DNA of 64,000 nt. Source: Nitrospirales bacterium. GTDB lineage: Bacteria > Nitrospirota > Nitrospiria > Nitrospirales > UBA8639. This document shows, piece after piece, positions 1-64,000 of this stretch (positions within the stretch are counted from its first letter, which is position 1; every line of letters begins with the position of its first letter). The stretch is from positions 1 to 64,000 of the forward strand of contig JAJDBS010000065.1 in NCBI GenBank assembly GCA_029261235.1. The letters run 5' to 3'. The position numbers and the translations under genes were made by a program. The notes below the pieces were generated by a model. That model had not been told where the DNA came from and did not search any database. It saw only the letters and a list, made by a program, of their open reading frames with translations.

Positions 1-222
1 CGCCCAACGCAGAATGCGTTTCTTGAACGCTTCACTCGCACCTATCGCAATGAGGTGCTCAATCTCTATCTCTTTCGCAGTTTGGAGCAGGTGCGGACAC
101 TCACGGCAGGGTGGATCACCATCTATAATGAACAACGACCGCATGATGCGCTACAGGGGGCGGCTCCGTGTGCCTATCACAAACCAACGCCGGAAAACTC
201 TACGTATGAATTGTCCGCTTGA
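1..222 (+). mobile_element. IS3-family transposase OrfB, C-terminal part (cut by left edge)
   Basis: Frame 1 is open from the first base to a TGA at 220-222 and encodes the end of an IS3-family DDE integrase-type transposase. The pattern QNAFLERF, then YRNEVLNLYLF, then YNEQRPHDAL is the block around and after the catalytic glutamate (the E of LERF) in this family, closest to the IS2/IS407-like groups. The rest of the transposase lies outside the window, so it may be intact there. Its stop is followed directly by coding sequence of a truncated fucose synthase gene, so the element appears to have inserted into or deleted part of that gene. No terminal inverted repeat is obvious at the junction. 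Confidence 0.85.
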
Positions 223-800
223 CGAGGAAGCTTACATATGCCATTGCCAAGTTTGCCGGCATCAAAACCTGTGAAGCCTATAACACCCAGTATGGCACAA
301 AGTTTATGTGCGCCATGCCCACAAACCTCTACGGACCGTGCGATACGTTTGATCTCCAGAACAGCCATGTACTACCTGCACTCATCAGAAAATTCCATGA
401 GAGCAAATAACACCTACAGCCCGTCACGATTTGGGGAACAGGACAACCGCGGCGGGAATTCCTCTATATCCATGACTTAGCACAAGCCTGTCTCTTATTG
501 ATGAACTTAGATGACCAAATACTCTCGAACCTCTTTCACTTCCAAGCAGGACCACTGATCAATGTTGGGAGTGGGACAGATAACACGATTAAGGAATTAA
601 GCGGTATCGTCGCTCAAGTAGTTGAGTATGAAGATGTGATCCAATGGGACACCACAAAACCTGACGGAACGCCACGGAAAATCCTAGATTCTTCGCGATT
701 AGCCTCTTTGGGCTGGAGCCCGTCCTACTCATTGGAAAAGGGCATCCGCCAAACCTATGAATGGTACATTAAGGGTCTCAAACAATCAGGAGTTGTCTGA
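223..800 (+). pseudogene. GDP-L-fucose synthase remnant (5'-truncated, one in-frame stop)
   Basis: Frame 3 encodes the C-terminal two thirds of a GDP-L-fucose synthase (GDP-4-keto-6-deoxymannose epimerase/reductase). Visible family motifs are [10 protein letters not shown] (the catalytic Tyr-x3-Lys), [35 protein letters not shown], and the closing PDGTPRKILDSSRL and LGWSPSYSLEKGI. The N-terminal Rossmann half with its GxxGxxG motif is missing; the gene starts abruptly after the IS3 transposase stop. A TAA at 408-410 interrupts the frame after HESK, and the same frame continues downstream, so this is a nonsense mutation and not a frameshift. The intact enzyme would supply GDP-fucose for the polysaccharide locus. 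The 3' end overlaps the convergent epimerase gene by 15 bases. Confidence 0.85.
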
Positions 801-1775
801 TGAAGAGGATTGCAACCAGGCCACCGTTGCATCGATGCCCTGTGAAGTCGTCCAGGGCAGGGGACCTGTTAGGTCGAGAATCGGCTGAGTATCTACGACA
901 TTCTCCGTTCTCATATTGTCCAATCGAAAAGTGGAAATCGGGAAATTTTTTATCCCCAATTTCACAAACTGATCACCAATAGCCGCAGCTATTTTGATTC
1001 CCCAGTAGGGAACCACCCGCATCTGCCTCCCTGTCAATTTCTGAGAACACTCATTCACCCACTGCCCAAGCTCGATAGGGGGATCTGCAACATTAAATAC
1101 CCGTGATTGGACTTTCTCCCGAGGGGCCTCCAATAGGGTCGCAATCTGAAAGACGGAATTGCCTACATAGCCATAGGATTTATTGCATTCCCCTTTGCCG
1201 GGATGAAAGTAGTATCCCTTCATCAACGCACGGAAAAACCCCGTCCGCAACCGATGGTGATGCGGACCCCAAATCGTCGCAGGACGGACAATAGCCCACT
1301 CACAGTCGAGAGCAGCCTTCCTGATGATTTTCTCGGTCAGCACCTTACTTTCTCCATATAACGTATTCGGCGCGTAATCATCATCGGCACAAGGTCGGTA
1401 ACCCAATCGGCACACCAACATGCTCGAAGTCAAAATAGCTCGTCGGACAGATGGGGTCTGTTTAATAGCATCGAGAAGATATTGAACACCTTGAATATTC
1501 ACCGCATACCCGTCTAAATTTTGAGTTTCATCAAGATCCGTCCGTGCTGCCAGATGCACGACAAAATCAGGAGAAAATGCCTGAACCGTCTCTCGAACAG
1601 ATGGCGAATCAAGCAGGTCAACTCGCTTCCAATACCCAGCATGCTCAGGAAGTAATGGGGGATTCCGATCCACATTCAACACGACCCATCCATGATCTAG
1701 TAAATACTGAACAAGATGGGTCCCAATAAACCCTGATCCTCCTGTGACTAAAACTTTTTGAATATCCTTAGACAA
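786..1775 (-). CDS. NAD-dependent epimerase/dehydratase (extended SDR family)
   Basis: This 329-residue protein has the extended short-chain dehydrogenase fold. The nucleotide-binding GGSGFIG lies at residues 12-18, the catalytic Ser-Ser at 117-118 and the Tyr-x3-Lys motif YGESK at 140-144. Such enzymes interconvert nucleotide sugars, for example UDP-glucose 4-epimerases or dTDP-sugar dehydratases; the exact substrate cannot be read from sequence. The start is a TTG giving MSKDIQKVLV; no strong Shine-Dalgarno is visible, so it is tentative. It is the last gene of the reverse-strand polysaccharide block, behind the ExeA-like ATPase, and probably provides a sugar donor. Confidence 0.85.
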   Translation of the reverse strand: MSKDIQKVLVTGGSGFIGTHLVQYLLDHGWVVLNVDRNPPLLPEHAGYWKRVDLLDSPSVRETVQAFSPDFVVHLAARTDLDETQNLDGYAVNIQGVQYLLDAIKQTPSVRRAILTSSMLVCRLGYRPCADDDYAPNTLYGESKVLTEKIIRKAALDCEWAIVRPATIWGPHHHRLRTGFFRALMKGYYFHPGKGECNKSYGYVGNSVFQIATLLEAPREKVQSRVFNVADPPIELGQWVNECSQKLTGRQMRVVPYWGIKIAAAIGDQFVKLGIKNFPISTFRLDNMRTENVVDTQPILDLTGPLPWTTSQGIDATVAWLQSSSSDNS

Positions 1776-1871
1776 TGGAGAAAACGCCTTGGAGAGAGAT
1801 TCGATTGTTCGAGGCCCTAAGTAAAGAGAGTCAAATAGGAGTGCGCATTCAAGTAGACAGGAGGAAAACCT

Positions 1872-2765
1872 TTAAGACAAAAACGAAGGCTTTGAGGATT
1901 TGAGTTCCTTTTCTTCCTCAATCAATCGCGTCATATCCCAATCCAGAAAAAGAGGAAGCATGCCACCTTTCGCCCGTTCCTGAGCGGCATTAATAACCAA
2001 TTCCGCTGTAATCGTTTTTCGTTGCTCGGCATACCCAAAGACCAACGAAATTTCGCAAACTTGATTGATCAACCGGGTGTTCCCTTCAGTGAATCGATAG
2101 ACCGCCTCATAGGCCTTTTCCGAGAAAATGTGAGGAGACCCGCCGGCAACTTGCAGACGATGATGAATGTATAAAATTGTATTGTTCAGATCTAACGTCT
2201 CAAGCTGGAAATCGATCCCAATACGTTGCATCAGTGCCAGAGCTTGATGACGTTTCAAATGACCTCGCAATTCAGTATGACCAGCCAAAATAATATTCAG
2301 CGTCATATCTGGACGATCATTAAGATTCGATAACATTTTCAACTCCTCTAATTGCGAGGAATGGAGGTTTTGCGCTTCATCAACAACAAGAAGCAACGGC
2401 TTCCCGGATTTAGCTTTTTGTATGATGAACGTCTTAAGAATTTGAAACATTTCGTGAAGGGATTGCTTCTCGACGTCGACCTCCAAGCCCATCAAAATCC
2501 AAGGGAGCAGCGGGTCTTCAGATTTTGGCGTTAAGGTCACAAACCCTGCGGTGAGTCTATCCTGATGATCAAGCAAGATTTTTTGGAGAAGGGCCGTCTT
2601 CCCAGTTCCTGGCTCACCAGTTAACAAAATAAGTCCCGGCTGATTTAAAATTCCGTAATCCAGGTAACAGAGTGCTAGACGGCAACCAGAGTGAACAAAG
2701 AAAAAACGGGGATCTGGAATAAGTGAAAAGGGTTTCTCTTGAAATCCATAGAGGGACTCATACAT
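1872..2765 (-). CDS. ExeA-like AAA ATPase of the exosortase/polysaccharide locus
   Basis: The protein (about 297 residues) opens with MYESLYGFQEKPFSLIPDP, the hallmark of the secretion ATPase subfamily found in PEP-CTERM loci (related to ExeA and MshM). Counted from the upstream TTG, Walker A GEPGTGKT is at 53-60 and Walker B LLLVVDEAQ at 127-135. The ATG at 2763-2765 is preferred because the family starts with MYE; a TTG three codons upstream is the alternative. The exact role is unknown; the gene accompanies chain-length and kinase genes in exosortase polysaccharide operons, which is also the context here. It lies 43 bases or slightly more after the BY-kinase gene and is probably co-transcribed with it. 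Confidence 0.87.
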   Translation of the reverse strand: MYESLYGFQEKPFSLIPDPRFFFVHSGCRLALCYLDYGILNQPGLILLTGEPGTGKTALLQKILLDHQDRLTAGFVTLTPKSEDPLLPWILMGLEVDVEKQSLHEMFQILKTFIIQKAKSGKPLLLVVDEAQNLHSSQLEELKMLSNLNDRPDMTLNIILAGHTELRGHLKRHQALALMQRIGIDFQLETLDLNNTILYIHHRLQVAGGSPHIFSEKAYEAVYRFTEGNTRLINQVCEISLVFGYAEQRKTITAELVINAAQERAKGGMLPLFLDWDMTRLIEEEKELKSSKPSFLS

Positions 2766-2817
2766 AGGAAACAATACTCCCTGATTTCATCTGCGCCTCC
2801 ATCTTTGCCTGGTTATC

Positions 2818-3651
2818 CTAGACAGCTTTATACGCTTTGTTCAAGACAGTACCAAGAACTGGCACCACACCATTCAGGCTCAACAAAGACTCGCGAAGCC
2901 GTTGCTGGTCTGTTCGGTTTTCCTCAACAACCATGATGACCGCATCCAGATGTGGCCCCACGACTAACACATCGGCTTTATCCAACACGGGCGGCAAATC
3001 AATCAGAATCACCCGATCATGATAGCGATGCTTCGTCTCTTCGAGAAAAGCCCCCATTTTAGGCGTCCCGAAGAGATCCACGGGATCATGCACCGATTCC
3101 CCGCCAGGCATCAACAGAAATCCTGGATAGTTTGGGGTAATCAGCAATGATTCCAATGGGATCCCACCTCCCTGAAGATATTCGGACAAGCCTTTTCGGT
3201 CAGGAATTCCTAAAAACTTGGTGACACTTGGATTACGTAAATTCCCGTCAATAAGTAATACGGTATGATTTTTTTCATTGGCAATACTCATGGCAAGATT
3301 CACAGCCACCTGGGTCTTCCCTTCCTTTGGGAAGGAACTGGTCACTCCCAGCACATTCCACCCTCGTGACTGCAACCGTTGCAACACTTGAGTACGAAGT
3401 ATTTTGTAGGTATCGGAAATCGATTGATCCAGGAGATACGGCAAAAATCGGCTTTTTTCTCCCTTACACGAGAACGGTTCAACGGTTTCAGAAACAACAT
3501 CCGATCGCGGTTCTACGACGGAAGGGAATCCAGAAGAGCCAGTGAGCACAAACGACCGTTCGGGAATCGGGGAGGAACGATATCGCTCCATAGCGGCCTG
3601 AATGCGATCCACAGATTGAGGACCTTCTTCCTGATTATCGTCCTTAGTCAA
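2818..3651 (-). CDS. CpsD/CapB-type tyrosine autokinase (BY-kinase)
   Basis: This 277-residue cytoplasmic P-loop protein has the three BY-kinase nucleotide motifs: Walker A FPKEGKTQ, Walker A' VLLIDGNLRNP and Walker B VILIDLPPVLD. It matches the family of tyrosine autokinases paired with Wzz-like proteins in exosortase loci, which tune polysaccharide chain length by phosphorylation cycles. The gene overlaps the end of the chain-length determinant by 8 bases, typical for translational coupling. The TTG start has AAAGG six bases upstream. The C-terminus ends KAYKAV with a single tyrosine, so the usual C-terminal tyrosine cluster is absent or reduced. Confidence 0.88.
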   Translation of the reverse strand: MTKDDNQEEGPQSVDRIQAAMERYRSSPIPERSFVLTGSSGFPSVVEPRSDVVSETVEPFSCKGEKSRFLPYLLDQSISDTYKILRTQVLQRLQSRGWNVLGVTSSFPKEGKTQVAVNLAMSIANEKNHTVLLIDGNLRNPSVTKFLGIPDRKGLSEYLQGGGIPLESLLITPNYPGFLLMPGGESVHDPVDLFGTPKMGAFLEETKHRYHDRVILIDLPPVLDKADVLVVGPHLDAVIMVVEENRTDQQRLRESLLSLNGVVPVLGTVLNKAYKAV

Positions 3652-5383
3652 GATTCGCCTTTCTTAAAAGAAGAAACCATAAGACATCCAGGGGATACCA
3701 CAAGACATGGATAAGTAGAAAAAGACCTGCAAGCAAGGCCATTCCAACAATGGCCCAAACCCGAGTCTGCCTCCGCCCTGTTTCTAGCTCTTCTTCTTGA
3801 TTGAGATAAGGAATGACTCCTAACGGAGCCACGTGAGTAACCTGTTGCAGGATATAGACAGAGTACACTGTTGAATCTAGCATTTCTGTAGCTATCCCCG
3901 CCCCGACTCCTGCCACCAGAGAAAACAAGAGTCCTAATAAAATAATTGCTGGACGATTGGGACTTTCCGGGGTTTGCGGCAAATTAGGAGGGACAATTAA
4001 AGAAAAACGTTCTCCCTTTCGTTCCAGCTCCATCCCTTCCGACACTTGGGCTTCCAACAATCGAGCCCGCAAATCATGATACTTTTTGGTCGCATCATCA
4101 CGATCCCGAACGAGGCTCTGGTACAACGGTTCAAAATCAGGAGTCTTTTCTAAACGACGTTGATGTTCGATAATCCGAACTTCTAGCCTCTTCATCGCCT
4201 CTTGTAATTGAGCGATAGTTGCCACGGTCGAATCATATTTGGCCTGGGCATTGATAGCATCAGGGTGGGGTAAAGATGGGGTATTCTGTGACACCTTTCC
4301 TAATTCAGCAATCTGGGATTCAAGAGCAGCAATCAACCCTCGAATACGACTCACATCAGGGTGTTCAGCCGAATATTGCTGCAAAAGGGTCCCTTCCTTC
4401 GTCCTTGCTTCGCGTAGTTGCAATTTCACTTCCTCAACATTCCCCATGATACCGAAGTCTTGCTCCAAGGCACGAATTTCCTGTTGCAATTTAATAATAT
4501 CTGGATGTTCCCTTGATAACGAAGCTTGTTTCGTCGCAAATTCCGCTCGTAAGGCATTTAATTGAACATGAAGGTCAGTAGGAACCTCACCAGCAACACC
4601 CGGAAGAACCCCATGTTTCTGCAGCGTCTCTATTTGAGCTAAAAATAATTCTTTTCGTTCTTCCTCGAAGCGGATTTTCTGTCGAAGATCAATCAATTGT
4701 CGCTCCAAGCCATTCAACATTTGCATATTGAATTGGACAAGTTCCGGCAAAGCCCCTCGTGCCTTTTTCTTAAACTTGGCAATTTGTTCTTCTAACTGCT
4801 TCACCACAGCACCAAGCTTTTCCGTTTCCTGTTTTAAAAATTCAGTCGTCACTTGAGCCTGACGTTCCCGTGTTTTTAAATTTTCCCCCAAGAACAAACT
4901 GGTCAGCCGATTAGTAACTTTCTGCACCGTGCCAGGTGCATAACCGTCAAATGACAACGAAAAAGCAATCGTCGCTTGAGTCGTACGACCCGTACGTCGA
5001 TCCATCACATCCGCACTCAAAACCTCAACCAGGATATTGTCTATAAATTCTTGTACAACCTGTTCAGAGGTTTTCTTTTTCCGAAGATCTTCATACAATT
5101 CCAATTCCTCAATCACCGGCCATAACCGTGAACGGTTAATGATTTGCGCTTTTATTCGTTCAATCGTCTGATCTGCATAACTGGTAATAGTCGAACGAAC
5201 GAGATCACTTGGCACTTCCTGCTCTTCAATTAAAATCGTGGCGGTTGACCGGTAAACAGAAGGGATCAGCACGGCAATCGCAAGACTGCCCAACACAAGA
5301 AGAAGACCAGTCAGAATAATGGCCTTCCGCCGACGGCGTAACACTTGAAGCCAATCACTCAACGAATACGAGGTGTTCTCCAT
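3644..5383 (-). CDS. Wzz-like polysaccharide chain-length determinant
   Basis: The 579-residue inner-membrane protein has the polysaccharide co-polymerase layout: a first membrane helix at about 19-39, a long periplasmic coiled-coil region (about 180-460, rich in Glu, Gln and Lys heptads), a Pro-rich stretch (PQTPESPNRP) and a second helix at about 479-497. A third hydrophobic stretch near 542-562 is beyond the basic Wzz design. It belongs with the chain-length proteins of exosortase-associated loci and works with the adjacent kinase. ATG start with GAGG eight bases upstream. It is intact although the two genes upstream in the same direction (outer-membrane protein and Wza) are destroyed. Confidence 0.9.
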   Translation of the reverse strand: MENTSYSLSDWLQVLRRRRKAIILTGLLLVLGSLAIAVLIPSVYRSTATILIEEQEVPSDLVRSTITSYADQTIERIKAQIINRSRLWPVIEELELYEDLRKKKTSEQVVQEFIDNILVEVLSADVMDRRTGRTTQATIAFSLSFDGYAPGTVQKVTNRLTSLFLGENLKTRERQAQVTTEFLKQETEKLGAVVKQLEEQIAKFKKKARGALPELVQFNMQMLNGLERQLIDLRQKIRFEEERKELFLAQIETLQKHGVLPGVAGEVPTDLHVQLNALRAEFATKQASLSREHPDIIKLQQEIRALEQDFGIMGNVEEVKLQLREARTKEGTLLQQYSAEHPDVSRIRGLIAALESQIAELGKVSQNTPSLPHPDAINAQAKYDSTVATIAQLQEAMKRLEVRIIEHQRRLEKTPDFEPLYQSLVRDRDDATKKYHDLRARLLEAQVSEGMELERKGERFSLIVPPNLPQTPESPNRPAIILLGLLFSLVAGVGAGIATEMLDSTVYSVYILQQVTHVAPLGVIPYLNQEEELETGRRQTRVWAIVGMALLAGLFLLIHVLWYPLDVLWFLLLRKANLD

Positions 5384-5394
5384 TCAATAATCCT

Positions 5395-6325
5395 CTACCG
5401 AGAAATAGCCATTCGCCCTATCGGCTGCGTAAAGAAAAGAGAGACCGCCTTGCCAAAAGCAGCCTTCGTCGACCGAGACTTCCGCCAAAAAAATTGATAT
5501 CCCAACCTCGCGGTACTTTGCTCAGCAGTCCGCCATCGCACAGAATATCCAGTCTGGAAATATTTGGAGCTTGGATAACTTCGACGACCATTCATACTAC
5601 CCACTTCGAACGTCCAAAAAACCACGGCACGAGCACCAACTGAGATTCGTTCCGTCCATTGATAATTCCCATCGACAAAAAGACGGTCCGTTTCGATGAA
5701 CAGACCATTGCCTCTTAGCATGAATTTTTCTCTACCCTGATGCGCCCCGCCAAGCGTCCCGGATGAACCTGATAGTCAAACAGCCCAAAACGAAGGCCCT
5801 TATCACAATGAATGTGGCCAACCTGATCATTTGCTTGAAGCACGAATCGTTCTGTAACTTGTCGGTCCCAATTTAGACCAATTTAATGGTCATTTCGTTG
5901 ACGAAACGCTGAAATCACACCAGGCTCTTGCAATTCAGTTTGCAGAATTTTATCTCGTAGAAATGTAGATGATCCTCTCCAGCGGTCTCGTTTGCCTTGA
6001 TACTGAACAACAAATGGGAACGAGGCATTGGTCAGGGATCTCCCCTCTTTTCCAAAATACTGTATATATTCTGCATCTCCCCCACTGCAGACTTGCAACA
6101 CCTTCGTGGCATACTGCAAACGAACATCCGGCTTAATCCTGATACTCCAAAACAGAATGATGTGACCGAGTAGTCAGAGTCAAATCTATCATTAAATTCT
6201 CCTCCACCGCTCAGGTCCAATTCTGCTGACCATTCGACACCCTGCACAGCGGTACAAGGCAATATTCCCCACCCCAGCACAACTCCAATAACTGGATTGC
6301 GCCAATATCGCCCATCATCCCTCAT
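5395..6325 (-). pseudogene. Broken outer-membrane beta-barrel protein of the PEP-CTERM locus
   Basis: Three fragments in different frames read as one decayed gene. The first (from 6325) has a signal-like N-terminus and EWSAELDLSGGGEFNDRFD. The second contains DVRLQYATKVLQV, an in-frame TAA at about 5883-5885, then WDRQVTERFVLQAND. The third (from about 5721) has alternating hydrophobic and polar residues such as GNYQWTERISVGARAVV and ends ARLGYQFFWRKSRS. The order and style fit the outer-membrane protein usually encoded beside the chain-length determinant in these loci, normally about 450-500 residues. At least two frameshifts and one nonsense codon are visible, and the total length (about 310 codons) suggests internal deletion. 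Confidence 0.72.
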
Positions 6326-6355
6326 TCCTCGTCTGCCTCTATTTCATGACCCGAC

Positions 6356-6998
6356 TCAAGATTTCAAGGAACCATCACCACGTTCTAAGATAATATTCTG
6401 ATCAAGATTATTCCCCTTCAGAACATCACTGTCATGACACGCATGGGTAATTTGTTTCCCCCTGCATGCTCCGCAACACTTGAATCGACCCTTCACGAGC
6501 AAACGGAGTCAACCCACTTCCTATGCAGAGGGCCGGCATCACATCAGGCTGCTGACCGATTTGACACTGCTCCGGTTTATTAACTGTTCCAATGACATAA
6601 ATCTTGTAGCTATTCACTTGTGTCACAACGACGGTGACCCATGGACCTAAGACAAAGCGAGCCAAGCGTTCATCCAATTCCCCCGACAACTCATCCACTG
6701 ATCGTCCTTAAGCACGCACTTCGACTGCCAAGGGGAACGAAATGCTTCCGTCAGGAAAAACGACAACCTCACGGCTTAGAGTTTCGTCTTGCCACACAGA
6801 AATTTGCACCACATCTTGAGGACCAATTTTATTAGAAACCCTCTCTAATTCTTGGCCATTGGCAGCCGGTTCGTCGAAAACTGTGGTCTGACTCTTGGCT
6901 TCACCTAATCCAAGGGGCAAGCATCCCCCAAAACCCATCACCACAATACATACCCAGACTCCACGCCCCCTCGCACTTCTCTGTAATAGTGCAGACAT
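6356..6998 (-). pseudogene. Wza-like polysaccharide export lipoprotein, broken
   Basis: The N-terminal part has a signal with lipobox-like GFGGC and then KIGPQDVVQISVWQDE and FPDGSISFPLAVEV, the polysaccharide export (PES) domain. An in-frame TAA at 6708-6710 follows VRA. The same frame resumes with DELSGELDERLARF, VTVVVTQVNSYKIYVIGTVNKP (SLBB-like), and LTPFAREGSIQVLR. Near 6455 the frame shifts within a G/A run and the expected ending continues in another frame as VLKGNNLDQNIILERGD. Intact, the protein would form the outer-membrane export channel. One nonsense and at least one frameshift make it non-functional as read. Confidence 0.85.
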
Positions 6999-7244
6999 AA
7001 TGCACTCGCCCTAGAAAAAAATTAACCCCTCAAAAAGAAGGGCGCAATCCTGCCCCTCTAGTATGCATTACTAGAGTATACTGGTATTCGGGCTTAACAG
7101 GAGACTTTGGTAAATTCACACGCAGACACCATCCAATAAAAAACTCCCTTGAATAAGCATCAAATACTCAGGAAAACAATCACAGCAATCACAGTGACTG
7201 CCGCGATAGACGCCTCAGCACCAGAATGAAAAATTCCCTTTAAC

Positions 7245-8888
7245 CTACAGCAGGGCTCTGAGCGCTAAAGCAACAAGTGTCAAGCTAGAACACCACGCGA
7301 TCATTTTTGTGTGACGTTTATATATCAACAACACAAATTCAAAAGTAAAAAAGAGGACAATAAGCTTGATGGGTAAAAATTTGAAGGCACCCTCCCCCCA
7401 TTCTAAGCCAGGCAGATTGGGAATCAACAACGTCAACCCAATCACCAGGTAATCCAGAGGGGAAAGAGAAAAATGCTCCCTTGCACTCTTCAAGAACAAG
7501 GAACCCACGAGAGATATCCCCATGAAGACAATCACGCCATTTAAGAATATCTCGGAGAGAAATCCGCTTTCAAGAAAATGGAGCTCATATAAATACACAA
7601 AAAATGTCGCACCAATGTAAAGAGCAAGCCGCACGCACACAGGTAATATTCCGGGGGAAAACTTCATCGCCGCGACGAGCAAGCCCAGCATGCCACAGGA
7701 CACTAACCCTACAGCAGGAGGGACATGGATAGGGGAAAGAACACTTAAGAGTAAAAAGGATCCGAGTGAGGCACCCAACAAAGCTGGCCAAGCTTCCTGC
7801 ATCCAAGCTGGGAATAGATAACGACCTTTGACAGGTTCAAGTGAGGCGACCTGGGCAATAGAACCCTGCCGCTTCAGCAACCAGGCCTGAACGCCAGGAG
7901 AATGAATGCCACGAACAAGCAGGGCCATGGCAACACTCCACAAGGCGAAGGCGCCCACAACCATAAAATCAGGCCACCACCGCGCAACACACCCAAATAC
8001 GACTAAGGCACTTTGCAGCACATACACCAACAGCACCACCTCAGAATGTGCAAATCCAGCCTTAAGAAATTGGTGATGCAGATGTTCCTGGTCCGGAGCA
8101 AAAGGAGAACGCCCTTGCTGCAACCGACGGACAATAACCCAGCAGGTATCCCAAAATGGGAGGCCTAAGAGAAATAATAAAATAGCGGGGCTGTAGGGAC
8201 CACGAACAGGATGAGTGACGAGTAATGCTGCAATGCCAAGAAAAAACCCTAAAAACTGGCTCCCAGTATCCCCCATGAAGATTCTGGCCGGAAACGTATT
8301 AAACCGAAGAAACCCTAGTAACCCACCTAACACAATAACGGCAATTAAGAACACAAACTGGTCATTAACCAAATAGGCTAAATACCCGACAGCAAGAAAA
8401 CTAATAACGCAGAGCCCACCAGCTAGCCCGTCCAATCCATCAGATAAATTCACAGAATTAATAAAGGTTAAAAGGGTGACAGTGGTGAGAGGAATCGTGA
8501 CCCAAGTCGGCAATTCTTGCCCAAAGAAAAAAGGGAACGGTTGAAGATATAACTCACCCCACCAAATCACACTTCCCGCAGCAAGAAATTGGCCAAGGAG
8601 TTTCATCCGATAGGAAAGGTTCACCTTGTCATCCCACAGTCCAAATATGACAAGGATCAACCCACCGACCACACTTGCTCTCACTAACGAATTGGGAGAG
8701 GCCCAAAACATGAGTGTGCCTAAGACTGCGATCGCAAACGCGACCCCTCCACCTCTCGCAATAGGGATTTGGTGAAGCTTGCGCTCATTGGGAGTATCCA
8801 AAAATCCCAATGTCGTGGCATGAGTAATGAGCAATGGCGTTAACGCCATGGTAATACCAAAAGCCATCATGAAGCCCAAAAAATACAT
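7245..8888 (-). CDS. WecA/MraY-type undecaprenyl-phosphate sugar-1-phosphate transferase with C-terminal membrane extension
   Basis: This integral membrane protein (547 residues) transfers a sugar-1-phosphate from a UDP-sugar to undecaprenyl phosphate, the initiating step for repeat-unit assembly. Family motifs are clear: NERKLHQIPIARGGG near the N-terminus, LWDDKVNLS, NLSDGLDGLAGG, FNTFPARIFMGDTGS and the histidine motif EHLHHQFL. The catalytic part fills about residues 1-330. A further 200 residues form about six more hydrophobic helices and are not part of the minimal WecA/TagO enzyme. The gene follows a glycosyltransferase in the same direction by 36 bases. GlcNAc-1-P is the likeliest substrate, by family only. 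Confidence 0.9.
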   Translation of the reverse strand: MYFLGFMMAFGITMALTPLLITHATTLGFLDTPNERKLHQIPIARGGGVAFAIAVLGTLMFWASPNSLVRASVVGGLILVIFGLWDDKVNLSYRMKLLGQFLAAGSVIWWGELYLQPFPFFFGQELPTWVTIPLTTVTLLTFINSVNLSDGLDGLAGGLCVISFLAVGYLAYLVNDQFVFLIAVIVLGGLLGFLRFNTFPARIFMGDTGSQFLGFFLGIAALLVTHPVRGPYSPAILLFLLGLPFWDTCWVIVRRLQQGRSPFAPDQEHLHHQFLKAGFAHSEVVLLVYVLQSALVVFGCVARWWPDFMVVGAFALWSVAMALLVRGIHSPGVQAWLLKRQGSIAQVASLEPVKGRYLFPAWMQEAWPALLGASLGSFLLLSVLSPIHVPPAVGLVSCGMLGLLVAAMKFSPGILPVCVRLALYIGATFFVYLYELHFLESGFLSEIFLNGVIVFMGISLVGSLFLKSAREHFSLSPLDYLVIGLTLLIPNLPGLEWGEGAFKFLPIKLIVLFFTFEFVLLIYKRHTKMIAWCSSLTLVALALRALL

Positions 8889-8924
8889 CGCGTTTTCTCG
8901 AATTAGATTATTGACGCCGGGACG

Positions 8925-10169
8925 TCAGACGCTCTGCTCTCGTCCCGTTCCATGAACCAACCGCTCTTTCTCAAAAACGTTTTCCCAGTGACCATAGGCT
9001 AGCTTCGCCTCAAACCGTTCCTCAAAAACTGCCCTTGCATTGCCCCCCATCCGCCGCCGGCACTCCTCGTCAGATGCCAATTGCCGTATGACGTGAACGA
9101 GACGCTGCACCTCCCCAATGGCCACCGAAAATCCACAATCATGATCCAGTAAAATATTGGGAATTTCTCCATGCACATCCCCAATAAAAATTGTCGGCCT
9201 GCCTGCCGCCGCAATCCCATAAAACTTACTGGGCACAATCAATCCCTCTAATTCTGGATGAAGCGTAATAAAATGCACATCCGGCACACCCAAGCTGAAC
9301 CTCAATTGATCCCGTGGTTGATACGGTTGAAACAGCACATTGGACAACTGACGAATCGCCACCTGCTCTTTCAGGGCTTGAAGATTGCTGCCGCTCCCGA
9401 TAAAGAGAAATCGAATATCAGAGTCGTCTTTCAACGCCTCCATCGTTTGAAGAAATGTGTCCACATCATGGGCTCTGCCTAAATTCCCTGAATAACCCAC
9501 CACAAAGGCCTGCTCCAATCCCCATTCCCGCCGAAGCTCGTTGTCTTGAGGGTCAACTGGCTGAATATGGTTTCCATCTGCCCAATTATGAATAACCCTC
9601 ACCGATGCAGCTCGAATACCTTGCCCTCGCACATATTCTGCCATCCGTTCGCCGATCACAATATTGGTCTGCGCTTGCCGTAATGACCAATTTCGTAGCT
9701 GCTGGCAAAACGTTCCGAGGTGCCCATTCATTCCAGGAATGCCTAAGGCCCGCGCGGCCTCAGGAAACAGGTCCTGGCACCAATTCATGAATCGTGCCCC
9801 GCGAATCTTTCCTATCAGCGCGGCCAATGTCGAAAGCAATGGTGGGTCGGTTTTCGCGACAAGGCAATCATCTCGCCGAAGATGCCACAACAACCACCAG
9901 CCCGCGCTCACATAGAAACTCATATAATCCAGCATGCGACCAGGCAACCACCCGCGGCCAAATGCCGTCGTCCATATCCGCGTGATGTGCACCCCCGCCA
10001 CGATTTCGGCAGAAGCAAAGGCAGTAGACGATTGCTCATAGCCATACCGGCTACAAATCACCTGCACAGCCCACCCTTCCTTTGCAAGAAACCACGCCAC
10101 ATCACTTAAGAGTTGACTCGTTGCTGAATGATCAGGATAAAAAAATCGATTAATGAAAATGATTCTCAT
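8925..10169 (-). CDS. GT4-family glycosyltransferase (WbuB-like)
   Basis: The protein begins MRIIFINRFFYPDHSATSQ, typical of WbuB-like GT4 enzymes, and carries WCQDLFPEAA mid-protein, then VVGYSGNLGRAHDVDTF and FIGSGSN in the C-terminal Rossmann domain and a donor-site segment near GLIVPSKFYGIAAAGRPTIFI. It would add a sugar to the lipid-linked precursor made by the adjacent WecA-like protein. The ATG at 10167-10169 is chosen because GAGGTG lies ten bases upstream; a TTG six codons earlier is possible. It is the first gene of the reverse-strand block, and a strong hairpin separates it from the sorting-tail protein gene upstream. Confidence 0.88.
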   Translation of the reverse strand: MRIIFINRFFYPDHSATSQLLSDVAWFLAKEGWAVQVICSRYGYEQSSTAFASAEIVAGVHITRIWTTAFGRGWLPGRMLDYMSFYVSAGWWLLWHLRRDDCLVAKTDPPLLSTLAALIGKIRGARFMNWCQDLFPEAARALGIPGMNGHLGTFCQQLRNWSLRQAQTNIVIGERMAEYVRGQGIRAASVRVIHNWADGNHIQPVDPQDNELRREWGLEQAFVVGYSGNLGRAHDVDTFLQTMEALKDDSDIRFLFIGSGSNLQALKEQVAIRQLSNVLFQPYQPRDQLRFSLGVPDVHFITLHPELEGLIVPSKFYGIAAAGRPTIFIGDVHGEIPNILLDHDCGFSVAIGEVQRLVHVIRQLASDEECRRRMGGNARAVFEERFEAKLAYGHWENVFEKERLVHGTGREQSV

Positions 10170-10347
10170 GGGTCGACAACACCTCAACGAGTCAAGAAAA
10201 AAGGCATGTCAGAATACCAGCACTCTCCCCGACCTATTTTTCCACATTTACCAGGTAACACCAGACTTCAAGAGTGATTTCCTCAACCAGAATGAGGGCA
10301 AACCATTCTCCACGTTCTCACACGATAGATAGAAGGAGAGAAAATGA

Positions 10348-10387
10348 AAGGAGCCCCCTTCTCTCTTCAAAAAGAAGGGGGCTCCTT
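10348..10387. terminator. Intrinsic terminator hairpin (15-bp perfect stem)
   Basis: Arms at 10348-10362 and 10373-10387 are perfectly complementary over 15 bp with a 10-base loop; the core is GGAGCCCCCTTCT. On the reverse strand it lies about 65 bases after the stop of the VPLPA-CTERM gene and is followed by a T-rich run. It should end that transcript and insulate the downstream glycosyltransferase operon. Confidence 0.8.
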
Positions 10388-10450
10388 ATTTGACGCAAGG
10401 CATCGAATGAGAGAACCGACACCGATGGAAACAGCAAAAGAGTTATTCCA

Positions 10451-10990
10451 TTAGGCTGTTTGTTGACGACGAAGCACACCCAAAGCACCTAAACCGGAAA
10501 TGAATAACCAGGCAGCAGCAGGAAGAGGAACTTGATTTCCAGGATCAATCGCCCAGAAGGAGAGATGAGATAAATCGGGTTGCTTGCCTCCACCGTTCAA
10601 TATCCCAAGTGTATCCCAACTCCCAGACGTTGCACCCATAATATCAAACACCTTAAAATCTGTGCTGGCTTTCACCGAAAGAAAAGCTACTGAATTCGGG
10701 GCAGTCCATGTTCCAGATGTAGCAGATGTATTCGCCCCTGTTCCGTACGGAATGGGGTCATCAGATTTGCCCAAAAGTGTGAGGGAGGTAAGGGCAGTAC
10801 CGCCTGCCAAGAGATTGGCATTAATAACTGTTAGAACATTTGCTTCAGTATCCTGGTCCAAGGTTGGGGTAAAGTCTGACCCGAGACAGGAACTTCCACC
10901 ACTTGGCGGACAACTGGTCAGCGCCGCCAGGGCATTGCCGCCTGAAAAAACCATCGCCGCGCCTAAGACCACTGGTAAAATTCTCTTCAT
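10451..10990 (-). CDS. Secreted protein with VPLPA-type exosortase sorting tail
   Basis: The N-terminus MKRILPVVLGAAMVFSGGNALA is a Sec signal peptide. The C-terminus has VPLPAAAWLF, a hydrophobic helix, and a basic RRQQ end: the tripartite VPLPA-CTERM sorting signal cut by an exosortase after export. The roughly 125-residue middle is Gly/Ser/Thr-rich with two cysteines near the start and no recognised domain. I start at the internal ATG (10990) because it directly precedes the signal peptide; an ATG six codons upstream is possible. The gene sits divergently from xrtD and is followed by its own terminator, so it is probably monocistronic. Confidence 0.88.
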   Translation of the reverse strand: MKRILPVVLGAAMVFSGGNALAALTSCPPSGGSSCLGSDFTPTLDQDTEANVLTVINANLLAGGTALTSLTLLGKSDDPIPYGTGANTSATSGTWTAPNSVAFLSVKASTDFKVFDIMGATSGSWDTLGILNGGGKQPDLSHLSFWAIDPGNQVPLPAAAWLFISGLGALGVLRRQQTA

Positions 10991-11785
10991 GTTCACGCTT
11001 CTAGCCATCCAAATAAATAAAATAAAGAAAAAAATAATAAAATCGCCAACTTCCCATTGTTCAACTTTGCACGAAGAATACTACACTTTTGAGGAAAAAA
11101 AGAAGTGCCAATATCCAGAAGAGGGGGTATTCAATCGACAGGTAAACAGCGCCTTACAATTACATGAGACGCAGTACCAGGACTGCACGTGCAAAGAAGA
11201 GGACTCGCATTATCATGACGTATTCTTAACAAAAGAAAAAAACAATGCCTATCAACTCAATGCATCCTGATACGGATGTAACAATCTAGGTATTCGCTTA
11301 CCTCATTCCTTGCTCTCAATTTTTCACCGTTACCAGCGGAAAATTTGAGTATTCGATGTGATTAAAATGCGAGCGCTCCATTCTAACCGCCAGAATTTCA
11401 TGAAATCAACAGAACAACCGAGGCCTGGCCTCAAGCCCATGGCGTCAGGGAGAGAGGGTCGAGTTGAAGTATTGCACCAGGACCAGTAAGCTCAAAACGA
11501 CCTCTGCTCACACCAAGTCTCTGGATGACGAACAGCCATGTATGAACAACAGAGGGGAAATCAGCATTTCCTCAAAGAAAACCTATGTTTATCGGCCCGT
11601 GCTCTCACACAACCTCTCAAAGCATCATTATGATCAAATGTCTGATACCATTGATGGACAACGTTACCGATTGAGACATGTGAACATCCGTCGTTCTTAA
11701 GTGAGACTCGTACATTTGTACCGTTGAGAACAATGGCCAAGTTCAACAGCCCGAGCTAAAACAATCCATTTCAAGCTTCGAAACC
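10991..11785. other. Divergent intergenic region, no gene seen
   Basis: About 795 bases lie between the divergent sorting-tail protein gene and xrtD. Small open frames here lack homology, ribosome-binding sites and codon bias, and I leave them out. It must hold promoters for both sides. A short palindrome, GTACA-TT-TGTAC, lies near 11710-11721, 65 bases before xrtD, and is a possible operator. No convincing -24/-12 (sigma-54) site was found. Confidence 0.5.
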
Positions 11786-13411
11786 ATGTCCGATACTCAA
11801 CCATCAGCTCAGCCACCCACACCAGTCAATGCTTCAGGTAGCTCTCTCCTACTGATGGCCATCGGCGGACTACTTCTGCTCGTTGGATTCTTGTATCAGG
11901 ACAGCCTGATCTTCCTGTTCAACATGTGGTGGAATAATGAGAACTATGGACATGGCCTGTTTGTCCCGGCCATTGCCCTCTATTTAATCTGGGTCAAACG
12001 CCACCATCTCCTTCCGCTGTTGGGAGTAGGAAGCTGGTGGGCTATCCCCATGCTCACCGCTGGAATGGCCATACTGATGGCCGGACAACTCTCTTCACTG
12101 TATGTTTTGCAACACCTCTCCCTTTGGATCGTTCTCGGAGGAATCATTCTAGGAGTGATGGGCTTTGCAGGACTTCGCCTGACCGCCTTTCCGTGGTTTC
12201 TTCTCTTAACAACTATTCCACTGCCAGCATTTTTGTTTCAAGGCCTGACCACCAAATTACGGCTCATCTCAAGCACATTGGGGGTGGGCTGCCTGCAACT
12301 CATGGGGGTCAGCGCCTATCAGGACGGAAATGTCATCGATCTTGGCCCCTTACAACTCCAAGTCGTCGAAGCCTGTAGCGGCCTGCAATATATCTTTCCC
12401 CTCATGACTCTGGCCCTCCTCTGTGCCTATTTTTTCCAGGGAGCCCTATGGACACGCGTCGTGATTTTTTCCTCCAGCATCCCCATTGCTATCTTCATTA
12501 ACGGATTTCGGATCGGGATTATCGGGCTCTTGGTTGATACATTTGGCCAGGGAGCAGCCAAAGGGTTCTTGCATTTCTTTGAAGGCTGGGTCATCTTTTT
12601 ACTTGGGTTAGTCCTATTGGGAATAGAAATGTGGCTCTTGCACACATGTTCGCGGCAATCAGAACACAAGACCAGTAACTGGTTCCGAGCGTTAGATGAG
12701 GTCCCCTCCTCTCAAATCCTCCAAACGTCAGTCCAATCCGCAGCCACATCCCAACGAACAATACCCTGGCCTTTGTTTGGAGGAGCGGCCGTCATTCTCA
12801 TCCTAGGCCTCCTCTCCAGCAACCTCGAGGCGGGGAAGGAAAACCCTCCACCAAGGCAGTCATTTCTTGACTTTCCCTTAACCCTTGAACAGTGGACTGG
12901 CACTCCCTTAACCTTTGACCAAATCTATCTTGATGCCCTGCGACTTGACGACTATATCCTTGCTGAATATCAGGAACCCACGAGTCCGTTCCCCCCGATC
13001 AATCTCTACGTGGCGTACTACCGCTCACAAAGCGCCGGACAATCCATCCATTCCCCACAAAGCTGCCTACCCGGCGGTGGCTGGGTGTTCGCTTCTCAAG
13101 TACCTGTGGCGCTCAATGCCCATCCGCAATCGGAAAACCCGCCTGTGGTGAACCTGGCCATTATCAAAAAAGGCCACCAACGACAACTCATGCTGTATTG
13201 GTTTCATCAACGCCATCGCATTGTCACCAATGAATACTTGGTCAAGTGGTATTTGTTATGGGATGCCCTGACCCAAGGGCGCACGGACGGGGCCTTAGTC
13301 CGAGTCATGGCTCCAATTCCTTCAATTGTGCGTGACGAAGATCTCACAGAGCATGTGCGGGAATTTGCGACAGTCGTCCACTCCACGTTAGATCCCTACG
13401 TCCCCCAATAA
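11786..13411 (+). CDS. xrtD: Exosortase XrtD (VPLPA-CTERM type) fused to an EpsI domain
   Basis: The N-terminal 280 residues are a polytopic exosortase with about eight membrane helices. The catalytic triad is visible: Cys197 in EACSGLQ, Arg242 in NGFRIG and His263 in FLHFFEGW. After a linker and one further helix (about 333-345), residues 360-541 form the periplasmic EpsI-like domain, with QSCLPGGGW and YYRSQS motifs. This fused layout together with three VPLPA/TPIPA-tailed proteins next door fits the XrtD class. It cuts sorting tails at the inner membrane. The ATG has no strong Shine-Dalgarno. It converges on the next sorting-tail gene through a shared terminator. Confidence 0.9.
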   Translation: MSDTQPSAQPPTPVNASGSSLLLMAIGGLLLLVGFLYQDSLIFLFNMWWNNENYGHGLFVPAIALYLIWVKRHHLLPLLGVGSWWAIPMLTAGMAILMAGQLSSLYVLQHLSLWIVLGGIILGVMGFAGLRLTAFPWFLLLTTIPLPAFLFQGLTTKLRLISSTLGVGCLQLMGVSAYQDGNVIDLGPLQLQVVEACSGLQYIFPLMTLALLCAYFFQGALWTRVVIFSSSIPIAIFINGFRIGIIGLLVDTFGQGAAKGFLHFFEGWVIFLLGLVLLGIEMWLLHTCSRQSEHKTSNWFRALDEVPSSQILQTSVQSAATSQRTIPWPLFGGAAVILILGLLSSNLEAGKENPPPRQSFLDFPLTLEQWTGTPLTFDQIYLDALRLDDYILAEYQEPTSPFPPINLYVAYYRSQSAGQSIHSPQSCLPGGGWVFASQVPVALNAHPQSENPPVVNLAIIKKGHQRQLMLYWFHQRHRIVTNEYLVKWYLLWDALTQGRTDGALVRVMAPIPSIVRDEDLTEHVREFATVVHSTLDPYVPQ

Positions 13412-13562
13412 TTCCTCCCCACGGCACAGCATGATGCTGTAGCGAGCTCGTTGAGTCTTCACCCTCATCCTCACCTTCTACCCTCAAGAAGAAGGAATGT
13501 TCGACATACGCCCGCTGACCGTTACAAGACGAGACCCCTGCAAATTGTTGCTGAGAACAAAA

Positions 13563-13599
13563 AGAACCCCAGGCTCCATAAAAAAGAGCCTGGGGTTCT
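13563..13599. terminator. Bidirectional intrinsic terminator
   Basis: Perfect 14-bp arms at 13563-13576 and 13586-13599 (core AACCCCAGGCTC) enclose a 9-base A-rich loop. It lies between the convergent xrtD and VPLPA-CTERM genes and can serve both directions; the loop side and flanks are A/T-rich. Confidence 0.75.
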
Positions 13600-13632
13600 C
13601 ATATGACCCCCAACAACAAACGTCTTACGAAT

Positions 13633-14319
13633 TTACGCCACAGTAGGAGAGGCCATCTTTCGACGCCACCAGCCTAAGGCTGCCACTCCTGTCCCAAAAA
13701 GGACAGCGACTCCAGGCAACGGCACTGGCGTCGCATTGACCACATTGAGGTAAAGCTGGCGGTCAGTGGATACTACTCCGCTCAGGGTTGAATTCGCCAC
13801 AAAATGAAACACCGTCCCCGTCAATTGCGTGAGAAACGGATCAACCGGAGTATATTGATTGGCAAGATTTGAAAAATTAGCTAGGCTAGGAGCATCATCA
13901 ATCACAATTCCAAAGTTTCCAGTGAAAATTGGGAGATGCTCCCCATTTGATAAACGCAGAGGACCAAGGGTAACCTCTTGATCAAAAGACAACGTGATGA
14001 TTTCACCTTGTGTAATATTATCGTCGCTGCCACAATCACCTAGGAATGACTGGCACACACCCAAGCCTCCGGGCAGGTTCGGATTAATTACGTCATCCAA
14101 ATAGGGAAGCGGATTCCCTGCTCCATTGAGATTGTTGGCGGTCAATGTCACTGTCACGCCAGCGTTCGAGAAGACATTCGCCGCGCCATCTTCTAATAAC
14201 GTACGCTCGTCCCCAGCAGCTTCCGCCACAAAATCAAAGATCGCCGCTTGACTCGTGGCTTGAAAGCCACCAACCAGCAAACTTGCACTCAATAATACTA
14301 ACGGTAATTTTTTCATCAT
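13633..14319 (-). CDS. Secreted protein with VPLPG-type exosortase sorting tail
   Basis: This 228-residue protein has a signal peptide (MKKLPLVLLSASLLVGG, cleavage near SQAA) and a C-terminal tail VPLPGVAVLFGTGVAALGWWRRK: motif, hydrophobic helix, basic end. The middle is acidic and beta-rich, with a cysteine pair in GVCQSFLGDC; no known domain is recognised. The second of two adjacent ATGs (14316) is better spaced from AAGGG. It is likely anchored or released at the cell surface by XrtD, whose gene converges on it. Confidence 0.88.
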   Translation of the reverse strand: MMKKLPLVLLSASLLVGGFQATSQAAIFDFVAEAAGDERTLLEDGAANVFSNAGVTVTLTANNLNGAGNPLPYLDDVINPNLPGGLGVCQSFLGDCGSDDNITQGEIITLSFDQEVTLGPLRLSNGEHLPIFTGNFGIVIDDAPSLANFSNLANQYTPVDPFLTQLTGTVFHFVANSTLSGVVSTDRQLYLNVVNATPVPLPGVAVLFGTGVAALGWWRRKMASPTVA

Positions 14320-14478
14320 AATCCCTTTCTACAAGTATGAATAATCAAAGGAAAAATTCTGCTCTTTCCTGAACTTCTCTCTGCCATCGGCAGAAGATCG
14401 TGCCCCTGTAGCAGGCGCACCGGCTCTACAAACACTTCCTGGAGATCAGAAAACTCGAACATTCGTTCATACAATCAA

Positions 14479-15234
14479 TTACGCCTTTTTGGCCGACCGC
14501 CGTGCTAATACCAACAGACTACTTAACCCCGTGCCGAAGAGTATCGCAGCGGCTGGAATTGGGGTTTGAAAACCAACAGACTTGATTTTAAACTCGTCGA
14601 ACCGTCCATCAGCATTCGGCAAGGATGCGCCAAAAAGAATCCAGTCAGTCGGATTGGCTATGCCTGCTAACTGAATGGGCACGTTACGGCTACTAAAAGC
14701 AGGACCATTGTCGTTCGTTTGATTTGGAAGGGCAATATTATTCAGATTTGCGCCATCCAGATCTGCATCTCCATTCCCCCAAAAATATGACACGTCCGTA
14801 TCATCACCATCGAAAGCCGGACCAAATGGCGTGATTCTAACTTGGGCCTGTGTGACCGCTTTGTCGAATTCTATGAGAACAAAGTCCGTATTACCCCAGT
14901 TATCAACGGTATGATTAGGTGAGGTGCAGGCGGTTTGCTCTTTTTGATTACATACCCCAAAGCCATTAGTGCCGAATGATTGAAGAATCGCTGTTTGCCA
15001 GGTTGACCCGGTCCACGACCATGCTGACAGGGTCATCGTGACAGTATCGCCAGCCGAATCGACCGCTGTGTCTTGGAACGTATTGCCGTTACCTCCACCA
15101 CTAAACGACCCAGTATGTGGGGCGAGGCCAATGCTGGCGGCTTGACTGATACTGGCACCCATGCCAAGGGCTAACGCCAGACCCAGGCCGATGACCTGTC
15201 CACAGCGTAGTTTCTGTTCAGAAAGTTTCATCAT
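14479..15234 (-). CDS. Secreted protein with TPIPA-type exosortase sorting tail
   Basis: The chosen ATG at 15232-15234 has AGGAG six bases upstream and opens MMKLSEQKLRC followed by a hydrophobic GLGLALALGMGASISQAA signal peptide. The C-terminus TPIPAAAILFGTGLSSLLVLARRS is a divergent sorting tail (T-P-I-P-A instead of V-P-L-P-A). The middle, about 200 residues, has TMTLSAWSWTG, NTDFVLIEFDKAVTQAQVRITPFG and PTDWILFGASLP, which look like a beta-sandwich of the kind found in many PEP-CTERM proteins. Function unknown. It lies 160 bases upstream of the preceding sorting-tail gene in the same direction. Confidence 0.87.
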   Translation of the reverse strand: MMKLSEQKLRCGQVIGLGLALALGMGASISQAASIGLAPHTGSFSGGGNGNTFQDTAVDSAGDTVTMTLSAWSWTGSTWQTAILQSFGTNGFGVCNQKEQTACTSPNHTVDNWGNTDFVLIEFDKAVTQAQVRITPFGPAFDGDDTDVSYFWGNGDADLDGANLNNIALPNQTNDNGPAFSSRNVPIQLAGIANPTDWILFGASLPNADGRFDEFKIKSVGFQTPIPAAAILFGTGLSSLLVLARRSAKKA

Positions 15235-16650
15235 ACATGCTCCTCTAATATAAAAATATAAAGACTTCCGTGGTGTCCAACTTTTCAGGAATAAAAAGTC
15301 AACAACCATTTATTAAGATAAGAATAGGGTTATGATTTTTATGGGTGGTCTCGTTTTCATGTACTCCGTAAATTTGGCATCTCATGCCATCAATAAACAT
15401 GCACAACGCAGAAATCAATTACTCCTTCACGTTGAAACACGACTGAAAAAATTGAAGAATACCTTGCCCACGCCATGGGCAACGTCATCTATCAGATGTT
15501 TTTCTGTTCGATGCATTGACCAATGATAGAGCCGCAGATGAAGAGACACTTGAATCTAAGAGACTCAGGCCTGTCGATTGGGAAGGTCTACTGAGAAAAA
15601 ACGCGATGAGTTAGTGGAGAAGAAAAATAGAAATAATGACAATATTTTCCAACTAATCCCACGCGCCTCATTCCTCATATGACTTCCCTTGCTGCCATAC
15701 CTGATCACGAGTCTCTTGCTTCACCAAAGCCACAACATCCCTATGGCTGGATAGACCTCCTCAGCGAGATAATTTAGTAAATTTCATCAAAACAGGCTCC
15801 TTTTTAAATAATCAAAAAGGAAAGATGGGGATAGCCTTCTGATCATGCACGCAAAGGCATATTTTACACAGTTCTTAGGTATTATTGATAGATAATGCAT
15901 CTTTTGAGAATGTTGTGTCAATAATACGATCATCCCATTCTTACTATCTATAGAATGCGGGCCAGTCGGACAACCGGCTCCAAAGCCCACTTCCAACAAA
16001 CAAGCTCCCGGAACCAACGTGCACCGTCGCCGCCTGACTCACTCTGGCCCTATACCGAGCACCAACGCCAAAACGAGTCCACCCATAGATCAACATCCCA
16101 CTCTTCCCAAATACTGCTTCATAATGAACACTCTTTGTGATCACTTGATACAACGTTTGTGTTAAATGACTCACAGACACATCCCAAAGTTACCTCGCAC
16201 ATTCCGATCTGATGTCACGCGCAAACGCACGTTCCATGGAGCAGAATACTCTCAGGTGCGTTTCAAGTTGAAAAAGAGCATAGCCAAAGTGCATAGACTA
16301 CGACATACCTCAAAAGGGGGGCTCTTCCTCATTGCCAACAATTAAACACGACGATCGACAAAAGAAATGAGTAGGCTGTAGGTTGAGACAGACTAGGCTT
16401 TGCTGTATTCTTTCAGAAGGCTTGATGATTTCACGGCAAATATTTCAAATCACCGCTATTAGTCTATTTACTTCGTCAACAAACCCATCACTCCCTCGCT
16501 ATTACGATCGATACACCTGGCAAATTGCCTCAAGCAATAGATTGCCTTTTGACACTGAATTCCTTGTGATTTTTGACCGATAGTAGGTTAAGCTCTCGTT
16601 CATTCATTAATTATTGCATCTATTTTCACAAGGACGTGAAGGAACCAGAT
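15235..16650. other. Long region without intact gene
   Basis: About 1.4 kb between the third sorting-tail gene and prsT has no convincing open frame. It contains a relic of a signal peptide on the reverse strand (listed separately), an inverted repeat TCCTTTTT/AAAAAGGA at 15798-15821, and just below it, on the reverse strand, an AAGGAG-ATG pair that opens a frame of only eight codons. The base composition is low-GC. It reads as a graveyard of secreted-protein genes plus the prsT promoter region. Confidence 0.45.
15945..16122 (-). pseudogene. Possible remnant of a sorting-tail protein gene (signal peptide part)
   Basis: On the reverse strand an ATG at 16122 opens MKQYLGRVGC, then a stop, then MGGLVLALVLGIG in the same frame; after a shift of frame the text reads VSQAATVHVGSGS. 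Put together this resembles the signal peptide of the neighbouring 14479-15234 protein (hydrophobic core, then a SQAA cleavage site and Gly/Ser-rich start). Beyond about 15960 all frames close. No sorting tail can be found. This is inference from weak similarity, so confidence is low. Confidence 0.35.
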
Positions 16651-19056
16651 ATGTTGCCAATGACCCCATCCATCTTCCAGCCTTCTCTTTTTCGGCTTAT
16701 TCCCTTTGTCGCTTTGTTACTCTTGTCTCTGATGTTGTTCGGCTGTGGAAGTGCGGAAGAACGAAAAGCTGCTTATTTGAGCGAAGCAGAAGACTATATA
16801 GAGGCCGGCAACTTTCCCAAAGCACGCGTCTCCTTACGAAATGCCAGCAAAATTGACCCTAAAGATGCCAAGATTTATTTCCTCTTGGCTCAAGTAGCAG
16901 AAAAAGAAAAAAATTGGCAGGAGGCGTTTGGGCATTATTTTCAAACATCCGAGCTTGACCCTACCCACCATCTGGCCATGGTTCGCCTTGGACGCTTTTA
17001 TCTTGCCGGAAACCAACAGTCCGAGCTAAGCGATGTCGTGCAAAAATTGCTCGCACTCAATGCTCAGGATACGGCCGGTCTCGCCCTCCAGGCCACCTTG
17101 ACTCATACGAAAGGCGATGCCTCCCAGGCCCTTACCCAGGCTCAGGCCGTTCTCAGCCTGAAACCCACTGAACCGGATACGTTCATTTTACTGGCCGCCG
17201 TTTTTTCAGCCGAAAAACAATTTGCGCAATCGATTTCTCTGTTGAAGGAAGGGATCAGCCAACATCCTCAAAACATCGACCTCATGAGCAACTTGGCTCT
17301 CACCTATGTCCGCACTGAGGCCATCACCGACGCTGAACCGGTTTATCGCCAACTGATCAACCTTGAACCAACCGTTTTTGGGCATCGAGAAAAACTTGCG
17401 CAGGTCTATGTGTTCTTTAACATGCCGGACAAAGCCTCGAGCCTCTTGCAAGAAGCCGTGGACCTTGAGCCTGAAAGTGAAGAACGATGGGTGGCCCTCA
17501 TCCAGCATGTCGATAAGACAGAACGGGAAGCTACGCTGCTGAAAGCGCGGGAAGCGCTTCCACATTCAACAAAAGTCCTCTTTGCCTTGGCCGAAGATTA
17601 CCAGCGCAACCAGCAAGACCAAAAAGCCCGTGAGGTGTACGAAGAGATTGTCTCGGACGAGGAAAACACGGCTCCAGGCTTGCAAGCACAGGTCATGTTG
17701 GCTGAGATGGCTTGGGCCCAACAAGACCTGGTCTCCACGCAGGCCAAATTGGAAGCTGTCCTTAAAGAAAGTCCACGCCAGCCCCAGGCCCTGATTTTAA
17801 AAGGTACAATAGCGCTCGCTCAACGGGAAGGCGAAGAAGCCGTTCAAGCTTTCCGAGCCGTCTTAAAAGATGATCCGAATTCCAGCCGCATACAAAGTCT
17901 CTTAGGACAAGGCTATCTCATCGCTGGGGATCGCGAACTCGCTCAGGAAAGTTTTGAGCAAGCCCTTTCGCTGAATGCTCACGAGCTGGAGGCACAAATG
18001 GCCATGGCCCGCATCGCCATGGCCGAACAAAATATCCCCAAAGCTCTCGAACATCTGAATGTTATCCTGAAGGATCGACCCAATCATCTAGAAAGCCTGA
18101 AAACCCTCTTTAGTTTGCACCTCAGGCAACGTAATTGGGAAGCCACTGAACACACCTTAACTCGGCTGAAACAGGCCAAGATATCTCTCTTTGCATTTGA
18201 GATTGCCAACGGGCAATTGGCTCTCGCTCGCAAACAGCTAGACCAGGCCTCTCAAGCCTTTCTACGAGCCCACAAGGAAAAGCCGAAGAATATGGTTCCA
18301 CTGACCGCGCTGGTCGCCACCTATACCACACAGAAAAAGAATGCTCAGGCTCGCCAATTTTTCCGTCAACTTGCAGAGAGCGATCCTGCTCACCCGTTTG
18401 CCAATGGCTTTCTGGCGGCCCTCCAAATGCAAAAGAAACACTATTCCGAAGCCCATGCCGCGTTTGCCAAACAAACCGAGATCAATCCGGCCTGGATTCC
18501 CCCATGGCAGGATTGGGCCAACCTCCACCTCAGGCAGGGAGACCAGGATGAAGCCTTTTCCACCCTCCTCAGTGGCCTATCCCATAACCCAGACAATCTT
18601 TCCCTTCGTATGTTCCTGGCGCTGATGTATGAAAAACACCAACGCCACGATTTAGCCATCAAGGAATATGAAATCGTTCTGGAGAAAAATCCGAAGATCA
18701 TCGGAGCCGCGAACAACTTAGCCTTTTTGTTGGCGAATCATAAAGGCGATCCCGCCAGCCTGGAGCGCGCCATGGACTTAACGAAATCATTTGAAGCCAA
18801 AACGGAAAATCCGCTTCTGCTGGATACTCTCGGGTGGGTCTACTATAAAATGGGGCATGACCAGCTAGCCCTCAGCATCATGCGTAAAGCCATTGCCAAA
18901 GCCCCAGACCATCCACAACTCAACTATCATATGGGTCTGGTCAGCTTAAAAGTTGGCGACCCAATTGAGGCAAAGAATTATTTACAAAAAGCCGTGAAAG
19001 GAAACGTGGCTTTTGACGGCCTGCAAGAAGCTAAAGACGTTTTGGCGACGTTGTAA
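16651..19056 (+). CDS. prsT: TPR-repeat lipoprotein of the PEP-CTERM system (PrsT-like)
   Basis: From the ATG at 16651 (AAGGA seven bases upstream) the protein has about 801 residues. A lipoprotein signal ends in LMLFGC, placing the mature protein at a membrane. The rest is an array of about twenty tetratricopeptide repeats, seen as periodic A-x2-Y and DP-x4-A patterns such as ASKIDPKDAKIYFLLAQVAEK. Length and layout match PrsT, the TPR lipoprotein in many exosortase polysaccharide loci, proposed to scaffold assembly or export. It stands at the head of the forward block, with the O-antigen ligase-like gene 260 bases downstream. Confidence 0.88.
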   Translation: MLPMTPSIFQPSLFRLIPFVALLLLSLMLFGCGSAEERKAAYLSEAEDYIEAGNFPKARVSLRNASKIDPKDAKIYFLLAQVAEKEKNWQEAFGHYFQTSELDPTHHLAMVRLGRFYLAGNQQSELSDVVQKLLALNAQDTAGLALQATLTHTKGDASQALTQAQAVLSLKPTEPDTFILLAAVFSAEKQFAQSISLLKEGISQHPQNIDLMSNLALTYVRTEAITDAEPVYRQLINLEPTVFGHREKLAQVYVFFNMPDKASSLLQEAVDLEPESEERWVALIQHVDKTEREATLLKAREALPHSTKVLFALAEDYQRNQQDQKAREVYEEIVSDEENTAPGLQAQVMLAEMAWAQQDLVSTQAKLEAVLKESPRQPQALILKGTIALAQREGEEAVQAFRAVLKDDPNSSRIQSLLGQGYLIAGDRELAQESFEQALSLNAHELEAQMAMARIAMAEQNIPKALEHLNVILKDRPNHLESLKTLFSLHLRQRNWEATEHTLTRLKQAKISLFAFEIANGQLALARKQLDQASQAFLRAHKEKPKNMVPLTALVATYTTQKKNAQARQFFRQLAESDPAHPFANGFLAALQMQKKHYSEAHAAFAKQTEINPAWIPPWQDWANLHLRQGDQDEAFSTLLSGLSHNPDNLSLRMFLALMYEKHQRHDLAIKEYEIVLEKNPKIIGAANNLAFLLANHKGDPASLERAMDLTKSFEAKTENPLLLDTLGWVYYKMGHDQLALSIMRKAIAKAPDHPQLNYHMGLVSLKVGDPIEAKNYLQKAVKGNVAFDGLQEAKDVLATL

Positions 19057-19317
19057 GACTTTTTAAGGAACCAGCCGATCTTCAGCCTTTCACTGTCCTA
19101 GGATTCTTCAAAAAGAAGCTCACCAATCAACCGATTCGTCACTCGAGCATCTCTTTGAAATCTTAGGGTCATTGAGGTTAACCCCATGGACGTTCCCTAT
19201 TAAAGAGCCGCTTGCTAATACCTCATGGCTTAAAAACCCCACGCAACATGCTTCGAGTAAACACAATTCCAAAAAAATGTTTTCAAGAACAACAGTTGTA
19301 ACGAACAAACCGCAGCC

Positions 19318-20679
19318 ATGCCGCTCCTCCTAATCAGCATTACATTCGGACTCATTCCACTTGGATATTGGGCTGACTTTGAACTGGTGCTCCCTGGCCT
19401 AGGCAGGATAGGGCTGGATACTCTTGTGGTCCTTGCACTGAGTGCTGCCATTGTAGTTTATCTTTTTTTCACTCAACCCCAAGGGCACGTATCCAAAAAC
19501 AGCATTTCCTGGATGTGGGTTTTTCTAGGGTTGGCTTTTGTCTCAGCGATTGCGTTTGGAATGACCGGAAGTTTTTCCGGGTTCCGAATGCTCGTTCGCT
19601 TGACCTACCCTCTCCTGATTTTCCTCCTTGTCCTTCACATCAACCCTTCCATGAAACAAATTCACCAATCATTCAACCTCTTATTGGGCCTTGGCGTCAT
19701 CATTGCCACCTGGACCTTTCTTGACCCCTCAGCCAGCAAGGAATCAGTCGGCGTCCGACGACTCACAGGCCTAGGATCCACCAGCAGCCATGCCTATCTG
19801 ATGGGAATATTTTGTATCATCGCATACATCCGTTTTTGGCTCACCGATCGAAAAATTTCTTCATCACTCCTTTGCGGACTCTTTGGACTGCAGGTTCTTA
19901 TGACTGTCACTCGAGGAGCTATCGTCGCTTTGGCCGGGGCTTTAATCGTATTTGAAGTATTCGGCAATACCAAACAATCAGGAATTCAACGGATAGGCTT
20001 AGCAAGCGTGCTGATTGGAGGACTGATCATTGCGGTCCTATTCTATGCACCCCTTAATCAGCGTGTCTTTGGAACTCAATACAAAGGCGTTGCACAAAAA
20101 ACTCAAACAGAACAATTGCGGAAAAGCTTTGAGTATTCGGGGCGACAAGATCTCTGGGGTTATATTCTGAATGAATCCACAAACGGCTTAGCCATGGTGT
20201 ATGGGCATGGCCTAGGCAGCGCCGAAATTGATCTTATCAAGAAGGTGGGCGGGATCCCCCACAATGAATACCTCCGAGTTCTCTACGAATTAGGATGGGT
20301 GGGAGTCATCCTTTTTCTTGTGGCTTTAACACAGATGTGGATTTTGGCTATCCAAGGCATTCGCTCGGCAAGCTCATCAGAACATCTCATTATCGCTGGA
20401 ATCTTTACAAGCTTCCTCACTCTCTATGCCCTAGGAGGGATGGTGGACAATATGTTTGAAAAATATAAATCTATGGGAGCATTACTCTTTATGGCACTTG
20501 GATTTTCGCTTTGCTCAAAAACGCAGCCATCAGATTCGTCATCTTCACCAACTGAGCTACCCCCCTCCACCTTTGAACCCTACCCCCGTCAGGAATATCC
20601 CCTCGTTCTCCCTGCATTGGACTCCGATGCATCACCGTCCTTCACTCCTTATTCATCAAAAGATATCTACACCAGATGA
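19318..20679 (+). CDS. O-antigen ligase/polymerase family membrane protein
   Basis: The protein (453 residues) has about 11 membrane helices and the Wzy_C/WaaL signature: a TRGAIVALAGAL segment, a periplasmic loop with SGRQDLWGYIL, GHGLGSAEID and HNEYLRVLYELGWVG. Members polymerise or ligate lipid-linked oligosaccharide at the periplasmic face. In this locus, polymerase is the natural role, but ligase cannot be excluded. A 60-residue cytoplasmic tail rich in Ser and Pro is unusual for the family. The stop overlaps the start of the PssD-like gene by four bases (ATGA). Confidence 0.87.
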   Translation: MPLLLISITFGLIPLGYWADFELVLPGLGRIGLDTLVVLALSAAIVVYLFFTQPQGHVSKNSISWMWVFLGLAFVSAIAFGMTGSFSGFRMLVRLTYPLLIFLLVLHINPSMKQIHQSFNLLLGLGVIIATWTFLDPSASKESVGVRRLTGLGSTSSHAYLMGIFCIIAYIRFWLTDRKISSSLLCGLFGLQVLMTVTRGAIVALAGALIVFEVFGNTKQSGIQRIGLASVLIGGLIIAVLFYAPLNQRVFGTQYKGVAQKTQTEQLRKSFEYSGRQDLWGYILNESTNGLAMVYGHGLGSAEIDLIKKVGGIPHNEYLRVLYELGWVGVILFLVALTQMWILAIQGIRSASSSEHLIIAGIFTSFLTLYALGGMVDNMFEKYKSMGALLFMALGFSLCSKTQPSDSSSSPTELPPSTFEPYPRQEYPLVLPALDSDASPSFTPYSSKDIYTR

Positions 20680-21146
20680 ACTCCGCCTCCAAAAGACGTC
20701 TTCCCAGGGTGCTCATCATTGCTGCCGGCGGCGGGCACCTTACCGAAGCCTTTCAAGCTATTCAGGGCGTCCCCATGGAACGCATTTTTGTGACATTCAA
20801 ATTACCCCACTCTGATCAGACCCTAAAAGACGAACGCCGCTATTATGTCATTGATCCTCATAAAGAATGGTGGAAGTTTATCCTCAATGGATTTCAAAGT
20901 GTATATATCATGCTCCGCACCAGGCCTCATGCCATCATTAATACCGGAGGCGGCATTTCAATCGCGTGTTCATTACTGGGAAAACTGATTGGCACCAAAC
21001 TCATTTTCATTGAATCCGGCGCACGAGTCACAACGCCTTCCGCAACGGGAAAGTTTCTCTATAAATATGCAGACCTCTTTATTGTGCAATGGAAACCCCT
21101 CCTCAAAGATTTCCCCAAAGCAGTCCATGGAGGACCGCTTTTGTGA
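20676..21146 (+). CDS. Alg14/PssD-like glycosyltransferase subunit
   Basis: This 156-residue protein is the membrane-anchored partner of a split GT28-type glycosyltransferase. It begins with basic residues and then VLIIAAGGGHLTEAF, the Gly-rich loop of the Alg14 family, and ends with FIESGARVTTPSATGKFLYKYADLFIVQWKPL, a close family match. It recruits the catalytic subunit, encoded immediately downstream with a four-base GTGA overlap, to the membrane. The pair adds an early sugar to the lipid carrier in exopolysaccharide synthesis. It overlaps the upstream polymerase gene by four bases, so all three are translationally coupled. Confidence 0.9.
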   Translation: MNSASKRRLPRVLIIAAGGGHLTEAFQAIQGVPMERIFVTFKLPHSDQTLKDERRYYVIDPHKEWWKFILNGFQSVYIMLRTRPHAIINTGGGISIACSLLGKLIGTKLIFIESGARVTTPSATGKFLYKYADLFIVQWKPLLKDFPKAVHGGPLL

Positions 21147-21613
21147 TCGTCGTCTTGGTCGGCACAAACCCCTATTCTTTTGAACGACTCGTCCGAGGGG
21201 TCGATATCTATGCAGAACAATCAGGAGAGACGGTTTTTGTTCAATTAGGCAATACCCCCTATGAACCGATCCATTGTGAATTTGCACGATTTGTCCCAAG
21301 AGACTTTATCTTCGGCAAACTTAGGGAAGCTGATCTTCTTATTTGTCATGGAGGGTTTGGAAGTATCCGCGATGGTCTGGCCGCACCCATACCTATTTTA
21401 GCCGTTCCGCGGAAACGAGAACTTGGGGAATGCCAGGATTATCAGGAGGAATTAGTGCAGGAATTAAGTTCACAGGGCCTTATTGCCACCCTTGATGACA
21501 TCACTCAACTTCCACAAAGTATCGCGCAAATGAAGAAAGCTCAACCCAAGGCTCCTCCCCCCTGTCGTATTCCTCAACTCATTTCTTCATTTTTATCTAA
21601 ACTTCAAACGTAG
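21143..21613 (+). CDS. Alg13/PssE-like glycosyltransferase catalytic subunit
   Basis: From a GTG at 21143 (GGAGG nine bases upstream, overlapping the previous stop as GTGA) the 156-residue protein begins MIVVLVGTNPYSFERLV, the Alg13 family start. The donor-binding part is visible as DLLICHGGFGSIRDGLA and AVPRKRELGECQDYQ. It forms the catalytic half of a two-subunit UDP-sugar transferase with the upstream Alg14-like protein. The split into two genes is normal for this family and is not a frameshift. Confidence 0.9.
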   Translation: MIVVLVGTNPYSFERLVRGVDIYAEQSGETVFVQLGNTPYEPIHCEFARFVPRDFIFGKLREADLLICHGGFGSIRDGLAAPIPILAVPRKRELGECQDYQEELVQELSSQGLIATLDDITQLPQSIAQMKKAQPKAPPPCRIPQLISSFLSKLQT

Positions 21614-21721
21614 CCACAAAAAAATATTCTGTGTTAGCAAAAACGATTTTTAATTTAGGCATCTCACGCACTATTCATATACATCCTCTGTCTTCTATGG
21701 TAAAAAATTTACATACGCCTG

Positions 21722-22519
21722 TTGCTCATGGAAAGAACATCCATACTTTTCGTCGACAGTGCCATACCCTTTCCAAGGACCAACCACTTCATAATTGATT
21801 TGATTTCCATGTCTATCTTTTCAAAATTGCCGAAACAAAAATCCTCACGCGATAAAAAGTTTCACCTCATCAATATTCCCCGAAATTGGCTCAACCAAGG
21901 TTTGGTCTATATGGACCGAGGGGAGTTTTGGTCAAGAGTTGCTTGGGAAGGTCTAGAAATCATCCTGCTCTATAGCCTTATCTGTTGGATAACGGAAGGA
22001 CACCTTCTTTTCTCTAGCTGGCTTTTCTTGCTCTCGATTCTCACGATTCACACACTGCAATGGATCACGAATGGAAATATTTGGGCCTTAATTTTATTTG
22101 CCATTCCTGGCCTTCAGAATCAGGGCGATCAAGCTACCTGTGACTATCTGAACCAAATGGCCGAACGCCTACGGCCCAACGCTAGTATCGAGGGTCTCGC
22201 TATTTTTGGGAGCCCCACGAGAGGGCAATGGCACCGGCAGAGCGATGTTGATCTTAGAATTATTCGTGCTCCGGGATTCTGGAATTTACTGAAGTCCGTG
22301 GCTTTAACACGACGGGAACGATGGCTGGCCCTCATAGCCCATCAACCAATGGATATTTTTTTATCTGACGGCGTGACGTTCCTTCAGAAGAAGCTCAGAA
22401 AAGATGAGAGACCAATTTTTCTCCTTAAGCGAGCCCAAGCATTGGAAGATGCCTATCCAGGGAACTCCCCTCTTCACCTCAACAGCTTAACAAACACCAC
22501 GACGCATGCCCCCAAGTAA
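21722..22519 (+). CDS. Nucleotidyltransferase-domain protein with membrane segment
   Basis: The 265-residue protein carries two adjacent hydrophobic helices at about 78-125 and then a polymerase-beta-type nucleotidyltransferase motif: AIFGSPTRGQWHRQSDVDLRII (Gly-Ser, then Asp-x-Asp), about residues 160-180, with a third acidic site likely in PMDIFL. It may transfer a nucleotide to a protein or sugar; the substrate is unknown. The start is uncertain (TTG 21722, ATG 21728, or ATG 21809, none with a good ribosome site). It overlaps the next glycosyltransferase gene by 14 bases, so it belongs to the polysaccharide operon. Confidence 0.7.
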   Translation: MLMERTSILFVDSAIPFPRTNHFIIDLISMSIFSKLPKQKSSRDKKFHLINIPRNWLNQGLVYMDRGEFWSRVAWEGLEIILLYSLICWITEGHLLFSSWLFLLSILTIHTLQWITNGNIWALILFAIPGLQNQGDQATCDYLNQMAERLRPNASIEGLAIFGSPTRGQWHRQSDVDLRIIRAPGFWNLLKSVALTRRERWLALIAHQPMDIFLSDGVTFLQKKLRKDERPIFLLKRAQALEDAYPGNSPLHLNSLTNTTTHAPK

Positions 22520-23705
22520 GACCCAAGCCCTTCGCATTGTCAGCCTACACTGGGGCTTTCATGGAGGGGTGGCAAAGTATGCTTCCCTCATGAAAGGTAT
22601 CCAGGAGCAAGGCCCCTTCGAAATTCAGTATCTGTGCATTCGGCAATCTAACTGGCCACTCGATATTCCAGCTTTCGCAGAAATCAAACCTACTGAGATT
22701 CGTATTTCGTCCCGCCTTGATCTAACCTGGCTACCCCGTCTCTTGAGTATCCTGAAGCAGCATCCACCTCACGTCATCATGTCTCATGGATACAACGCGC
22801 ATTTTCTCGCTTGGATAGTACGCCCATTTCTCACGCTGCGGCCAACACTCCTGTGTTCCTACCACGGGCCCTACCATCCAACGACCAAGAACAGAGAATT
22901 CATCGGTCCGCTGTTCAATCGATTTACGGATTTTTTCATTAAGCATATTGCCAGTCACACCGTGACCATTTGTCATTTCTGCAAAAACTATTTAGTCAAC
23001 AAGGGCGTGCCGGCTGATAAGATTCGGATAATTCATAATGGCATCCAGGATCTTACGCCAGATGTAACGGACCGGGCAGGCATCCGGAAAGAATGGAACC
23101 TTCAGGATTCAGACCTGGTCTTAGGCATTGCCTCCAGATTAGAGCTAGTGAAAGGGTTATCGTATCTCGTTGAGGCCATGTCCTATCTTAGTCCCAAGTA
23201 CCCACATCTGAAACTGATTGTGATTGGAACTGGGACTGCTGAATCTGGGTTACAAAAACAAGTGCATCAATTGAAGCTCGAGACAGTTATCCAGTTTGTC
23301 GGATATCGGCCAGATATTGGCTCATGCCTCCAAGCCTTTGACATCTTCGTCTTACCATCATTGGCCGAATGCCATTCTATTGCCTTATTGGAAGCTATGC
23401 GAGCGGGAAAACCTATTGTGGCCACAAATGTCGGGGGCAATACTGAATCGGTCCGTCATGAGCAAGAAGCGTTGATCATCCCGCCACATGATTCCACCGC
23501 CCTCGCTCAAGCCATTGAACAATTGATTGCAAGTGCTGGCTTACGGACAGAACTTGCCAAAGCGGCCAGGAAACGTTTTATCACAACATTTCTCGTGGAA
23601 TCCATGGTCACACAAACAACTGAATGGTTTACCCACATCGCCTCAACTGTCAAAAATACCTCGAACACCACTCCCTCTTCCGGTGGCTCCTCCAGAGTAC
23701 GATAG
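22506..23705 (+). CDS. GT4-family glycosyltransferase
   Basis: A 399-residue two-Rossmann-domain retaining glycosyltransferase. The N-terminal domain opens LRIVSLHWGFHGGVAKYA (acceptor side loop) and has CSYHGPYHP; the C-terminal domain has LGIASRLELVKGLSYLVEA, VIGTGTAE, and the E-x7-E donor motif in PSLAECHSIALLEAMRAGKPIVAT. The acceptor and sugar are unknown. The gene overlaps the nucleotidyltransferase gene by 14 bases and is followed six bases later by another GT4 gene, suggesting successive sugar additions. Confidence 0.9.
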   Translation: MPPSKTQALRIVSLHWGFHGGVAKYASLMKGIQEQGPFEIQYLCIRQSNWPLDIPAFAEIKPTEIRISSRLDLTWLPRLLSILKQHPPHVIMSHGYNAHFLAWIVRPFLTLRPTLLCSYHGPYHPTTKNREFIGPLFNRFTDFFIKHIASHTVTICHFCKNYLVNKGVPADKIRIIHNGIQDLTPDVTDRAGIRKEWNLQDSDLVLGIASRLELVKGLSYLVEAMSYLSPKYPHLKLIVIGTGTAESGLQKQVHQLKLETVIQFVGYRPDIGSCLQAFDIFVLPSLAECHSIALLEAMRAGKPIVATNVGGNTESVRHEQEALIIPPHDSTALAQAIEQLIASAGLRTELAKAARKRFITTFLVESMVTQTTEWFTHIASTVKNTSNTTPSSGGSSRVR

Positions 23706-23711
23706 ATTAAG

Positions 23712-24866
23712 ATGATCATTACCTTTTGTCTTCCAGGTTTCCACAAGGGCGTGACTCGCCTTCAGCCCTGGCTAACGGTTCATCGTTTAACTCAGGCCTG
23801 GAAAGCTATGGGACATTGCGTTCATATCCTGACCGATAGCTCCCTCGAACAACATGAATCAGGTGCAGAAATTCATCTGGTGCCAAGCCTCAAAGGAAAA
23901 GAGTCGCCCATTATTCTCCAGACTCTCGAAAAAATTAAAAGCGATGCGGTCATTACCACAGTGACTCCCTTAAGCCTTCTTTCGACAGCTTGGTATCAGC
24001 GCTATACACAGAGTCCGTTGTTTGCCTACCTCTCCTACCCCTTTTATTCTTCTTCAGAAATTTTAAAGGCACTACCCCATTTAACAATTCACGATCAATG
24101 GCAATTCGGCCGGCATCTCTTCGCTCCACCTTCTTTCTGGGCCAAGAAACTACAAAGTGGTTTTCAAGGCGTAATCTGCCAATCCCACAATACAGCCAAC
24201 ACCATACGAAACAAGATTGGATCTCATCCATCTGTTCATGTTATTCCGCCAGGACTCGACCACGACATATGGAACACTGACAAAACGAAAGACATCTCGA
24301 CCCTGGACGCAACTTTTCTCTATTTGGGGTCAGCCAAAAAAATTCGCGGATTCGAAATTCTTCTGGAAGCCTTTTCAAGACACCATTTCACCAAAGCCAC
24401 ACTCCGAATTTTGGCAAGGGGAGCAGCTGAACAGGATTTAGCCTATATCCAACAAAGGTTGGTCCATTGGAATATCGTTGACCGAGTGCAGGTTGAAGGC
24501 GGCTGGCTTTCCCAGGAAGAGTTAAAAATGGAAATTCAACAGGCCACCGCTGTCGTCCTTCCCTTTATCTTGGTACCTTCAGAGTTACCAGTGTCAGTCA
24601 TGGAAGTCATCGCCTGCGGAACACCTGCCATTGTCACCAATATTGACGGTCTTCCAGAAACCGTTGGAAAAGGAGGACTGGTTATCCAACAGGCCGATGT
24701 GCCTTCGCTACAACAAGCGATAACATGTCTCGCTCAAGACAACCAAACCGTCAAGGAATTACAAACAGCATGTCACAAGCAATTCGAGGGATTATGCTCC
24801 TGGAATGACGTAGCATCCTTGTGGAAGGATGCATTAAAAAAAAAGGGGCCACTCCTAGCTAGTTGA
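23712..24866 (+). CDS. GT4-family glycosyltransferase, end abutting an IS3 remnant
   Basis: This 384-residue protein has the GT4 fold: early FCLPGFHKGVTRLQPWL, then HVIPPGLDHDIW, TFLYLGSAKKIRGFEILLEAF and a donor region VLPFILVPSELPVSVMEVIACGTPAIVTN. It should act after the preceding GT4 enzyme. Its last residues (KKKGPLLAS) and stop codon lie exactly where homology to an IS3 transposase on the other strand begins, so the original end of the gene may have been replaced. The core domains are complete, so it may still work. Confidence 0.85.
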   Translation: MIITFCLPGFHKGVTRLQPWLTVHRLTQAWKAMGHCVHILTDSSLEQHESGAEIHLVPSLKGKESPIILQTLEKIKSDAVITTVTPLSLLSTAWYQRYTQSPLFAYLSYPFYSSSEILKALPHLTIHDQWQFGRHLFAPPSFWAKKLQSGFQGVICQSHNTANTIRNKIGSHPSVHVIPPGLDHDIWNTDKTKDISTLDATFLYLGSAKKIRGFEILLEAFSRHHFTKATLRILARGAAEQDLAYIQQRLVHWNIVDRVQVEGGWLSQEELKMEIQQATAVVLPFILVPSELPVSVMEVIACGTPAIVTNIDGLPETVGKGGLVIQQADVPSLQQAITCLAQDNQTVKELQTACHKQFEGLCSWNDVASLWKDALKKKGPLLAS

Positions 24867-25875
24867 GTCACTGCCGAACGACTTTAGCAGTAAACTCCGG
24901 CCCGTTATCCGAACGAATATACGCCGGGCGTCCGTGTGGCAGAAACAATTCGGCGAGTCGATGCAGCACATCATCGGCCAGGAGCCTGCGAGCTACCTCG
25001 ATGGCCAGCCATTCCCATGTGTATTCATACACAATGGAGAGTAAACGGAGCGGGCGGCCTTCATGTGTTCGAGTGGTCACGGAATCATACACCGGATATG
25101 ATAGCGGTCTTGAGGCCGGAGCCGGCCACACAAGTCTTTATTGCCACACAGTCGCCACGGTTTGTCTTGTTTCTTTGGCACTTTTAAGCCCTCCTGCCGC
25201 CAAATGCGTTCGACTCGTTTATGGGCACCTCTAAAAACCAGTATTTTTTGGTAAGTGCGAGGAAGCCACGCGCGCAAAACCGCAGTGTATGGGCGAATAC
25301 ATGAGGATTTGAGAACGAGCGTGACGCCGCAATTGCCGAAAAAGACGGTTTTTAGAGGTGTCCTTATGATTGGCTCGCCAGCCCTCGACTCGTAACAACG
25401 CCCTGATGCGACGATAGCCAAAGCGCCCAGACTTCCGAGCCAACCGCACAATCGTCTTGGTTAAGGCTGCTCTATCCCCACCAACGTGAGTCTGATACCG
25501 TTGAGTGGAACAAGGTTGCCCCAACACCTGACACATAAGCCGTTCCACCGCCCCCATTATCCGATCGTGAGGACGGCCCACCGCCGTCTGGTGGGGCTTA
25601 GAAGTTTCCTTCTACTGCTTCCTTCAATATCAATTTAGCCAAGGTCAGGTCTGTGACGGCTCTCTTCAACCGGGCGTTCTCGCGCTCCAAATCCTTCAGC
25701 CGTTTCCCCTTATTGCGTTTGAGACCACCATATTCCTGACTCCAGCTTTAGTAGGTGGAGTTCGTGATATTCCACTTCCAGTAAATATCTTTGACTATCT
25801 GCCTTTGGCCTAATAAGACTCGGCATCTCGGAGTTTGTGAGTGATTTGTTCGGCGGAGTATTTCACACTTGGCAT
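24867..25875 (-). mobile_element. IS3-family insertion sequence remnant (orfA and orfB, broken)
   Basis: Reverse strand. orfA starts at ATG 25875 behind AAAGGAGG and reads MPSVKYSAEQITHKLRDAES, then a stop and frameshift, then YSWSQEYGGLKRNKGKRLKDL and ARLKRAVTDLTLAKLILKEA, ending near 25600. orfB pieces include LGQPCSTQRYQ, GRFGYRRIRALLRVEGWRANHK, KRVERIWRQEGLKVPKKQ and the DDE part LLSIVYEYTW and YIRSDNGPEFTAKVVRQ, after which the last third, with the catalytic Glu, is missing. At least two frameshifts plus a 141-bp insertion make it dead. It separates the forward polysaccharide genes into two groups. The left terminal repeat was not identified. Confidence 0.85.
25223..25363. mobile_element. 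MITE-like 141-bp insertion with terminal inverted repeats and TTAT duplication
   Basis: The ends read GGGCACCTCTAAAAACC and, on the opposite strand, GGACACCTCTAAAAACC: 17 bp with one mismatch, with weaker similarity for about 14 bp more. TTAT occurs directly on both sides (25219-25222 and 25364-25367). Removing the element and one TTAT restores the IS3 transposase frame exactly as WRANHKRVERIW, a conserved family block. It encodes no transposase and would need one in trans. IS5-type elements make similar short duplications, but the parent family is not identified. Confidence 0.85.
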
Positions 25876-26189
25876 GATCCCCTCCTTTTGATACCCCTAA
25901 TCCTGCAGCATAGACTTCGGAACGGTTTAAAAGGCCCACGTCACTCTGGGGCGTTGATTGACCTGCATAAAAATGCAGATGTGATGAAATTGAGTGGTCA
26001 AATGGTTGCTTTTATGAGTATCTTTTATTGTAATATAATGAAAATCTTCATATCTTTGATTTTCAGATTCACTCCACTCAGACTTTCCAAAACATTTGCT
26101 TGTAACGTAATCTATTATATTTCTTAGTTATGATGACTATCCCCCTTTTTCATTCACCTTCCCCCAGAAAAAGATAGGAGCACGAGCCA
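25876..26189. promoter_or_regulatory. AT-rich leader with candidate promoter and hairpin upstream of secreted protein gene
   Basis: This 314-base stretch holds the outer end of the IS3 remnant and then AT-rich sequence. TATAAT at 26034-26039 is a perfect -10; the -35 is weak (TTTATG). An 8-bp perfect inverted repeat TGAAAATC/GATTTTCA (26039-26046 and 26058-26065) sits right at the expected transcription start and could be an operator or 5' hairpin. The leader before the ATG at 26190 would be about 145 bases. No gene is seen. Confidence 0.45.
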
Positions 26190-26675
26190 ATGTTACCATC
26201 AAAAAAAGAATGGAGTTATTTCCTACTAGGTTCGATTTTAGCAACTGCGTTTTTTTCGGTAGATGTTTCTAAAGCAGAAACGTTCGTTGATGATTTTGTC
26301 GAATCCATTCGGGACAGTGGAATGGCTTTTGGGCATCGAAAGCATGGGGACGTCGACATGCGGTTTCGTATTCAGCCAGGACCAACATCTAGCGTGTTGC
26401 AATTTGGAAACGGGCAGTCTCCACCCTTCGCTTCAATAGAAGCCATTGAAGTGGCTAACCAAACCCGAGGTTTATTTGAGTTTGGTGCAGGTACAGCTAA
26501 TGCCGGTCGACCCATAGGGATTACCTTAAATGATCGTCAGACAGCTTCGATTTCCTTATCAGTAGATAACGGCAAACTTGTGATTCGTGATGAACGACGA
26601 GGCACCAATCATATCATGGCTATTATTGACTCAAATGGCATTGAGTTTCCTCAGGTTGGTCAATCCTTTCCCTGA
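26190..26675 (+). CDS. Secreted protein of unknown function
   Basis: A 161-residue protein with a signal peptide (KKEWSYFLLGSILATAFFSV, cleavage near SKAE). The mature part has no cysteines and no sorting tail. Its segments TRGLFEFGAGTANAGRPIGITLNDRQTASISLSVDNGKLVIRDE suggest a beta-rich fold. I do not recognise the family. GGAG lies about ten bases before the ATG. It stands alone between the IS3 remnant and the P-loop kinase gene, with its own candidate promoter and two hairpins behind it, so it is probably a single-gene unit. Confidence 0.75.
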   Translation: MLPSKKEWSYFLLGSILATAFFSVDVSKAETFVDDFVESIRDSGMAFGHRKHGDVDMRFRIQPGPTSSVLQFGNGQSPPFASIEAIEVANQTRGLFEFGAGTANAGRPIGITLNDRQTASISLSVDNGKLVIRDERRGTNHIMAIIDSNGIEFPQVGQSFP

Positions 26676-26703
26676 TAGTTTCAGCTAGTTTTGTTGAAAA
26701 ATT

Positions 26704-26735
26704 CTGGGCCCTTCTCCCTAAGGACAAGGGCCCAG
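26704..26735 (+). terminator. Hairpin after secreted protein gene
   Basis: Perfect 10-bp arms CTGGGCCCTT (26704-26713) and AAGGGCCCAG (26726-26735) with a 12-base loop, 29 bases after the stop. The following sequence TTCTCATG is only weakly T-rich, so termination may be partial. Confidence 0.6.
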
Positions 26736-26808
26736 TTCTCATGCCTGCCCAGTCTTACTAAAACCATCTAAAGCCTATCATTCATTCAAACGCTTTCTTC
26801 TTAGCCCT

Positions 26809-26831
26809 CCTTATGTGAATAAGGCTTTTTT
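26809..26831 (+). terminator. Short intrinsic terminator
   Basis: Six-bp arms CCTTAT/ATAAGG (26809-26814, 26819-26824) around a GTGA tetraloop, then C and six T residues. It is a second stop signal downstream of the secreted protein gene, before the kinase gene. Confidence 0.6.
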
Positions 26832-26936
26832 AATATCATTAGCCTAAAACATATACGAGAACAACAGAATGCTCCCCGTCCCTAGCTATCAATTGATTAA
26901 GCTTCTTTCTGTCTTATTAATAAATCAAATGCCTTA

Positions 26937-27650
26937 TTGGAAGATCGACTGATTTTTCAATATGCCCAGTTGGGTAAAGATATACTTATGCTTCCAGCGT
27001 CTGGCCGTCACACTCAAAAGTTTATTTTTCTAACTGGCGTTGACGGAGTCGGTAAAACTGTTCTTTCTAGATGGCTTTCAGCATTTTTCCTGAATCAAGG
27101 ATTACACGTTCAAACAGTCTGGTCACGTTTTAATAATTACACCTCAAAACCTCTCTTAGCCATTACTCGGCTTACAGGACATAATCGCTATGAAACTATT
27201 AGTGGGAAAAAAGTTGGATTCCACGATTTCCAGAATTTATATGTCTTCCGCGAGATTTTTGCATTTTTGCAAATGATCGACGTGAATGTCGCCACATGGC
27301 AAAAAATAAAGCGAGGCTCACCTTGCGATGTAGTCATTGGAGAGCGAGGGCCTTGGGATACACTGGTCGACGTGATGGCAGACACTAATCTGTCCAATCT
27401 TCCACAAACATGGCTGGGGAAACTCTATACCGTCCAAATGCCCAATTCTGTTGAGATGCTTTTAATAGACCGGACCTACGACAAGATCATCCACACTCGC
27501 CCAGAACTGATTCACGATATACACTTGCAAACTCGCCTAGAGTACTATCGAACACTCGGGGAGCAACAGGGCTGGACGATTATTGACAATAACGGTTCAT
27601 TTGAAAGCACCCAATCACAAATCTTGAAAACCCTCCATCTGAATCAGTAA
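26937..27650 (+). CDS. Thymidylate kinase-like P-loop protein
   Basis: The 237-residue protein has Walker A GVDGVGKTVLS (about 34-44), a catalytic-type acidic motif VVIGERGPWDTLVDVM and a C-terminal part resembling nucleotide monophosphate kinases. Similar stand-alone kinases occur in polysaccharide loci, where their substrate is unknown. The start is unsure: TTG 26937 as given, or ATG 26988; neither has a clear Shine-Dalgarno. The roughly 260 bases to the next gene contain only a small unsupported open frame. The true housekeeping tmk is not expected here, so a specialised role is likely. Confidence 0.7.
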   Translation: MEDRLIFQYAQLGKDILMLPASGRHTQKFIFLTGVDGVGKTVLSRWLSAFFLNQGLHVQTVWSRFNNYTSKPLLAITRLTGHNRYETISGKKVGFHDFQNLYVFREIFAFLQMIDVNVATWQKIKRGSPCDVVIGERGPWDTLVDVMADTNLSNLPQTWLGKLYTVQMPNSVEMLLIDRTYDKIIHTRPELIHDIHLQTRLEYYRTLGEQQGWTIIDNNGSFESTQSQILKTLHLNQ

Positions 27651-27908
27651 CAGACGGTAAAAATGCTCTCTTTGATTTTATTGATGCCATGGTTATTTCG
27701 TTTTAACTTAACCCGCAAACTCAACAAGCTCGAACAGGGCGAGAGAAATCAAAACACTAGAACAAAAATTATTCCCTTACCAGAATATGGTAAAGAGAAC
27801 AAATCCATCCATTTCATTAAGATGGAGATCTATGCTTCGGTTATATACACAAAGGTTAAAATCTTCATCGATGCGTAAAATAGTTGCACACATGTCTCTT
27901 GCCCGATC

Positions 27909-29054
27909 ATGAGCAAAACCACAATTATCATGGCCTACCAAACCAACCTTGATCCCGGAGAACAGGGAGGCGGAAATCGCTACGTTCAAACTCTCGTGCA
28001 TTTCCTTTCTGATCGTGGCTGGCCTATATGTTTTCTTGGCAAAGGCGTCTACACACCTACCTCTCACGCAAATATCCAATTCATCCCTATCGCCCCCTAC
28101 TCAGCTAAGTGGCCTAGAGTGTTCGGCGGCATCATATCTTACTTACTCCGTCACCGCCTGCCAACATCATCTATTGCGCATATTCATCGGGCGTATTTTG
28201 CCATCCCGTTCGTATTGGTTTCTCCAAGAACAAAATTGGTGTGCACACTTCATGGGGATACTCTCTTGCGGCTACAGGAAAAGAGCCAACTGCTGAAGTG
28301 GCTCGTCACCCCTTTCTTTCGAACCATCGAAATCAGTTGCTTAGCCAGTATTGACCACATCATTGCCGTTGATGCGCAGACGGCAGCAAAGTTTCAGGCA
28401 AGATACCCTTACCAATGGCTTTCCAAGAAATTGACCGTCATCCCATCGTTTGTCGATGACTCCTTTGCAATTACTACGACATGTGAAGAGGCCAGGTCAC
28501 ATTTCCAAATCACTCCAGATCAACTCGTCATTCTTTTTGTTGGAAGGTTAGCGCCAATTAAGAATATCCCTTTCCTCCTTCGTTCATTCCTCCACATTGA
28601 ACAACGCCTTCCTAATGCCATTTTGCTTATTGCAGGAACAGGTGAGGCAGAAATTGAAATCAAGCAATACGCGACAAACCTTGGATTGAAAAATGTGCGC
28701 TTTCTTGGCACAGTCCATCATTCTGCCATGCCCACGCTCATGGCTGCCGCAGATGTGCTCACCCTTTGCTCTCAGAGCGAAGCCAGTCCGATTGTGATCA
28801 AAGAAGCCTTGGTCATCGGACTTCCTGTCGTCACCACACGTGTGGGTGACGTTGGCTCTCTCATTGATTCACCGGAAAAAGGTAGTATTGTGGAAGAAGA
28901 TGAACAGATCTTCGCCAACGCTATTTTAGCTCAACTTTCTCTTCGAACATTGAGGCTGACCACTTCATCGACCCTACCGGAACATTCCCACTTTTCCGCC
29001 AAAACCCTGGGCAAGCAAATTGAAACAATCTACCATGACCTTTCAACAAAATAA
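27909..29054 (+). CDS. GT4-family glycosyltransferase
   Basis: A 381-residue GT-B enzyme. The N-terminal domain starts TTIIMAYQTNLDPGEQGGGNRYVQTLV with the Gly-rich acceptor loop and has CTLHGDTLLRLQEKS; the C-terminal domain has ILFVGRLAPIKNIPFLLRSF, LIAGTGEAE and the E-x7-E type region CSQSEASPIVIKEALVIGLPVVTT. Specific sugars cannot be inferred. It precedes the flippase gene by 17 bases and is probably co-transcribed with it. Confidence 0.9.
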   Translation: MSKTTIIMAYQTNLDPGEQGGGNRYVQTLVHFLSDRGWPICFLGKGVYTPTSHANIQFIPIAPYSAKWPRVFGGIISYLLRHRLPTSSIAHIHRAYFAIPFVLVSPRTKLVCTLHGDTLLRLQEKSQLLKWLVTPFFRTIEISCLASIDHIIAVDAQTAAKFQARYPYQWLSKKLTVIPSFVDDSFAITTTCEEARSHFQITPDQLVILFVGRLAPIKNIPFLLRSFLHIEQRLPNAILLIAGTGEAEIEIKQYATNLGLKNVRFLGTVHHSAMPTLMAAADVLTLCSQSEASPIVIKEALVIGLPVVTTRVGDVGSLIDSPEKGSIVEEDEQIFANAILAQLSLRTLRLTTSSTLPEHSHFSAKTLGKQIETIYHDLSTK

Positions 29055-29071
29055 GCAAGGGTGTCGTTTTC

Positions 29072-30355
29072 GTGGCTTCATTAAATTTCGAATCGTTTTC
29101 TTTTAAAGAAGCCCGTGGCTTCCTCGAGAATACGGCATTTCTCATGGCAGGCAAGATCGTTTTTTCGGTGGGAAGCTTTTTTGTCTTTCTTCTTCTTGCC
29201 CGCGTTCTAACGGTTTCTGACTTAGGATTCTATGCCTTTCTTACCGCTATCGCATCCCTCTTGATGGTAGTGGGAAACTGGGGAACCACGGAGTATCTCT
29301 TTCAGCAGGGGGCCACAGCTCGAAATCGCTTAGAAGAGCTCACTGGCATCGCCTTAACGGCTAAGTTCCTCCATGGTCTTGCTTTGGGGTTTTTAGCAGT
29401 TATTTTTCTCTATTTTTCAAAAGGACAATTTTCCCAAGCTCTCGTTGGGCTCCTGGTCATCCTGACCTTTCTCATTGACTCTTTCCAAATTACCCTTTTA
29501 GTGGCTTTTCGGGCACAACAATATACCGCTTTTGAAGGATGGCTCCTTCCAGTCTCCGTGATCCTACGACTCTTCCTCGTCTACCTTTTAACGAAGTTTT
29601 CGCCAGAGCTCTCCTTTGCCATACTCGGTATCGCCCTCGCCAATCTCATCAGTTTCCTTATTACTCTGCACACTTACTTTCGGCAAAGAGACCTTTCACT
29701 GCCCATTCCTTCTTTTCCTAAATTATCGGCAACGCTTGGAGCATCATCCTCGTTTGCATTTCTAGCATTCGTTGGTGTCGGCAATGACCAAGCTACTACT
29801 ATTCTCTTGGGTTTTTTGAGTACTGAACAAGAAACGGCGATGTTTGCAGTTCCTGCAAAAATTTTTCAGGGTTTAGTCATATTCCCTTCCGCTCTGTATA
29901 CCGTCATTCAACCGCCATTGGTCAAACTCTACAATTTACATCCCGAACGTTGGCGCCTTCGCTGCCAACAAATCTTCCTGGGTTGCCTCATGTTATCCTT
30001 CGTTCTTGCTTTAAGTTTATTTTTGTTTGCTCCCTACATTCTCCAAGCAGGATTCGGCGCAAGATATGCCGCATCCATTCCTATCCTAGAGGTCTTTGCT
30101 ATCGTATTCTTCTTTAATTTCCTCTGGAAAACTGCCTTTATTCCTCTATTCATCAGTTCAAACCTGGTCAATGTTTTAACTAAAATTTCTTTCGTTGCTT
30201 TAATAGTGAATATTTTGGCAAATATATTTTTCATCCCCCGTTTGGGAGGAATGGGAGCAGTCTATGCCCTGCTGTGCACAGAAGTTACGTCTCTCATATT
30301 GGGAATCTCTTTTCTCCTCTTACGGTTACAACATGCAGATAAAGAAATCCGTTAA
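29072..30355 (+). CDS. Wzx-type oligosaccharide flippase
   Basis: The 427-residue protein has about 12 membrane helices and the polysaccharide-biosynthesis (MOP/Wzx) pattern, including FLENTAFLMAGKIVFSVGSFFVFLLLARVL at the first helix and QIFLGCLMLSF, AGFGARYAASIPILEVFA further on. It would flip the undecaprenyl-linked repeat unit to the periplasm for polymerisation by the ligase-like protein. The start is a GTG giving MASLNFESFSF. It is the last forward polysaccharide gene; the next gene converges on it after 98 bases. Confidence 0.88.
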   Translation: MASLNFESFSFKEARGFLENTAFLMAGKIVFSVGSFFVFLLLARVLTVSDLGFYAFLTAIASLLMVVGNWGTTEYLFQQGATARNRLEELTGIALTAKFLHGLALGFLAVIFLYFSKGQFSQALVGLLVILTFLIDSFQITLLVAFRAQQYTAFEGWLLPVSVILRLFLVYLLTKFSPELSFAILGIALANLISFLITLHTYFRQRDLSLPIPSFPKLSATLGASSSFAFLAFVGVGNDQATTILLGFLSTEQETAMFAVPAKIFQGLVIFPSALYTVIQPPLVKLYNLHPERWRLRCQQIFLGCLMLSFVLALSLFLFAPYILQAGFGARYAASIPILEVFAIVFFFNFLWKTAFIPLFISSNLVNVLTKISFVALIVNILANIFFIPRLGGMGAVYALLCTEVTSLILGISFLLLRLQHADKEIR

Positions 30356-30453
30356 TCTTTTCTTTAGCAAAAGTATTATGCAGTACAATTGATGAGTGCA
30401 TAAAATATCCCCGAAGCACACTACCGGGAATCGAAATCATTCAAGCGTTTAAA

Positions 30454-32169
30454 CTAAAACATCCGAACATTCTGCGGTGTGAGTGGAGGATCCGTATCCG
30501 GGGTATTAATGAGGGAATTTTTTTGATAAATCGCTTGCAGGAGAGCTATCGCTTCAGGATCCATCGGCTTGTAAGCCGCAAATGTGGGATCGACCACTAG
30601 CTTCGTTTGTTCTAACCCAAACCCTTCGAGATCTGTTCTTTGATAATATGTTCCTCCAATGTAATACTCGTTGCCGGCAAGGAGCTTTCCCCAATTGGAA
30701 TCCATGCTAAGGTTTGGGTTATTGTGAAGCGTCCGACTAAAATACATTCCGGTTGAGCTTGCATTAGCATTCTCTTCCAAATAGACGATATTATTTTTCA
30801 CGTTTCCATTTTTTGAAAAATCATCGGCATACGGCGTGATGACGCTGATCCCAATTTGTTTTGCAGAGCTGTGCTTAGAATAAATGACGTTCCCTTCAAT
30901 TGCATTTAACCCAGAATATTCAGTATTTTTATACCCCGCTACGCTAATGGCAGAACTTTTATTCGTCCCTTGCGCATTGGAAAGGTTGTACTCATTCACC
31001 ACATTATTCCGAATGATACTTCCATAACCTTGCGCACTATAGGACACTAATATTCCTCCTGCTGCAGAATTTTTCACATAGTTTCGCTCAACAAGAACAT
31101 GGCTTGCCTCAAAAACGGAAATGGCCCAATCTCCTGCATTTTTTTGATCATGGATGTTTCCATTTCCCTCAACTCGATTATTGATAATTTTTGCCCGTGC
31201 ACCCTGCACTCCAATGCCTCCACGATCGCCTTCGAAATAGATTGTCCCATTCAACCTTGAAGTCGAGCCTTCAATGAGACCGTCAGTCGCTGTCGATTGC
31301 AGAATATATAGGCCTGTCGAACGATTGTGTTCAGCCAAAGAATTGGAAATTCTACAAAACGGCGCCCCGTCACACACGATTCCGAACACTCCTGAAAATC
31401 TGGCCGTAATATCCTCGACACTACTATGTTGGCCTCGGATTAACACCAAACCAACTGACCAAGGGGAAGCCAGCATAAAATCAATCCCTTGGACATGTAC
31501 ATGATCTCCTTGAATGATAAATGGATTCGTCAAGTGTGACACTTCAAAATCCAAGTCTTTTGGAGTCATGCCTATTTTAGGACGGTATATCAATTCACGA
31601 ATGCCAGCAGCATTTTCAGTGGTAAAATGATCCTCCCCAAGAGATCCAACGGCTTCACCCTTTACAAGAGGCTGATACGTTGTCGGATTGTGGCTCCCAT
31701 CCCCGCGTACAACGATGGGAATAGAAGAAAATGCCGACGAAGCACCAAGGGGTAAACGCCATTCTCCATTTCCTTCATTGGTCCATGCGGCATCCCGACC
31801 GACATACATCCCTCCAGATAAAATTGGAGGTGCTCCTTCACCAAAGGTACTCACATTGATTGGATCGCTCTCCGTTCCTGAGGACACGACCTGCATGGAC
31901 TCCCGCCATATCTGCCCACGCTTGAGGAGAATTGTATCTCCAGGTTGAAACGATGTTTGATGTATCAGTTGTAAGGACTTCCAGGAAGCTGTACTAGCAA
32001 GACCCGTATTGGTATCGCTCCCCAATTCCTGATCCACATAATATGTTGCAGCCTGAGCTAAATCACCACAGGCCAATAACGCCAGCATGAGACTATAAGA
32101 AATAAAGAGAAAACACTTCCTTGGTGAACGACTCATCGACTGATGCTTCATTTTGGGAAAATCATTCAT
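30454..32169 (-). CDS. Secreted right-handed beta-helix protein, possibly truncated
   Basis: The chosen ATG (32169) has GAGAGG upstream; the first residues lead into a signal peptide ending LAQAATYYVD, a common start for parallel beta-helix proteins. About 350 residues follow with repeated hydrophobic/Asn patterns such as AKIINNRVEGNGN, HVLVERNYVKNSA, GSIIRNNVVNEYN and NGNVKNNIVYLEENA. Such proteins are polysaccharide lyases, epimerases or binding proteins; no catalytic site is evident. The end TDPPLTPQNVRMF resembles the first strand of a fibronectin type III domain, so a C-terminal part may be lost. It probably acts on the locus polysaccharide. Confidence 0.8.
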   Translation of the reverse strand: MNDFPKMKHQSMSRSPRKCFLFISYSLMLALLACGDLAQAATYYVDQELGSDTNTGLASTASWKSLQLIHQTSFQPGDTILLKRGQIWRESMQVVSSGTESDPINVSTFGEGAPPILSGGMYVGRDAAWTNEGNGEWRLPLGASSAFSSIPIVVRGDGSHNPTTYQPLVKGEAVGSLGEDHFTTENAAGIRELIYRPKIGMTPKDLDFEVSHLTNPFIIQGDHVHVQGIDFMLASPWSVGLVLIRGQHSSVEDITARFSGVFGIVCDGAPFCRISNSLAEHNRSTGLYILQSTATDGLIEGSTSRLNGTIYFEGDRGGIGVQGARAKIINNRVEGNGNIHDQKNAGDWAISVFEASHVLVERNYVKNSAAGGILVSYSAQGYGSIIRNNVVNEYNLSNAQGTNKSSAISVAGYKNTEYSGLNAIEGNVIYSKHSSAKQIGISVITPYADDFSKNGNVKNNIVYLEENANASSTGMYFSRTLHNNPNLSMDSNWGKLLAGNEYYIGGTYYQRTDLEGFGLEQTKLVVDPTFAAYKPMDPEAIALLQAIYQKNSLINTPDTDPPLTPQNVRMF

Positions 32170-32385
32170 GGTAGCCTCTCCAATCCTGTATCCATTTAAC
32201 AATGTAACTGGACCTTACCAAAAACATGAAGAACATTTACCAACGACAGCAATGAGATAGGAATGGATCATATCTCTGCCTTGGCGGCCCATACTTGCAC
32301 TACTGTTTCGGAAGGATCCACAATTACTTTACCCACATTTTTTGCCTTTGCTTTCGTGCACTTGGATATAGTCAACGCCCTTGAA

Positions 32386-33444
32386 TTCACATCATACGTG
32401 CACCACCTCACCGGTTAGCTAACTGGTACAATTACTGGCGAACGTAAGGAGGAGATGCCCAATGCCAATGAACATGACTCAGCTGAGCCAAGAAGAACGG
32501 TATCATCTGTACACCATAAAGAAGCAAGCCATCTCTCTTCGGGACATTGCGAAGAGAATAGGGCGGTGCCACACGACCCTGAGTCGGGAACTCAAACGCC
32601 ACACCGGCCAAAAAGGCTATCGCGATCAATAAGCCCATACCATGGCCCATCGCCGACATCAGGAGAAACCTCAAGCGGTGAAGATGACGGAGCCAGTAAG
32701 CGCCTATTACCACAAGAAACTACAATCATAGTGGAGCCCCGAGCAAATTTGTGGACGATTACGGCTAGAGCAAGACATCTCGCTCAGCCCAGAAATTATC
32801 TATCGATTCGTACTCAAGAACCAACAGCACGGGGGAGAGCTCTCTCGCTACTTACGGAACCAAGCTCAGCCATGTCGAAAGCGCTCTGGGGTAAAATATT
32901 CTCGAGGCACCACTCCCGGTCTCGTGGATAGTGCCAATCGACCTGCCATGGTGGAAACGCGGTGACGAGTGGGAGATTAGGAAGCCGATCTCATCTTGGG
33001 CAAGGATGACCACAAAGCCATCGTGTCTGTGGCCGAACGACGGGCACGACTCTTTCTCGCCCTCCCAATCGTGCGAAAAACGACGGAAGTGAGCACGTTC
33101 TTAGCCACATTGAAGGACTGGGTTCATCCCATCACGTATGACAATGGGCGAGAATTCAGCGGCCATGCTGCCATGGCCCAAGACTTGGGTGATCAGGGAT
33201 TCTTCGCTCGGCCTTATCGCAGTTTGGAACGGGGCTTAAATGAGAAGAGTAATGGATTAATGCTCAAGATTTCCCCAAAAGCATACAGCTGCATATGGTG
33301 TCGAACAAAGAGGTCGCGGCCGTGGTGAAAGCTATAAATCATCGCCCACGAAAATGCTTGAAAATTCAAACCCCGCGGGGTGTTTACTCAGCTGACACAA
33401 TCAAAGAGGAAAATAATAACCCATGGTGCACTTATGGGTTGAAG
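32386..33444 (+). mobile_element. IS30-family insertion sequence, inactivated
   Basis: From ATG 32462 the frame reads MTQLSQEERYHLYTIKKQ and IGRCHTTLSRELKRH (the IS30 helix-turn-helix), WSPEQICGRLR, EADLILGKDDHKAIVSVAERR, TYDNGREFSGH and ERGLNEKSNGL (DDE part). In-frame stops occur at 32630-32632, 32729-32731, 32963-32965 and 32978-32980, the last replacing the Trp of the GDWEAD motif. One base is lost near 33270, after which NHRPRKCLKIQTP continues in another frame. Outer repeats at 32386-32403 and 33427-33444 match at 14 of 18 positions, ending in GTGCAC. Dead element, between the beta-helix gene and glnD. Confidence 0.85.
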
Positions 33445-33551
33445 TTGCCGAAAATAATTTTGTGTATTCCAATTGGCTATTAAGCAATTGGACTTTATCC
33501 AGGAAACGCATATCCCACTTCTCTCAACGCGATGCTAGGCTTAATAACATA

Positions 33552-36242
33552 CTATTGCTTTTCATCCAGAAACGCATTGACTGATTTCTGAATCACACGG
33601 TGTATCTTGCTCTCCATATCTCCAGAAGAAATTTTGTCACCCTGCGCATTGGTCACATAAAACACATCGACTACTTGATCTAACCGTGTCCCAATTCTGG
33701 CCATATGGATTGACAGGTCTAACTGCACTAAGGATTTGGATAATTCGAATAAGAGGCCAGGTTTGTCATCTGCAAAGACATCAATTACCGTATAGGAATC
33801 AGAGGCCTCATTGTCAATGAGAACTTCTGTGGGACGACGTCCAGTGGGAAACTGTCGGCCAAAATTCATCCGGCGGTGGCGTTCCAATACTTCATCAACC
33901 AAAGACTCTTCTTGCACAACTGCCTGAATTTCTTGAGCGACCTCACGCAATCGATAGTCGGAGGGCTGCCCGCCACAGTCAGAATCATTGACAGAGAACA
34001 CATCTAGCACGGTGCCATCTTCCAGGGTCATAATCTGCGCATTCAGAACGTCAAGCCCTAATGCGGCAAAGACCCCGGTCACTTGCATGATGAGGCCGGG
34101 CTTGGCTTTCTCTCGAGTGATGAGCACATATTCTGAAATGCCCAATTCCCCATTGAAACGCCCCTCAACATACGTGGGCCGAGAACACAAACTTCTGATA
34201 GCGAGGAGATGCGCAGCCATTTGCTCGATTGGCGTGGAAACAATATACGAATCGGGGAGTTGTGAGAGCTGTCCGTCAACCCACGAAGACCAATCAAACT
34301 CCGGGGTTTCGCTTCCCTGAGTCGTGAGACATTCAAGGAGGGCTCTGCGAGTCTCAGGCTGGAGGGCAGCTTCTACTTTATCAGTCTTAGTCGACTCCTG
34401 CCCCTCAACCATTGCTTCGTATGTTCGGGAATAGAGTTCTCCTAACAATGATTCTTTCCATTTGGTCATCACATCTGGCCCGACTGCCGAAATATCCGCG
34501 ACAGTGAGAATAAACATTTTCTGGAGAACGTCGACCGTTTTCATTTTCTCGGCAAAGGCCAGAATAATTTTTGGATCGCTTAAATCTCGACGAAAAGCCG
34601 TATGCGACATGACTAAATGATGGAACACGAGATAGGCCAGCACCTCTCGGTCTTCCTGAGATAAATCCAGTCGATCCGCCATTTTATGAGCAATTTCCTG
34701 TCCAATTTTACTATGATCCCCAGGTCGACCCTTTCCCAAATCATGCAATAATACCGCTAAATGCAGAATGTCTTTGTCTTGAATCTGTCGATACACTTCA
34801 CCAACAATCCCTTGATCCTCTTGTAATCGTTCTGCTTCTTGCACCGCTAACAGGCTATGCTGATCCACCGTGTACTTATGATACTGATTGAACTGCATGA
34901 GCCCTCGAACTCGAGCAAAAGCCGGCACCAGCTTTTCCAGTAGACTGGCTTGGTGCATGGCTTCTAACGTGTGTGCAATTCGCCCTGGCCGATTGAGAAT
35001 GCCAAGAAAAAGTTCACTGACTTCCTGGGTATGAAATTGTTCATTCAGGGTGGTGGTTAAATATTGTGATAGCTCATTCAACACTTTGGAATCCACGGGA
35101 ACGGCCTGATCATGAGATAGCTCAAATAATTTCAGAAGTAGGACAGGGCTTTCTAGGACGCCATGGAATTTCTCTGAGGGAATTGTGAGTTGATGATCTT
35201 CTATTCGAAAATTGCCTTCCAACAACGCATTGGGCCACCATCGCCGCATCCGCTCAACCAAAGTTTGTTCCTGTGCGTGAGCAAGAAACCGGATACACCG
35301 ATCGTGCAATCCCGTGGTATGCAAAAAATACTGCTGCATGAATTGTTCAACGGCCAATAAATTCTGACGATCTGTTAAACCATAAATTTCTGCGAGCCGA
35401 ATTTGATCATCAAAGGTGAGAATATCCTGCGCTCTTTTTGCCTCAAAATGGAGAAAGCTACGGAGTCGTAACAGAAATTCTTGCGCCTCTTGAAGCACTT
35501 GATAGTCCTGAAAGGCCAGGATGCCTCGATTGGCAAGCTCTTGAATAGTTCCTGCCCCAAAGCGCACGTGACCAACCCATTGAATCAAATGCACATCACG
35601 TAAGCCGCCCTTACTTTTCTTAATATTTGGTTCGAGTAAAAAGATTGTTCCGCCGAATTTTGCATATTCCCGCTGCCGTTCTTCAATCTTATCCAGTACA
35701 AATTGTTTGGCCTGTCGTTTGAGAACTTTCCTCTCAAATTTTTTCATGAATTCCTGGAAGACTGCAGCATTCCCTCCCAGAAATCTTGACTCCATGAGAG
35801 AGGTACAGGCAGGTAAATCGGATTCTCCAATCTCCAGACACTCCTCGATAGATCGAACACTATGTCCCACTTGAAAGCCCAAATCCCACAAATGATGGAA
35901 GACACCCTTGGAAATGATATCAGCGATCTTCGCTTGAGTGCCTTGTGTGAGAACCATGACGTCGATGTCTGAATAGGGTGCTAACTCTCGTCGGCCATAT
36001 CCTCCCATCGCCACTAAGCAACATTGCTGTGAACTGATTCGAATCTCAGCATTTCCCTCTTGAATGACTTCGCGAAACCGAGTAATCAACAGACCATCCA
36101 TGAAATCAGAAAAGACCTGGACGATTTCCCCTCCTGTGGCCCCTTCTCTCAATCGTTGATGCATCACCTCTCGTTGCTCCTGCAATCCCTGTGAAGCAAC
36201 AGCAGAAGATTGCATCGAGGAAATGTGATTACCTGGATTCAT
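33552..36242 (-). CDS. glnD: Bifunctional [protein-PII] uridylyltransferase/uridylyl-removing enzyme
   Basis: The 896-residue protein has the full GlnD layout: nucleotidyltransferase motif GGYGRRELAPYSDIDV at 80-95, the helical NTase-associated region, an HD hydrolase domain with HDLGKG at 500-505 and supporting His462, and two C-terminal ACT domains (about 710-790 and 825-896) that sense glutamine. It uridylylates PII under nitrogen limitation and reverses this when glutamine is high. It is 44 bases behind nadE and probably in the same transcript, so it may share nadE leader control. The downstream side is the dead IS30. Confidence 0.95.
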   Translation of the reverse strand: MNPGNHISSMQSSAVASQGLQEQREVMHQRLREGATGGEIVQVFSDFMDGLLITRFREVIQEGNAEIRISSQQCCLVAMGGYGRRELAPYSDIDVMVLTQGTQAKIADIISKGVFHHLWDLGFQVGHSVRSIEECLEIGESDLPACTSLMESRFLGGNAAVFQEFMKKFERKVLKRQAKQFVLDKIEERQREYAKFGGTIFLLEPNIKKSKGGLRDVHLIQWVGHVRFGAGTIQELANRGILAFQDYQVLQEAQEFLLRLRSFLHFEAKRAQDILTFDDQIRLAEIYGLTDRQNLLAVEQFMQQYFLHTTGLHDRCIRFLAHAQEQTLVERMRRWWPNALLEGNFRIEDHQLTIPSEKFHGVLESPVLLLKLFELSHDQAVPVDSKVLNELSQYLTTTLNEQFHTQEVSELFLGILNRPGRIAHTLEAMHQASLLEKLVPAFARVRGLMQFNQYHKYTVDQHSLLAVQEAERLQEDQGIVGEVYRQIQDKDILHLAVLLHDLGKGRPGDHSKIGQEIAHKMADRLDLSQEDREVLAYLVFHHLVMSHTAFRRDLSDPKIILAFAEKMKTVDVLQKMFILTVADISAVGPDVMTKWKESLLGELYSRTYEAMVEGQESTKTDKVEAALQPETRRALLECLTTQGSETPEFDWSSWVDGQLSQLPDSYIVSTPIEQMAAHLLAIRSLCSRPTYVEGRFNGELGISEYVLITREKAKPGLIMQVTGVFAALGLDVLNAQIMTLEDGTVLDVFSVNDSDCGGQPSDYRLREVAQEIQAVVQEESLVDEVLERHRRMNFGRQFPTGRRPTEVLIDNEASDSYTVIDVFADDKPGLLFELSKSLVQLDLSIHMARIGTRLDQVVDVFYVTNAQGDKISSGDMESKIHRVIQKSVNAFLDEKQ

Positions 36243-36286
36243 CTCTTGTTCTGCCTCATGTCCATTCTCTCTCGCTCCACAACACC

Positions 36287-38089
36287 TTACTTCTTGGGAG
36301 CATACTGATTCGTGATCGGCATACGTCGGTCTTTGCCCAATGCTCTCGCGGTAATTTTTATTCCGATAGGCGATTGACGACGCTTGTACTCACTTCGATC
36401 AACCAGCTGGACCACCTTTTTCACCACCTGCATCGGATAGCCGGATTTCACAATGGTCTTTTTTGAACGATTTGCTTCTACATAGGCTTGTAAGATTGCA
36501 TCTAGTTGGGAGTATGGCGGCAAGGAATCTTGGTCCGTCTGATCTGCTTTGAGTTCAGCGGACGGAGCTCGTGACTGAATTCGTTCGGGAATACTGATAG
36601 GATCAAAGCCTCGAACATGATTATCACTCCTCCATCGAGATAGTTCATACACACGCATCTTTGGAAGATCTTTGATCACTGCAAAGCCACCGGCCATGTC
36701 TCCATACAACGTGGCATATCCCACACTCATTTCACTTTTATTCCCAGTTGTCAGGACAAGGTAACCAAACTTATTCGATAGAGCCATGAGAAGCGTCCCA
36801 CGAATTCTCGCTTGTAAATTTTCCTCGGTGGCATCCACAGCACACCCTTTAAACAATGGTCGCAATTCTCGAAGGTAGCTTTTGAAAAGAGCCATAATTG
36901 AAAGATTTATGAGCTCAATGCCCAAGTTCTTCGCTAGGGCGTTTGCATCTTTTTTACTTGCAGAAGACGTATAGGGAGATGGCATCATGACGCCCACAAC
37001 CTTGGAGGCACCAAGCGCATCTCGAGCGATCAGCGCCGTTAGGGCTGAATCAATTCCACCACTGATCCCCACGACAACCTTGGAGAACCCGTTTTTCCTC
37101 GTATAATCTCTGACGCCTAACACCAATGCACGATAAATGGCCTCTACTTCAGTCATGAGGGGTGAGGGTCTTGCCACTGGAGGGGATGCGATCTCTGAGT
37201 GCGTCGATCTCCACGGAATGCGAATAAAAGAGATCCCTCGTCTCTTTTGAAGGAGGGTGACCGATGCGGTTATAGCGACTTGACTCATGGGCAGGCAGGA
37301 TAGAGGCAAATCGGCGAGTAAGAGGTCTTCCTCAAACGCCTTAGCACGTGCAATGAGTTCTCCGCGAGGGTTGAAGATCAGGCTATTTCCATCAAAGACT
37401 AATTCATCCTGCCCTCCGACCATATTGGTATAGCTCACGAACACTCCATGTTCTTTCGCTCGCTCAGCCAACATACGTTGTCGAGTGCGTGTTTTCCCAA
37501 CATGATAAGGAGACGCATTGAGATTTAGTATCAGCTGGGCATGTCCATGTTTCACTTGTGTCTGGGCGGGTCCATCGGCGAACCAAATGTCCTCACAAAT
37601 GTTGAGACCAATTCGAACTGATCCTAGACACACGATCGGATTCCCCAACCCCGCTTGAAAATAACGCTGTTCATCAAACACCCCATAATTGGGTAACTTG
37701 TGTTTGGCGTAGCTCCCAACCAGGCGGCCTCGCGTGAACACCCAGGCCACATTCACGGGCTTCTGGCTATCTGGAAATTCGCCTGATATGGATAGAGGAT
37801 GCGTTTTCAATAGACTTGCTTGAGGACGCCCCGCACTACCCACCACCGCCACAATACCGACAGAGGCTTTGGCAATCCGATCGCGCATACGTTGAATATC
37901 ATGAAGAAACTGAGGCATGAGGAGCAGATCTTCTGGAGGATATCCGGACACGGCTAACTCAGGGAATACGACGACATCCGCCTTGGCCTTCTTGGCTTCT
38001 CGAATGCTTCGACAAATCGCGCGAGTATTTCCCTCAAGATCACCAACGACCGCATTCATCTGCACCATGGCTAATCGTAGTATCATCAT
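36287..38089 (-). CDS. nadE: Glutamine-dependent NAD+ synthetase
   Basis: The 600-residue enzyme joins a nitrilase-type glutaminase domain (Glu44 in FPELAVSGY, Lys129 in the KHKLPNYGVF segment, Cys165 in NICEDIW) to an ATP-dependent NAD synthase domain with the PP-loop SGGIDSA at 344-350 and KSEMSVGYATLYGDMAGGF. It makes NAD from deamido-NAD using glutamine nitrogen. Two adjacent ATGs begin the frame. The only Shine-Dalgarno candidate (GAGGA) is inside the 3' arm of a hairpin that ends seven T residues before the ATG. Upstream is the GAF-ANTAR gene; downstream is glnD. A link between NAD synthesis and nitrogen status is plausible. Confidence 0.95.
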   Translation of the reverse strand: MMILRLAMVQMNAVVGDLEGNTRAICRSIREAKKAKADVVVFPELAVSGYPPEDLLLMPQFLHDIQRMRDRIAKASVGIVAVVGSAGRPQASLLKTHPLSISGEFPDSQKPVNVAWVFTRGRLVGSYAKHKLPNYGVFDEQRYFQAGLGNPIVCLGSVRIGLNICEDIWFADGPAQTQVKHGHAQLILNLNASPYHVGKTRTRQRMLAERAKEHGVFVSYTNMVGGQDELVFDGNSLIFNPRGELIARAKAFEEDLLLADLPLSCLPMSQVAITASVTLLQKRRGISFIRIPWRSTHSEIASPPVARPSPLMTEVEAIYRALVLGVRDYTRKNGFSKVVVGISGGIDSALTALIARDALGASKVVGVMMPSPYTSSASKKDANALAKNLGIELINLSIMALFKSYLRELRPLFKGCAVDATEENLQARIRGTLLMALSNKFGYLVLTTGNKSEMSVGYATLYGDMAGGFAVIKDLPKMRVYELSRWRSDNHVRGFDPISIPERIQSRAPSAELKADQTDQDSLPPYSQLDAILQAYVEANRSKKTIVKSGYPMQVVKKVVQLVDRSEYKRRQSPIGIKITARALGKDRRMPITNQYAPKK

Positions 38090-38096
38090 AAAAAAA

Positions 38097-38126
38097 CGTC
38101 CTCTGTCCCGAAAGGAACTGAGGACG
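38097..38126 (-). promoter_or_regulatory. Terminator-like hairpin masking the nadE Shine-Dalgarno
   Basis: On the reverse strand the arms CGTCCTCAGTTCC and GGGACAGAGGACG pair over 13 positions with one mismatch and one G-T pair around a TTTC loop, followed by seven Ts and at once the nadE ATG. It has the form of an intrinsic terminator, yet its 3' arm carries GAGGA, the only ribosome-binding candidate, ten bases from the ATG. Either premature termination or translation block would lower nadE expression. Confidence 0.6.
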
Positions 38127-38136
38127 CCATTGTCCT

Positions 38137-38191
38137 ACTCAAATATCTCAGTGAGCTGGTGACATCATTGTCGGCCATTTGAGTTATTATA
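38137..38191 (-). promoter_or_regulatory. Candidate nadE promoter and inverted repeat
   Basis: A perfect -10 TATAAT lies at 38186-38191 (reverse strand) with a weak -35 (GTGAAG, 17-base spacing). Next to it, ACTCAAAT and ATTTGAGT (38177-38184, 38137-38144) form an 8-bp inverted repeat enclosing two small hairpins, GACA-ATGA-TGTC and CTC-ACT-GAG. If transcription starts at about 38179 the outer stem cannot form fully in RNA, so the repeat may be a DNA operator, or transcription may come from upstream. Confidence 0.4.
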
Positions 38192-38260
38192 CTCGTGCCA
38201 GATCGTCTCTTCACTCTACCCCCAGCCGCGCTAACCTCCACCTATACAGCATGACTCATG

Positions 38261-39514
38261 TTATTGAACTGCTTGCTGAAGTTCTTCTGCCAAAATGATG
38301 GCATCAGCAATTTCACGCATCGACTTTCTCAAATTCATACTTTGTCGTTGCATAAGACGAAAGGCCTCGGGTTCAGACAAACCTTTTGAAGCCATGAGAA
38401 AGCCTTTGGCACGCTCAACCTGTTTGCGGACTTCCATCGCTTCTTGCATTTCAAAAGATTTTTCGAGTAGACGGGTGTGTTCAATCGCCACGGCTGATTG
38501 ATTAGCGATGACTTGCAATGTCTTCATTTCCTCACCTGAAAAAACATGATGCGATGAGGTATACACATTAATGACCCCAAGCACATTATTCTTTATCATC
38601 ATGGGAACGGATAACAACGAATGCAACCCTTCTTTCTTCGCTAAATCTCGATAAAAAAACCCACCTTCTGTCTTGACGTCAGGTACATACACTTGTCGTT
38701 GCTCCTGCACCGCCCTCCCACTCATACTCTGCCCAACTTTTAATGGCGGCTTACGGCGATACGCATCGCTTAAACTCTGAGTCGCCGTAATGCGAAGTTC
38801 TCCAGAATCTTGGTCAACAAGCATGATCGAACATATCTTTGAACTTGTTAATTGCGCGGTCATGGTCACAATCAATTGCAACACTTCTTCAATCAATCGA
38901 TCCGAGGCCACCATGTCCGATACTTGGGAAAGGGTCTCGAGGCGACGAGCTTTTCCTCGCATGTCATCATATAGTCTGGAATTCGCAATGGCGCCTCCCA
39001 CTTGATTCGCAATGGTCAGTAATAACGCGAGGGTTTGTTCGGTATACCTCTTTGATCGCTTATGTTGCACATTAATGACACCAATAATTTCACCTTTACT
39101 CATGATGGGCACCGAGACAAACGCTTGATAGCGATCTTCTGGCAACCGATGAAAAAACTTGAACCGTGCGTCATCGCTCGCGTTTCGAGGAACGACCACG
39201 GGGACTTTTTCACGAGCGACCCATCCGGTTATACCTTCGCCCAATCCTATGGAGATCCGCCCAATCAGACGAGGATGCGGGTTTTTTGAGGCCCGCAAAA
39301 TGAGTTCATCCTTATTTTCTGAAATCAAATACAGCAAACATGCATCGGCTTTTGTCACCTCAACAACCACTTCGACTATTTGCTTCAACACAGTAGCCTG
39401 TTCCAACGTCCCACTAATGGATTCGCTGATCCGATGGAGAAGTTGGACTTCTCGAGTCCGCTCCCGAACTTGCTGTTTCAGCTCTTCAGTCGTTAATTGT
39501 TTTGCGCGTGCCAT
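38261..39514 (-). CDS. GAF-GAF-ANTAR regulator
   Basis: The 417-residue protein has a short N-terminal coiled coil, two GAF sensor domains (about 37-190 and 205-350) and a C-terminal ANTAR domain (about 360-412: VRKQVERAKGFLMASKGLSEPEAFRLMQ and SMREIADAIILAEEL). ANTAR domains bind paired hexaloop RNA hairpins and prevent termination; GAF domains sense small molecules or partners. The start follows the aroB stop by one base. A terminator-like hairpin stands between this gene and nadE, a possible target, but no clear second hexaloop hairpin was found. Confidence 0.88.
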   Translation of the reverse strand: MARAKQLTTEELKQQVRERTREVQLLHRISESISGTLEQATVLKQIVEVVVEVTKADACLLYLISENKDELILRASKNPHPRLIGRISIGLGEGITGWVAREKVPVVVPRNASDDARFKFFHRLPEDRYQAFVSVPIMSKGEIIGVINVQHKRSKRYTEQTLALLLTIANQVGGAIANSRLYDDMRGKARRLETLSQVSDMVASDRLIEEVLQLIVTMTAQLTSSKICSIMLVDQDSGELRITATQSLSDAYRRKPPLKVGQSMSGRAVQEQRQVYVPDVKTEGGFFYRDLAKKEGLHSLLSVPMMIKNNVLGVINVYTSSHHVFSGEEMKTLQVIANQSAVAIEHTRLLEKSFEMQEAMEVRKQVERAKGFLMASKGLSEPEAFRLMQRQSMNLRKSMREIADAIILAEELQQAVQ

Positions 39515-39515
39515 C

Positions 39516-40679
39516 TTATTTTTTCTTTGCCGGCCGAGAAGAAGATTTCCGTCCTATCTTCATGAACTTGGCAGAAGATGCATGTTGGTGCGAAAACCAT
39601 TTCCGAATGGTTTCACGCACTAAGGGTACCAGCTGCACCTTTCCTATTCTCTTGGGCAAGACACAATGAATCGTGCCATTTATGACTTTTTTGTCATGTT
39701 GCATCGCGTTCCAGAGATCGAGAAACTCCATTTTTTCAGGCAGGGTTGTCGGCAACCCAACCCTCTTAATGAGATCATCCTGACGAGCGACAACCTCTTT
39801 CGAACACATTCCGAGATAATGCGCCATCGACGCTTCTTGAATCATTCCAAGCCCCACCGCTTCACCATGTATCCATTTTTTATAATGGCCGAAGGCTTCT
39901 AAGGCATGTCCCACAGTATGGCCATAGTTTAAAATTCGTCTTCTCCCAGATTCACGTTCATCACTCGCGACCACCTCAGCTTTAATCTCGCAGCAGCGTC
40001 TCAGTATATGAGGAATTATTTCGCCAGACTGATTTCGTAGTCCATCGGCATGTTGTTCCAGTAAGTCAAAAAATGATTCGTCAGCAATCATCCCGTACTT
40101 AATGACCTCAGCGAGACCCGCCATCCATTGTCGGGGCGGAAGGGCTTTGAGTACGAGGGGATCAACAACCACAACTTGTGGCTGATAAAACGCTCCAATC
40201 AGGTTCTTCCCTTGCTTATGATTGACTCCCGTTTTCCCACCGACACTTGAATCAACTTGAGAGACCAGTGTCGTCGGCACCTGAACAAACGGAATTCCTC
40301 GCAGATAGGTTGATGCCGCAAATCCAGCCACATCTCCGGTAACGCCACCACCTAAGGCCAAGACGATATCCTTGCGCTCAATTCGTTGCGTGACGAGAGC
40401 ATCTAAAATTTTATCGAGCCACTTCATGGTCTTCGCCTGCTCTCCATCGGGAATCATGATGAAGAACGGTGAAAACCCAGTTTGCGTTAACGCTCGATGC
40501 ACCTCGCGCCCATACAATTTTTTGACAATCGAGTTGGTCACAATCGCTACGCGACCAGAGCATCCGACCTCTTGGAGAACATCGCCAAGGTTCTTCAAGA
40601 TACCTGCTTGGATCACAATCTCGTAGCTTCGATCAGCTAACGTCACCGGAACGCGATTTGCAGAATGAACGGTCCTCAT
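39516..40679 (-). CDS. aroB: 3-dehydroquinate synthase
   Basis: This enzyme (about 387 residues) cyclises DAHP to 3-dehydroquinate, step two of the shikimate pathway. NAD- and metal-site motifs are visible: LALGGGVTGDVAGFAASTYLRGI, VPTTLVSQVDSSVGGKTGVN, GLAEVIKYGMI, LNYGHTVGHALE and the metal-binding HGEAVGLGM. A 25-residue basic C-terminal tail (RKSSSRPAKKK at its end) is extra. ATG 40679 is preferred to the TTG two codons upstream. It follows aroC by about 70 bases and runs into the GAF-ANTAR gene with one base between. Confidence 0.94.
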   Translation of the reverse strand: MRTVHSANRVPVTLADRSYEIVIQAGILKNLGDVLQEVGCSGRVAIVTNSIVKKLYGREVHRALTQTGFSPFFIMIPDGEQAKTMKWLDKILDALVTQRIERKDIVLALGGGVTGDVAGFAASTYLRGIPFVQVPTTLVSQVDSSVGGKTGVNHKQGKNLIGAFYQPQVVVVDPLVLKALPPRQWMAGLAEVIKYGMIADESFFDLLEQHADGLRNQSGEIIPHILRRCCEIKAEVVASDERESGRRRILNYGHTVGHALEAFGHYKKWIHGEAVGLGMIQEASMAHYLGMCSKEVVARQDDLIKRVGLPTTLPEKMEFLDLWNAMQHDKKVINGTIHCVLPKRIGKVQLVPLVRETIRKWFSHQHASSAKFMKIGRKSSSRPAKKK

Positions 40680-40748
40680 AAACAACAGTCACATCAAGGG
40701 GTCATGAATAAAACAGGTAGGCAACAGAAGACGGACATGCACGAAAGC

Positions 40749-41909
40749 TTAAAATGAGCGAACATACTCTTGATACGCCTCAAAGTTTCGCTTCATCTCA
40801 TCCAACGTGTCTCCTCCAAATTTTTCGATGAGGGCATTCGCCATTTCATAGGCAATGACAGCCTCACCAACCACACCAGCTGCTGGAACTGTACAAATAT
40901 CTGACCGTTCAACCGTGGCTTTAAATGGCTCTTTGGTCTCAATATCCACACTGTCTTTCGGTGTATATAAGGTCGCAATCGGCTTCATGGCCACACGCAC
41001 GATAATAGATTGCCCATTCGTAATTCCGCCTTCTAAACCACCCGCATTATTCGACTTGCGAACAAATTGTCCGGCCGCCTCATCAAAATAGATATCATCA
41101 TGAACTTCTGAACCATATCGACGTGCCGACTCAAAGCCCATACCGATTTCCACGCCCTTCATGGCTTGAATGCTCATGGCTGCCATGGCTAAACGGGCCG
41201 TTAACCGTCGATCCCATTGGGCATAGGTACCCAAACCAATGGGGGGATTCGTCACGACAACCTCAAAAATTCCTCCTAACGAATCGCCCTTGTGCTTGGC
41301 CCCACGAATGTACTCAATCATCTTTTTTGCGGCTTCGGGATCATGACATCGCACATCCGATTGTTCCGCTTCTTGATACGCGGCTAAAGGATCACTTGGG
41401 CTTGGCGCTGCAATCTCGCCAATGTTCATCGTATAACTCACGACCTGCATATCAAATTGCGCCAATAGCGCTTTGGCAACCCCACCAATCGCCACACGAA
41501 TGGCCGTTTCCCGCGCACTGGCCTTCTCCAACACATTCCGAATATCACGATGACCGTACTTGATCGCCCCAACTAAATCCGCATGCCCTGGCCTTGGGCG
41601 AGTCACGACCCGCTCAGTTGAAGGTGGCCCTGGCTCTGAGGCCATAATATCTTTCCAATTTTCCCAATCTTTATTCCAAATCATGAGGCCAAGCGGATTG
41701 CCCAATGTCAGTCCTTTTCGGACACCACACATAAATTCAATTCGATCTTTTTCAATGCGCATGCGGCCACCCCGTCCATAGCCGCCTTGTCTTCGGATAA
41801 GGTCCGCATTTATGCCATCAGCTGTAACGGGTAACCCTGATGGCACCCCCTCCAATACCGCCATTAGCCCTCTCCCGTGGGATTCACCCGCATTTAAATA
41901 TCTCAACAT
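40749..41909 (-). CDS. aroC: Chorismate synthase
   Basis: The 386-residue FMN-dependent enzyme makes chorismate, the last shikimate-pathway step. Signature stretches are AGESHGRGLMAVLEGVPSG at the N-terminus, RPGHADLVGAIKYGHRDIRNVLEKASARETA, and SNNAGGLEGGITNGQ near residue 300. Length fits the longer bacterial form. It is paired with aroB downstream. Upstream lie the pilM-P genes in the same direction after a 117-base gap. Confidence 0.96.
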   Translation of the reverse strand: MLRYLNAGESHGRGLMAVLEGVPSGLPVTADGINADLIRRQGGYGRGGRMRIEKDRIEFMCGVRKGLTLGNPLGLMIWNKDWENWKDIMASEPGPPSTERVVTRPRPGHADLVGAIKYGHRDIRNVLEKASARETAIRVAIGGVAKALLAQFDMQVVSYTMNIGEIAAPSPSDPLAAYQEAEQSDVRCHDPEAAKKMIEYIRGAKHKGDSLGGIFEVVVTNPPIGLGTYAQWDRRLTARLAMAAMSIQAMKGVEIGMGFESARRYGSEVHDDIYFDEAAGQFVRKSNNAGGLEGGITNGQSIIVRVAMKPIATLYTPKDSVDIETKEPFKATVERSDICTVPAAGVVGEAVIAYEMANALIEKFGGDTLDEMKRNFEAYQEYVRSF

Positions 41910-42026
41910 ACAAAACCCCTATCCCTGGTAAGTAGTAACCCTTGAATTGTTCAATGCTTGATGGCGTAGCACAAAAACGGAGTGGGAGATTATGAAGGTT
42001 TTTCCGGTCTTTCTCAACTGGAATGT

Positions 42027-42596
42027 TTAGGAATATTTCCCAACAGTTGGAAATGAAAGGATAAAGGTCTTTGGCCGAGAAACACGCTTTCCCGTTGCTA
42101 CGGTGGACGCATGCACCAAATGAACTTCTGTATCGCTAATGGTCTTAATAATCCATCCATCGCGAACAGGCTGCGGGCCGGGCTCGACAAAAATTCGTTC
42201 TCCGGATAACGTTTGAATGACAGCCAAATGTCCATGCTGCCCATGAATGATCCCCAACAATTTCCAATGAGGATATTTAAGCGTTGAGATTGGGGAAATT
42301 TTTGGTGATCGAGGCTTCGATTTTTTTGGAGCAGACGGAATGGATCGTGGCTTCTTAATCGGGTTGAAGGGATCGCGTCGTTTACCAATATCAACAAGTG
42401 CCGGGGTTTTCTGAACCGAATTAATCACGGGATTCTCAAGAAGTATTGAAATAGCCAACACATCTCCGGCAAACATCGTGACAAGCGATAGACTACAGAT
42501 GATCATTCCTAGAATTCGAGACAAGAAAGCGCCCATGGAGTGTCTTGCCAGGGGGCAAACAGAAATTTTTGCTCTATTCTTAAATTTTATTCGCAT
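42027..42596 (-). CDS. pilP: PilP-like type IV pilus protein
   Basis: The 189-residue protein has an N-terminal hydrophobic helix (about 24-48), then GKRRDPFNPIKKP and a C-terminal beta-domain with WKLLGIIHGQHGHLAVIQT, GERIFVEPG and GWIIKTISDTEV. This is the PilP pattern, the periplasmic link from PilNO to the secretin PilQ. The ATG at 42596 has AGGA five bases upstream. It is the last gene of pilMNOP here; no pilQ follows, aroC does. Confidence 0.75.
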   Translation of the reverse strand: MRIKFKNRAKISVCPLARHSMGAFLSRILGMIICSLSLVTMFAGDVLAISILLENPVINSVQKTPALVDIGKRRDPFNPIKKPRSIPSAPKKSKPRSPKISPISTLKYPHWKLLGIIHGQHGHLAVIQTLSGERIFVEPGPQPVRDGWIIKTISDTEVHLVHASTVATGKRVSRPKTFILSFPTVGKYS

Positions 42597-42623
42597 TGAT
42601 CCTGCTCAACGGAACATAAGGAC

Positions 42624-43217
42624 TTATGTTTTCAACAAATCGTTCATCTGTTGGATTTCTTTCAACACAAAACCCTTGATTGTCAAATCAGTCTTTATTA
42701 TAGAATCACCACTATTGTCTTGTTTTCTGGCAAGCATCATTGGATTGACCGTTTGCACCCACGACAATTTCAGGACATCATGAATGAATTGAACCGTGTC
42801 ATAAAAACGTCCCTCTACTCGTACGACAATATCGAGTGAAGAATCAGGCTCTTGCGTATTCACAAACGTTTCTTGAGGACTCCAAAGATGCACGGCCACA
42901 CCCGTTCGCTTTGCAATAGTGGCAACATCTTTTCGAAAAGAATTTGGTCCAACACTCCTCGGTACTGGTGTAAAACCAGGAGTCAATTTTTCACGTAGGG
43001 CTACGACATCTTGCTCTACAGTATGTAAGACCACAATGCTCTTCGTTGATTCCTGATTCTTTTGAGTCAACGCTGCAAGGTCTTGATCTACCGTGATGAT
43101 TGACTGATCCAGTGAATCCCAAACCCAGGTATGTATCCCCATGACAAACAGAATCATCGTGAAGCCGAAGAGAACAACCCGCTGCCAGGCTGTCGTTTGA
43201 TCCCACTTTGGAATCAT
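42624..43217 (-). CDS. pilO: PilO-like type IV pilus alignment protein
   Basis: The 197-residue protein has one N-terminal membrane helix (about 14-30, VVLFGFTMILFVMGIHTWV), a coiled-coil stretch and a C-terminal ferredoxin-like domain of the PilO type (SLDIVVRVEGRFYDTVQFIHDVLKL). It pairs with PilN in the inner-membrane alignment complex of type IV pili or type II-like secretion. It overlaps pilN by four bases and is followed by pilP after 27 bases. Confidence 0.8.
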   Translation of the reverse strand: MIPKWDQTTAWQRVVLFGFTMILFVMGIHTWVWDSLDQSIITVDQDLAALTQKNQESTKSIVVLHTVEQDVVALREKLTPGFTPVPRSVGPNSFRKDVATIAKRTGVAVHLWSPQETFVNTQEPDSSLDIVVRVEGRFYDTVQFIHDVLKLSWVQTVNPMMLARKQDNSGDSIIKTDLTIKGFVLKEIQQMNDLLKT

Positions 43218-43780
43218 GCCGTCACCTGTGATTCCAAGACAAAGCGAATCACAAAAGAAAAGACTCTCTCTCCTTCGCTATCTACTTGATCGAGGATTTC
43301 AACAACTGGCAATGACCGAATCACTTGGTGATTTTCTAGCGAATCGATATATTTTTCGATTTCCTGGTGAGAAAGAGATTGTCCTCGAATTTCAACAGCC
43401 TGATCAGCCATTCGAACATGATCCAACCAAATACCAAGGCCATCGATACTGCGCTTGACCCCTTGCAATAAGGCCATCGGCTGTTCTTTCCCCAACGCTT
43501 GCACGTGTCTTTCTTGAACAGCACGACGAAGAAGTTGCTTGTGCTTCTGATACTGCTCTAGCCGACTCAATGTCGCTTGAAGCTTTACACGAGATTGTGT
43601 TTGAACATCTTTCTCAAGAAGTAAAACTTCTAATGCTTGTTGTTTGCTCTGAGTCCACCACCAACTTGACACTGCAATCCCCAAACAGAGAACAACACAT
43701 ATCCATCCATAGCCTCGATTGTATTCCCTGGCCGGCCGAGTAGGGTACAGAAGATGCCGAGCTAAATTAATTTTAATCAT
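43214..43780 (-). CDS. pilN: PilN-like type IV pilus alignment protein
   Basis: The product starts MIKINLARHLL, the PilN motif that binds the PilM groove, then one membrane helix (about 25-42, GWICVVLCLGIAVSSWW), a coiled coil and a periplasmic domain with SLSHQEIEKYIDSLE. ATG 43780 is chosen because the motif begins there and the ATG overlaps the pilM stop; a GTG three codons upstream is possible. Part of the coupled pilMNOP unit. Confidence 0.85.
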   Translation of the reverse strand: MIKINLARHLLYPTRPAREYNRGYGWICVVLCLGIAVSSWWWTQSKQQALEVLLLEKDVQTQSRVKLQATLSRLEQYQKHKQLLRRAVQERHVQALGKEQPMALLQGVKRSIDGLGIWLDHVRMADQAVEIRGQSLSHQEIEKYIDSLENHQVIRSLPVVEILDQVDSEGERVFSFVIRFVLESQVTA

Positions 43781-44840
43781 GTCCAACACCGCGCAGCGCC
43801 ATCCCCACAGCTACACCCATTAAAGGCGCCGCATTCTGAAAACACACATCTTGTTGAATACCCGAAGGAATCGTTATCGACTGAAAGGGATCCAACAGCT
43901 GAACTTCCTCCCCGAGAGATTCCGCCAATATTGATGCGATGTCAGGCGCCACAGCATATCCACCAGACAACAGTATTCTCCGATTCATGACTGGTGCGTC
44001 ACGATTCGAGAACGATTCCCAGGTTTCACAAATTCGCTCGCGAATTTCTTGTATAAATTTCTCTAGCAGACGTGTCCCTGGGGTTTCCAAATTCTCCCTC
44101 GGTTTCCTCTGTTCCAATGAGGGCTTCAGGATGAACATCTGCTCAAAAAACTCTCCATACCATTCAGCATGATAGGGGAATTTTCGAATACACCCCGGTT
44201 CTCCTTCAACGATAACCACCATAACCATTCCCGTTGGCCCGATATGGGCTAGTAACCATGCCCCTTCATCCCCATGGTTGTGGACCACCAAATTAACCAG
44301 GGCAAAGGCATCAACATCAACAAATCGGAGTGTCATCCCATCTTGACGAAACGCTTCCACACGTCGCTCAACACATTCCTTTTTGGCTACAACGAGAACA
44401 TGCTCCTGCTGCTCTGCCGTGGAATGAGAACACGGATTCTGGCGATGGACATCCCAATACACATCCTCAACATCAAATGCTATATACCGATCGAGTTCTA
44501 AAGTAAGATGCTCCCGAAGATCCTTCTCCGTCATGGCAGGAAGAGTCATCGATTTAACAAACACCGATGGTCCCGATAACGACGTTCCCATCGTACCGAA
44601 AGGAATCTCGATTTTTTCTTGTAAGGATTCGATCAGTCCGGCATAAGATCGTTCATCAGGGTTGTCGGTCTGACAAACGGATTGAAGTGAGAAGTCGGCT
44701 AAGAATAACCCACTGCGATCTGCCTGAAGGACAACAGTCTTCATCAAGCTCGTTCCGATATCAACACCCGTTGCCCTTGAAACATGACCAAAGATTGCCT
44801 TGGCCGAACGAACGATTTGTTGCCAGTTATATGCGCTCAA
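43773..44840 (-). CDS. pilM: PilM-like type IV pilus actin-fold ATPase
   Basis: A 355-residue cytoplasmic actin-like protein. ATP-fold motifs are TGVDIGTSLMKTVVL near residues 24-38 and RRILLSGGYAVAPDI at about 290. It binds the N-terminus of PilN and helps build the type IV pilus alignment complex. The start is TTG with GAGG five bases upstream. It heads pilMNOP after a 283-base gap from rapZ that contains nested palindromes. Confidence 0.88.
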   Translation of the reverse strand: MSAYNWQQIVRSAKAIFGHVSRATGVDIGTSLMKTVVLQADRSGLFLADFSLQSVCQTDNPDERSYAGLIESLQEKIEIPFGTMGTSLSGPSVFVKSMTLPAMTEKDLREHLTLELDRYIAFDVEDVYWDVHRQNPCSHSTAEQQEHVLVVAKKECVERRVEAFRQDGMTLRFVDVDAFALVNLVVHNHGDEGAWLLAHIGPTGMVMVVIVEGEPGCIRKFPYHAEWYGEFFEQMFILKPSLEQRKPRENLETPGTRLLEKFIQEIRERICETWESFSNRDAPVMNRRILLSGGYAVAPDIASILAESLGEEVQLLDPFQSITIPSGIQQDVCFQNAAPLMGVAVGMALRGVGHD

Positions 44841-44905
44841 CGTAACCTCACTTCCATTCCGTCTTTACCTCTAGTTGTATCTGTATTGCTTTCACTTCTG
44901 CCATT

Positions 44906-44935
44906 ACTCAATATGAGTATTACGTATTTATACTC
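44906..44935 (-). promoter_or_regulatory. Nested palindromes upstream of pilM
   Basis: Three alternating copies of TACTC/GAGTA make two overlapping palindromes: ACTCA-ATA-TGAGT (44906-44918) and GAGTAT-N9-ATACTC (44915-44935). They lie 66-95 bases before the pilM start, and the reverse strand contains a -10-like TATAAA. A repressor or activator site is the simplest reading. Confidence 0.4.
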
Positions 44936-45123
44936 TAGCAATGAATGGGGTTTTCATCGATGGGAAATCCATCTGCACCGAATTTCAAAGGGGCAGAGAC
45001 CCATCATGATAGGAAACGAAAGGACGAAACAGGATGTTAGGTCAATCAGCAGGCAGGAAAAGAAATGACGAGAAGAGGAATGTAGGTTTCATCAGTCTCA
45101 ATGATCTGAATAACATTGAAACC

Positions 45124-46044
45124 TTATGCGGGTTCAATGATCTCTTTTTGAATCTCTCGATGCCTCACATTCACCTCATACCCTAAGGTTTTAAAAATGT
45201 CTTTCATATATAACGCCATAGCCACTGAGCGATGCCGCCCTCCCGTGCAGCCAAAGCCAATGGTCAAATAACTCCGTTGTTCTCGTTCGAACAACGGAAG
45301 TAAAAAAGTAAAAAAGTTTTGCAAATGCTCCAAAAAATCCTTCCCTTCTTTATTCCCCAGAACAAACTGCTGAATTTCAGGATGTTCCCCTGTCAACGGT
45401 TGAAGGTCTTGCACAAAATGTGGATTACGAAGGAATCGCACATCAAACATGACATCGACATCAACCGGGATCCCGAATTTATAGCCAAAACTTAAGAGAT
45501 TGATTTTTAGTGTTTGCTCATCAGTTTGTTCACGATAATGTTCGATCATCCAGGATTTTAAGTCATGGACTGAAAAATCTGATGTATCTAAGATCCGATG
45601 TGCTCGGTTTCGGAGACTCTGTAAACGCTCCCGCTCCAATTGAATCCCTTCAATGACAGGCCGTTGAGGCAGAAGAGGGTGCGGACGACGTGACTCAGAA
45701 AACCGTCTGACTAAAATGTCGTCCTTGGCTTCTAAAAACAACAGTTCAACCTGACAGCCGTTTGTCTGTAAGCCTTCTAAATTACTCAGCAAATCGTCAA
45801 AAAATGCGCGTTCGCGAATATCAATACCCAAAGCGACCTTCTGCACATCTTTACCGGGCTGCGTACACAGTTCAGTGAATTTTTGAAAGAGGGCAGGCGG
45901 AAGATTATCAACACAAAAAAACCCTAAATCCTCTAAACACTTAAGAGCCTGGGTTTTACCCGACCCCGATGTCCCCGTGACCATCATAAACTGAAGTGGT
46001 ACGGCCTCACTTTCAATCGGATTGTGCGAAACCTCAGAGATCAT
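45124..46044 (-). CDS. rapZ: RNase adapter protein RapZ
   Basis: The 306-residue P-loop protein has Walker A GTSGSGKT at 24-31, CVDNLPPALF and the conserved C-terminal block IGFGCTGGRHRSVAMA. In enterobacteria RapZ guides RNase E to the GlmZ RNA to control glucosamine-6-phosphate synthesis; its role outside that group is less clear. It lies behind rpoN, its usual neighbour, after 144 bases. Confidence 0.93.
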   Translation of the reverse strand: MISEVSHNPIESEAVPLQFMMVTGTSGSGKTQALKCLEDLGFFCVDNLPPALFQKFTELCTQPGKDVQKVALGIDIRERAFFDDLLSNLEGLQTNGCQVELLFLEAKDDILVRRFSESRRPHPLLPQRPVIEGIQLERERLQSLRNRAHRILDTSDFSVHDLKSWMIEHYREQTDEQTLKINLLSFGYKFGIPVDVDVMFDVRFLRNPHFVQDLQPLTGEHPEIQQFVLGNKEGKDFLEHLQNFFTFLLPLFEREQRSYLTIGFGCTGGRHRSVAMALYMKDIFKTLGYEVNVRHREIQKEIIEPA

Positions 46045-46188
46045 AACAATACTCCCAGAACGACATGAAATGATCGCGAATTAAATCAGGCTGCAGACGA
46101 TGGACAATAGACACCAAAATTCTTCAGCTTTTCTATTTCAACTTCATCTCATCTGCCACCTAACTTCAGGCAAACCCAATGACCGCAA

Positions 46189-47706
46189 TTAAGTAGGAAT
46201 ACGTTTTCGCTGGCTGGCTGAGGCAATGTGAAGTTCCGCTCGATATTTGGCGATTGTTCGACGGGCAATCAATATATTTTTCTGTTTGAGTCCAGCAACG
46301 ATCTCTTGATCTTTTAACGGGTTGGCTGACTCTTCCTGGGCAACCATTTCCCTGATCAACTCTCGCACCGTGACAGAAGACATATCCTCACCACGATTAT
46401 CCGCACGCTGAATTCCTGCATTAAAAAAGAACTTCAGCTCCAAAATTCCTTGAGGGCAATGGACATACTTATTGGTCGTTACCCGACTAATGGTCGACTC
46501 ATGCATCCCAACATCCTCGGCAACTTGCTTCAACACCAACGGGCGCAGATACTGAATACCTTTTTCGAGGAAAGCTTCTTGGAATTTTATCAAACTCGTC
46601 ACAACTTTCACGATGGTTTTATTACGCTGATCAATGCTTCGAATAATCCATTGTGCGCCTTTGAGTTTCTCTTCCAAATAGGTTTTGGTTGTCCCCGCAT
46701 CTTCGCCTGAAGATGCGAGCAAGCGTCGATAATACGGACTAATCCTCAACCGAGGAAGTCCATCTTCATTCAATAACACGACCCATTCGCCCTCATGCTT
46801 GACGACATAGACGTCAGGGATAATAATGGAATTACTGTCCGTTGAGAATGGCCGCCCAGGCTTAGGCTCTAAGCCCTCAATCACATGTACAGCCTCATAC
46901 ACCTCATCCAGCGTCACACTCAAGGTTTTTGCAACAACTTGATACCGTTTTTTTTGTAGATCGATTAAATGATTATTGATGATCGCGGACACCACTTCCA
47001 TAGAAACCTCAGAAGGAAGATTTTTTTCTAAGCCCGCCTCATCGTACTGAATAAGTTTTAGCTGAATCTGTAAACATTCTGCCAAATCGTGGGCCGCCAC
47101 GCCTGGTGGGTCAAATGTCTGTATCTGGCGAAGCACGGACTCCAGTTGATCACAAGAACAGTGAGCATCCTCGACTAACTCTGGCAGTGGGACTCGCAAA
47201 TAACCATCTTCGTCTAAATTCCCAATAATCAGACGCCCAATATCTCGATCCTCCCCTTCCAATGACGACAATCGGAGTTGCCAATCTAGGTGTTCTTCAA
47301 GCGATGTTGGTTTCGTTAAGGTCTGTTCATACGAAGGAAACTCCTCATCTCCGGCCCCGATTTGATCACGTTGCGCTGGACGCCAATCATTACCTAAAAT
47401 ATTATCCCACTCTTCAGATGTCAGCGGTTCACTTTCCTTGATCGCTGGCTGAGCTTCATCAGAATCCGTCGATCCGGTGCTATCGGCCTCAACCTCCTTG
47501 ACTTGCTCATTCCCTTCTTCCGTATTCGCCGTTTCTTCTTCCTGTGATTCTAGTGCCTGATCTTCTAGGAGCGGGTTTTCAACCAACTGTTGCACTAAGT
47601 TTTGCTGCAGCTCCAATCGCGACAATTGTAACAACTTGATTGCTTGTTGCAGCTGGGGCGTCATCACCAGCTTTTGCGAGAGGCGGAGATCTAAGCGAAG
47701 GTCCAT
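46189..47706 (-). CDS. rpoN: RNA polymerase sigma-54 factor
   Basis: The 505-residue protein has the Gln/Leu-rich activator-interacting N-terminus (LSQKLVMTPQLQQAIKLLQLSRLEL), an acidic region II, the core-binding domain (about 130-330), and the C-terminal RpoN box ARRTIAKYR at 481-489 that reads the -24 element. It transcribes enhancer-dependent genes, which in other bacteria include nitrogen, pilus and PEP-CTERM genes. It follows lptB by 20 bases. Confidence 0.95.
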   Translation of the reverse strand: MDLRLDLRLSQKLVMTPQLQQAIKLLQLSRLELQQNLVQQLVENPLLEDQALESQEEETANTEEGNEQVKEVEADSTGSTDSDEAQPAIKESEPLTSEEWDNILGNDWRPAQRDQIGAGDEEFPSYEQTLTKPTSLEEHLDWQLRLSSLEGEDRDIGRLIIGNLDEDGYLRVPLPELVEDAHCSCDQLESVLRQIQTFDPPGVAAHDLAECLQIQLKLIQYDEAGLEKNLPSEVSMEVVSAIINNHLIDLQKKRYQVVAKTLSVTLDEVYEAVHVIEGLEPKPGRPFSTDSNSIIIPDVYVVKHEGEWVVLLNEDGLPRLRISPYYRRLLASSGEDAGTTKTYLEEKLKGAQWIIRSIDQRNKTIVKVVTSLIKFQEAFLEKGIQYLRPLVLKQVAEDVGMHESTISRVTTNKYVHCPQGILELKFFFNAGIQRADNRGEDMSSVTVRELIREMVAQEESANPLKDQEIVAGLKQKNILIARRTIAKYRAELHIASASQRKRIPT

Positions 47707-47726
47707 AAGAATAAATTTATCTCACG

Positions 47727-48479
47727 TTATTGGGACATTTTAAAACGTTCGCCCAAGTACACAGCCCGTGCCTTTGGACTATTCACGATCAACTCTGGGG
47801 GTCCACTCTCCAAAATCAGACCTTCACTTATTATATAGGCTCGGTCGGTAATGGAAAGCGTATCTTGCACATTGTGATCAGTAATGAGAATACCAATGTT
47901 TTTCTTTGTGAGGTTGGTCAAAATATCCTGAATATCCCCTACTGCGATCGGATCAATGCCTGCAAAGGGCTCATCAAGTAAAAGAAAGTTGGGATTCGTT
48001 GCTAATGCGCGAGTAATTTCCAACCGCCGCCGCTCTCCCCCTGATAGGGTATAAGAAGCATGAGTCCGAAGGCGGGTAAGATTGAGTTCTTCCAGCAAGA
48101 CATCTAAACGATTTTTCCGGTCTGTGGTTGAGAGCTTCAGTGTTTCGAGGACAGCCAATACATTGTCCTCCACTGAAAGTCTACGAAAGATTGAGGCTTC
48201 TTGAGGCAAATAACCAATACCACGTCTTGCACGTTGATACATCGGAAGGTGAGTTATTTCCTCTTGATTAAGAAAAATACCACCCTGATCTGGCTGACAA
48301 AGCCCCACGACCATATCAAAAATCGTAGTTTTTCCGGCACCATTCGGACCTAGTAGCCCTACGATTTCTCCGCCCAACAATTCAACACTCACTCCACGAA
48401 CAACTTGTCGGCCCTTGAAACTTTTGTGAAGATTCTTCGCAGAAACTTTCTTGGAAACCTGTGCCTGAACTTCCGTCAT
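47727..48479 (-). CDS. lptB: LPS export ABC transporter ATP-binding protein
   Basis: Cytoplasmic ATPase of the LptB2FG complex that extracts lipopolysaccharide from the inner membrane. Walker A GLLGPNGAGKTT, Q-loop, signature LSGGERRRLEI, Walker B FLLLDEPFAGIDPIA and the switch His in ITDHNV are present. I use ATG 48479 (MTEVQAQ); a TTG six codons upstream is possible. The presence of lptB-lptA-lptC supports a Gram-negative outer membrane. It leads to rpoN, as in many proteobacteria. Confidence 0.94.
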   Translation of the reverse strand: MTEVQAQVSKKVSAKNLHKSFKGRQVVRGVSVELLGGEIVGLLGPNGAGKTTIFDMVVGLCQPDQGGIFLNQEEITHLPMYQRARRGIGYLPQEASIFRRLSVEDNVLAVLETLKLSTTDRKNRLDVLLEELNLTRLRTHASYTLSGGERRRLEITRALATNPNFLLLDEPFAGIDPIAVGDIQDILTNLTKKNIGILITDHNVQDTLSITDRAYIISEGLILESGPPELIVNSPKARAVYLGERFKMSQ

Positions 48480-48681
48480 GGGCAGGATACGACGCAAACC
48501 GATTGCATTATCGTGAAACCAAAAACAGCATACTTACCTCGTTGAAAGCTAGTTATCATGCGACATACGGATGTGTTGCCGTCAAACTCTCGGTTAATTT
48601 TTATCCACCACACATTCACAAATATTCATGCTACGCTCACTTCGAGCGTTTCCGAATATCAAGCAATTATGAAAGTGCACG

Positions 48682-49206
48682 CTAATTCACTTCTGCCTCT
48701 TCAATCGTGACACGAGTGCCACCTTCGACAGTACTCCGATTTTCTTTTAGATACATTGTGATCTTCTGCCCACTCACCCGCGTACCATCCTGCCATACAA
48801 CAGGAGATCCTAAAAGAATGATCTTTTCATTTTTCTTGTCATAAAGAGCACGTCTACATGTTGCGCGGCTTTCACCTTTGGTAATCTTGACATGACCCTT
48901 CGCTTCAATCACTCGGATTTCTTTCTTTGAATTTCCTGGCGAAGATGGCCCAGCAGGAGAGGATACTTGGACGCCGTTTTCCATAAAATACACTATCATG
49001 ACATCGGAATAGACAACCAGTTCCTCCTGTACCATTTTCACGTTTTCACGAAATACAGCCTTATTGGCCTGGCTACTAGCCGTCATAGTATTCGAAGTAA
49101 TCACCGTTGCTGCTTGTTGGCTTTCTCCCCACACTAAAATGGGAAAACAGACAACAGCACCAACAATGACCAACCAACGACTGTTGACCCACAGCGAATG
49201 TTTTAT
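48682..49206 (-). CDS. lptA: LPS transport periplasmic protein LptA (possible AUA start)
   Basis: The product has an N-terminal signal (core LVIVGAVVCFPILVWG) and an OstA-like beta-jellyroll with NKAVFRENVKMVQEELVVYSDVM, IRVIEAKGHVKITKGE and RALYDKKNEKIILLGSPVVWQDG. It forms part of the LPS bridge. The TTG at 49173 has no ribosome site. GGAGGT lies nine bases before an ATA at 49204-49206 that overlaps the lptC stop as ATAA and yields a better signal peptide with basic residues, so I extend to it. This start is inference. Confidence 0.8.
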   Translation of the reverse strand: MKHSLWVNSRWLVIVGAVVCFPILVWGESQQAATVITSNTMTASSQANKAVFRENVKMVQEELVVYSDVMIVYFMENGVQVSSPAGPSSPGNSKKEIRVIEAKGHVKITKGESRATCRRALYDKKNEKIILLGSPVVWQDGTRVSGQKITMYLKENRSTVEGGTRVTIEEAEVN

Positions 49207-49781
49207 GGTGAAGATACCTCCGCACGAACATCATGAAGCAATTGAAATTCTTTTTTCTCAATATCTCCGATCAAACCTGTTCCGGTTATGACTAACCCAT
49301 CAGCTCTAATGACGACAGAATCCTCCGTCTGAATTTTTCGTGCATCTTCCTTCCATGTCAATCTGTCAGAAAATACTTGATACCCAGCCTCGAAGGTCAT
49401 GATTGTTTTCTTATCTTGGCTGACTAAATCGAAATCGTTGTTTTCGGTATTCATCAGACCCTCTTCTGCCACGATATGTAATTGTTCTTTTTGAAAATCC
49501 TCATCAAACAACTGAACCTTCACCTCTTGTAATTCGGCAGTATGCTTCTCATCATAGACTTTCGCTTGATCAGCCGTGACTACCCATTTTGATGCACCCG
49601 ATCGAGTTTGGTGATAGGAAAAACCTTGAATCCAGGCGTCTGCTCCTTGCTGTGCTTGCGTTGGGACCGAAGCTGTGGCTGCACTTCTTGCTTGCATATG
49701 GGTGATCACTCGATGGGCAACAAAAACAGTCAACGCAATGACTGATATCGTTAGGACACTCCGAATAATGTAGGTTTTCAT
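49203..49781 (-). CDS. lptC: LPS export protein LptC
   Basis: From ATG 49781 the product has one N-terminal membrane helix (IIRSVLTISVIALTVFVAH) and an LptC beta-domain with WVVTADQAKVYDEKHTAELQEVKVQLFDE and GYQVFSDRLTWKEDARKIQTEDSVVI. It hands LPS from LptB2FG to LptA. An ATG-frame extension of 17 codons upstream lacks a helix-compatible start and is not used. The stop overlaps the proposed lptA start. Confidence 0.88.
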   Translation of the reverse strand: MKTYIIRSVLTISVIALTVFVAHRVITHMQARSAATASVPTQAQQGADAWIQGFSYHQTRSGASKWVVTADQAKVYDEKHTAELQEVKVQLFDEDFQKEQLHIVAEEGLMNTENNDFDLVSQDKKTIMTFEAGYQVFSDRLTWKEDARKIQTEDSVVIRADGLVITGTGLIGDIEKKEFQLLHDVRAEVSSP

Positions 49782-49959
49782 CAGTTCTCGATGAGAACAC
49801 CAAGAAAGATCAGAGCGCCAAAGACCCAGCAAAAATCATAGCACAGGGCATTTTTCAAGTAAATAAATGCCCTGCGCTGATAGGTAGATGACGTGTACTT
49901 AGGGAGAGAAAAGAAATAAACAAAGAGGAAAAGCAGAAGGAAAGGTACGCAGAAATTTC

Positions 49960-50361
49960 CTATTCTTGAGAATCTGCTGTTGTCGTGAGTTCTTGATCTC
50001 CAGCAACGCCTTCAACAAATTCAATTGCCACTAATTTAGCAGCGTCTCCAGGTCGCTGTCTTGTCTTGATGATCCTTGTATAGCCACCATGACGAGTCGA
50101 AAATCTCTTGGCAACATCATCAAAAAGCTTGGAAACAGCCTCTTTTGTGCGCAGCACACGAAGTGCACCTCTCCGGGCATGGAGAGTTCCTTCTTTACCG
50201 AGCGTAATAAGCTTATCTGCAATTCCACGCAACTCTTTAGCTTTGGCTTCAGTCGTTTCGATACGTTCATGCTCAACTAACGATGTGGCTAAATTTCGAA
50301 AGAGTGCGAGCCTATGCTTTGTATTTCGCCCTAATTGTCTTCCACGTTTTCTATGACGCAC
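49960..50361 (-). CDS. rplQ: 50S ribosomal protein L17
   Basis: The 133-residue product begins [24 protein letters not shown], the universal L17 start, and ends with an acidic tail. It lies 24 bases after rpoA and closes the alpha operon; a 127-base gap separates it from lptC. Confidence 0.97.
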
Positions 50362-50385
50362 AACGACGCCCTCCTTGTATCATAG

Positions 50386-51372
50386 TCAGGAATGGGATTC
50401 AGTGACTTCGCTAACTTTTGTCCCTAACTCCAATCCCATTTCTAATAAGACTTCTTTAATTTCATTCAAAGACTTTTTCCCGAAGTTCTTAGTCTTCAAC
50501 ATTTCATTTTCGCTTCGCTGAACTAATTCACCAATACTTTTAATATTGGCATTCTTCAAACAATTGGCTGCACGAACCGAAAGCTCTAGCTCATTGACGC
50601 TGCGAAACAAATGCTGGTTTATTTGCAAATTCGCGTCGTCAGCGCTGTCTTCCTGGACCGGTTCGGCTGAATCATCTGATGGTAAACATATATCCAAATG
50701 GTCTCGCAAAATACTTCCAGCAGCAGTCACCGCTTCTTGGGGAGTAATACTGTCATCGGTCCAGACTTCAAGAAGTAATTTGTCATAATCAGTAATTCGC
50801 CCGACACGCGCGCTTTCGACGCTAAAATTTACGCGTTTAATCGGCGAAAAGACCGAATCAACTGGAATCACTCCGATCGGCAGTCCCTCTTCTTTATTTC
50901 GCTCAGCTGGAACATACCCTCGACCAGGCTTCACAATAAGCTCAATATTTAATGAGGCATCCTTGTCTAATGTCGCGATATGCAAATCTGGATTCAATAT
51001 TGTGACATCAGCATCAACATTAAGGTCACCCGCTTTCACTTCACCAGGACCCGTCTTTGTTAAGTGAATAGCCTTGGCCTTATCTGAATAGAGCCGTAAC
51101 CGTATCCCTTTAATGTTGAGAATCAGGATCGTGACATCTTCAGTGACCCCAGGTATGGTGGAAAATTCATGATAGACCCCTTCTATCTTGACAGAGGTCA
51201 CAGCCGCGCCTGGGAGAGATGAAAGCAGAACTCTACGCAGAGCACTACCCATTGTCGTCCCAAACCCTCGTTCAAAGGGTTCGGCAACAAACTTGCCATA
51301 CGTTGCCGAAGCCGTGTCTTTTTCCAACTCCAGCTTTGTTGGCAATTGGAAATCCTTCATGCTTGTAATCAT
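50386..51372 (-). CDS. rpoA: RNA polymerase alpha subunit
   Basis: The product (about 328 residues) has the dimerising N-terminal domain ([28 protein letters not shown]) and the C-terminal DNA-contact domain ([40 protein letters not shown]). ATG 51372 with GGGAG upstream is preferred over the upstream in-frame start at 51402. Standard alpha-operon position between rpsD and rplQ. Confidence 0.96.
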
Positions 51373-51470
51373 AAGGATCGCGTCTCCCTTTCTTGATCCC
51401 AAGGCGGTAGCAATTGCCCCATACCCCCTGTATCGTTTCTATAGCTCATGAACCATCCTGTTCATCAACA

Positions 51471-52100
51471 TTACCGTGAATACAATTCCACTACAACTTG
51501 CTCATTCACTAACACATCAATATCATCTTTGGTGGGAAGAGCTTGAACCGTTCCTTTTAATAAATTACGCTCCATGTCTAACCAATTCGGAACCCCTCGA
51601 CCCTCTGCAATTTCCAGAGCTGCCTGAACCGGTACAAGTTGACGACTTTTCTCTTTCACTTCGATTGAATCACCGACGTTTATCGTCATTGATGGAATCG
51701 TCGACTTCCTCCCATTCACTAATAAATGCCCGTGATTAACCAACTGCCTGGCCTGTCCTCGTGATGCTGCAAAACCAAGTCGATACACCACGTTATCCAG
51801 TCTTCTCTCCAAAAGACTTAATAGGTGCTCCCCTGTCACGCCTCTGCGTCGTTCAGCTATATGAAATGTTTTGAGAAATTGGCGCTCTTGCATTCCATAG
51901 ACACGACGAAGTTTTTGCTTTTCTCTCAGCTGAGTCCCATATTCTGTAGGCCGTGTTCGTCGAGACTGTCCGTGTTGCCCAGGCGGATAGCTTCGGCGCT
52001 CAATTGCACACTTCTCCGTCATGCACCGTGTGCCTTTTAGGAAAAGCTTGACACCCTCACGTCGACATAATCGACATACAGGCCCTGTATATTTGGCCAT
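51471..52100 (-). CDS. rpsD: 30S ribosomal protein S4
   Basis: The 209-residue protein has the S4 RNA-binding domain ([34 protein letters not shown]). The N-terminus keeps four cysteines (9, 12, 26, 31), the zinc-binding form. S4 nucleates 30S assembly and in some bacteria represses its own operon. Confidence 0.97.
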
Positions 52101-52152
52101 AACCGTTCTCCCCCTATCATCAAGATTCTACTTAAACTTTTACCTAGACAAT

Positions 52153-52536
52153 TTATACTCTTCGGCGCTTAGGAGGCCGACAACCATTATGAGGTATAGG
52201 CGTGACATCACGAATAAGATTCACGCGCAAACCGACAGACTGGAGTGCTCTAACAGCAGCTTCCCGCCCAGAGCCGGGCCCATTTACATACACATCAACC
52301 TGCCGTAATCCATGTTCCATGGCCTTTTTTGCAGCAACCTCACCAGCACGCGTAGCTGCAAACGGTGTACTCTTTCTCGACCCCTTAAAGCCTTGACTGC
52401 CGGCGCTTGCCCAAGAAACGGCTCCCCCAGTCAAGTCGGTAATGGTCACAATCGTATTATTAAAAGAAGCCATAATATGGACAATGCCAACCTGTACGAT
52501 TTTCCGTTCCTTTTTCTTCCCCTTCTTGACACTCAT
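52153..52536 (-). CDS. rpsK: 30S ribosomal protein S11
   Basis: The 127-residue product contains [20 protein letters not shown] and ends [12 protein letters not shown], both diagnostic of S11. It sits between rpsM and rpsD. Confidence 0.97.
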
Positions 52537-52557
52537 GAACCGTCCCTTTCGCCAGGT

Positions 52558-52929
52558 TTAGCGTTTTGATTTTCCACCGATTGCACCTCGACGGCCTTTT
52601 CTGGTCCTAGCATTCGTTTTAGTCCGTTGACCTCTGACCGGAAGACCCTTACGATGTCGAAGCCCTCGATATGTTCCAATATCCATTAATCGTTTCACAC
52701 TCATTGTGACTTCCTTGCGGAGATCGCCTTCGACGTCATAGTCCTGATCTATCGTTTCCCGCAATTTCACCACTTCATCTTCCTGTAAGTCTTTGATCCT
52801 CGTATCAAAAGAGACGCCGGTCTTACGCAAAATTTCTCTTGAACGAGCCGGGCCAATGCCATAAATATACGTCAACCCGACATCGACTCGCTTTCCAACA
52901 GGAAGTTCTACACCCGCAATTCTGGCCAT
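52558..52929 (-). CDS. rpsM: 30S ribosomal protein S13
   Basis: The 123-residue product begins [26 protein letters not shown] and ends with the basic [16 protein letters not shown] tail that contacts tRNA. Follows rpmJ, as usual in the alpha operon. Confidence 0.97.
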
Positions 52930-52987
52930 TGCTTATTTTCCTTCGTTAAAGACACTTCGTGAAATTTCTTATTCAATGAAGCCCTAG

Positions 52988-53101
52988 TTAACCTTGACGC
53001 TGTTTATGTCGAGGGTTTGAACACAAGACTCGAACGACGCCTTTTCGGCGAATCACGCTACATTTGACACAAATTGGCTTGACTGATGATTTCACTTTCA
53101 C
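52988..53101 (-). CDS. rpmJ: 50S ribosomal protein L36
   Basis: A 37-residue protein with GTG start behind [41 protein letters not shown] has the C-x2-C-x12-C-x4-H zinc ribbon of the C+ type of L36. It lies 11 bases after infA and 58 before rpsM. Confidence 0.95.
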
Positions 53102-53112
53102 AATATCACCCT

Positions 53113-53331
53113 CTATTTAAACCGATAAGTAATACGTCCGCGCGTTAGATCATATGGAGAAAGTTCCACTGTGACCTTATCCCCAGGCAATATTCGGATG
53201 AAATGCATCCGCATCTTACCTGAAATATGGGCCAATATCTTGTGCCCAGTTTCAAGGCGAACTCGAAACATGGCATTCGGTAATGTTTCCGTCACGGCCC
53301 CTTGCACTTCAATTATATCTTCTTTTCCCAT
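53113..53331 (-). CDS. infA: Translation initiation factor IF-1
   Basis: A 72-residue S1-like OB-fold protein; [37 protein letters not shown] and RITYRFK are the family core and end. Binds the 30S A site during initiation. Lies between map and rpmJ. Confidence 0.97.
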
Positions 53332-53355
53332 TAGGAAGGTACCAAGTCTTCTCCT

Positions 53356-54108
53356 CTACACACAAGCGGTAAGAACCCGTGGAGGTCCCTGAGGCTCAAT
53401 GGAGATCGTATGTTCAAAGTGTGCTGAAAGTGAACCGTCACTTGTAACTGCTGTCCACCCATCTTCTAAGACCTTCACACCAGCACCTCCAAGGTTGACC
53501 ATGGGTTCGATAGCCAGAGCCATCCCATGTTTCAAGCGAGGCCCTTGCCCAGGCTTCCCATAATTAGGAACCTGTGGTTCTTCATGTAATTGTCGACCAA
53601 TGCCATGCCCGACAAAATCTCGAACAACAGAAAATCCATGTTGCTCGACATGCGATTGTATGGCGAACGAGATATCTGACAAACGATTCCCAACAACAGC
53701 TTTCTCCAGTCCCTTCGACAAAGCATCTCGGGTGACTTCTATCAGCCGACGAATAGGTTGATCAACTTCACCAACTGAAACAGTTACCGCACCATCTCCA
53801 TAAAACCCCTCCACGATCGCTCCAACATCCAACCCGATAATATCACCTTCATTGAGCACTCGCCGCGACGGGATCCCATGAACAACCTCTTCATTGATAG
53901 ACGCACACAAGCTCTTTGGAAAATTCCTATATCCTTTGAATGCTGGGATACCACCAAGGTCACGAATACAGGTGTTTGTTAATGAATCCAAGTCCAAGGT
54001 CGTCATTCCAGGCTTGAGTTCCTGTATCAATATTTTTTGACATTCCGCCACAATTTTACCAGCTCGAGATATCAGTTCAATCTCTTCAGAAGTTTTCAGA
54101 ATAATCAT
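53356..54108 (-). CDS. map: Methionine aminopeptidase, type I
   Basis: The 250-residue metalloprotease removes the initiator Met. Metal ligands are in GLDVGAIVEGFYGDGAVTV (two Asp), FVGHGIGRQLHEEP (His) and the Glu of AIEPMV plus the late FEHT region. It lacks the N-terminal zinc extension (type Ia). It overlaps adk by four bases (ATGA). Confidence 0.96.
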   Translation of the reverse strand: MIILKTSEEIELISRAGKIVAECQKILIQELKPGMTTLDLDSLTNTCIRDLGGIPAFKGYRNFPKSLCASINEEVVHGIPSRRVLNEGDIIGLDVGAIVEGFYGDGAVTVSVGEVDQPIRRLIEVTRDALSKGLEKAVVGNRLSDISFAIQSHVEQHGFSVVRDFVGHGIGRQLHEEPQVPNYGKPGQGPRLKHGMALAIEPMVNLGGAGVKVLEDGWTAVTSDGSLSAHFEHTISIEPQGPPRVLTACV

Positions 54109-54761
54109 TCTACTCTTGGCTGATCCAAAAGAGCTACTAAACGCCCCTGTACGGCAGAAACTAACCCCGCTCCGTCTAACTCAACAAGAATTTTTTGTGC
54201 TGTATAATATTCAACTAATGGAGCCGTCTGCTCCTGATAAACTGCAAGTCGAGATTCAACAGTTTCCGGTTTGTCATCATTTCGTTGAATCAGGGATTTT
54301 CCACAAACATCACAGACACCATCATTTTGTGGAGGAACAGATTGTAGGTGATAAACAGCTTTGCAATCAGGACAACTTCGTCTCCCACTAATGCGTCGAA
54401 TAATCTCATCGTCAGGCAGGGTAAAATACACCACTCGGTCCAAGACTTTTCCCGTGGAATCTAAATAGCGTGATAGCTGATCAGCCTGAGCCTCTGTTCG
54501 TGGAAATCCATCAAGTAGAAACCCTTCTTTGCATTCAGGTGCAGACAACTTTTCTTCGACAAGACCAACAACAACGGCATCAGGGACTAACTCCCCTCGA
54601 TTCATGTAGCCTTTTGCTTCTTTTCCTAGTTCCGTTTCATTCGCCACACTCTCGCGAAGTAAATCTCCAGTAGACAACTTAGGAATACTATACTTCTGTG
54701 CGCTAAATTCAGCCTGAGTACCTTTGCCTACTCCTGGAGGTCCTAAAAAAATCAATCTCAT
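54105..54761 (-). CDS. adk: Adenylate kinase
   Basis: The 218-residue enzyme has the P-loop GPPGVGKG at 7-14, the DGFPRTEAQA motif and a long LID with four cysteines (CPDC and CDVC), so a zinc-stabilised LID. It equilibrates AMP, ADP and ATP. The start follows the secY stop by four bases. Confidence 0.97.
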   Translation of the reverse strand: MRLIFLGPPGVGKGTQAEFSAQKYSIPKLSTGDLLRESVANETELGKEAKGYMNRGELVPDAVVVGLVEEKLSAPECKEGFLLDGFPRTEAQADQLSRYLDSTGKVLDRVVYFTLPDDEIIRRISGRRSCPDCKAVYHLQSVPPQNDGVCDVCGKSLIQRNDDKPETVESRLAVYQEQTAPLVEYYTAQKILVELDGAGLVSAVQGRLVALLDQPRVE

Positions 54762-54765
54762 ACGG

Positions 54766-56079
54766 CTAGCCGTTTCGGCCTTTCAAGGAACCTTTGCCGA
54801 GAAAACCGTCATAATTTCTCATCAACATATGATTCTCTATTTGCTGAGCTGTATCAAGACCTACGCCAATCACAATGAGCAATGAAGTCCCACCAAAATA
54901 AAATGGCATATTCAACTTATAAATCAGCAATTCTGGTATTACACAAACAATTGCTAGGTAGATGGCTCCAGCAAAAGTAATTCTCGTTAAGACCTTGTAG
55001 ATGAAATCAGCAGTCTTTTGTCCTGGACGAATCCCAGGTATAAAACCACCGTATTTTTTCATATTGTCTGCCATATCGACAGGATTCAATACGACAGCTG
55101 TGTAAAAAAAGCAAAAGAAAATAATAAGTCCTATATATATGAATGTATACAACAACGAGCCCGGTGCTAATTGAGCCCCAATAGATTGAACCCATGGCTC
55201 TTGAATAAAACTCGTAATAGTTGCCGGGAACGCAATAATGGATGATGCAAAAATAGGTGGTATGACGCCAGCCGTATTGATTTTCAATGGAATGTGGGTA
55301 TTTTGCCCTCCATAGACTTTTCGCCCTACAACGCGCTTGGCATATTGAACCGCAATTTTCCGTCGACCACTCTCTAAGAATACGATTGCTGCCATAACGG
55401 CTAGCATCACGAGTGCTAGAAGAATTAAAAGCAATAGGCTTATTTGTCCAATTTTGTATAATTCAAAAGTTTGGACAATTGCTCCTGGCAAGCTGGCGAC
55501 AATTCCCGAAAAAATGATAAGCGAAATTCCATTCCCAACACCCCGTTCAGTAATTTGTTCACCCAGCCACATGAGGAAGGCTGTACCAGCAACCAATGTA
55601 ATTACCGTCATAAATCTAAAGGGCCATCCAGGATCAAGCACGAAAGCACCTTCATTCATGCCTTCGAGGCCAAGAGCAATCCCAAATCCCTGAATAAACG
55701 CAATGACGATAGTTCCATAACGAGTATATTGAATAATAGCTTTTCTGCCTCGTTCACCTTCTTTTGCTAATTTGGAGAGATGGGGGACAACAACGGTAAG
55801 GAGCTGAAGAATAATTGACGCGCTTATATAGGGCATGATGCCCAACGCAAAAATTGTCAGTCTTGATAAAGCTCCACCGGAGAAAATATCAAGAAAGCCC
55901 ATAAGGGCTCCGCCGCGCTCTGTGAGGAATTTAAATAGTTCCTCATTGTTAATGCCCGGCGTCGGAACATGTGCTCCTATCCGGTACACTGCTAACATAG
56001 CTAGGGTAAAAAGAACCCTACTCCGTAACTCTGGTATTTTGAAAATGTTTTGAAGGCTCGTTACAAGCCGTTCAAGCAC
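54766..56079 (-). CDS. secY: Protein translocase subunit SecY
   Basis: The 437-residue channel has ten membrane helices; recognisable are [24 protein letters not shown] (helix 1), the plug segment with [23 protein letters not shown], and [21 protein letters not shown] before helix 9. Main Sec pore in the inner membrane; needed for the signal peptides seen in the sorting-tail proteins. It overlaps rplO by eight bases. Confidence 0.97.
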
Positions 56080-56521
56080 GACCGATCACCTTAGCCTGCC
56101 CACCTGCACTCTCAATCTTCTGTTTAGCTGATTCACTGAACTTATGTGCTTCGATAACGAGTGGACGGCTTATATCACCTTCTCCGAGAATTTTAACACG
56201 AGCATTTCTGCCCTTCAACATGCCCAAGTCCCTGAAAACGGTAGGATTAAATTCTGTAGTACGCTCTAATGAAGCTAACGTTTGAATATTTACAATAGTA
56301 TATTCAATTCGAAAAATATTCGTAAAGCCGCGCTTAGGCAAACGACGAGCAAGAGGCATCTGTCCGCCTTCAAAACCTGCCATATTAGCGCGACCAGCAC
56401 GTGCGAGTAGACCCTTATGGCCTTTTCCGGAAGTCTTTCCAAAACCAGAACCTGGCCCACGGCCAAGTCTCTTTTTTTTCTTTGTTGAACCAGGAAACGG
56501 ATGTAAATCGTGCAGTTTCAT
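56072..56521 (-). CDS. rplO: 50S ribosomal protein L15
   Basis: The 149-residue product starts [26 protein letters not shown] and contains [14 protein letters not shown], both L15 hallmarks. It overlaps rpmD by four bases and secY by eight. Confidence 0.97.
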
Positions 56522-56706
56522 GAGCCGGAAACCTCTATAAGATGGCGAACTTTATTAACTAAACCACGAACTTGAGCAGTATCTGGTCGCGTAACGGTTT
56601 GGCCAATTTTCCGCAAACCCAAACCTCTAACAACAAGACGCATTTTTACTGGATGCCCAATTAGGCTCCGTTTTAACTTTATTGACAACTGAGATGGGTT
56701 GGACAT
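56518..56706 (-). CDS. rpmD: 50S ribosomal protein L30
   Basis: A 62-residue L30 with LSIKLKRSLIGHPVKMRLVVRGLGLRKIGQTV. ATG 56706 is chosen; a GTG six codons upstream is possible. Between rpsE and rplO, as usual. Confidence 0.95.
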   Translation of the reverse strand: MSNPSQLSIKLKRSLIGHPVKMRLVVRGLGLRKIGQTVTRPDTAQVRGLVNKVRHLIEVSGS

Positions 56707-56742
56707 ATCCGACTCTAACCTCACAAATTCTTCAACAGTGTT

Positions 56743-57237
56743 TTACTCGTCAATATCAATAGGGGCTTGTCTCATCGCTCTAACTTCTTTCGGGTCACGT
56801 AGCTGCCGAAGACCCTGAATTGTTGCCCGTACTGCATTAAAAGGGTTCCCTCTCCCCAATGTCTTAGCTACAACATTCTTAGCCCCTGCCACTTCTAACA
56901 AGGAACGAACGGCACCACCGGCAATTATCCCAGTTCCTTGTTTGGCGGGTTTCAATAAAATATGTTCACCGCCAAAACGACCATGCACCTCATGAGGAAT
57001 AGAAGTCGAATTCAGTGGAATTCGTATGAGGTTTTTTTTCGCATGCTCAACGGCTTTGGCAATAGCAGATGGTACTTCAGCTGCCTTCCCTTTCCCGACA
57101 CCGACCCAGCCCTCTCCATCACCAACAACAACAAGGGCAGAGAAGGAAAACCGCTTCCCACCTTTTACGACCTTGGCCACGCGGTTGATTACCACGGGCT
57201 TGTCCTTTAAATTAAGTGCTTCAACATTGACCCTCAC
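56743..57237 (-). CDS. rpsE: 30S ribosomal protein S5
   Basis: The 164-residue product has INRVAKVVKGGKRFSFSALVVVGD (double-stranded-RNA-binding N-domain) and the C-terminal GTGIIAGGAVRSLLEVAGAKNVVAK. Starts with GTG. Role in translational fidelity. Confidence 0.97.
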   Translation of the reverse strand: MRVNVEALNLKDKPVVINRVAKVVKGGKRFSFSALVVVGDGEGWVGVGKGKAAEVPSAIAKAVEHAKKNLIRIPLNSTSIPHEVHGRFGGEHILLKPAKQGTGIIAGGAVRSLLEVAGAKNVVAKTLGRGNPFNAVRATIQGLRQLRDPKEVRAMRQAPIDIDE

Positions 57238-57281
57238 AAGCGTGGATCCTTCCCTTCCTCAAAATTTGGGAATAGGCAACA

Positions 57282-57647
57282 TTAGAATTTTAATCCAGCA
57301 GAACGCGCAGCGTCAGCCAGGGCTTTTACGCGACCGTGAAACAATCTCCCACCACGGTCAAACACAACTAATTCAACAGGAATTGCCTTTGCACGCTCAG
57401 CAAGAGTTTGTCCAACCAACTTTGCAGCTTCTATGCTCCCGCTCGACTTAATAAGGTCCCTCAATCCTGGATCACAGGTTGAAGCAGAAACGAGCGTTCT
57501 TCCAGCAACATCATCAATAATCTGCGCATAAATATGAGCATTGCTTCGAAACACACTTAAACGTGGACGTGAAGACAAACCAACAATACGAAGACGAACC
57601 CTTCGACTCCGCTTACCTAGCCTTTTTCGTTTCTCTGAAATATTCAC
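57282..57647 (-). CDS. rplR: 50S ribosomal protein L18
   Basis: The 121-residue product has [29 protein letters not shown] and ends [19 protein letters not shown], the L18 pattern. Binds 5S rRNA with L5. Lies between rplF and rpsE. Confidence 0.97.
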
Positions 57648-57656
57648 AAGTACACC

Positions 57657-58196
57657 CTATTTTTTCCCAGCCTTGCCGGCTTTTTTCCGAAGTACTTCAC
57701 CAACATACTTAATACCTTTATGCTTATACACATCAGGAATCTTCAACTCTCGGATTTGTGCCGCAAGCTGTGAAACCACACGCTTATCAATACCTTTAAG
57801 AGAAATCAAGGTTTGCTTATCGACTAAAGCTTCAACGCCTTGTGGCACCTGAAGAGAGACAGGATGAGCATACCCAAGAGTAAAACTCAACGCGTCCCCT
57901 TGGACTTGCGCTCGATAACCCACTCCCATCACTTCTAGTGATCTCTGGTAACCTTCTTTGACCCCTACTATCTGATTTGCAATTTCAGCTCTCGTTAAAC
58001 CGTGCATGGCTCTCAACTTCGCAGTATCTGTTTCTCGTGTAAGCGAAACTGTGCCACTGCCAATTTCAGCTTGAATACCTGGATAGAGCTTCCAGCTTAG
58101 TTCCCCCAAAGGCCCCTTTACGGTGACTTTGGCATTATCAACCTTTACCTCAACTCCTGATGGAATTGATATGGGCTTTCGTCCAATCCTTGACAT
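57657..58196 (-). CDS. rplF: 50S ribosomal protein L6
   Basis: The 179-residue product begins MSRIGRKPISIPSGVEV, contains VTVKGPLGEL and ends PDVYKHKGIKYVGEVLRKKAGKAGKK, all L6 features. Two alpha/beta domains near the stalk base. Confidence 0.97.
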   Translation of the reverse strand: MSRIGRKPISIPSGVEVKVDNAKVTVKGPLGELSWKLYPGIQAEIGSGTVSLTRETDTAKLRAMHGLTRAEIANQIVGVKEGYQRSLEVMGVGYRAQVQGDALSFTLGYAHPVSLQVPQGVEALVDKQTLISLKGIDKRVVSQLAAQIRELKIPDVYKHKGIKYVGEVLRKKAGKAGKK

Positions 58197-58246
58197 GATT
58201 ATCCTATAATTTCATTGAGAATAAGTAAGTCTAGCCTAAAAGAGCC

Positions 58247-58651
58247 CTACCATACATGGCATAAAACTTCGCCACCAACTTGTTTGATACGGCACTCCTC
58301 ATCAGTCAACATACCTTGATCGGTAGTCAGGATGGCCACACCTAGACCATTCATCACCTTTGGAATCTCATTTTTCCCAGCATACACCCTGCAGCCAGGT
58401 TTACTAATTCTTTTAATGCCTGTAATAAATGACTGCTTTTGACGTCCTGGAACATAACGCAGTGCAACCTGCAAAGTCGGGTGAGTTTCTGTCGTAATTG
58501 GTTGAAAGTCCTTAATAAATCCCTCTTTCTTAAAGATCTTAAGGATTTCACCCTTTACTCGAGATGCCGGCATCTTGACCAAATCGTGACCCCGACCTCC
58601 AGCATTTTTTATACGAACAAATAAATCCGCAATCGGATCAGTCATCGACAT
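58247..58651 (-). CDS. rpsH: 30S ribosomal protein S8
   Basis: The 134-residue product has TDPIADLFVRIKNA at the start and VLTTDQGMLTDEE-type ending (ILTTDQGMLTDEECRIKQVGGEVLCHVW). ATG 58645 is an alternative start. In E. coli S8 represses the spc operon. Confidence 0.97.
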   Translation of the reverse strand: MSMTDPIADLFVRIKNAGGRGHDLVKMPASRVKGEILKIFKKEGFIKDFQPITTETHPTLQVALRYVPGRQKQSFITGIKRISKPGCRVYAGKNEIPKVMNGLGVAILTTDQGMLTDEECRIKQVGGEVLCHVW

Positions 58652-58716
58652 AATTCAAAACCTTTTCAAAATAATCTTGTTAATTATATAACTTACTCGT
58701 CTCACAGGCGTTTTCG

Positions 58717-58902
58717 CTACCAACTCGATTTCGTTACCCCAGGAATATCTCCCCGTAAACTCAGGAGACGGAAACAGATCCTGCACAGACGAAACCTTCT
58801 CAAAAATCCTCGTACCCGCCCACACAATGGGCACCGATTATATTGCTGGCAAGGAAATTTAGGTTCTCGCTTCGCTTTATTCTTAAGAGCTAACCTTGAC
58901 AC
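58717..58902 (-). CDS. rpsN: 30S ribosomal protein S14, zinc-binding type
   Basis: A 61-residue short S14 (type Z) with [14 protein letters not shown] and [22 protein letters not shown]: two CxxC pairs for zinc. GTG start behind AGGAG. Between rplE and rpsH. Confidence 0.96.
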
Positions 58903-58920
58903 TGACGCTCCTTTCCTCTG

Positions 58921-59547
58921 TTAGGATGCGCGGAAAGGCATCCCTAAATGAGTCAACAAAGCCTTTGCTTCGTCGTTCCGCTTGGCTGTCGTTACAAATG
59001 TTATATCCATGCCATGAATAGAGGCTATGTCATCATACTTAATTTCAGGAAAGGTCAATTGCTCCTTCAAACCTAACGTATAATTCCCGCGTCCATCAAA
59101 TGCCTTGGGTGATATTCCGCGAAAATCACGAATACGAGGCAATGCCACAGCAATTAATCTATCCATAAACTCATGCATCTGCGTACCACGCAAAGTGACC
59201 TTAACTCCGATTGGCACACCTTCTCTTAGCTTAAATCCAGCTATAGCTTTTTTTGCCTTTGTGAGAACTGGTTTTTGACCAGTAATCTGTTCAAGTTCAG
59301 TAGCAGCACTTTCTAATAATTTTACGTTTTGAACCGCTTCCCCCATCCCAACATTCAGAACAATGCGTTCAACACGCGGAACTTGCATCGGGTTTTTGTA
59401 GCTAAACTCCTTGATCATAGCCGGCAAAACTTTTTCTCTGAATAAGACTTTAAGCCTAGGCGAATAATCTTTAGGTCTAACTGAAGAAGATTTCACCTTC
59501 TTCTCCTTCGATGCATCAACATCCTTTGCTGAGGCCTTTGACTTCAT
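58921..59547 (-). CDS. rplE: 50S ribosomal protein L5 with N-terminal extension
   Basis: The 208-residue protein contains the L5 core ([60 protein letters not shown]). About 30 residues at the start, rich in Lys, Ser and Ala, exceed the usual 180-residue length. The ATG overlaps the rplX stop as TAATG, which supports this start. Confidence 0.96.
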
Positions 59548-59879
59548 TAGCTTTTATCCAATACTTCAGTTGGAGCTTTTTGATAAACTCTGACCTTTCG
59601 GCCATCATCAAATATTTTCATGTTCACACGTGATGGCTTCTGTATAGACTCGCAGTACGCCATTACATTAGAAATGTGGATCGAACCCTCTCGCTCAAGA
59701 ATACCGCCTTGCTTATTCTTTGCATTCGGCTTGGTATGGCGCTTCACAACATTAAGCTTTTCAACGGTAACACGACCACCATCGGTCAACACTTGCAAAA
59801 CTTTCCCGGTCTTGCCGCGCTCTTTACCGGCGATCACCATGACCATGTCACCTTTTTTTATTCTAAATTTTTCACCCAT
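59547..59879 (-). CDS. rplX: 50S ribosomal protein L24
   Basis: The 110-residue product has [27 protein letters not shown] (KOW motif) and [10 protein letters not shown], the L24 pattern. It follows rplN by 11 bases. Confidence 0.97.
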
Positions 59880-59890
59880 CGATTTTTGTC

Positions 59891-60259
59891 CTAAATTACT
59901 TCCGGGGCTAATGAGATAATCTTCATATATTTCTTCTTACGTAACTCTCTGGCAACAGGCCCAAATATCCTTGATCCAACGGGGTCACCCTTGGCATCCA
60001 CTAATACACAGGCATTCTTGTCAAATTTGATATGCGAGCCATCAGCACGACGAGAGCCTTTTTTTGTTCGCACAATCACGGCCTTCATCACATCGCCCTT
60101 TTTAACGGACGCCCTAGGAATAGCTTCCCGCACTGACACAACGATCAAATCCCCCAAAGACGCATACCGTCGTCTGGTACCACCCAAGACGTGAAAGCAT
60201 CTTACACTTTTAGCACCTGAATTATCTGCAACATCAAGGTAAGAATAATTTTGTATCAT
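59891..60259 (-). CDS. rplN: 50S ribosomal protein L14
   Basis: The 122-residue product begins [24 protein letters not shown] and ends [17 protein letters not shown], both L14 hallmarks. Binds 23S rRNA near the subunit interface. Confidence 0.97.
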
Positions 60260-60329
60260 GAATTATCTTTCCATCCTACAACCAAATGAAACCGTATAAC
60301 GGACAAAGACCCATTACAAAAAACTAAAT

Positions 60330-60578
60330 TTAACAAATTTCTGACACCCGCCAAGACTTATCCTTGCTAATAGGACGACCGTATACAATCTTTACTTGGT
60401 CTCCTATCTTGCACTCGCCTTTTTCGTCATGCACTTTCATTTTCGTCTTCCTCCTAAGTACTTTTCCATATAAAGCATGACGATTGATTCGAACAACCTC
60501 AACTACAACGGTTTTTTGCATTTTGTTACCAACTACTTTTCCCGTTAGCGAGCGAGGCACTGATCTTTCTTGTGTCAT
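60330..60578 (-). CDS. rpsQ: 30S ribosomal protein S17
   Basis: The 82-residue OB-fold protein has RSLTGKVVGNKMQKTVVVEV and KVHDEKGECKIGDQVKI. Between rpmC and rplN, with a 70-base gap before rplN. Confidence 0.96.
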   Translation of the reverse strand: MTQERSVPRSLTGKVVGNKMQKTVVVEVVRINRHALYGKVLRRKTKMKVHDEKGECKIGDQVKIVYGRPISKDKSWRVSEIC

Positions 60579-60611
60579 AAATTAATTACTTTCCAGAAAT
60601 AACAACAATCT

Positions 60612-60800
60612 TCAAATGCTTTTTTGACGAAGTACAGTATGAACACGAGCAATATTTCGTTTGGCCTCGCGAATACGCATCGGGTTTTCAATACGACCCA
60701 TGGCAAGCTGGCTTCGAAAGTGAAAAAGCTCCTGCTTTAATTGGCTGATTTTTTCTACTAACTCAGTTTTTTCTAATTTATTTAATTCTGCAATTTCCAT
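60612..60800 (-). CDS. rpmC: 50S ribosomal protein L29
   Basis: A helical 62-residue protein with ELNKLEKTELVEKISQLKQELFHFRSQLAMGRIENPMRIREAKRNIARVHTVL pattern, the L29 coiled pair. Three ATGs in tandem follow AAGGG; the third is best spaced. Its upstream region overlaps rplP. Confidence 0.95.
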   Translation of the reverse strand: MEIAELNKLEKTELVEKISQLKQELFHFRSQLAMGRIENPMRIREAKRNIARVHTVLRQKSI

Positions 60801-60816
60801 CATCATTCCCTTGGAA

Positions 60817-61239
60817 CTATAGAACTGGTATTTCTCCACGAACAACAAATTTTGTTGCCATGGGTAGCTTGTGACCAGCTAAACGAAAAGCCTCTTCCGC
60901 TACGTCTTTAGTCACATCATCCATCTCGAACAGAATCCTACCGAGCTTTATCACCGCAACCCAATACTCAGGATTACCCTTTCCCTTACCCATTCTTACC
61001 TCAGCAGGCTTCTTTGTAATAGGCTTGTCAGGAAAAATCCTTGTCCAGATACGCCCGCCACGCTTTACGTAACGAGTCATAGCAATACGGGCTGCCTCAA
61101 TTTGCCTAGCCGTAATCCTGCCAGGCTCCATAGCTTTAAGCCCATAGAGACCATGAGAGACTTCCCCACCTCGGTAAGCCTTCCCACGCATTCGACCCTT
61201 TTGTACTTTACGAAACTTTATGCGTTTCGGCGCTAGCAT
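60817..61239 (-). CDS. rplP: 50S ribosomal protein L16
   Basis: The 140-residue product starts [21 protein letters not shown] and contains [28 protein letters not shown], unmistakable L16. It organises the tRNA sites of the large subunit. Confidence 0.97.
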
Positions 61240-61274
61240 TAGTCTTAATTCTCCGGTTCTGAGTTAAGGTATAA

Positions 61275-61940
61275 TTACAGAAATCCAAGTGACGGTTCAG
61301 ATTTTTCCAGTGAAGGAATCTTTGCATCCCCTTTGTAAATCCACGCCTTAACCCCAATTTGTCCCATTGCTGTCTTGGCTTCCGCAAAACCATATTCCAC
61401 ATCTGCACGCAAAGTATGAAGCGGAACACGACCCTCGCGATACCATTCCGTCCTGGCAATTTCATGCCCACCCAAACGCCCGGCACACATCACCTTAATT
61501 CCCAAAGCACCAAGCCGCGTAGCCGAAGCCATACTTCGCTTTAAGGCTCGACGGAAAGAAACACGCTTCTCCAACTGAGTCGCAATATTTTCAGCCACAA
61601 GCTGGGCATCTATTTCAGGCTTCTTTATTTCCTTCACAGTGACAAAGACTTCGTTGCCATGCTCCTTTTCGAGAAAAGCCTTCAGCTTGTCAACCTCTGC
61701 CCCCTTTCGACCAATAATAATTCCTGGTCGAGCAGTATTAATGATTAATTTCAATTGATTTCCCGAGCGCTCAATCTCAACACTTGAAATTCCAGCATGA
61801 TAAAGTCGCTTCTTCACTAAGCTTCTAATAGACAAATCCTGATGCAAGAGCTTCGCATAGTCTTTCTTTGCATACCATCGTGAACGCCACGTTCTGGTAT
61901 AACCTAACCTAAAACCATAAGGATGAGTCTTCTGGCCCAT
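61275..61940 (-). CDS. rpsC: 30S ribosomal protein S3
   Basis: The 221-residue product begins [24 protein letters not shown]; the KH domain carries [17 protein letters not shown], and the C-domain [31 protein letters not shown]. mRNA entry-site protein. Confidence 0.97.
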
Positions 61941-61990
61941 AAATCGCGCTCCCTCAACTATCCCATCACAGGAATAGCTATCATACGTCT

Positions 61991-62329
61991 TTAATTAACA
62001 GGACTAACTACAATAGTAATGTGACTTGTTCGCTTTTTTATCGGGCTCGCTCTGCCCATTGCGCGGGGCTGAAAACGCTTGAGAACAGGACCACCATCTA
62101 CATAGGCCCTTGACACCCTCAAACCGTCTGCCTCACCTAATTCCCTCAGTCCTGCATTGGCGACTGCTGAAGACAGCAACTGCTCAACAACCCTAGCGGC
62201 TGCGCGAGGAGTAAACTTCAAGAGAGCCAATGCTTCCGCAGCGTTCCTCCCACGCACCATATCGACAATCAACCTTGCCTTGCGCGGGGTCATTCTTACA
62301 TGCCTCAAAATTGCTCTTGCTTCACCCAT
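61991..62329 (-). CDS. rplV: 50S ribosomal protein L22
   Basis: The 112-residue product has [34 protein letters not shown] and the tunnel loop near [30 protein letters not shown]. Macrolide-exit-tunnel protein. Confidence 0.97.
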
Positions 62330-62383
62330 ATAAAGCTCTAATCTTTCAATTTCTAAAAACTAGAATACACAATTTCCAATTGA

Positions 62384-62671
62384 CTACTTTAATGCAACAC
62401 CCTTTTCACTCCGTGCTGCGCTGTGACCTCTGAAATAACGCGTCGGAGCAAATTCTCCCAATTTATGACCTACCATGTTATCGCTGATGAACACTGGAAT
62501 AAATTTCTTTCCATTGTGAACAGCAAAGGTGAGCCCAATCATATCTGGAGTCACCGTGGAACGACGAGACCATGTTTTAATAACTTTTGACTCTCCTGAA
62601 TCACGAGCCTTCTCAACTTTCTTGAGAAGGTGATCATCAATAAATGGTCCCTTATGAATTGACCTAGGCAT
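62384..62671 (-). CDS. rpsS: 30S ribosomal protein S19
   Basis: The 95-residue product begins [20 protein letters not shown] and has [24 protein letters not shown] and [16 protein letters not shown]. Head protein of the 30S subunit. Confidence 0.97.
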
Positions 62672-62685
62672 CGTCTCCCCCTAAT

Positions 62686-63525
62686 CTAACGGGATTTTTT
62701 CTTTCGACTAGCAATAATGTAGCGTGAACTTTGATTTCTTGGCTTTCTCGTCTTAAAGCCCTTCGCCGGCTGTCCCCAAGGAGAAACAGGATGCGGGTTA
62801 CCAGCACCAGCCTTTCCCTCGCCACCACCGTGCGGATGATCAACAGGATTCATGACAACACCACGGACATGTGGCTTCTTACCAAGCCATCGAGAACGTC
62901 CTGCTTTCCCCACAGAAACGTTTCCATGATCTTGGTTTCCAACTTGCCCAATCGTCGCCAAGCAAGTCCCTAGAATTTTTCGCATTTCCCCAGAGGCCAA
63001 CCTAATTTGTACATAACCCCCGTCTCGCCCCATAACCTGCGCTGACACACCGGCGCTTCGCGCCAATTGCGCACCCTTCCCAGGCTTTAATTCAATATTA
63101 TGAATCACAACTCCCAACGGAACCTCCATAATGGGCATTGCATTACCAGGCCTCACATCACTCCGAGAGCCAGACTGAACAGAATCACCCACCGCCAGAC
63201 CCTGAGGAGCTAAGATATACCTTTTTTCTCCATCTGCATAATGCAATAATGCAATACGAGCAGTTCGATTAGGATCATATTCAATAGTAGCAACCTTAGC
63301 GGGAACACTAACCTTATCTCTCTTGAAATCAATTTGTCGGTACCGCCGCTTGTGCCCTCCACCCCTAAAACGAACAGTTACGCGCCCCCTATTATTTCTC
63401 CCACCCGTAGCAGAGATAGTTTTAGTCAAACTCTTCTCAGGCTTGTTAGGGGCTAGGCCGTCGTTAATGACAGCTGTCATTCCACGTCGACCAGGAGATG
63501 TTGGCTTATAGACTTTTATAGGCAT
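62686..63525 (-). CDS. rplB: 50S ribosomal protein L2
   Basis: The 279-residue product has [30 protein letters not shown]-like [21 protein letters not shown] and the peptidyl-transferase loop [16 protein letters not shown] with its conserved histidine. Next to rpsS by 15 bases. Confidence 0.98.
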
Positions 63526-63578
63526 AGGAAATCTTCCCTCAGATAAAAACTCGCAATATTTATTACAGACACCACCGA

Positions 63579-63866
63579 TTATGCAGTTTCATACAATTCC
63601 ATTTTTTCACCAGCCTTCAAAGTTACCAAGGCCTTGCGCCAATCAGATCTTCTCCCCAAAAAACGTCCTTGCCTCTTCATTTTCCCACGAACATTCATAA
63701 CATTCACAGAGGCAACCTTAACACTAAAAACCTTCTCCACCGCTCGACGAATTTCGATCCGCGTAGCTTTCACATGAACCGCAAAAGCCACGGCATTTTT
63801 TATTTCACGAATGGTGGTTATTTTTTCTGTCAATAAAGGACGTATCAAGACATCATAAGGATTCAT
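63579..63866 (-). CDS. rplW: 50S ribosomal protein L23
   Basis: The product (95 residues) starts [16 protein letters not shown] and has [36 protein letters not shown], the L23 pattern. ATG 63866 is used because it lies one base after the rplD stop; the open frame further upstream belongs to rplD territory. Exit-tunnel docking site for trigger factor. Confidence 0.96.
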
Positions 63867-63867
63867 A

Positions 63868-64000
63868 CTACACCCAAACTTCCTGAATTTGCTGCAATTC
63901 TTCACGCGTGACAACTAGCTTTTCACACCACAACAAATCATAAACATTAAGATCCTTCGCATGCAGAACCTTTACATTTTTTATATTTTTCCCTATACGG
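63868..64000 (-). CDS. rplD: 50S ribosomal protein L4, C-terminal end (cut by right edge)
   Basis: The reverse-strand frame entering at the right edge reads NVKVLHAKDLNVYDLL and EKLVVTREELQQIQEVWV before TAG at 63868-63870. This is the usual L4 C-terminus, and rplD always precedes rplW in this cluster. Only about 44 codons are inside the window. Confidence 0.93.
   Translation of the reverse strand, partial: RIGKNIKNVKVLHAKDLNVYDLLWCEKLVVTREELQQIQEVWV

Follow-up and report, generated by a model that had tools for sequence, protein, structure and literature searches.

A probable ANTAR-target RNA in the leader of the NAD synthetase gene nadE in Nitrospirales

We analyzed the leader of nadE, which encodes glutamine-dependent NAD synthetase, in a 64,000-nucleotide stretch of a Nitrospirales contig (JAJDBS010000065.1; hereafter, the window), and conclude that it is very probably an ANTAR-target RNA, through which an ANTAR protein would exert transcription antitermination of nadE, extending to glnD. 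RNA targets of ANTAR proteins consist of two hairpins with hexaloops that carry A1 and G4, and the 3' arm of the second hairpin is shared with a terminator (PMC3369931, PMC8934654). Computation established this anatomy in the leader, together with its conservation and covariation, a single ANTAR protein and a linked set of targets. The mechanism is already known; NAD synthetase as an ANTAR target is previously unreported. In PMC3369931, nitrogen genes are already listed as main ANTAR targets, and NAD synthetase is absent from the target genes given in its main text; among the papers searched, none reported ANTAR control of any Nitrospira gene, or of nadE anywhere. Across relatives of the nitrite oxidiser Nitrospira, this switch recurs in front of nadE and of several genes for nutrient uptake.

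The leader occupies the gap between the ANTAR gene and nadE (Table 1). Most relatives have a sigma70-like promoter upstream of P1 (TTGAAN or TTGACA, a 16-18 nt spacer, and TATAAT or TACAAG), with -35 elements at this promoter reading TTGAAG, TTGAAC or TTGACA; the window's own -35 is weak and was not reported by a strict consensus promoter scan. A1 and G4 fall at 38169 and 38166 in the loop of P1, the stem of which is a 3-bp core plus TGG/CCA, and at 38131 and 38128 in the loop of P2. The linker between the two hairpins measures 24 nt in the window and 21-26 nt across the family. Because positions 38121-38126 belong both to the 3' arm of P2 and to the 5' arm of the terminator (CGTCCTC), the two structures are mutually exclusive. 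The leader folds significantly better than its dinucleotide shuffles (z between -2.65 and -2.8; between 0 and 3 of 200 shuffles did as well). In predicted folds of the growing transcript, P1 and P2 appeared first, at lengths of 60 and 78 nt, whereas the terminator took the place of P2 after its own 3' arm had been transcribed (-20.4 vs -29.7 kcal/mol, the antiterminator energy being that of the 78-nt transcript fold).

These features agree to a large extent with the original prediction. The two small upstream hairpins that it described are real and correspond to P1 and P2 of an ANTAR target, and the only GAGGA of the leader lies in the 3' arm of the terminator hairpin, as it had stated. The predicted 13-bp hairpin, followed by seven Ts at the nadE ATG, is correct in hairpin, T-run and position, but has 12 pairs and an A.A mismatch instead of 13 uninterrupted pairs. 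A GGAGG also occurs, but far upstream, near the stop codon of the ANTAR gene.

Table 1. Features of the nadE locus in the window and the second ANTAR element of the same genome
Feature	Position	Strand	Details
Gene order		minus	aroC, aroB, 417-aa ANTAR gene, 171-nt gap, nadE, glnD
GAF-GAF-ANTAR regulator gene, 417 aa	38261..39514	(-)	Pfam GAF_2 2e-44 (two copies), ANTAR 5.2e-20
Probable -35 element GTGAAG	38209..38214	(-)	17-nt spacer to -10
-10 element TATAAT	38186..38191	(-)	promoter internal to ANTAR-nadE gap, from sequence; distance to P1 same in most relatives
8-bp inverted repeat ACTCAAAT/ATTTGAGT	38177-38184 / 38137-38144		around P1
P1 hairpin	38157..38177	(-)	core GAC[AATGAT]GTC at 38161-38172, TGG/CCA extension
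P2 hairpin AGGAC[AATGGC]GTCCT	38121..38136	(-)	5 bp stem
Intrinsic terminator hairpin CGTCCTC-a-GTTCC[TTTC]GGGAC-a-GAGGACG	38097..38126	(-)	12 pairs and one A.A mismatch
GAGGA, likely nadE Shine-Dalgarno	38099..38103	(-)	in terminator 3' arm, 9 nt from ATG
T7 run of terminator	38090..38096	(-)	abuts nadE start codon
nadE start codon ATG	38087-38089	(-)	
nadE, 600 aa	36287..38089	(-)	glutamine-dependent NAD synthetase; Pfam CN_hydrolase 8.3e-32 and NAD_synthase 1.5e-73
glnD, PII uridylyltransferase	33552..36242	(-)	Pfam; 44 nt after nadE
Second own-genome ANTAR element (L180)	C40, 29824-29880	minus	terminator and T9, before BBP2/OmpL-like porin gene

The nadE leader could be read in 44 genomes of the family. 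Of these, 41 retain P2 together with the terminator that overlaps it, and 26 of the 44 have strict-form P1 as well; P1 is degenerate in 15 leaders that retain P2. T7-T9 directly follow the hairpin in every leader with P2, GAGGACG or GAGGGCG is retained in nearly all relatives, and A1 and G4 of both loops are invariant in a 24-row nadE alignment. Three genomes of genus g2 (L036, L125, L128) have kept the ANTAR gene beside nadE and lost P2 and the terminator, suggesting that the switch is dispensable there.

The two-hairpin fold was recovered unaided by RNAalifold. The nadE set contains 14 double-change cells, compared to 6.0 in shuffles. In a mixed alignment of nadE, porin, FNT, sigma54 and NMT1 leaders, 93% of cells are paired and 30 are double-change cells, compared to 9.4 in shuffles (0/500 reach 30) and at most 13 in slid controls. 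Most of the covariation derives from P1, as P2 is almost invariant; likewise, the terminator helix exhibits little covariation beyond shuffles because its arm is nearly invariant. The search for compensatory changes in relatives that was suggested at the outset thus returned conserved pairing, with changes in P1 far above shuffles.

The ANTAR domain (PF03861) is located at the C-terminus of the regulator (aa 356-407), scores 71.4 bits against a Pfam cut-off of 27.3, and matches PdtaR (1s8n), EutV (6wsh) and NasR (4akk). Exactly one ANTAR protein was detected in each family genome (49/49), the regulator is the only ANTAR match in the window's genome, and the ANTAR gene lies directly upstream of nadE in 30/30 loci first fetched. 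The contacts of EutV with the flipped G4 and with the stem were taken from its structure (PMC8934654). In our alignment, the loop-contact residues R142, K143, K149, E160, M172, N173 and R175 of EutV are identical in the window's ANTAR; Y164, which stacks, is replaced by F, the residue also present in PdtaR, and K147 by R, both conservative replacements, and R168 and R177 are Q and S, respectively. The conservation of these RNA-contact residues suggests that the protein binds P1 and P2 and prevents termination.

With respect to the signal, glutamine or the nitrogen/carbon balance would be a reasonable candidate, since glutamine is a substrate of NadE and a signal to which GlnD responds. With formate/nitrite-transporter genes among the targets, the chief alternative would be nitrite or nitrate. 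Among solved structures, the one nearest in sequence to the first GAF domain is the PtsP/EI-Ntr GAF (3ci6, 6e-23), which in E. coli binds or senses glutamine and 2-oxoglutarate (review PMC13104625). Given this resemblance, a nitrogen-status signal for the GAF-GAF-ANTAR protein is our best guess.

The mechanism that we infer, including RNA binding, antitermination, ligand and direction of regulation, would proceed as follows. RNA polymerase, expected to start near 38178 and possibly also reading in from the ANTAR gene, would make P1 and then P2. Without a bound, active ANTAR dimer, the rest of the hairpin would displace P2, and the terminator would form and stop transcription at the T7 run before the nadE ATG. 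Active GAF-GAF-ANTAR would instead bind the A1/G4 hexaloops and hold P2 closed, so that no terminator forms and nadE, then glnD, are transcribed. As the 3' arm of the terminator is also the nadE Shine-Dalgarno, the open terminator would free the ribosome site as well, providing a putative second lock. Starting so close behind nadE, glnD is probably on the same transcript and probably switched on together with it; the nadE-glnD order is also seen in L037, L038 and L039. The proposal of cis control over nadE and, by position, glnD is supported by this analysis.

To locate other sites, whole-genome searches were performed with covariance models built from nadE leaders (R1) and from mixed targets (R2). 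R2 was built from some of the sequences that it finds. In the window's genome (~83% complete), only two sites stood out in the model search (E = 6.6e-9 and 3.3e-8, followed by a match at E = 5.8): one is the leader of nadE, and the other precedes a BBP2-type beta-barrel porin gene on a different contig (L180; Table 1). The P2 loop of the latter, GATGGA, has G at position 1, not A. A P2-terminator pattern search of this genome identified the same two sites, and zero when read backwards. In the family, a T-run directly follows P2 in all 40 further R2 matches examined, and the genes downstream of R2 matches are mostly BBP2-like porins, followed by sigma54 activators and formate/nitrite transporters. 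Elements with 7-nt P2 loops (e.g. AATGGGC) precede the formate/nitrite transporters (L183, L184, L212, L255, L256, L263), and 7-nt loops are also found before the NtrC/NifA-like sigma54 activators (L201, L235-L243, L257, L265, L267), which are targets in most of genus g2 and some other genomes; regulation might cascade from the ANTAR protein via these activators to sigma54 promoters. In one genome, the gene of an NMT1/NrtA-like substrate-binding protein is preceded by two tandem units, each with element and terminator (L198, ~2200-2400). The start codons of the porin, FNT and sigma54 targets are located tens to hundreds of nt downstream of the terminator. Weak R1 matches (L199, L202-L207, L209-L211, L213-L215) have no T-run and look like chance, and were not counted as targets.

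Across a phylum-wide sample of 346 genomes, every match at E<=1e-4 fell within the same order, Nitrospirales, in two families. The targets of the second family include nadE too; there, its start codon lies further from the terminator, and the ANTAR gene is not always adjacent (2 kb from nadE in L042; outside the fetched upstream sequence in L045). Beyond Nitrospirales, the arrangement of GAF-GAF-ANTAR gene (50% identical), promoter, P2/terminator and then nadE is repeated on a Deltaproteobacterium-labelled contig (L105). Furthermore, a GAF-ANTAR gene lies directly before nadE in Omnitrophota (L089, 2196-3001; L115, 2221-3001), and in L047 (1-480) a REC-ANTAR gene precedes nadE by 9 nt; in these three loci outside Nitrospirota, the short ANTAR-nadE gap contains no P1/P2. 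Judged by sequence, the link between ANTAR proteins and NAD synthetase appears to recur beyond Nitrospirota.

The leader is structured, and metabolite riboswitches typically regulate a terminator ahead of a biosynthetic gene; such a riboswitch might sense NAD(H), glutamine or nicotinate mononucleotide and act on the terminator without the help of a protein. The original prediction likewise implied that the RNA itself senses NAD, glutamine or nicotinate nucleotides, but this is not supported here, and we regard a riboswitch as extremely improbable. No Rfam 15 family reaches its gathering score in the whole window, consistent with the earlier remark that the leader resembles neither NAD-I nor NAD-II, and no riboswitch family matches the leader even at E<=10, the best permissive hits being chance matches to snoRNA and miRNA models. 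Only ~90 nt and two tiny hairpins precede the terminator, leaving hardly any room for an aptamer, and the conserved positions are exactly the ANTAR loop positions plus P2/terminator. Moreover, the same element stands before porin, FNT, sigma54-activator and NMT1-type genes, which an NAD ligand would not explain. On the strength of the Rfam results and of the other targets, we rejected the riboswitch; the adjacent gene encodes the presumed partner, a protein.

From its position just after the ANTAR gene, the hairpin could also be read as an ordinary intrinsic terminator for the aroC-aroB-ANTAR transcript, in which case nadE would be expressed from its own promoter further on and the small hairpins would be incidental. 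However, both P1 and the terminator come after the conserved promoter, and the T-run reaches right up to the nadE start codon; nadE transcripts from this promoter must therefore cross the terminator. Both the P2 hexaloop and P1 are conserved with covariation, and nadE of the second family retains the element without an adjacent ANTAR gene (L042, L045); we give this account almost no weight. Regulation could, alternatively, be confined to translation, with ANTAR binding or the hairpin opening or closing the Shine-Dalgarno and termination not being the regulated step. Such an arrangement would suit a Shine-Dalgarno inside the 3' arm of the terminator, and in actinobacteria an overlap with the RBS or start codon is seen in ~37% of predicted ANTAR RNAs (PMC8164766). 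It is nevertheless very unlikely in view of the T7-T9 after the hairpin in all leaders with P2, and the porin, FNT and sigma54 targets retain P2, terminator and T-run far from their start codons, which points to termination as the shared step.

Antitermination by an ANTAR protein places the leader beside the dual-hairpin antiterminators of eut/EutV in E. faecalis, nasF/NasR in Klebsiella and amiE/AmiR in Pseudomonas. It has in common with them the two small A1/G4 hexaloop hairpins, the P2 3' arm shared with an intrinsic terminator, an ANTAR protein encoded nearby and several nitrogen-related targets. The original prediction of a cis-acting RNA with a terminator that hides the Shine-Dalgarno is supported, but a new RNA class is not, as the leader shows nearly all the features by which ANTAR targets have been defined in the literature. 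Compared to these systems, the regulator is GAF-GAF-ANTAR rather than REC-, NIT- or AmiR-type, the terminator 3' arm doubles as the nadE Shine-Dalgarno, and some sister targets have G1 or 7-nt P2 loops. The linker of 21-26 nt exceeds that of E. faecalis eut leaders, which measures 5-12 nt and at 14 nt already impaired induction (PMC3369931). The window's 24 nt fall within the 2-25 nt accepted for actinobacterial ANTAR RNAs (PMC8164766). The RBS-overlapping members of that group resemble the leader in lying where ribosomes bind the gene that follows; most of these RBS-overlapping RNAs are without a terminator (PMC8164766), whereas here terminator and Shine-Dalgarno form one arm. With the NAD-I and NAD-II riboswitches, the leader shares RNA control of NAD metabolism genes, but it has no Rfam match, a presumed protein partner and no aptamer.

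Taken jointly, these observations may be read, tentatively and with considerable doubt, as an order-wide Nitrospirales switch at the RNA level. One GAF-GAF-ANTAR protein, sensing nitrogen status via its PtsP-like GAF (as glutamine/2-oxoglutarate or a nitrogen oxyanion), would link NAD synthesis and PII signalling with the porin and with the uptake of nitrite; nadE would be doubly locked, a single RNA arm serving as terminator and as Shine-Dalgarno blocker, and NAD synthesis would be a general ANTAR target. The circuit is testable, comprising one regulator, one RNA motif and a short target list (nadE-glnD, porin, formate/nitrite transporter, sigma54 activators and NMT1/NrtA-like protein). It would extend ANTAR control from nitrogen uptake and breakdown to NAD synthesis by a glutamine-using enzyme, and it offers a sequence signature for spotting targets in metagenomes of comammox bacteria and nitrite oxidisers.

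The 8-bp inverted repeat noted earlier upstream of the terminator exists, but is present only in the window and its nearest relative. In other relatives, the flanks around P1 pair no better than shuffled flanks, and the left arm of the repeat straddles the predicted transcription start; for these reasons, it is probably not a conserved part of the leader. With only the nearest relative sharing it and no excess pairing elsewhere, we rejected the repeat as a functional part. In L033 (G022), the ANTAR-nadE gap contains several ~90-nt direct repeats (GCGACCTGTTATCATC...), inserted upstream of the nadE leader.
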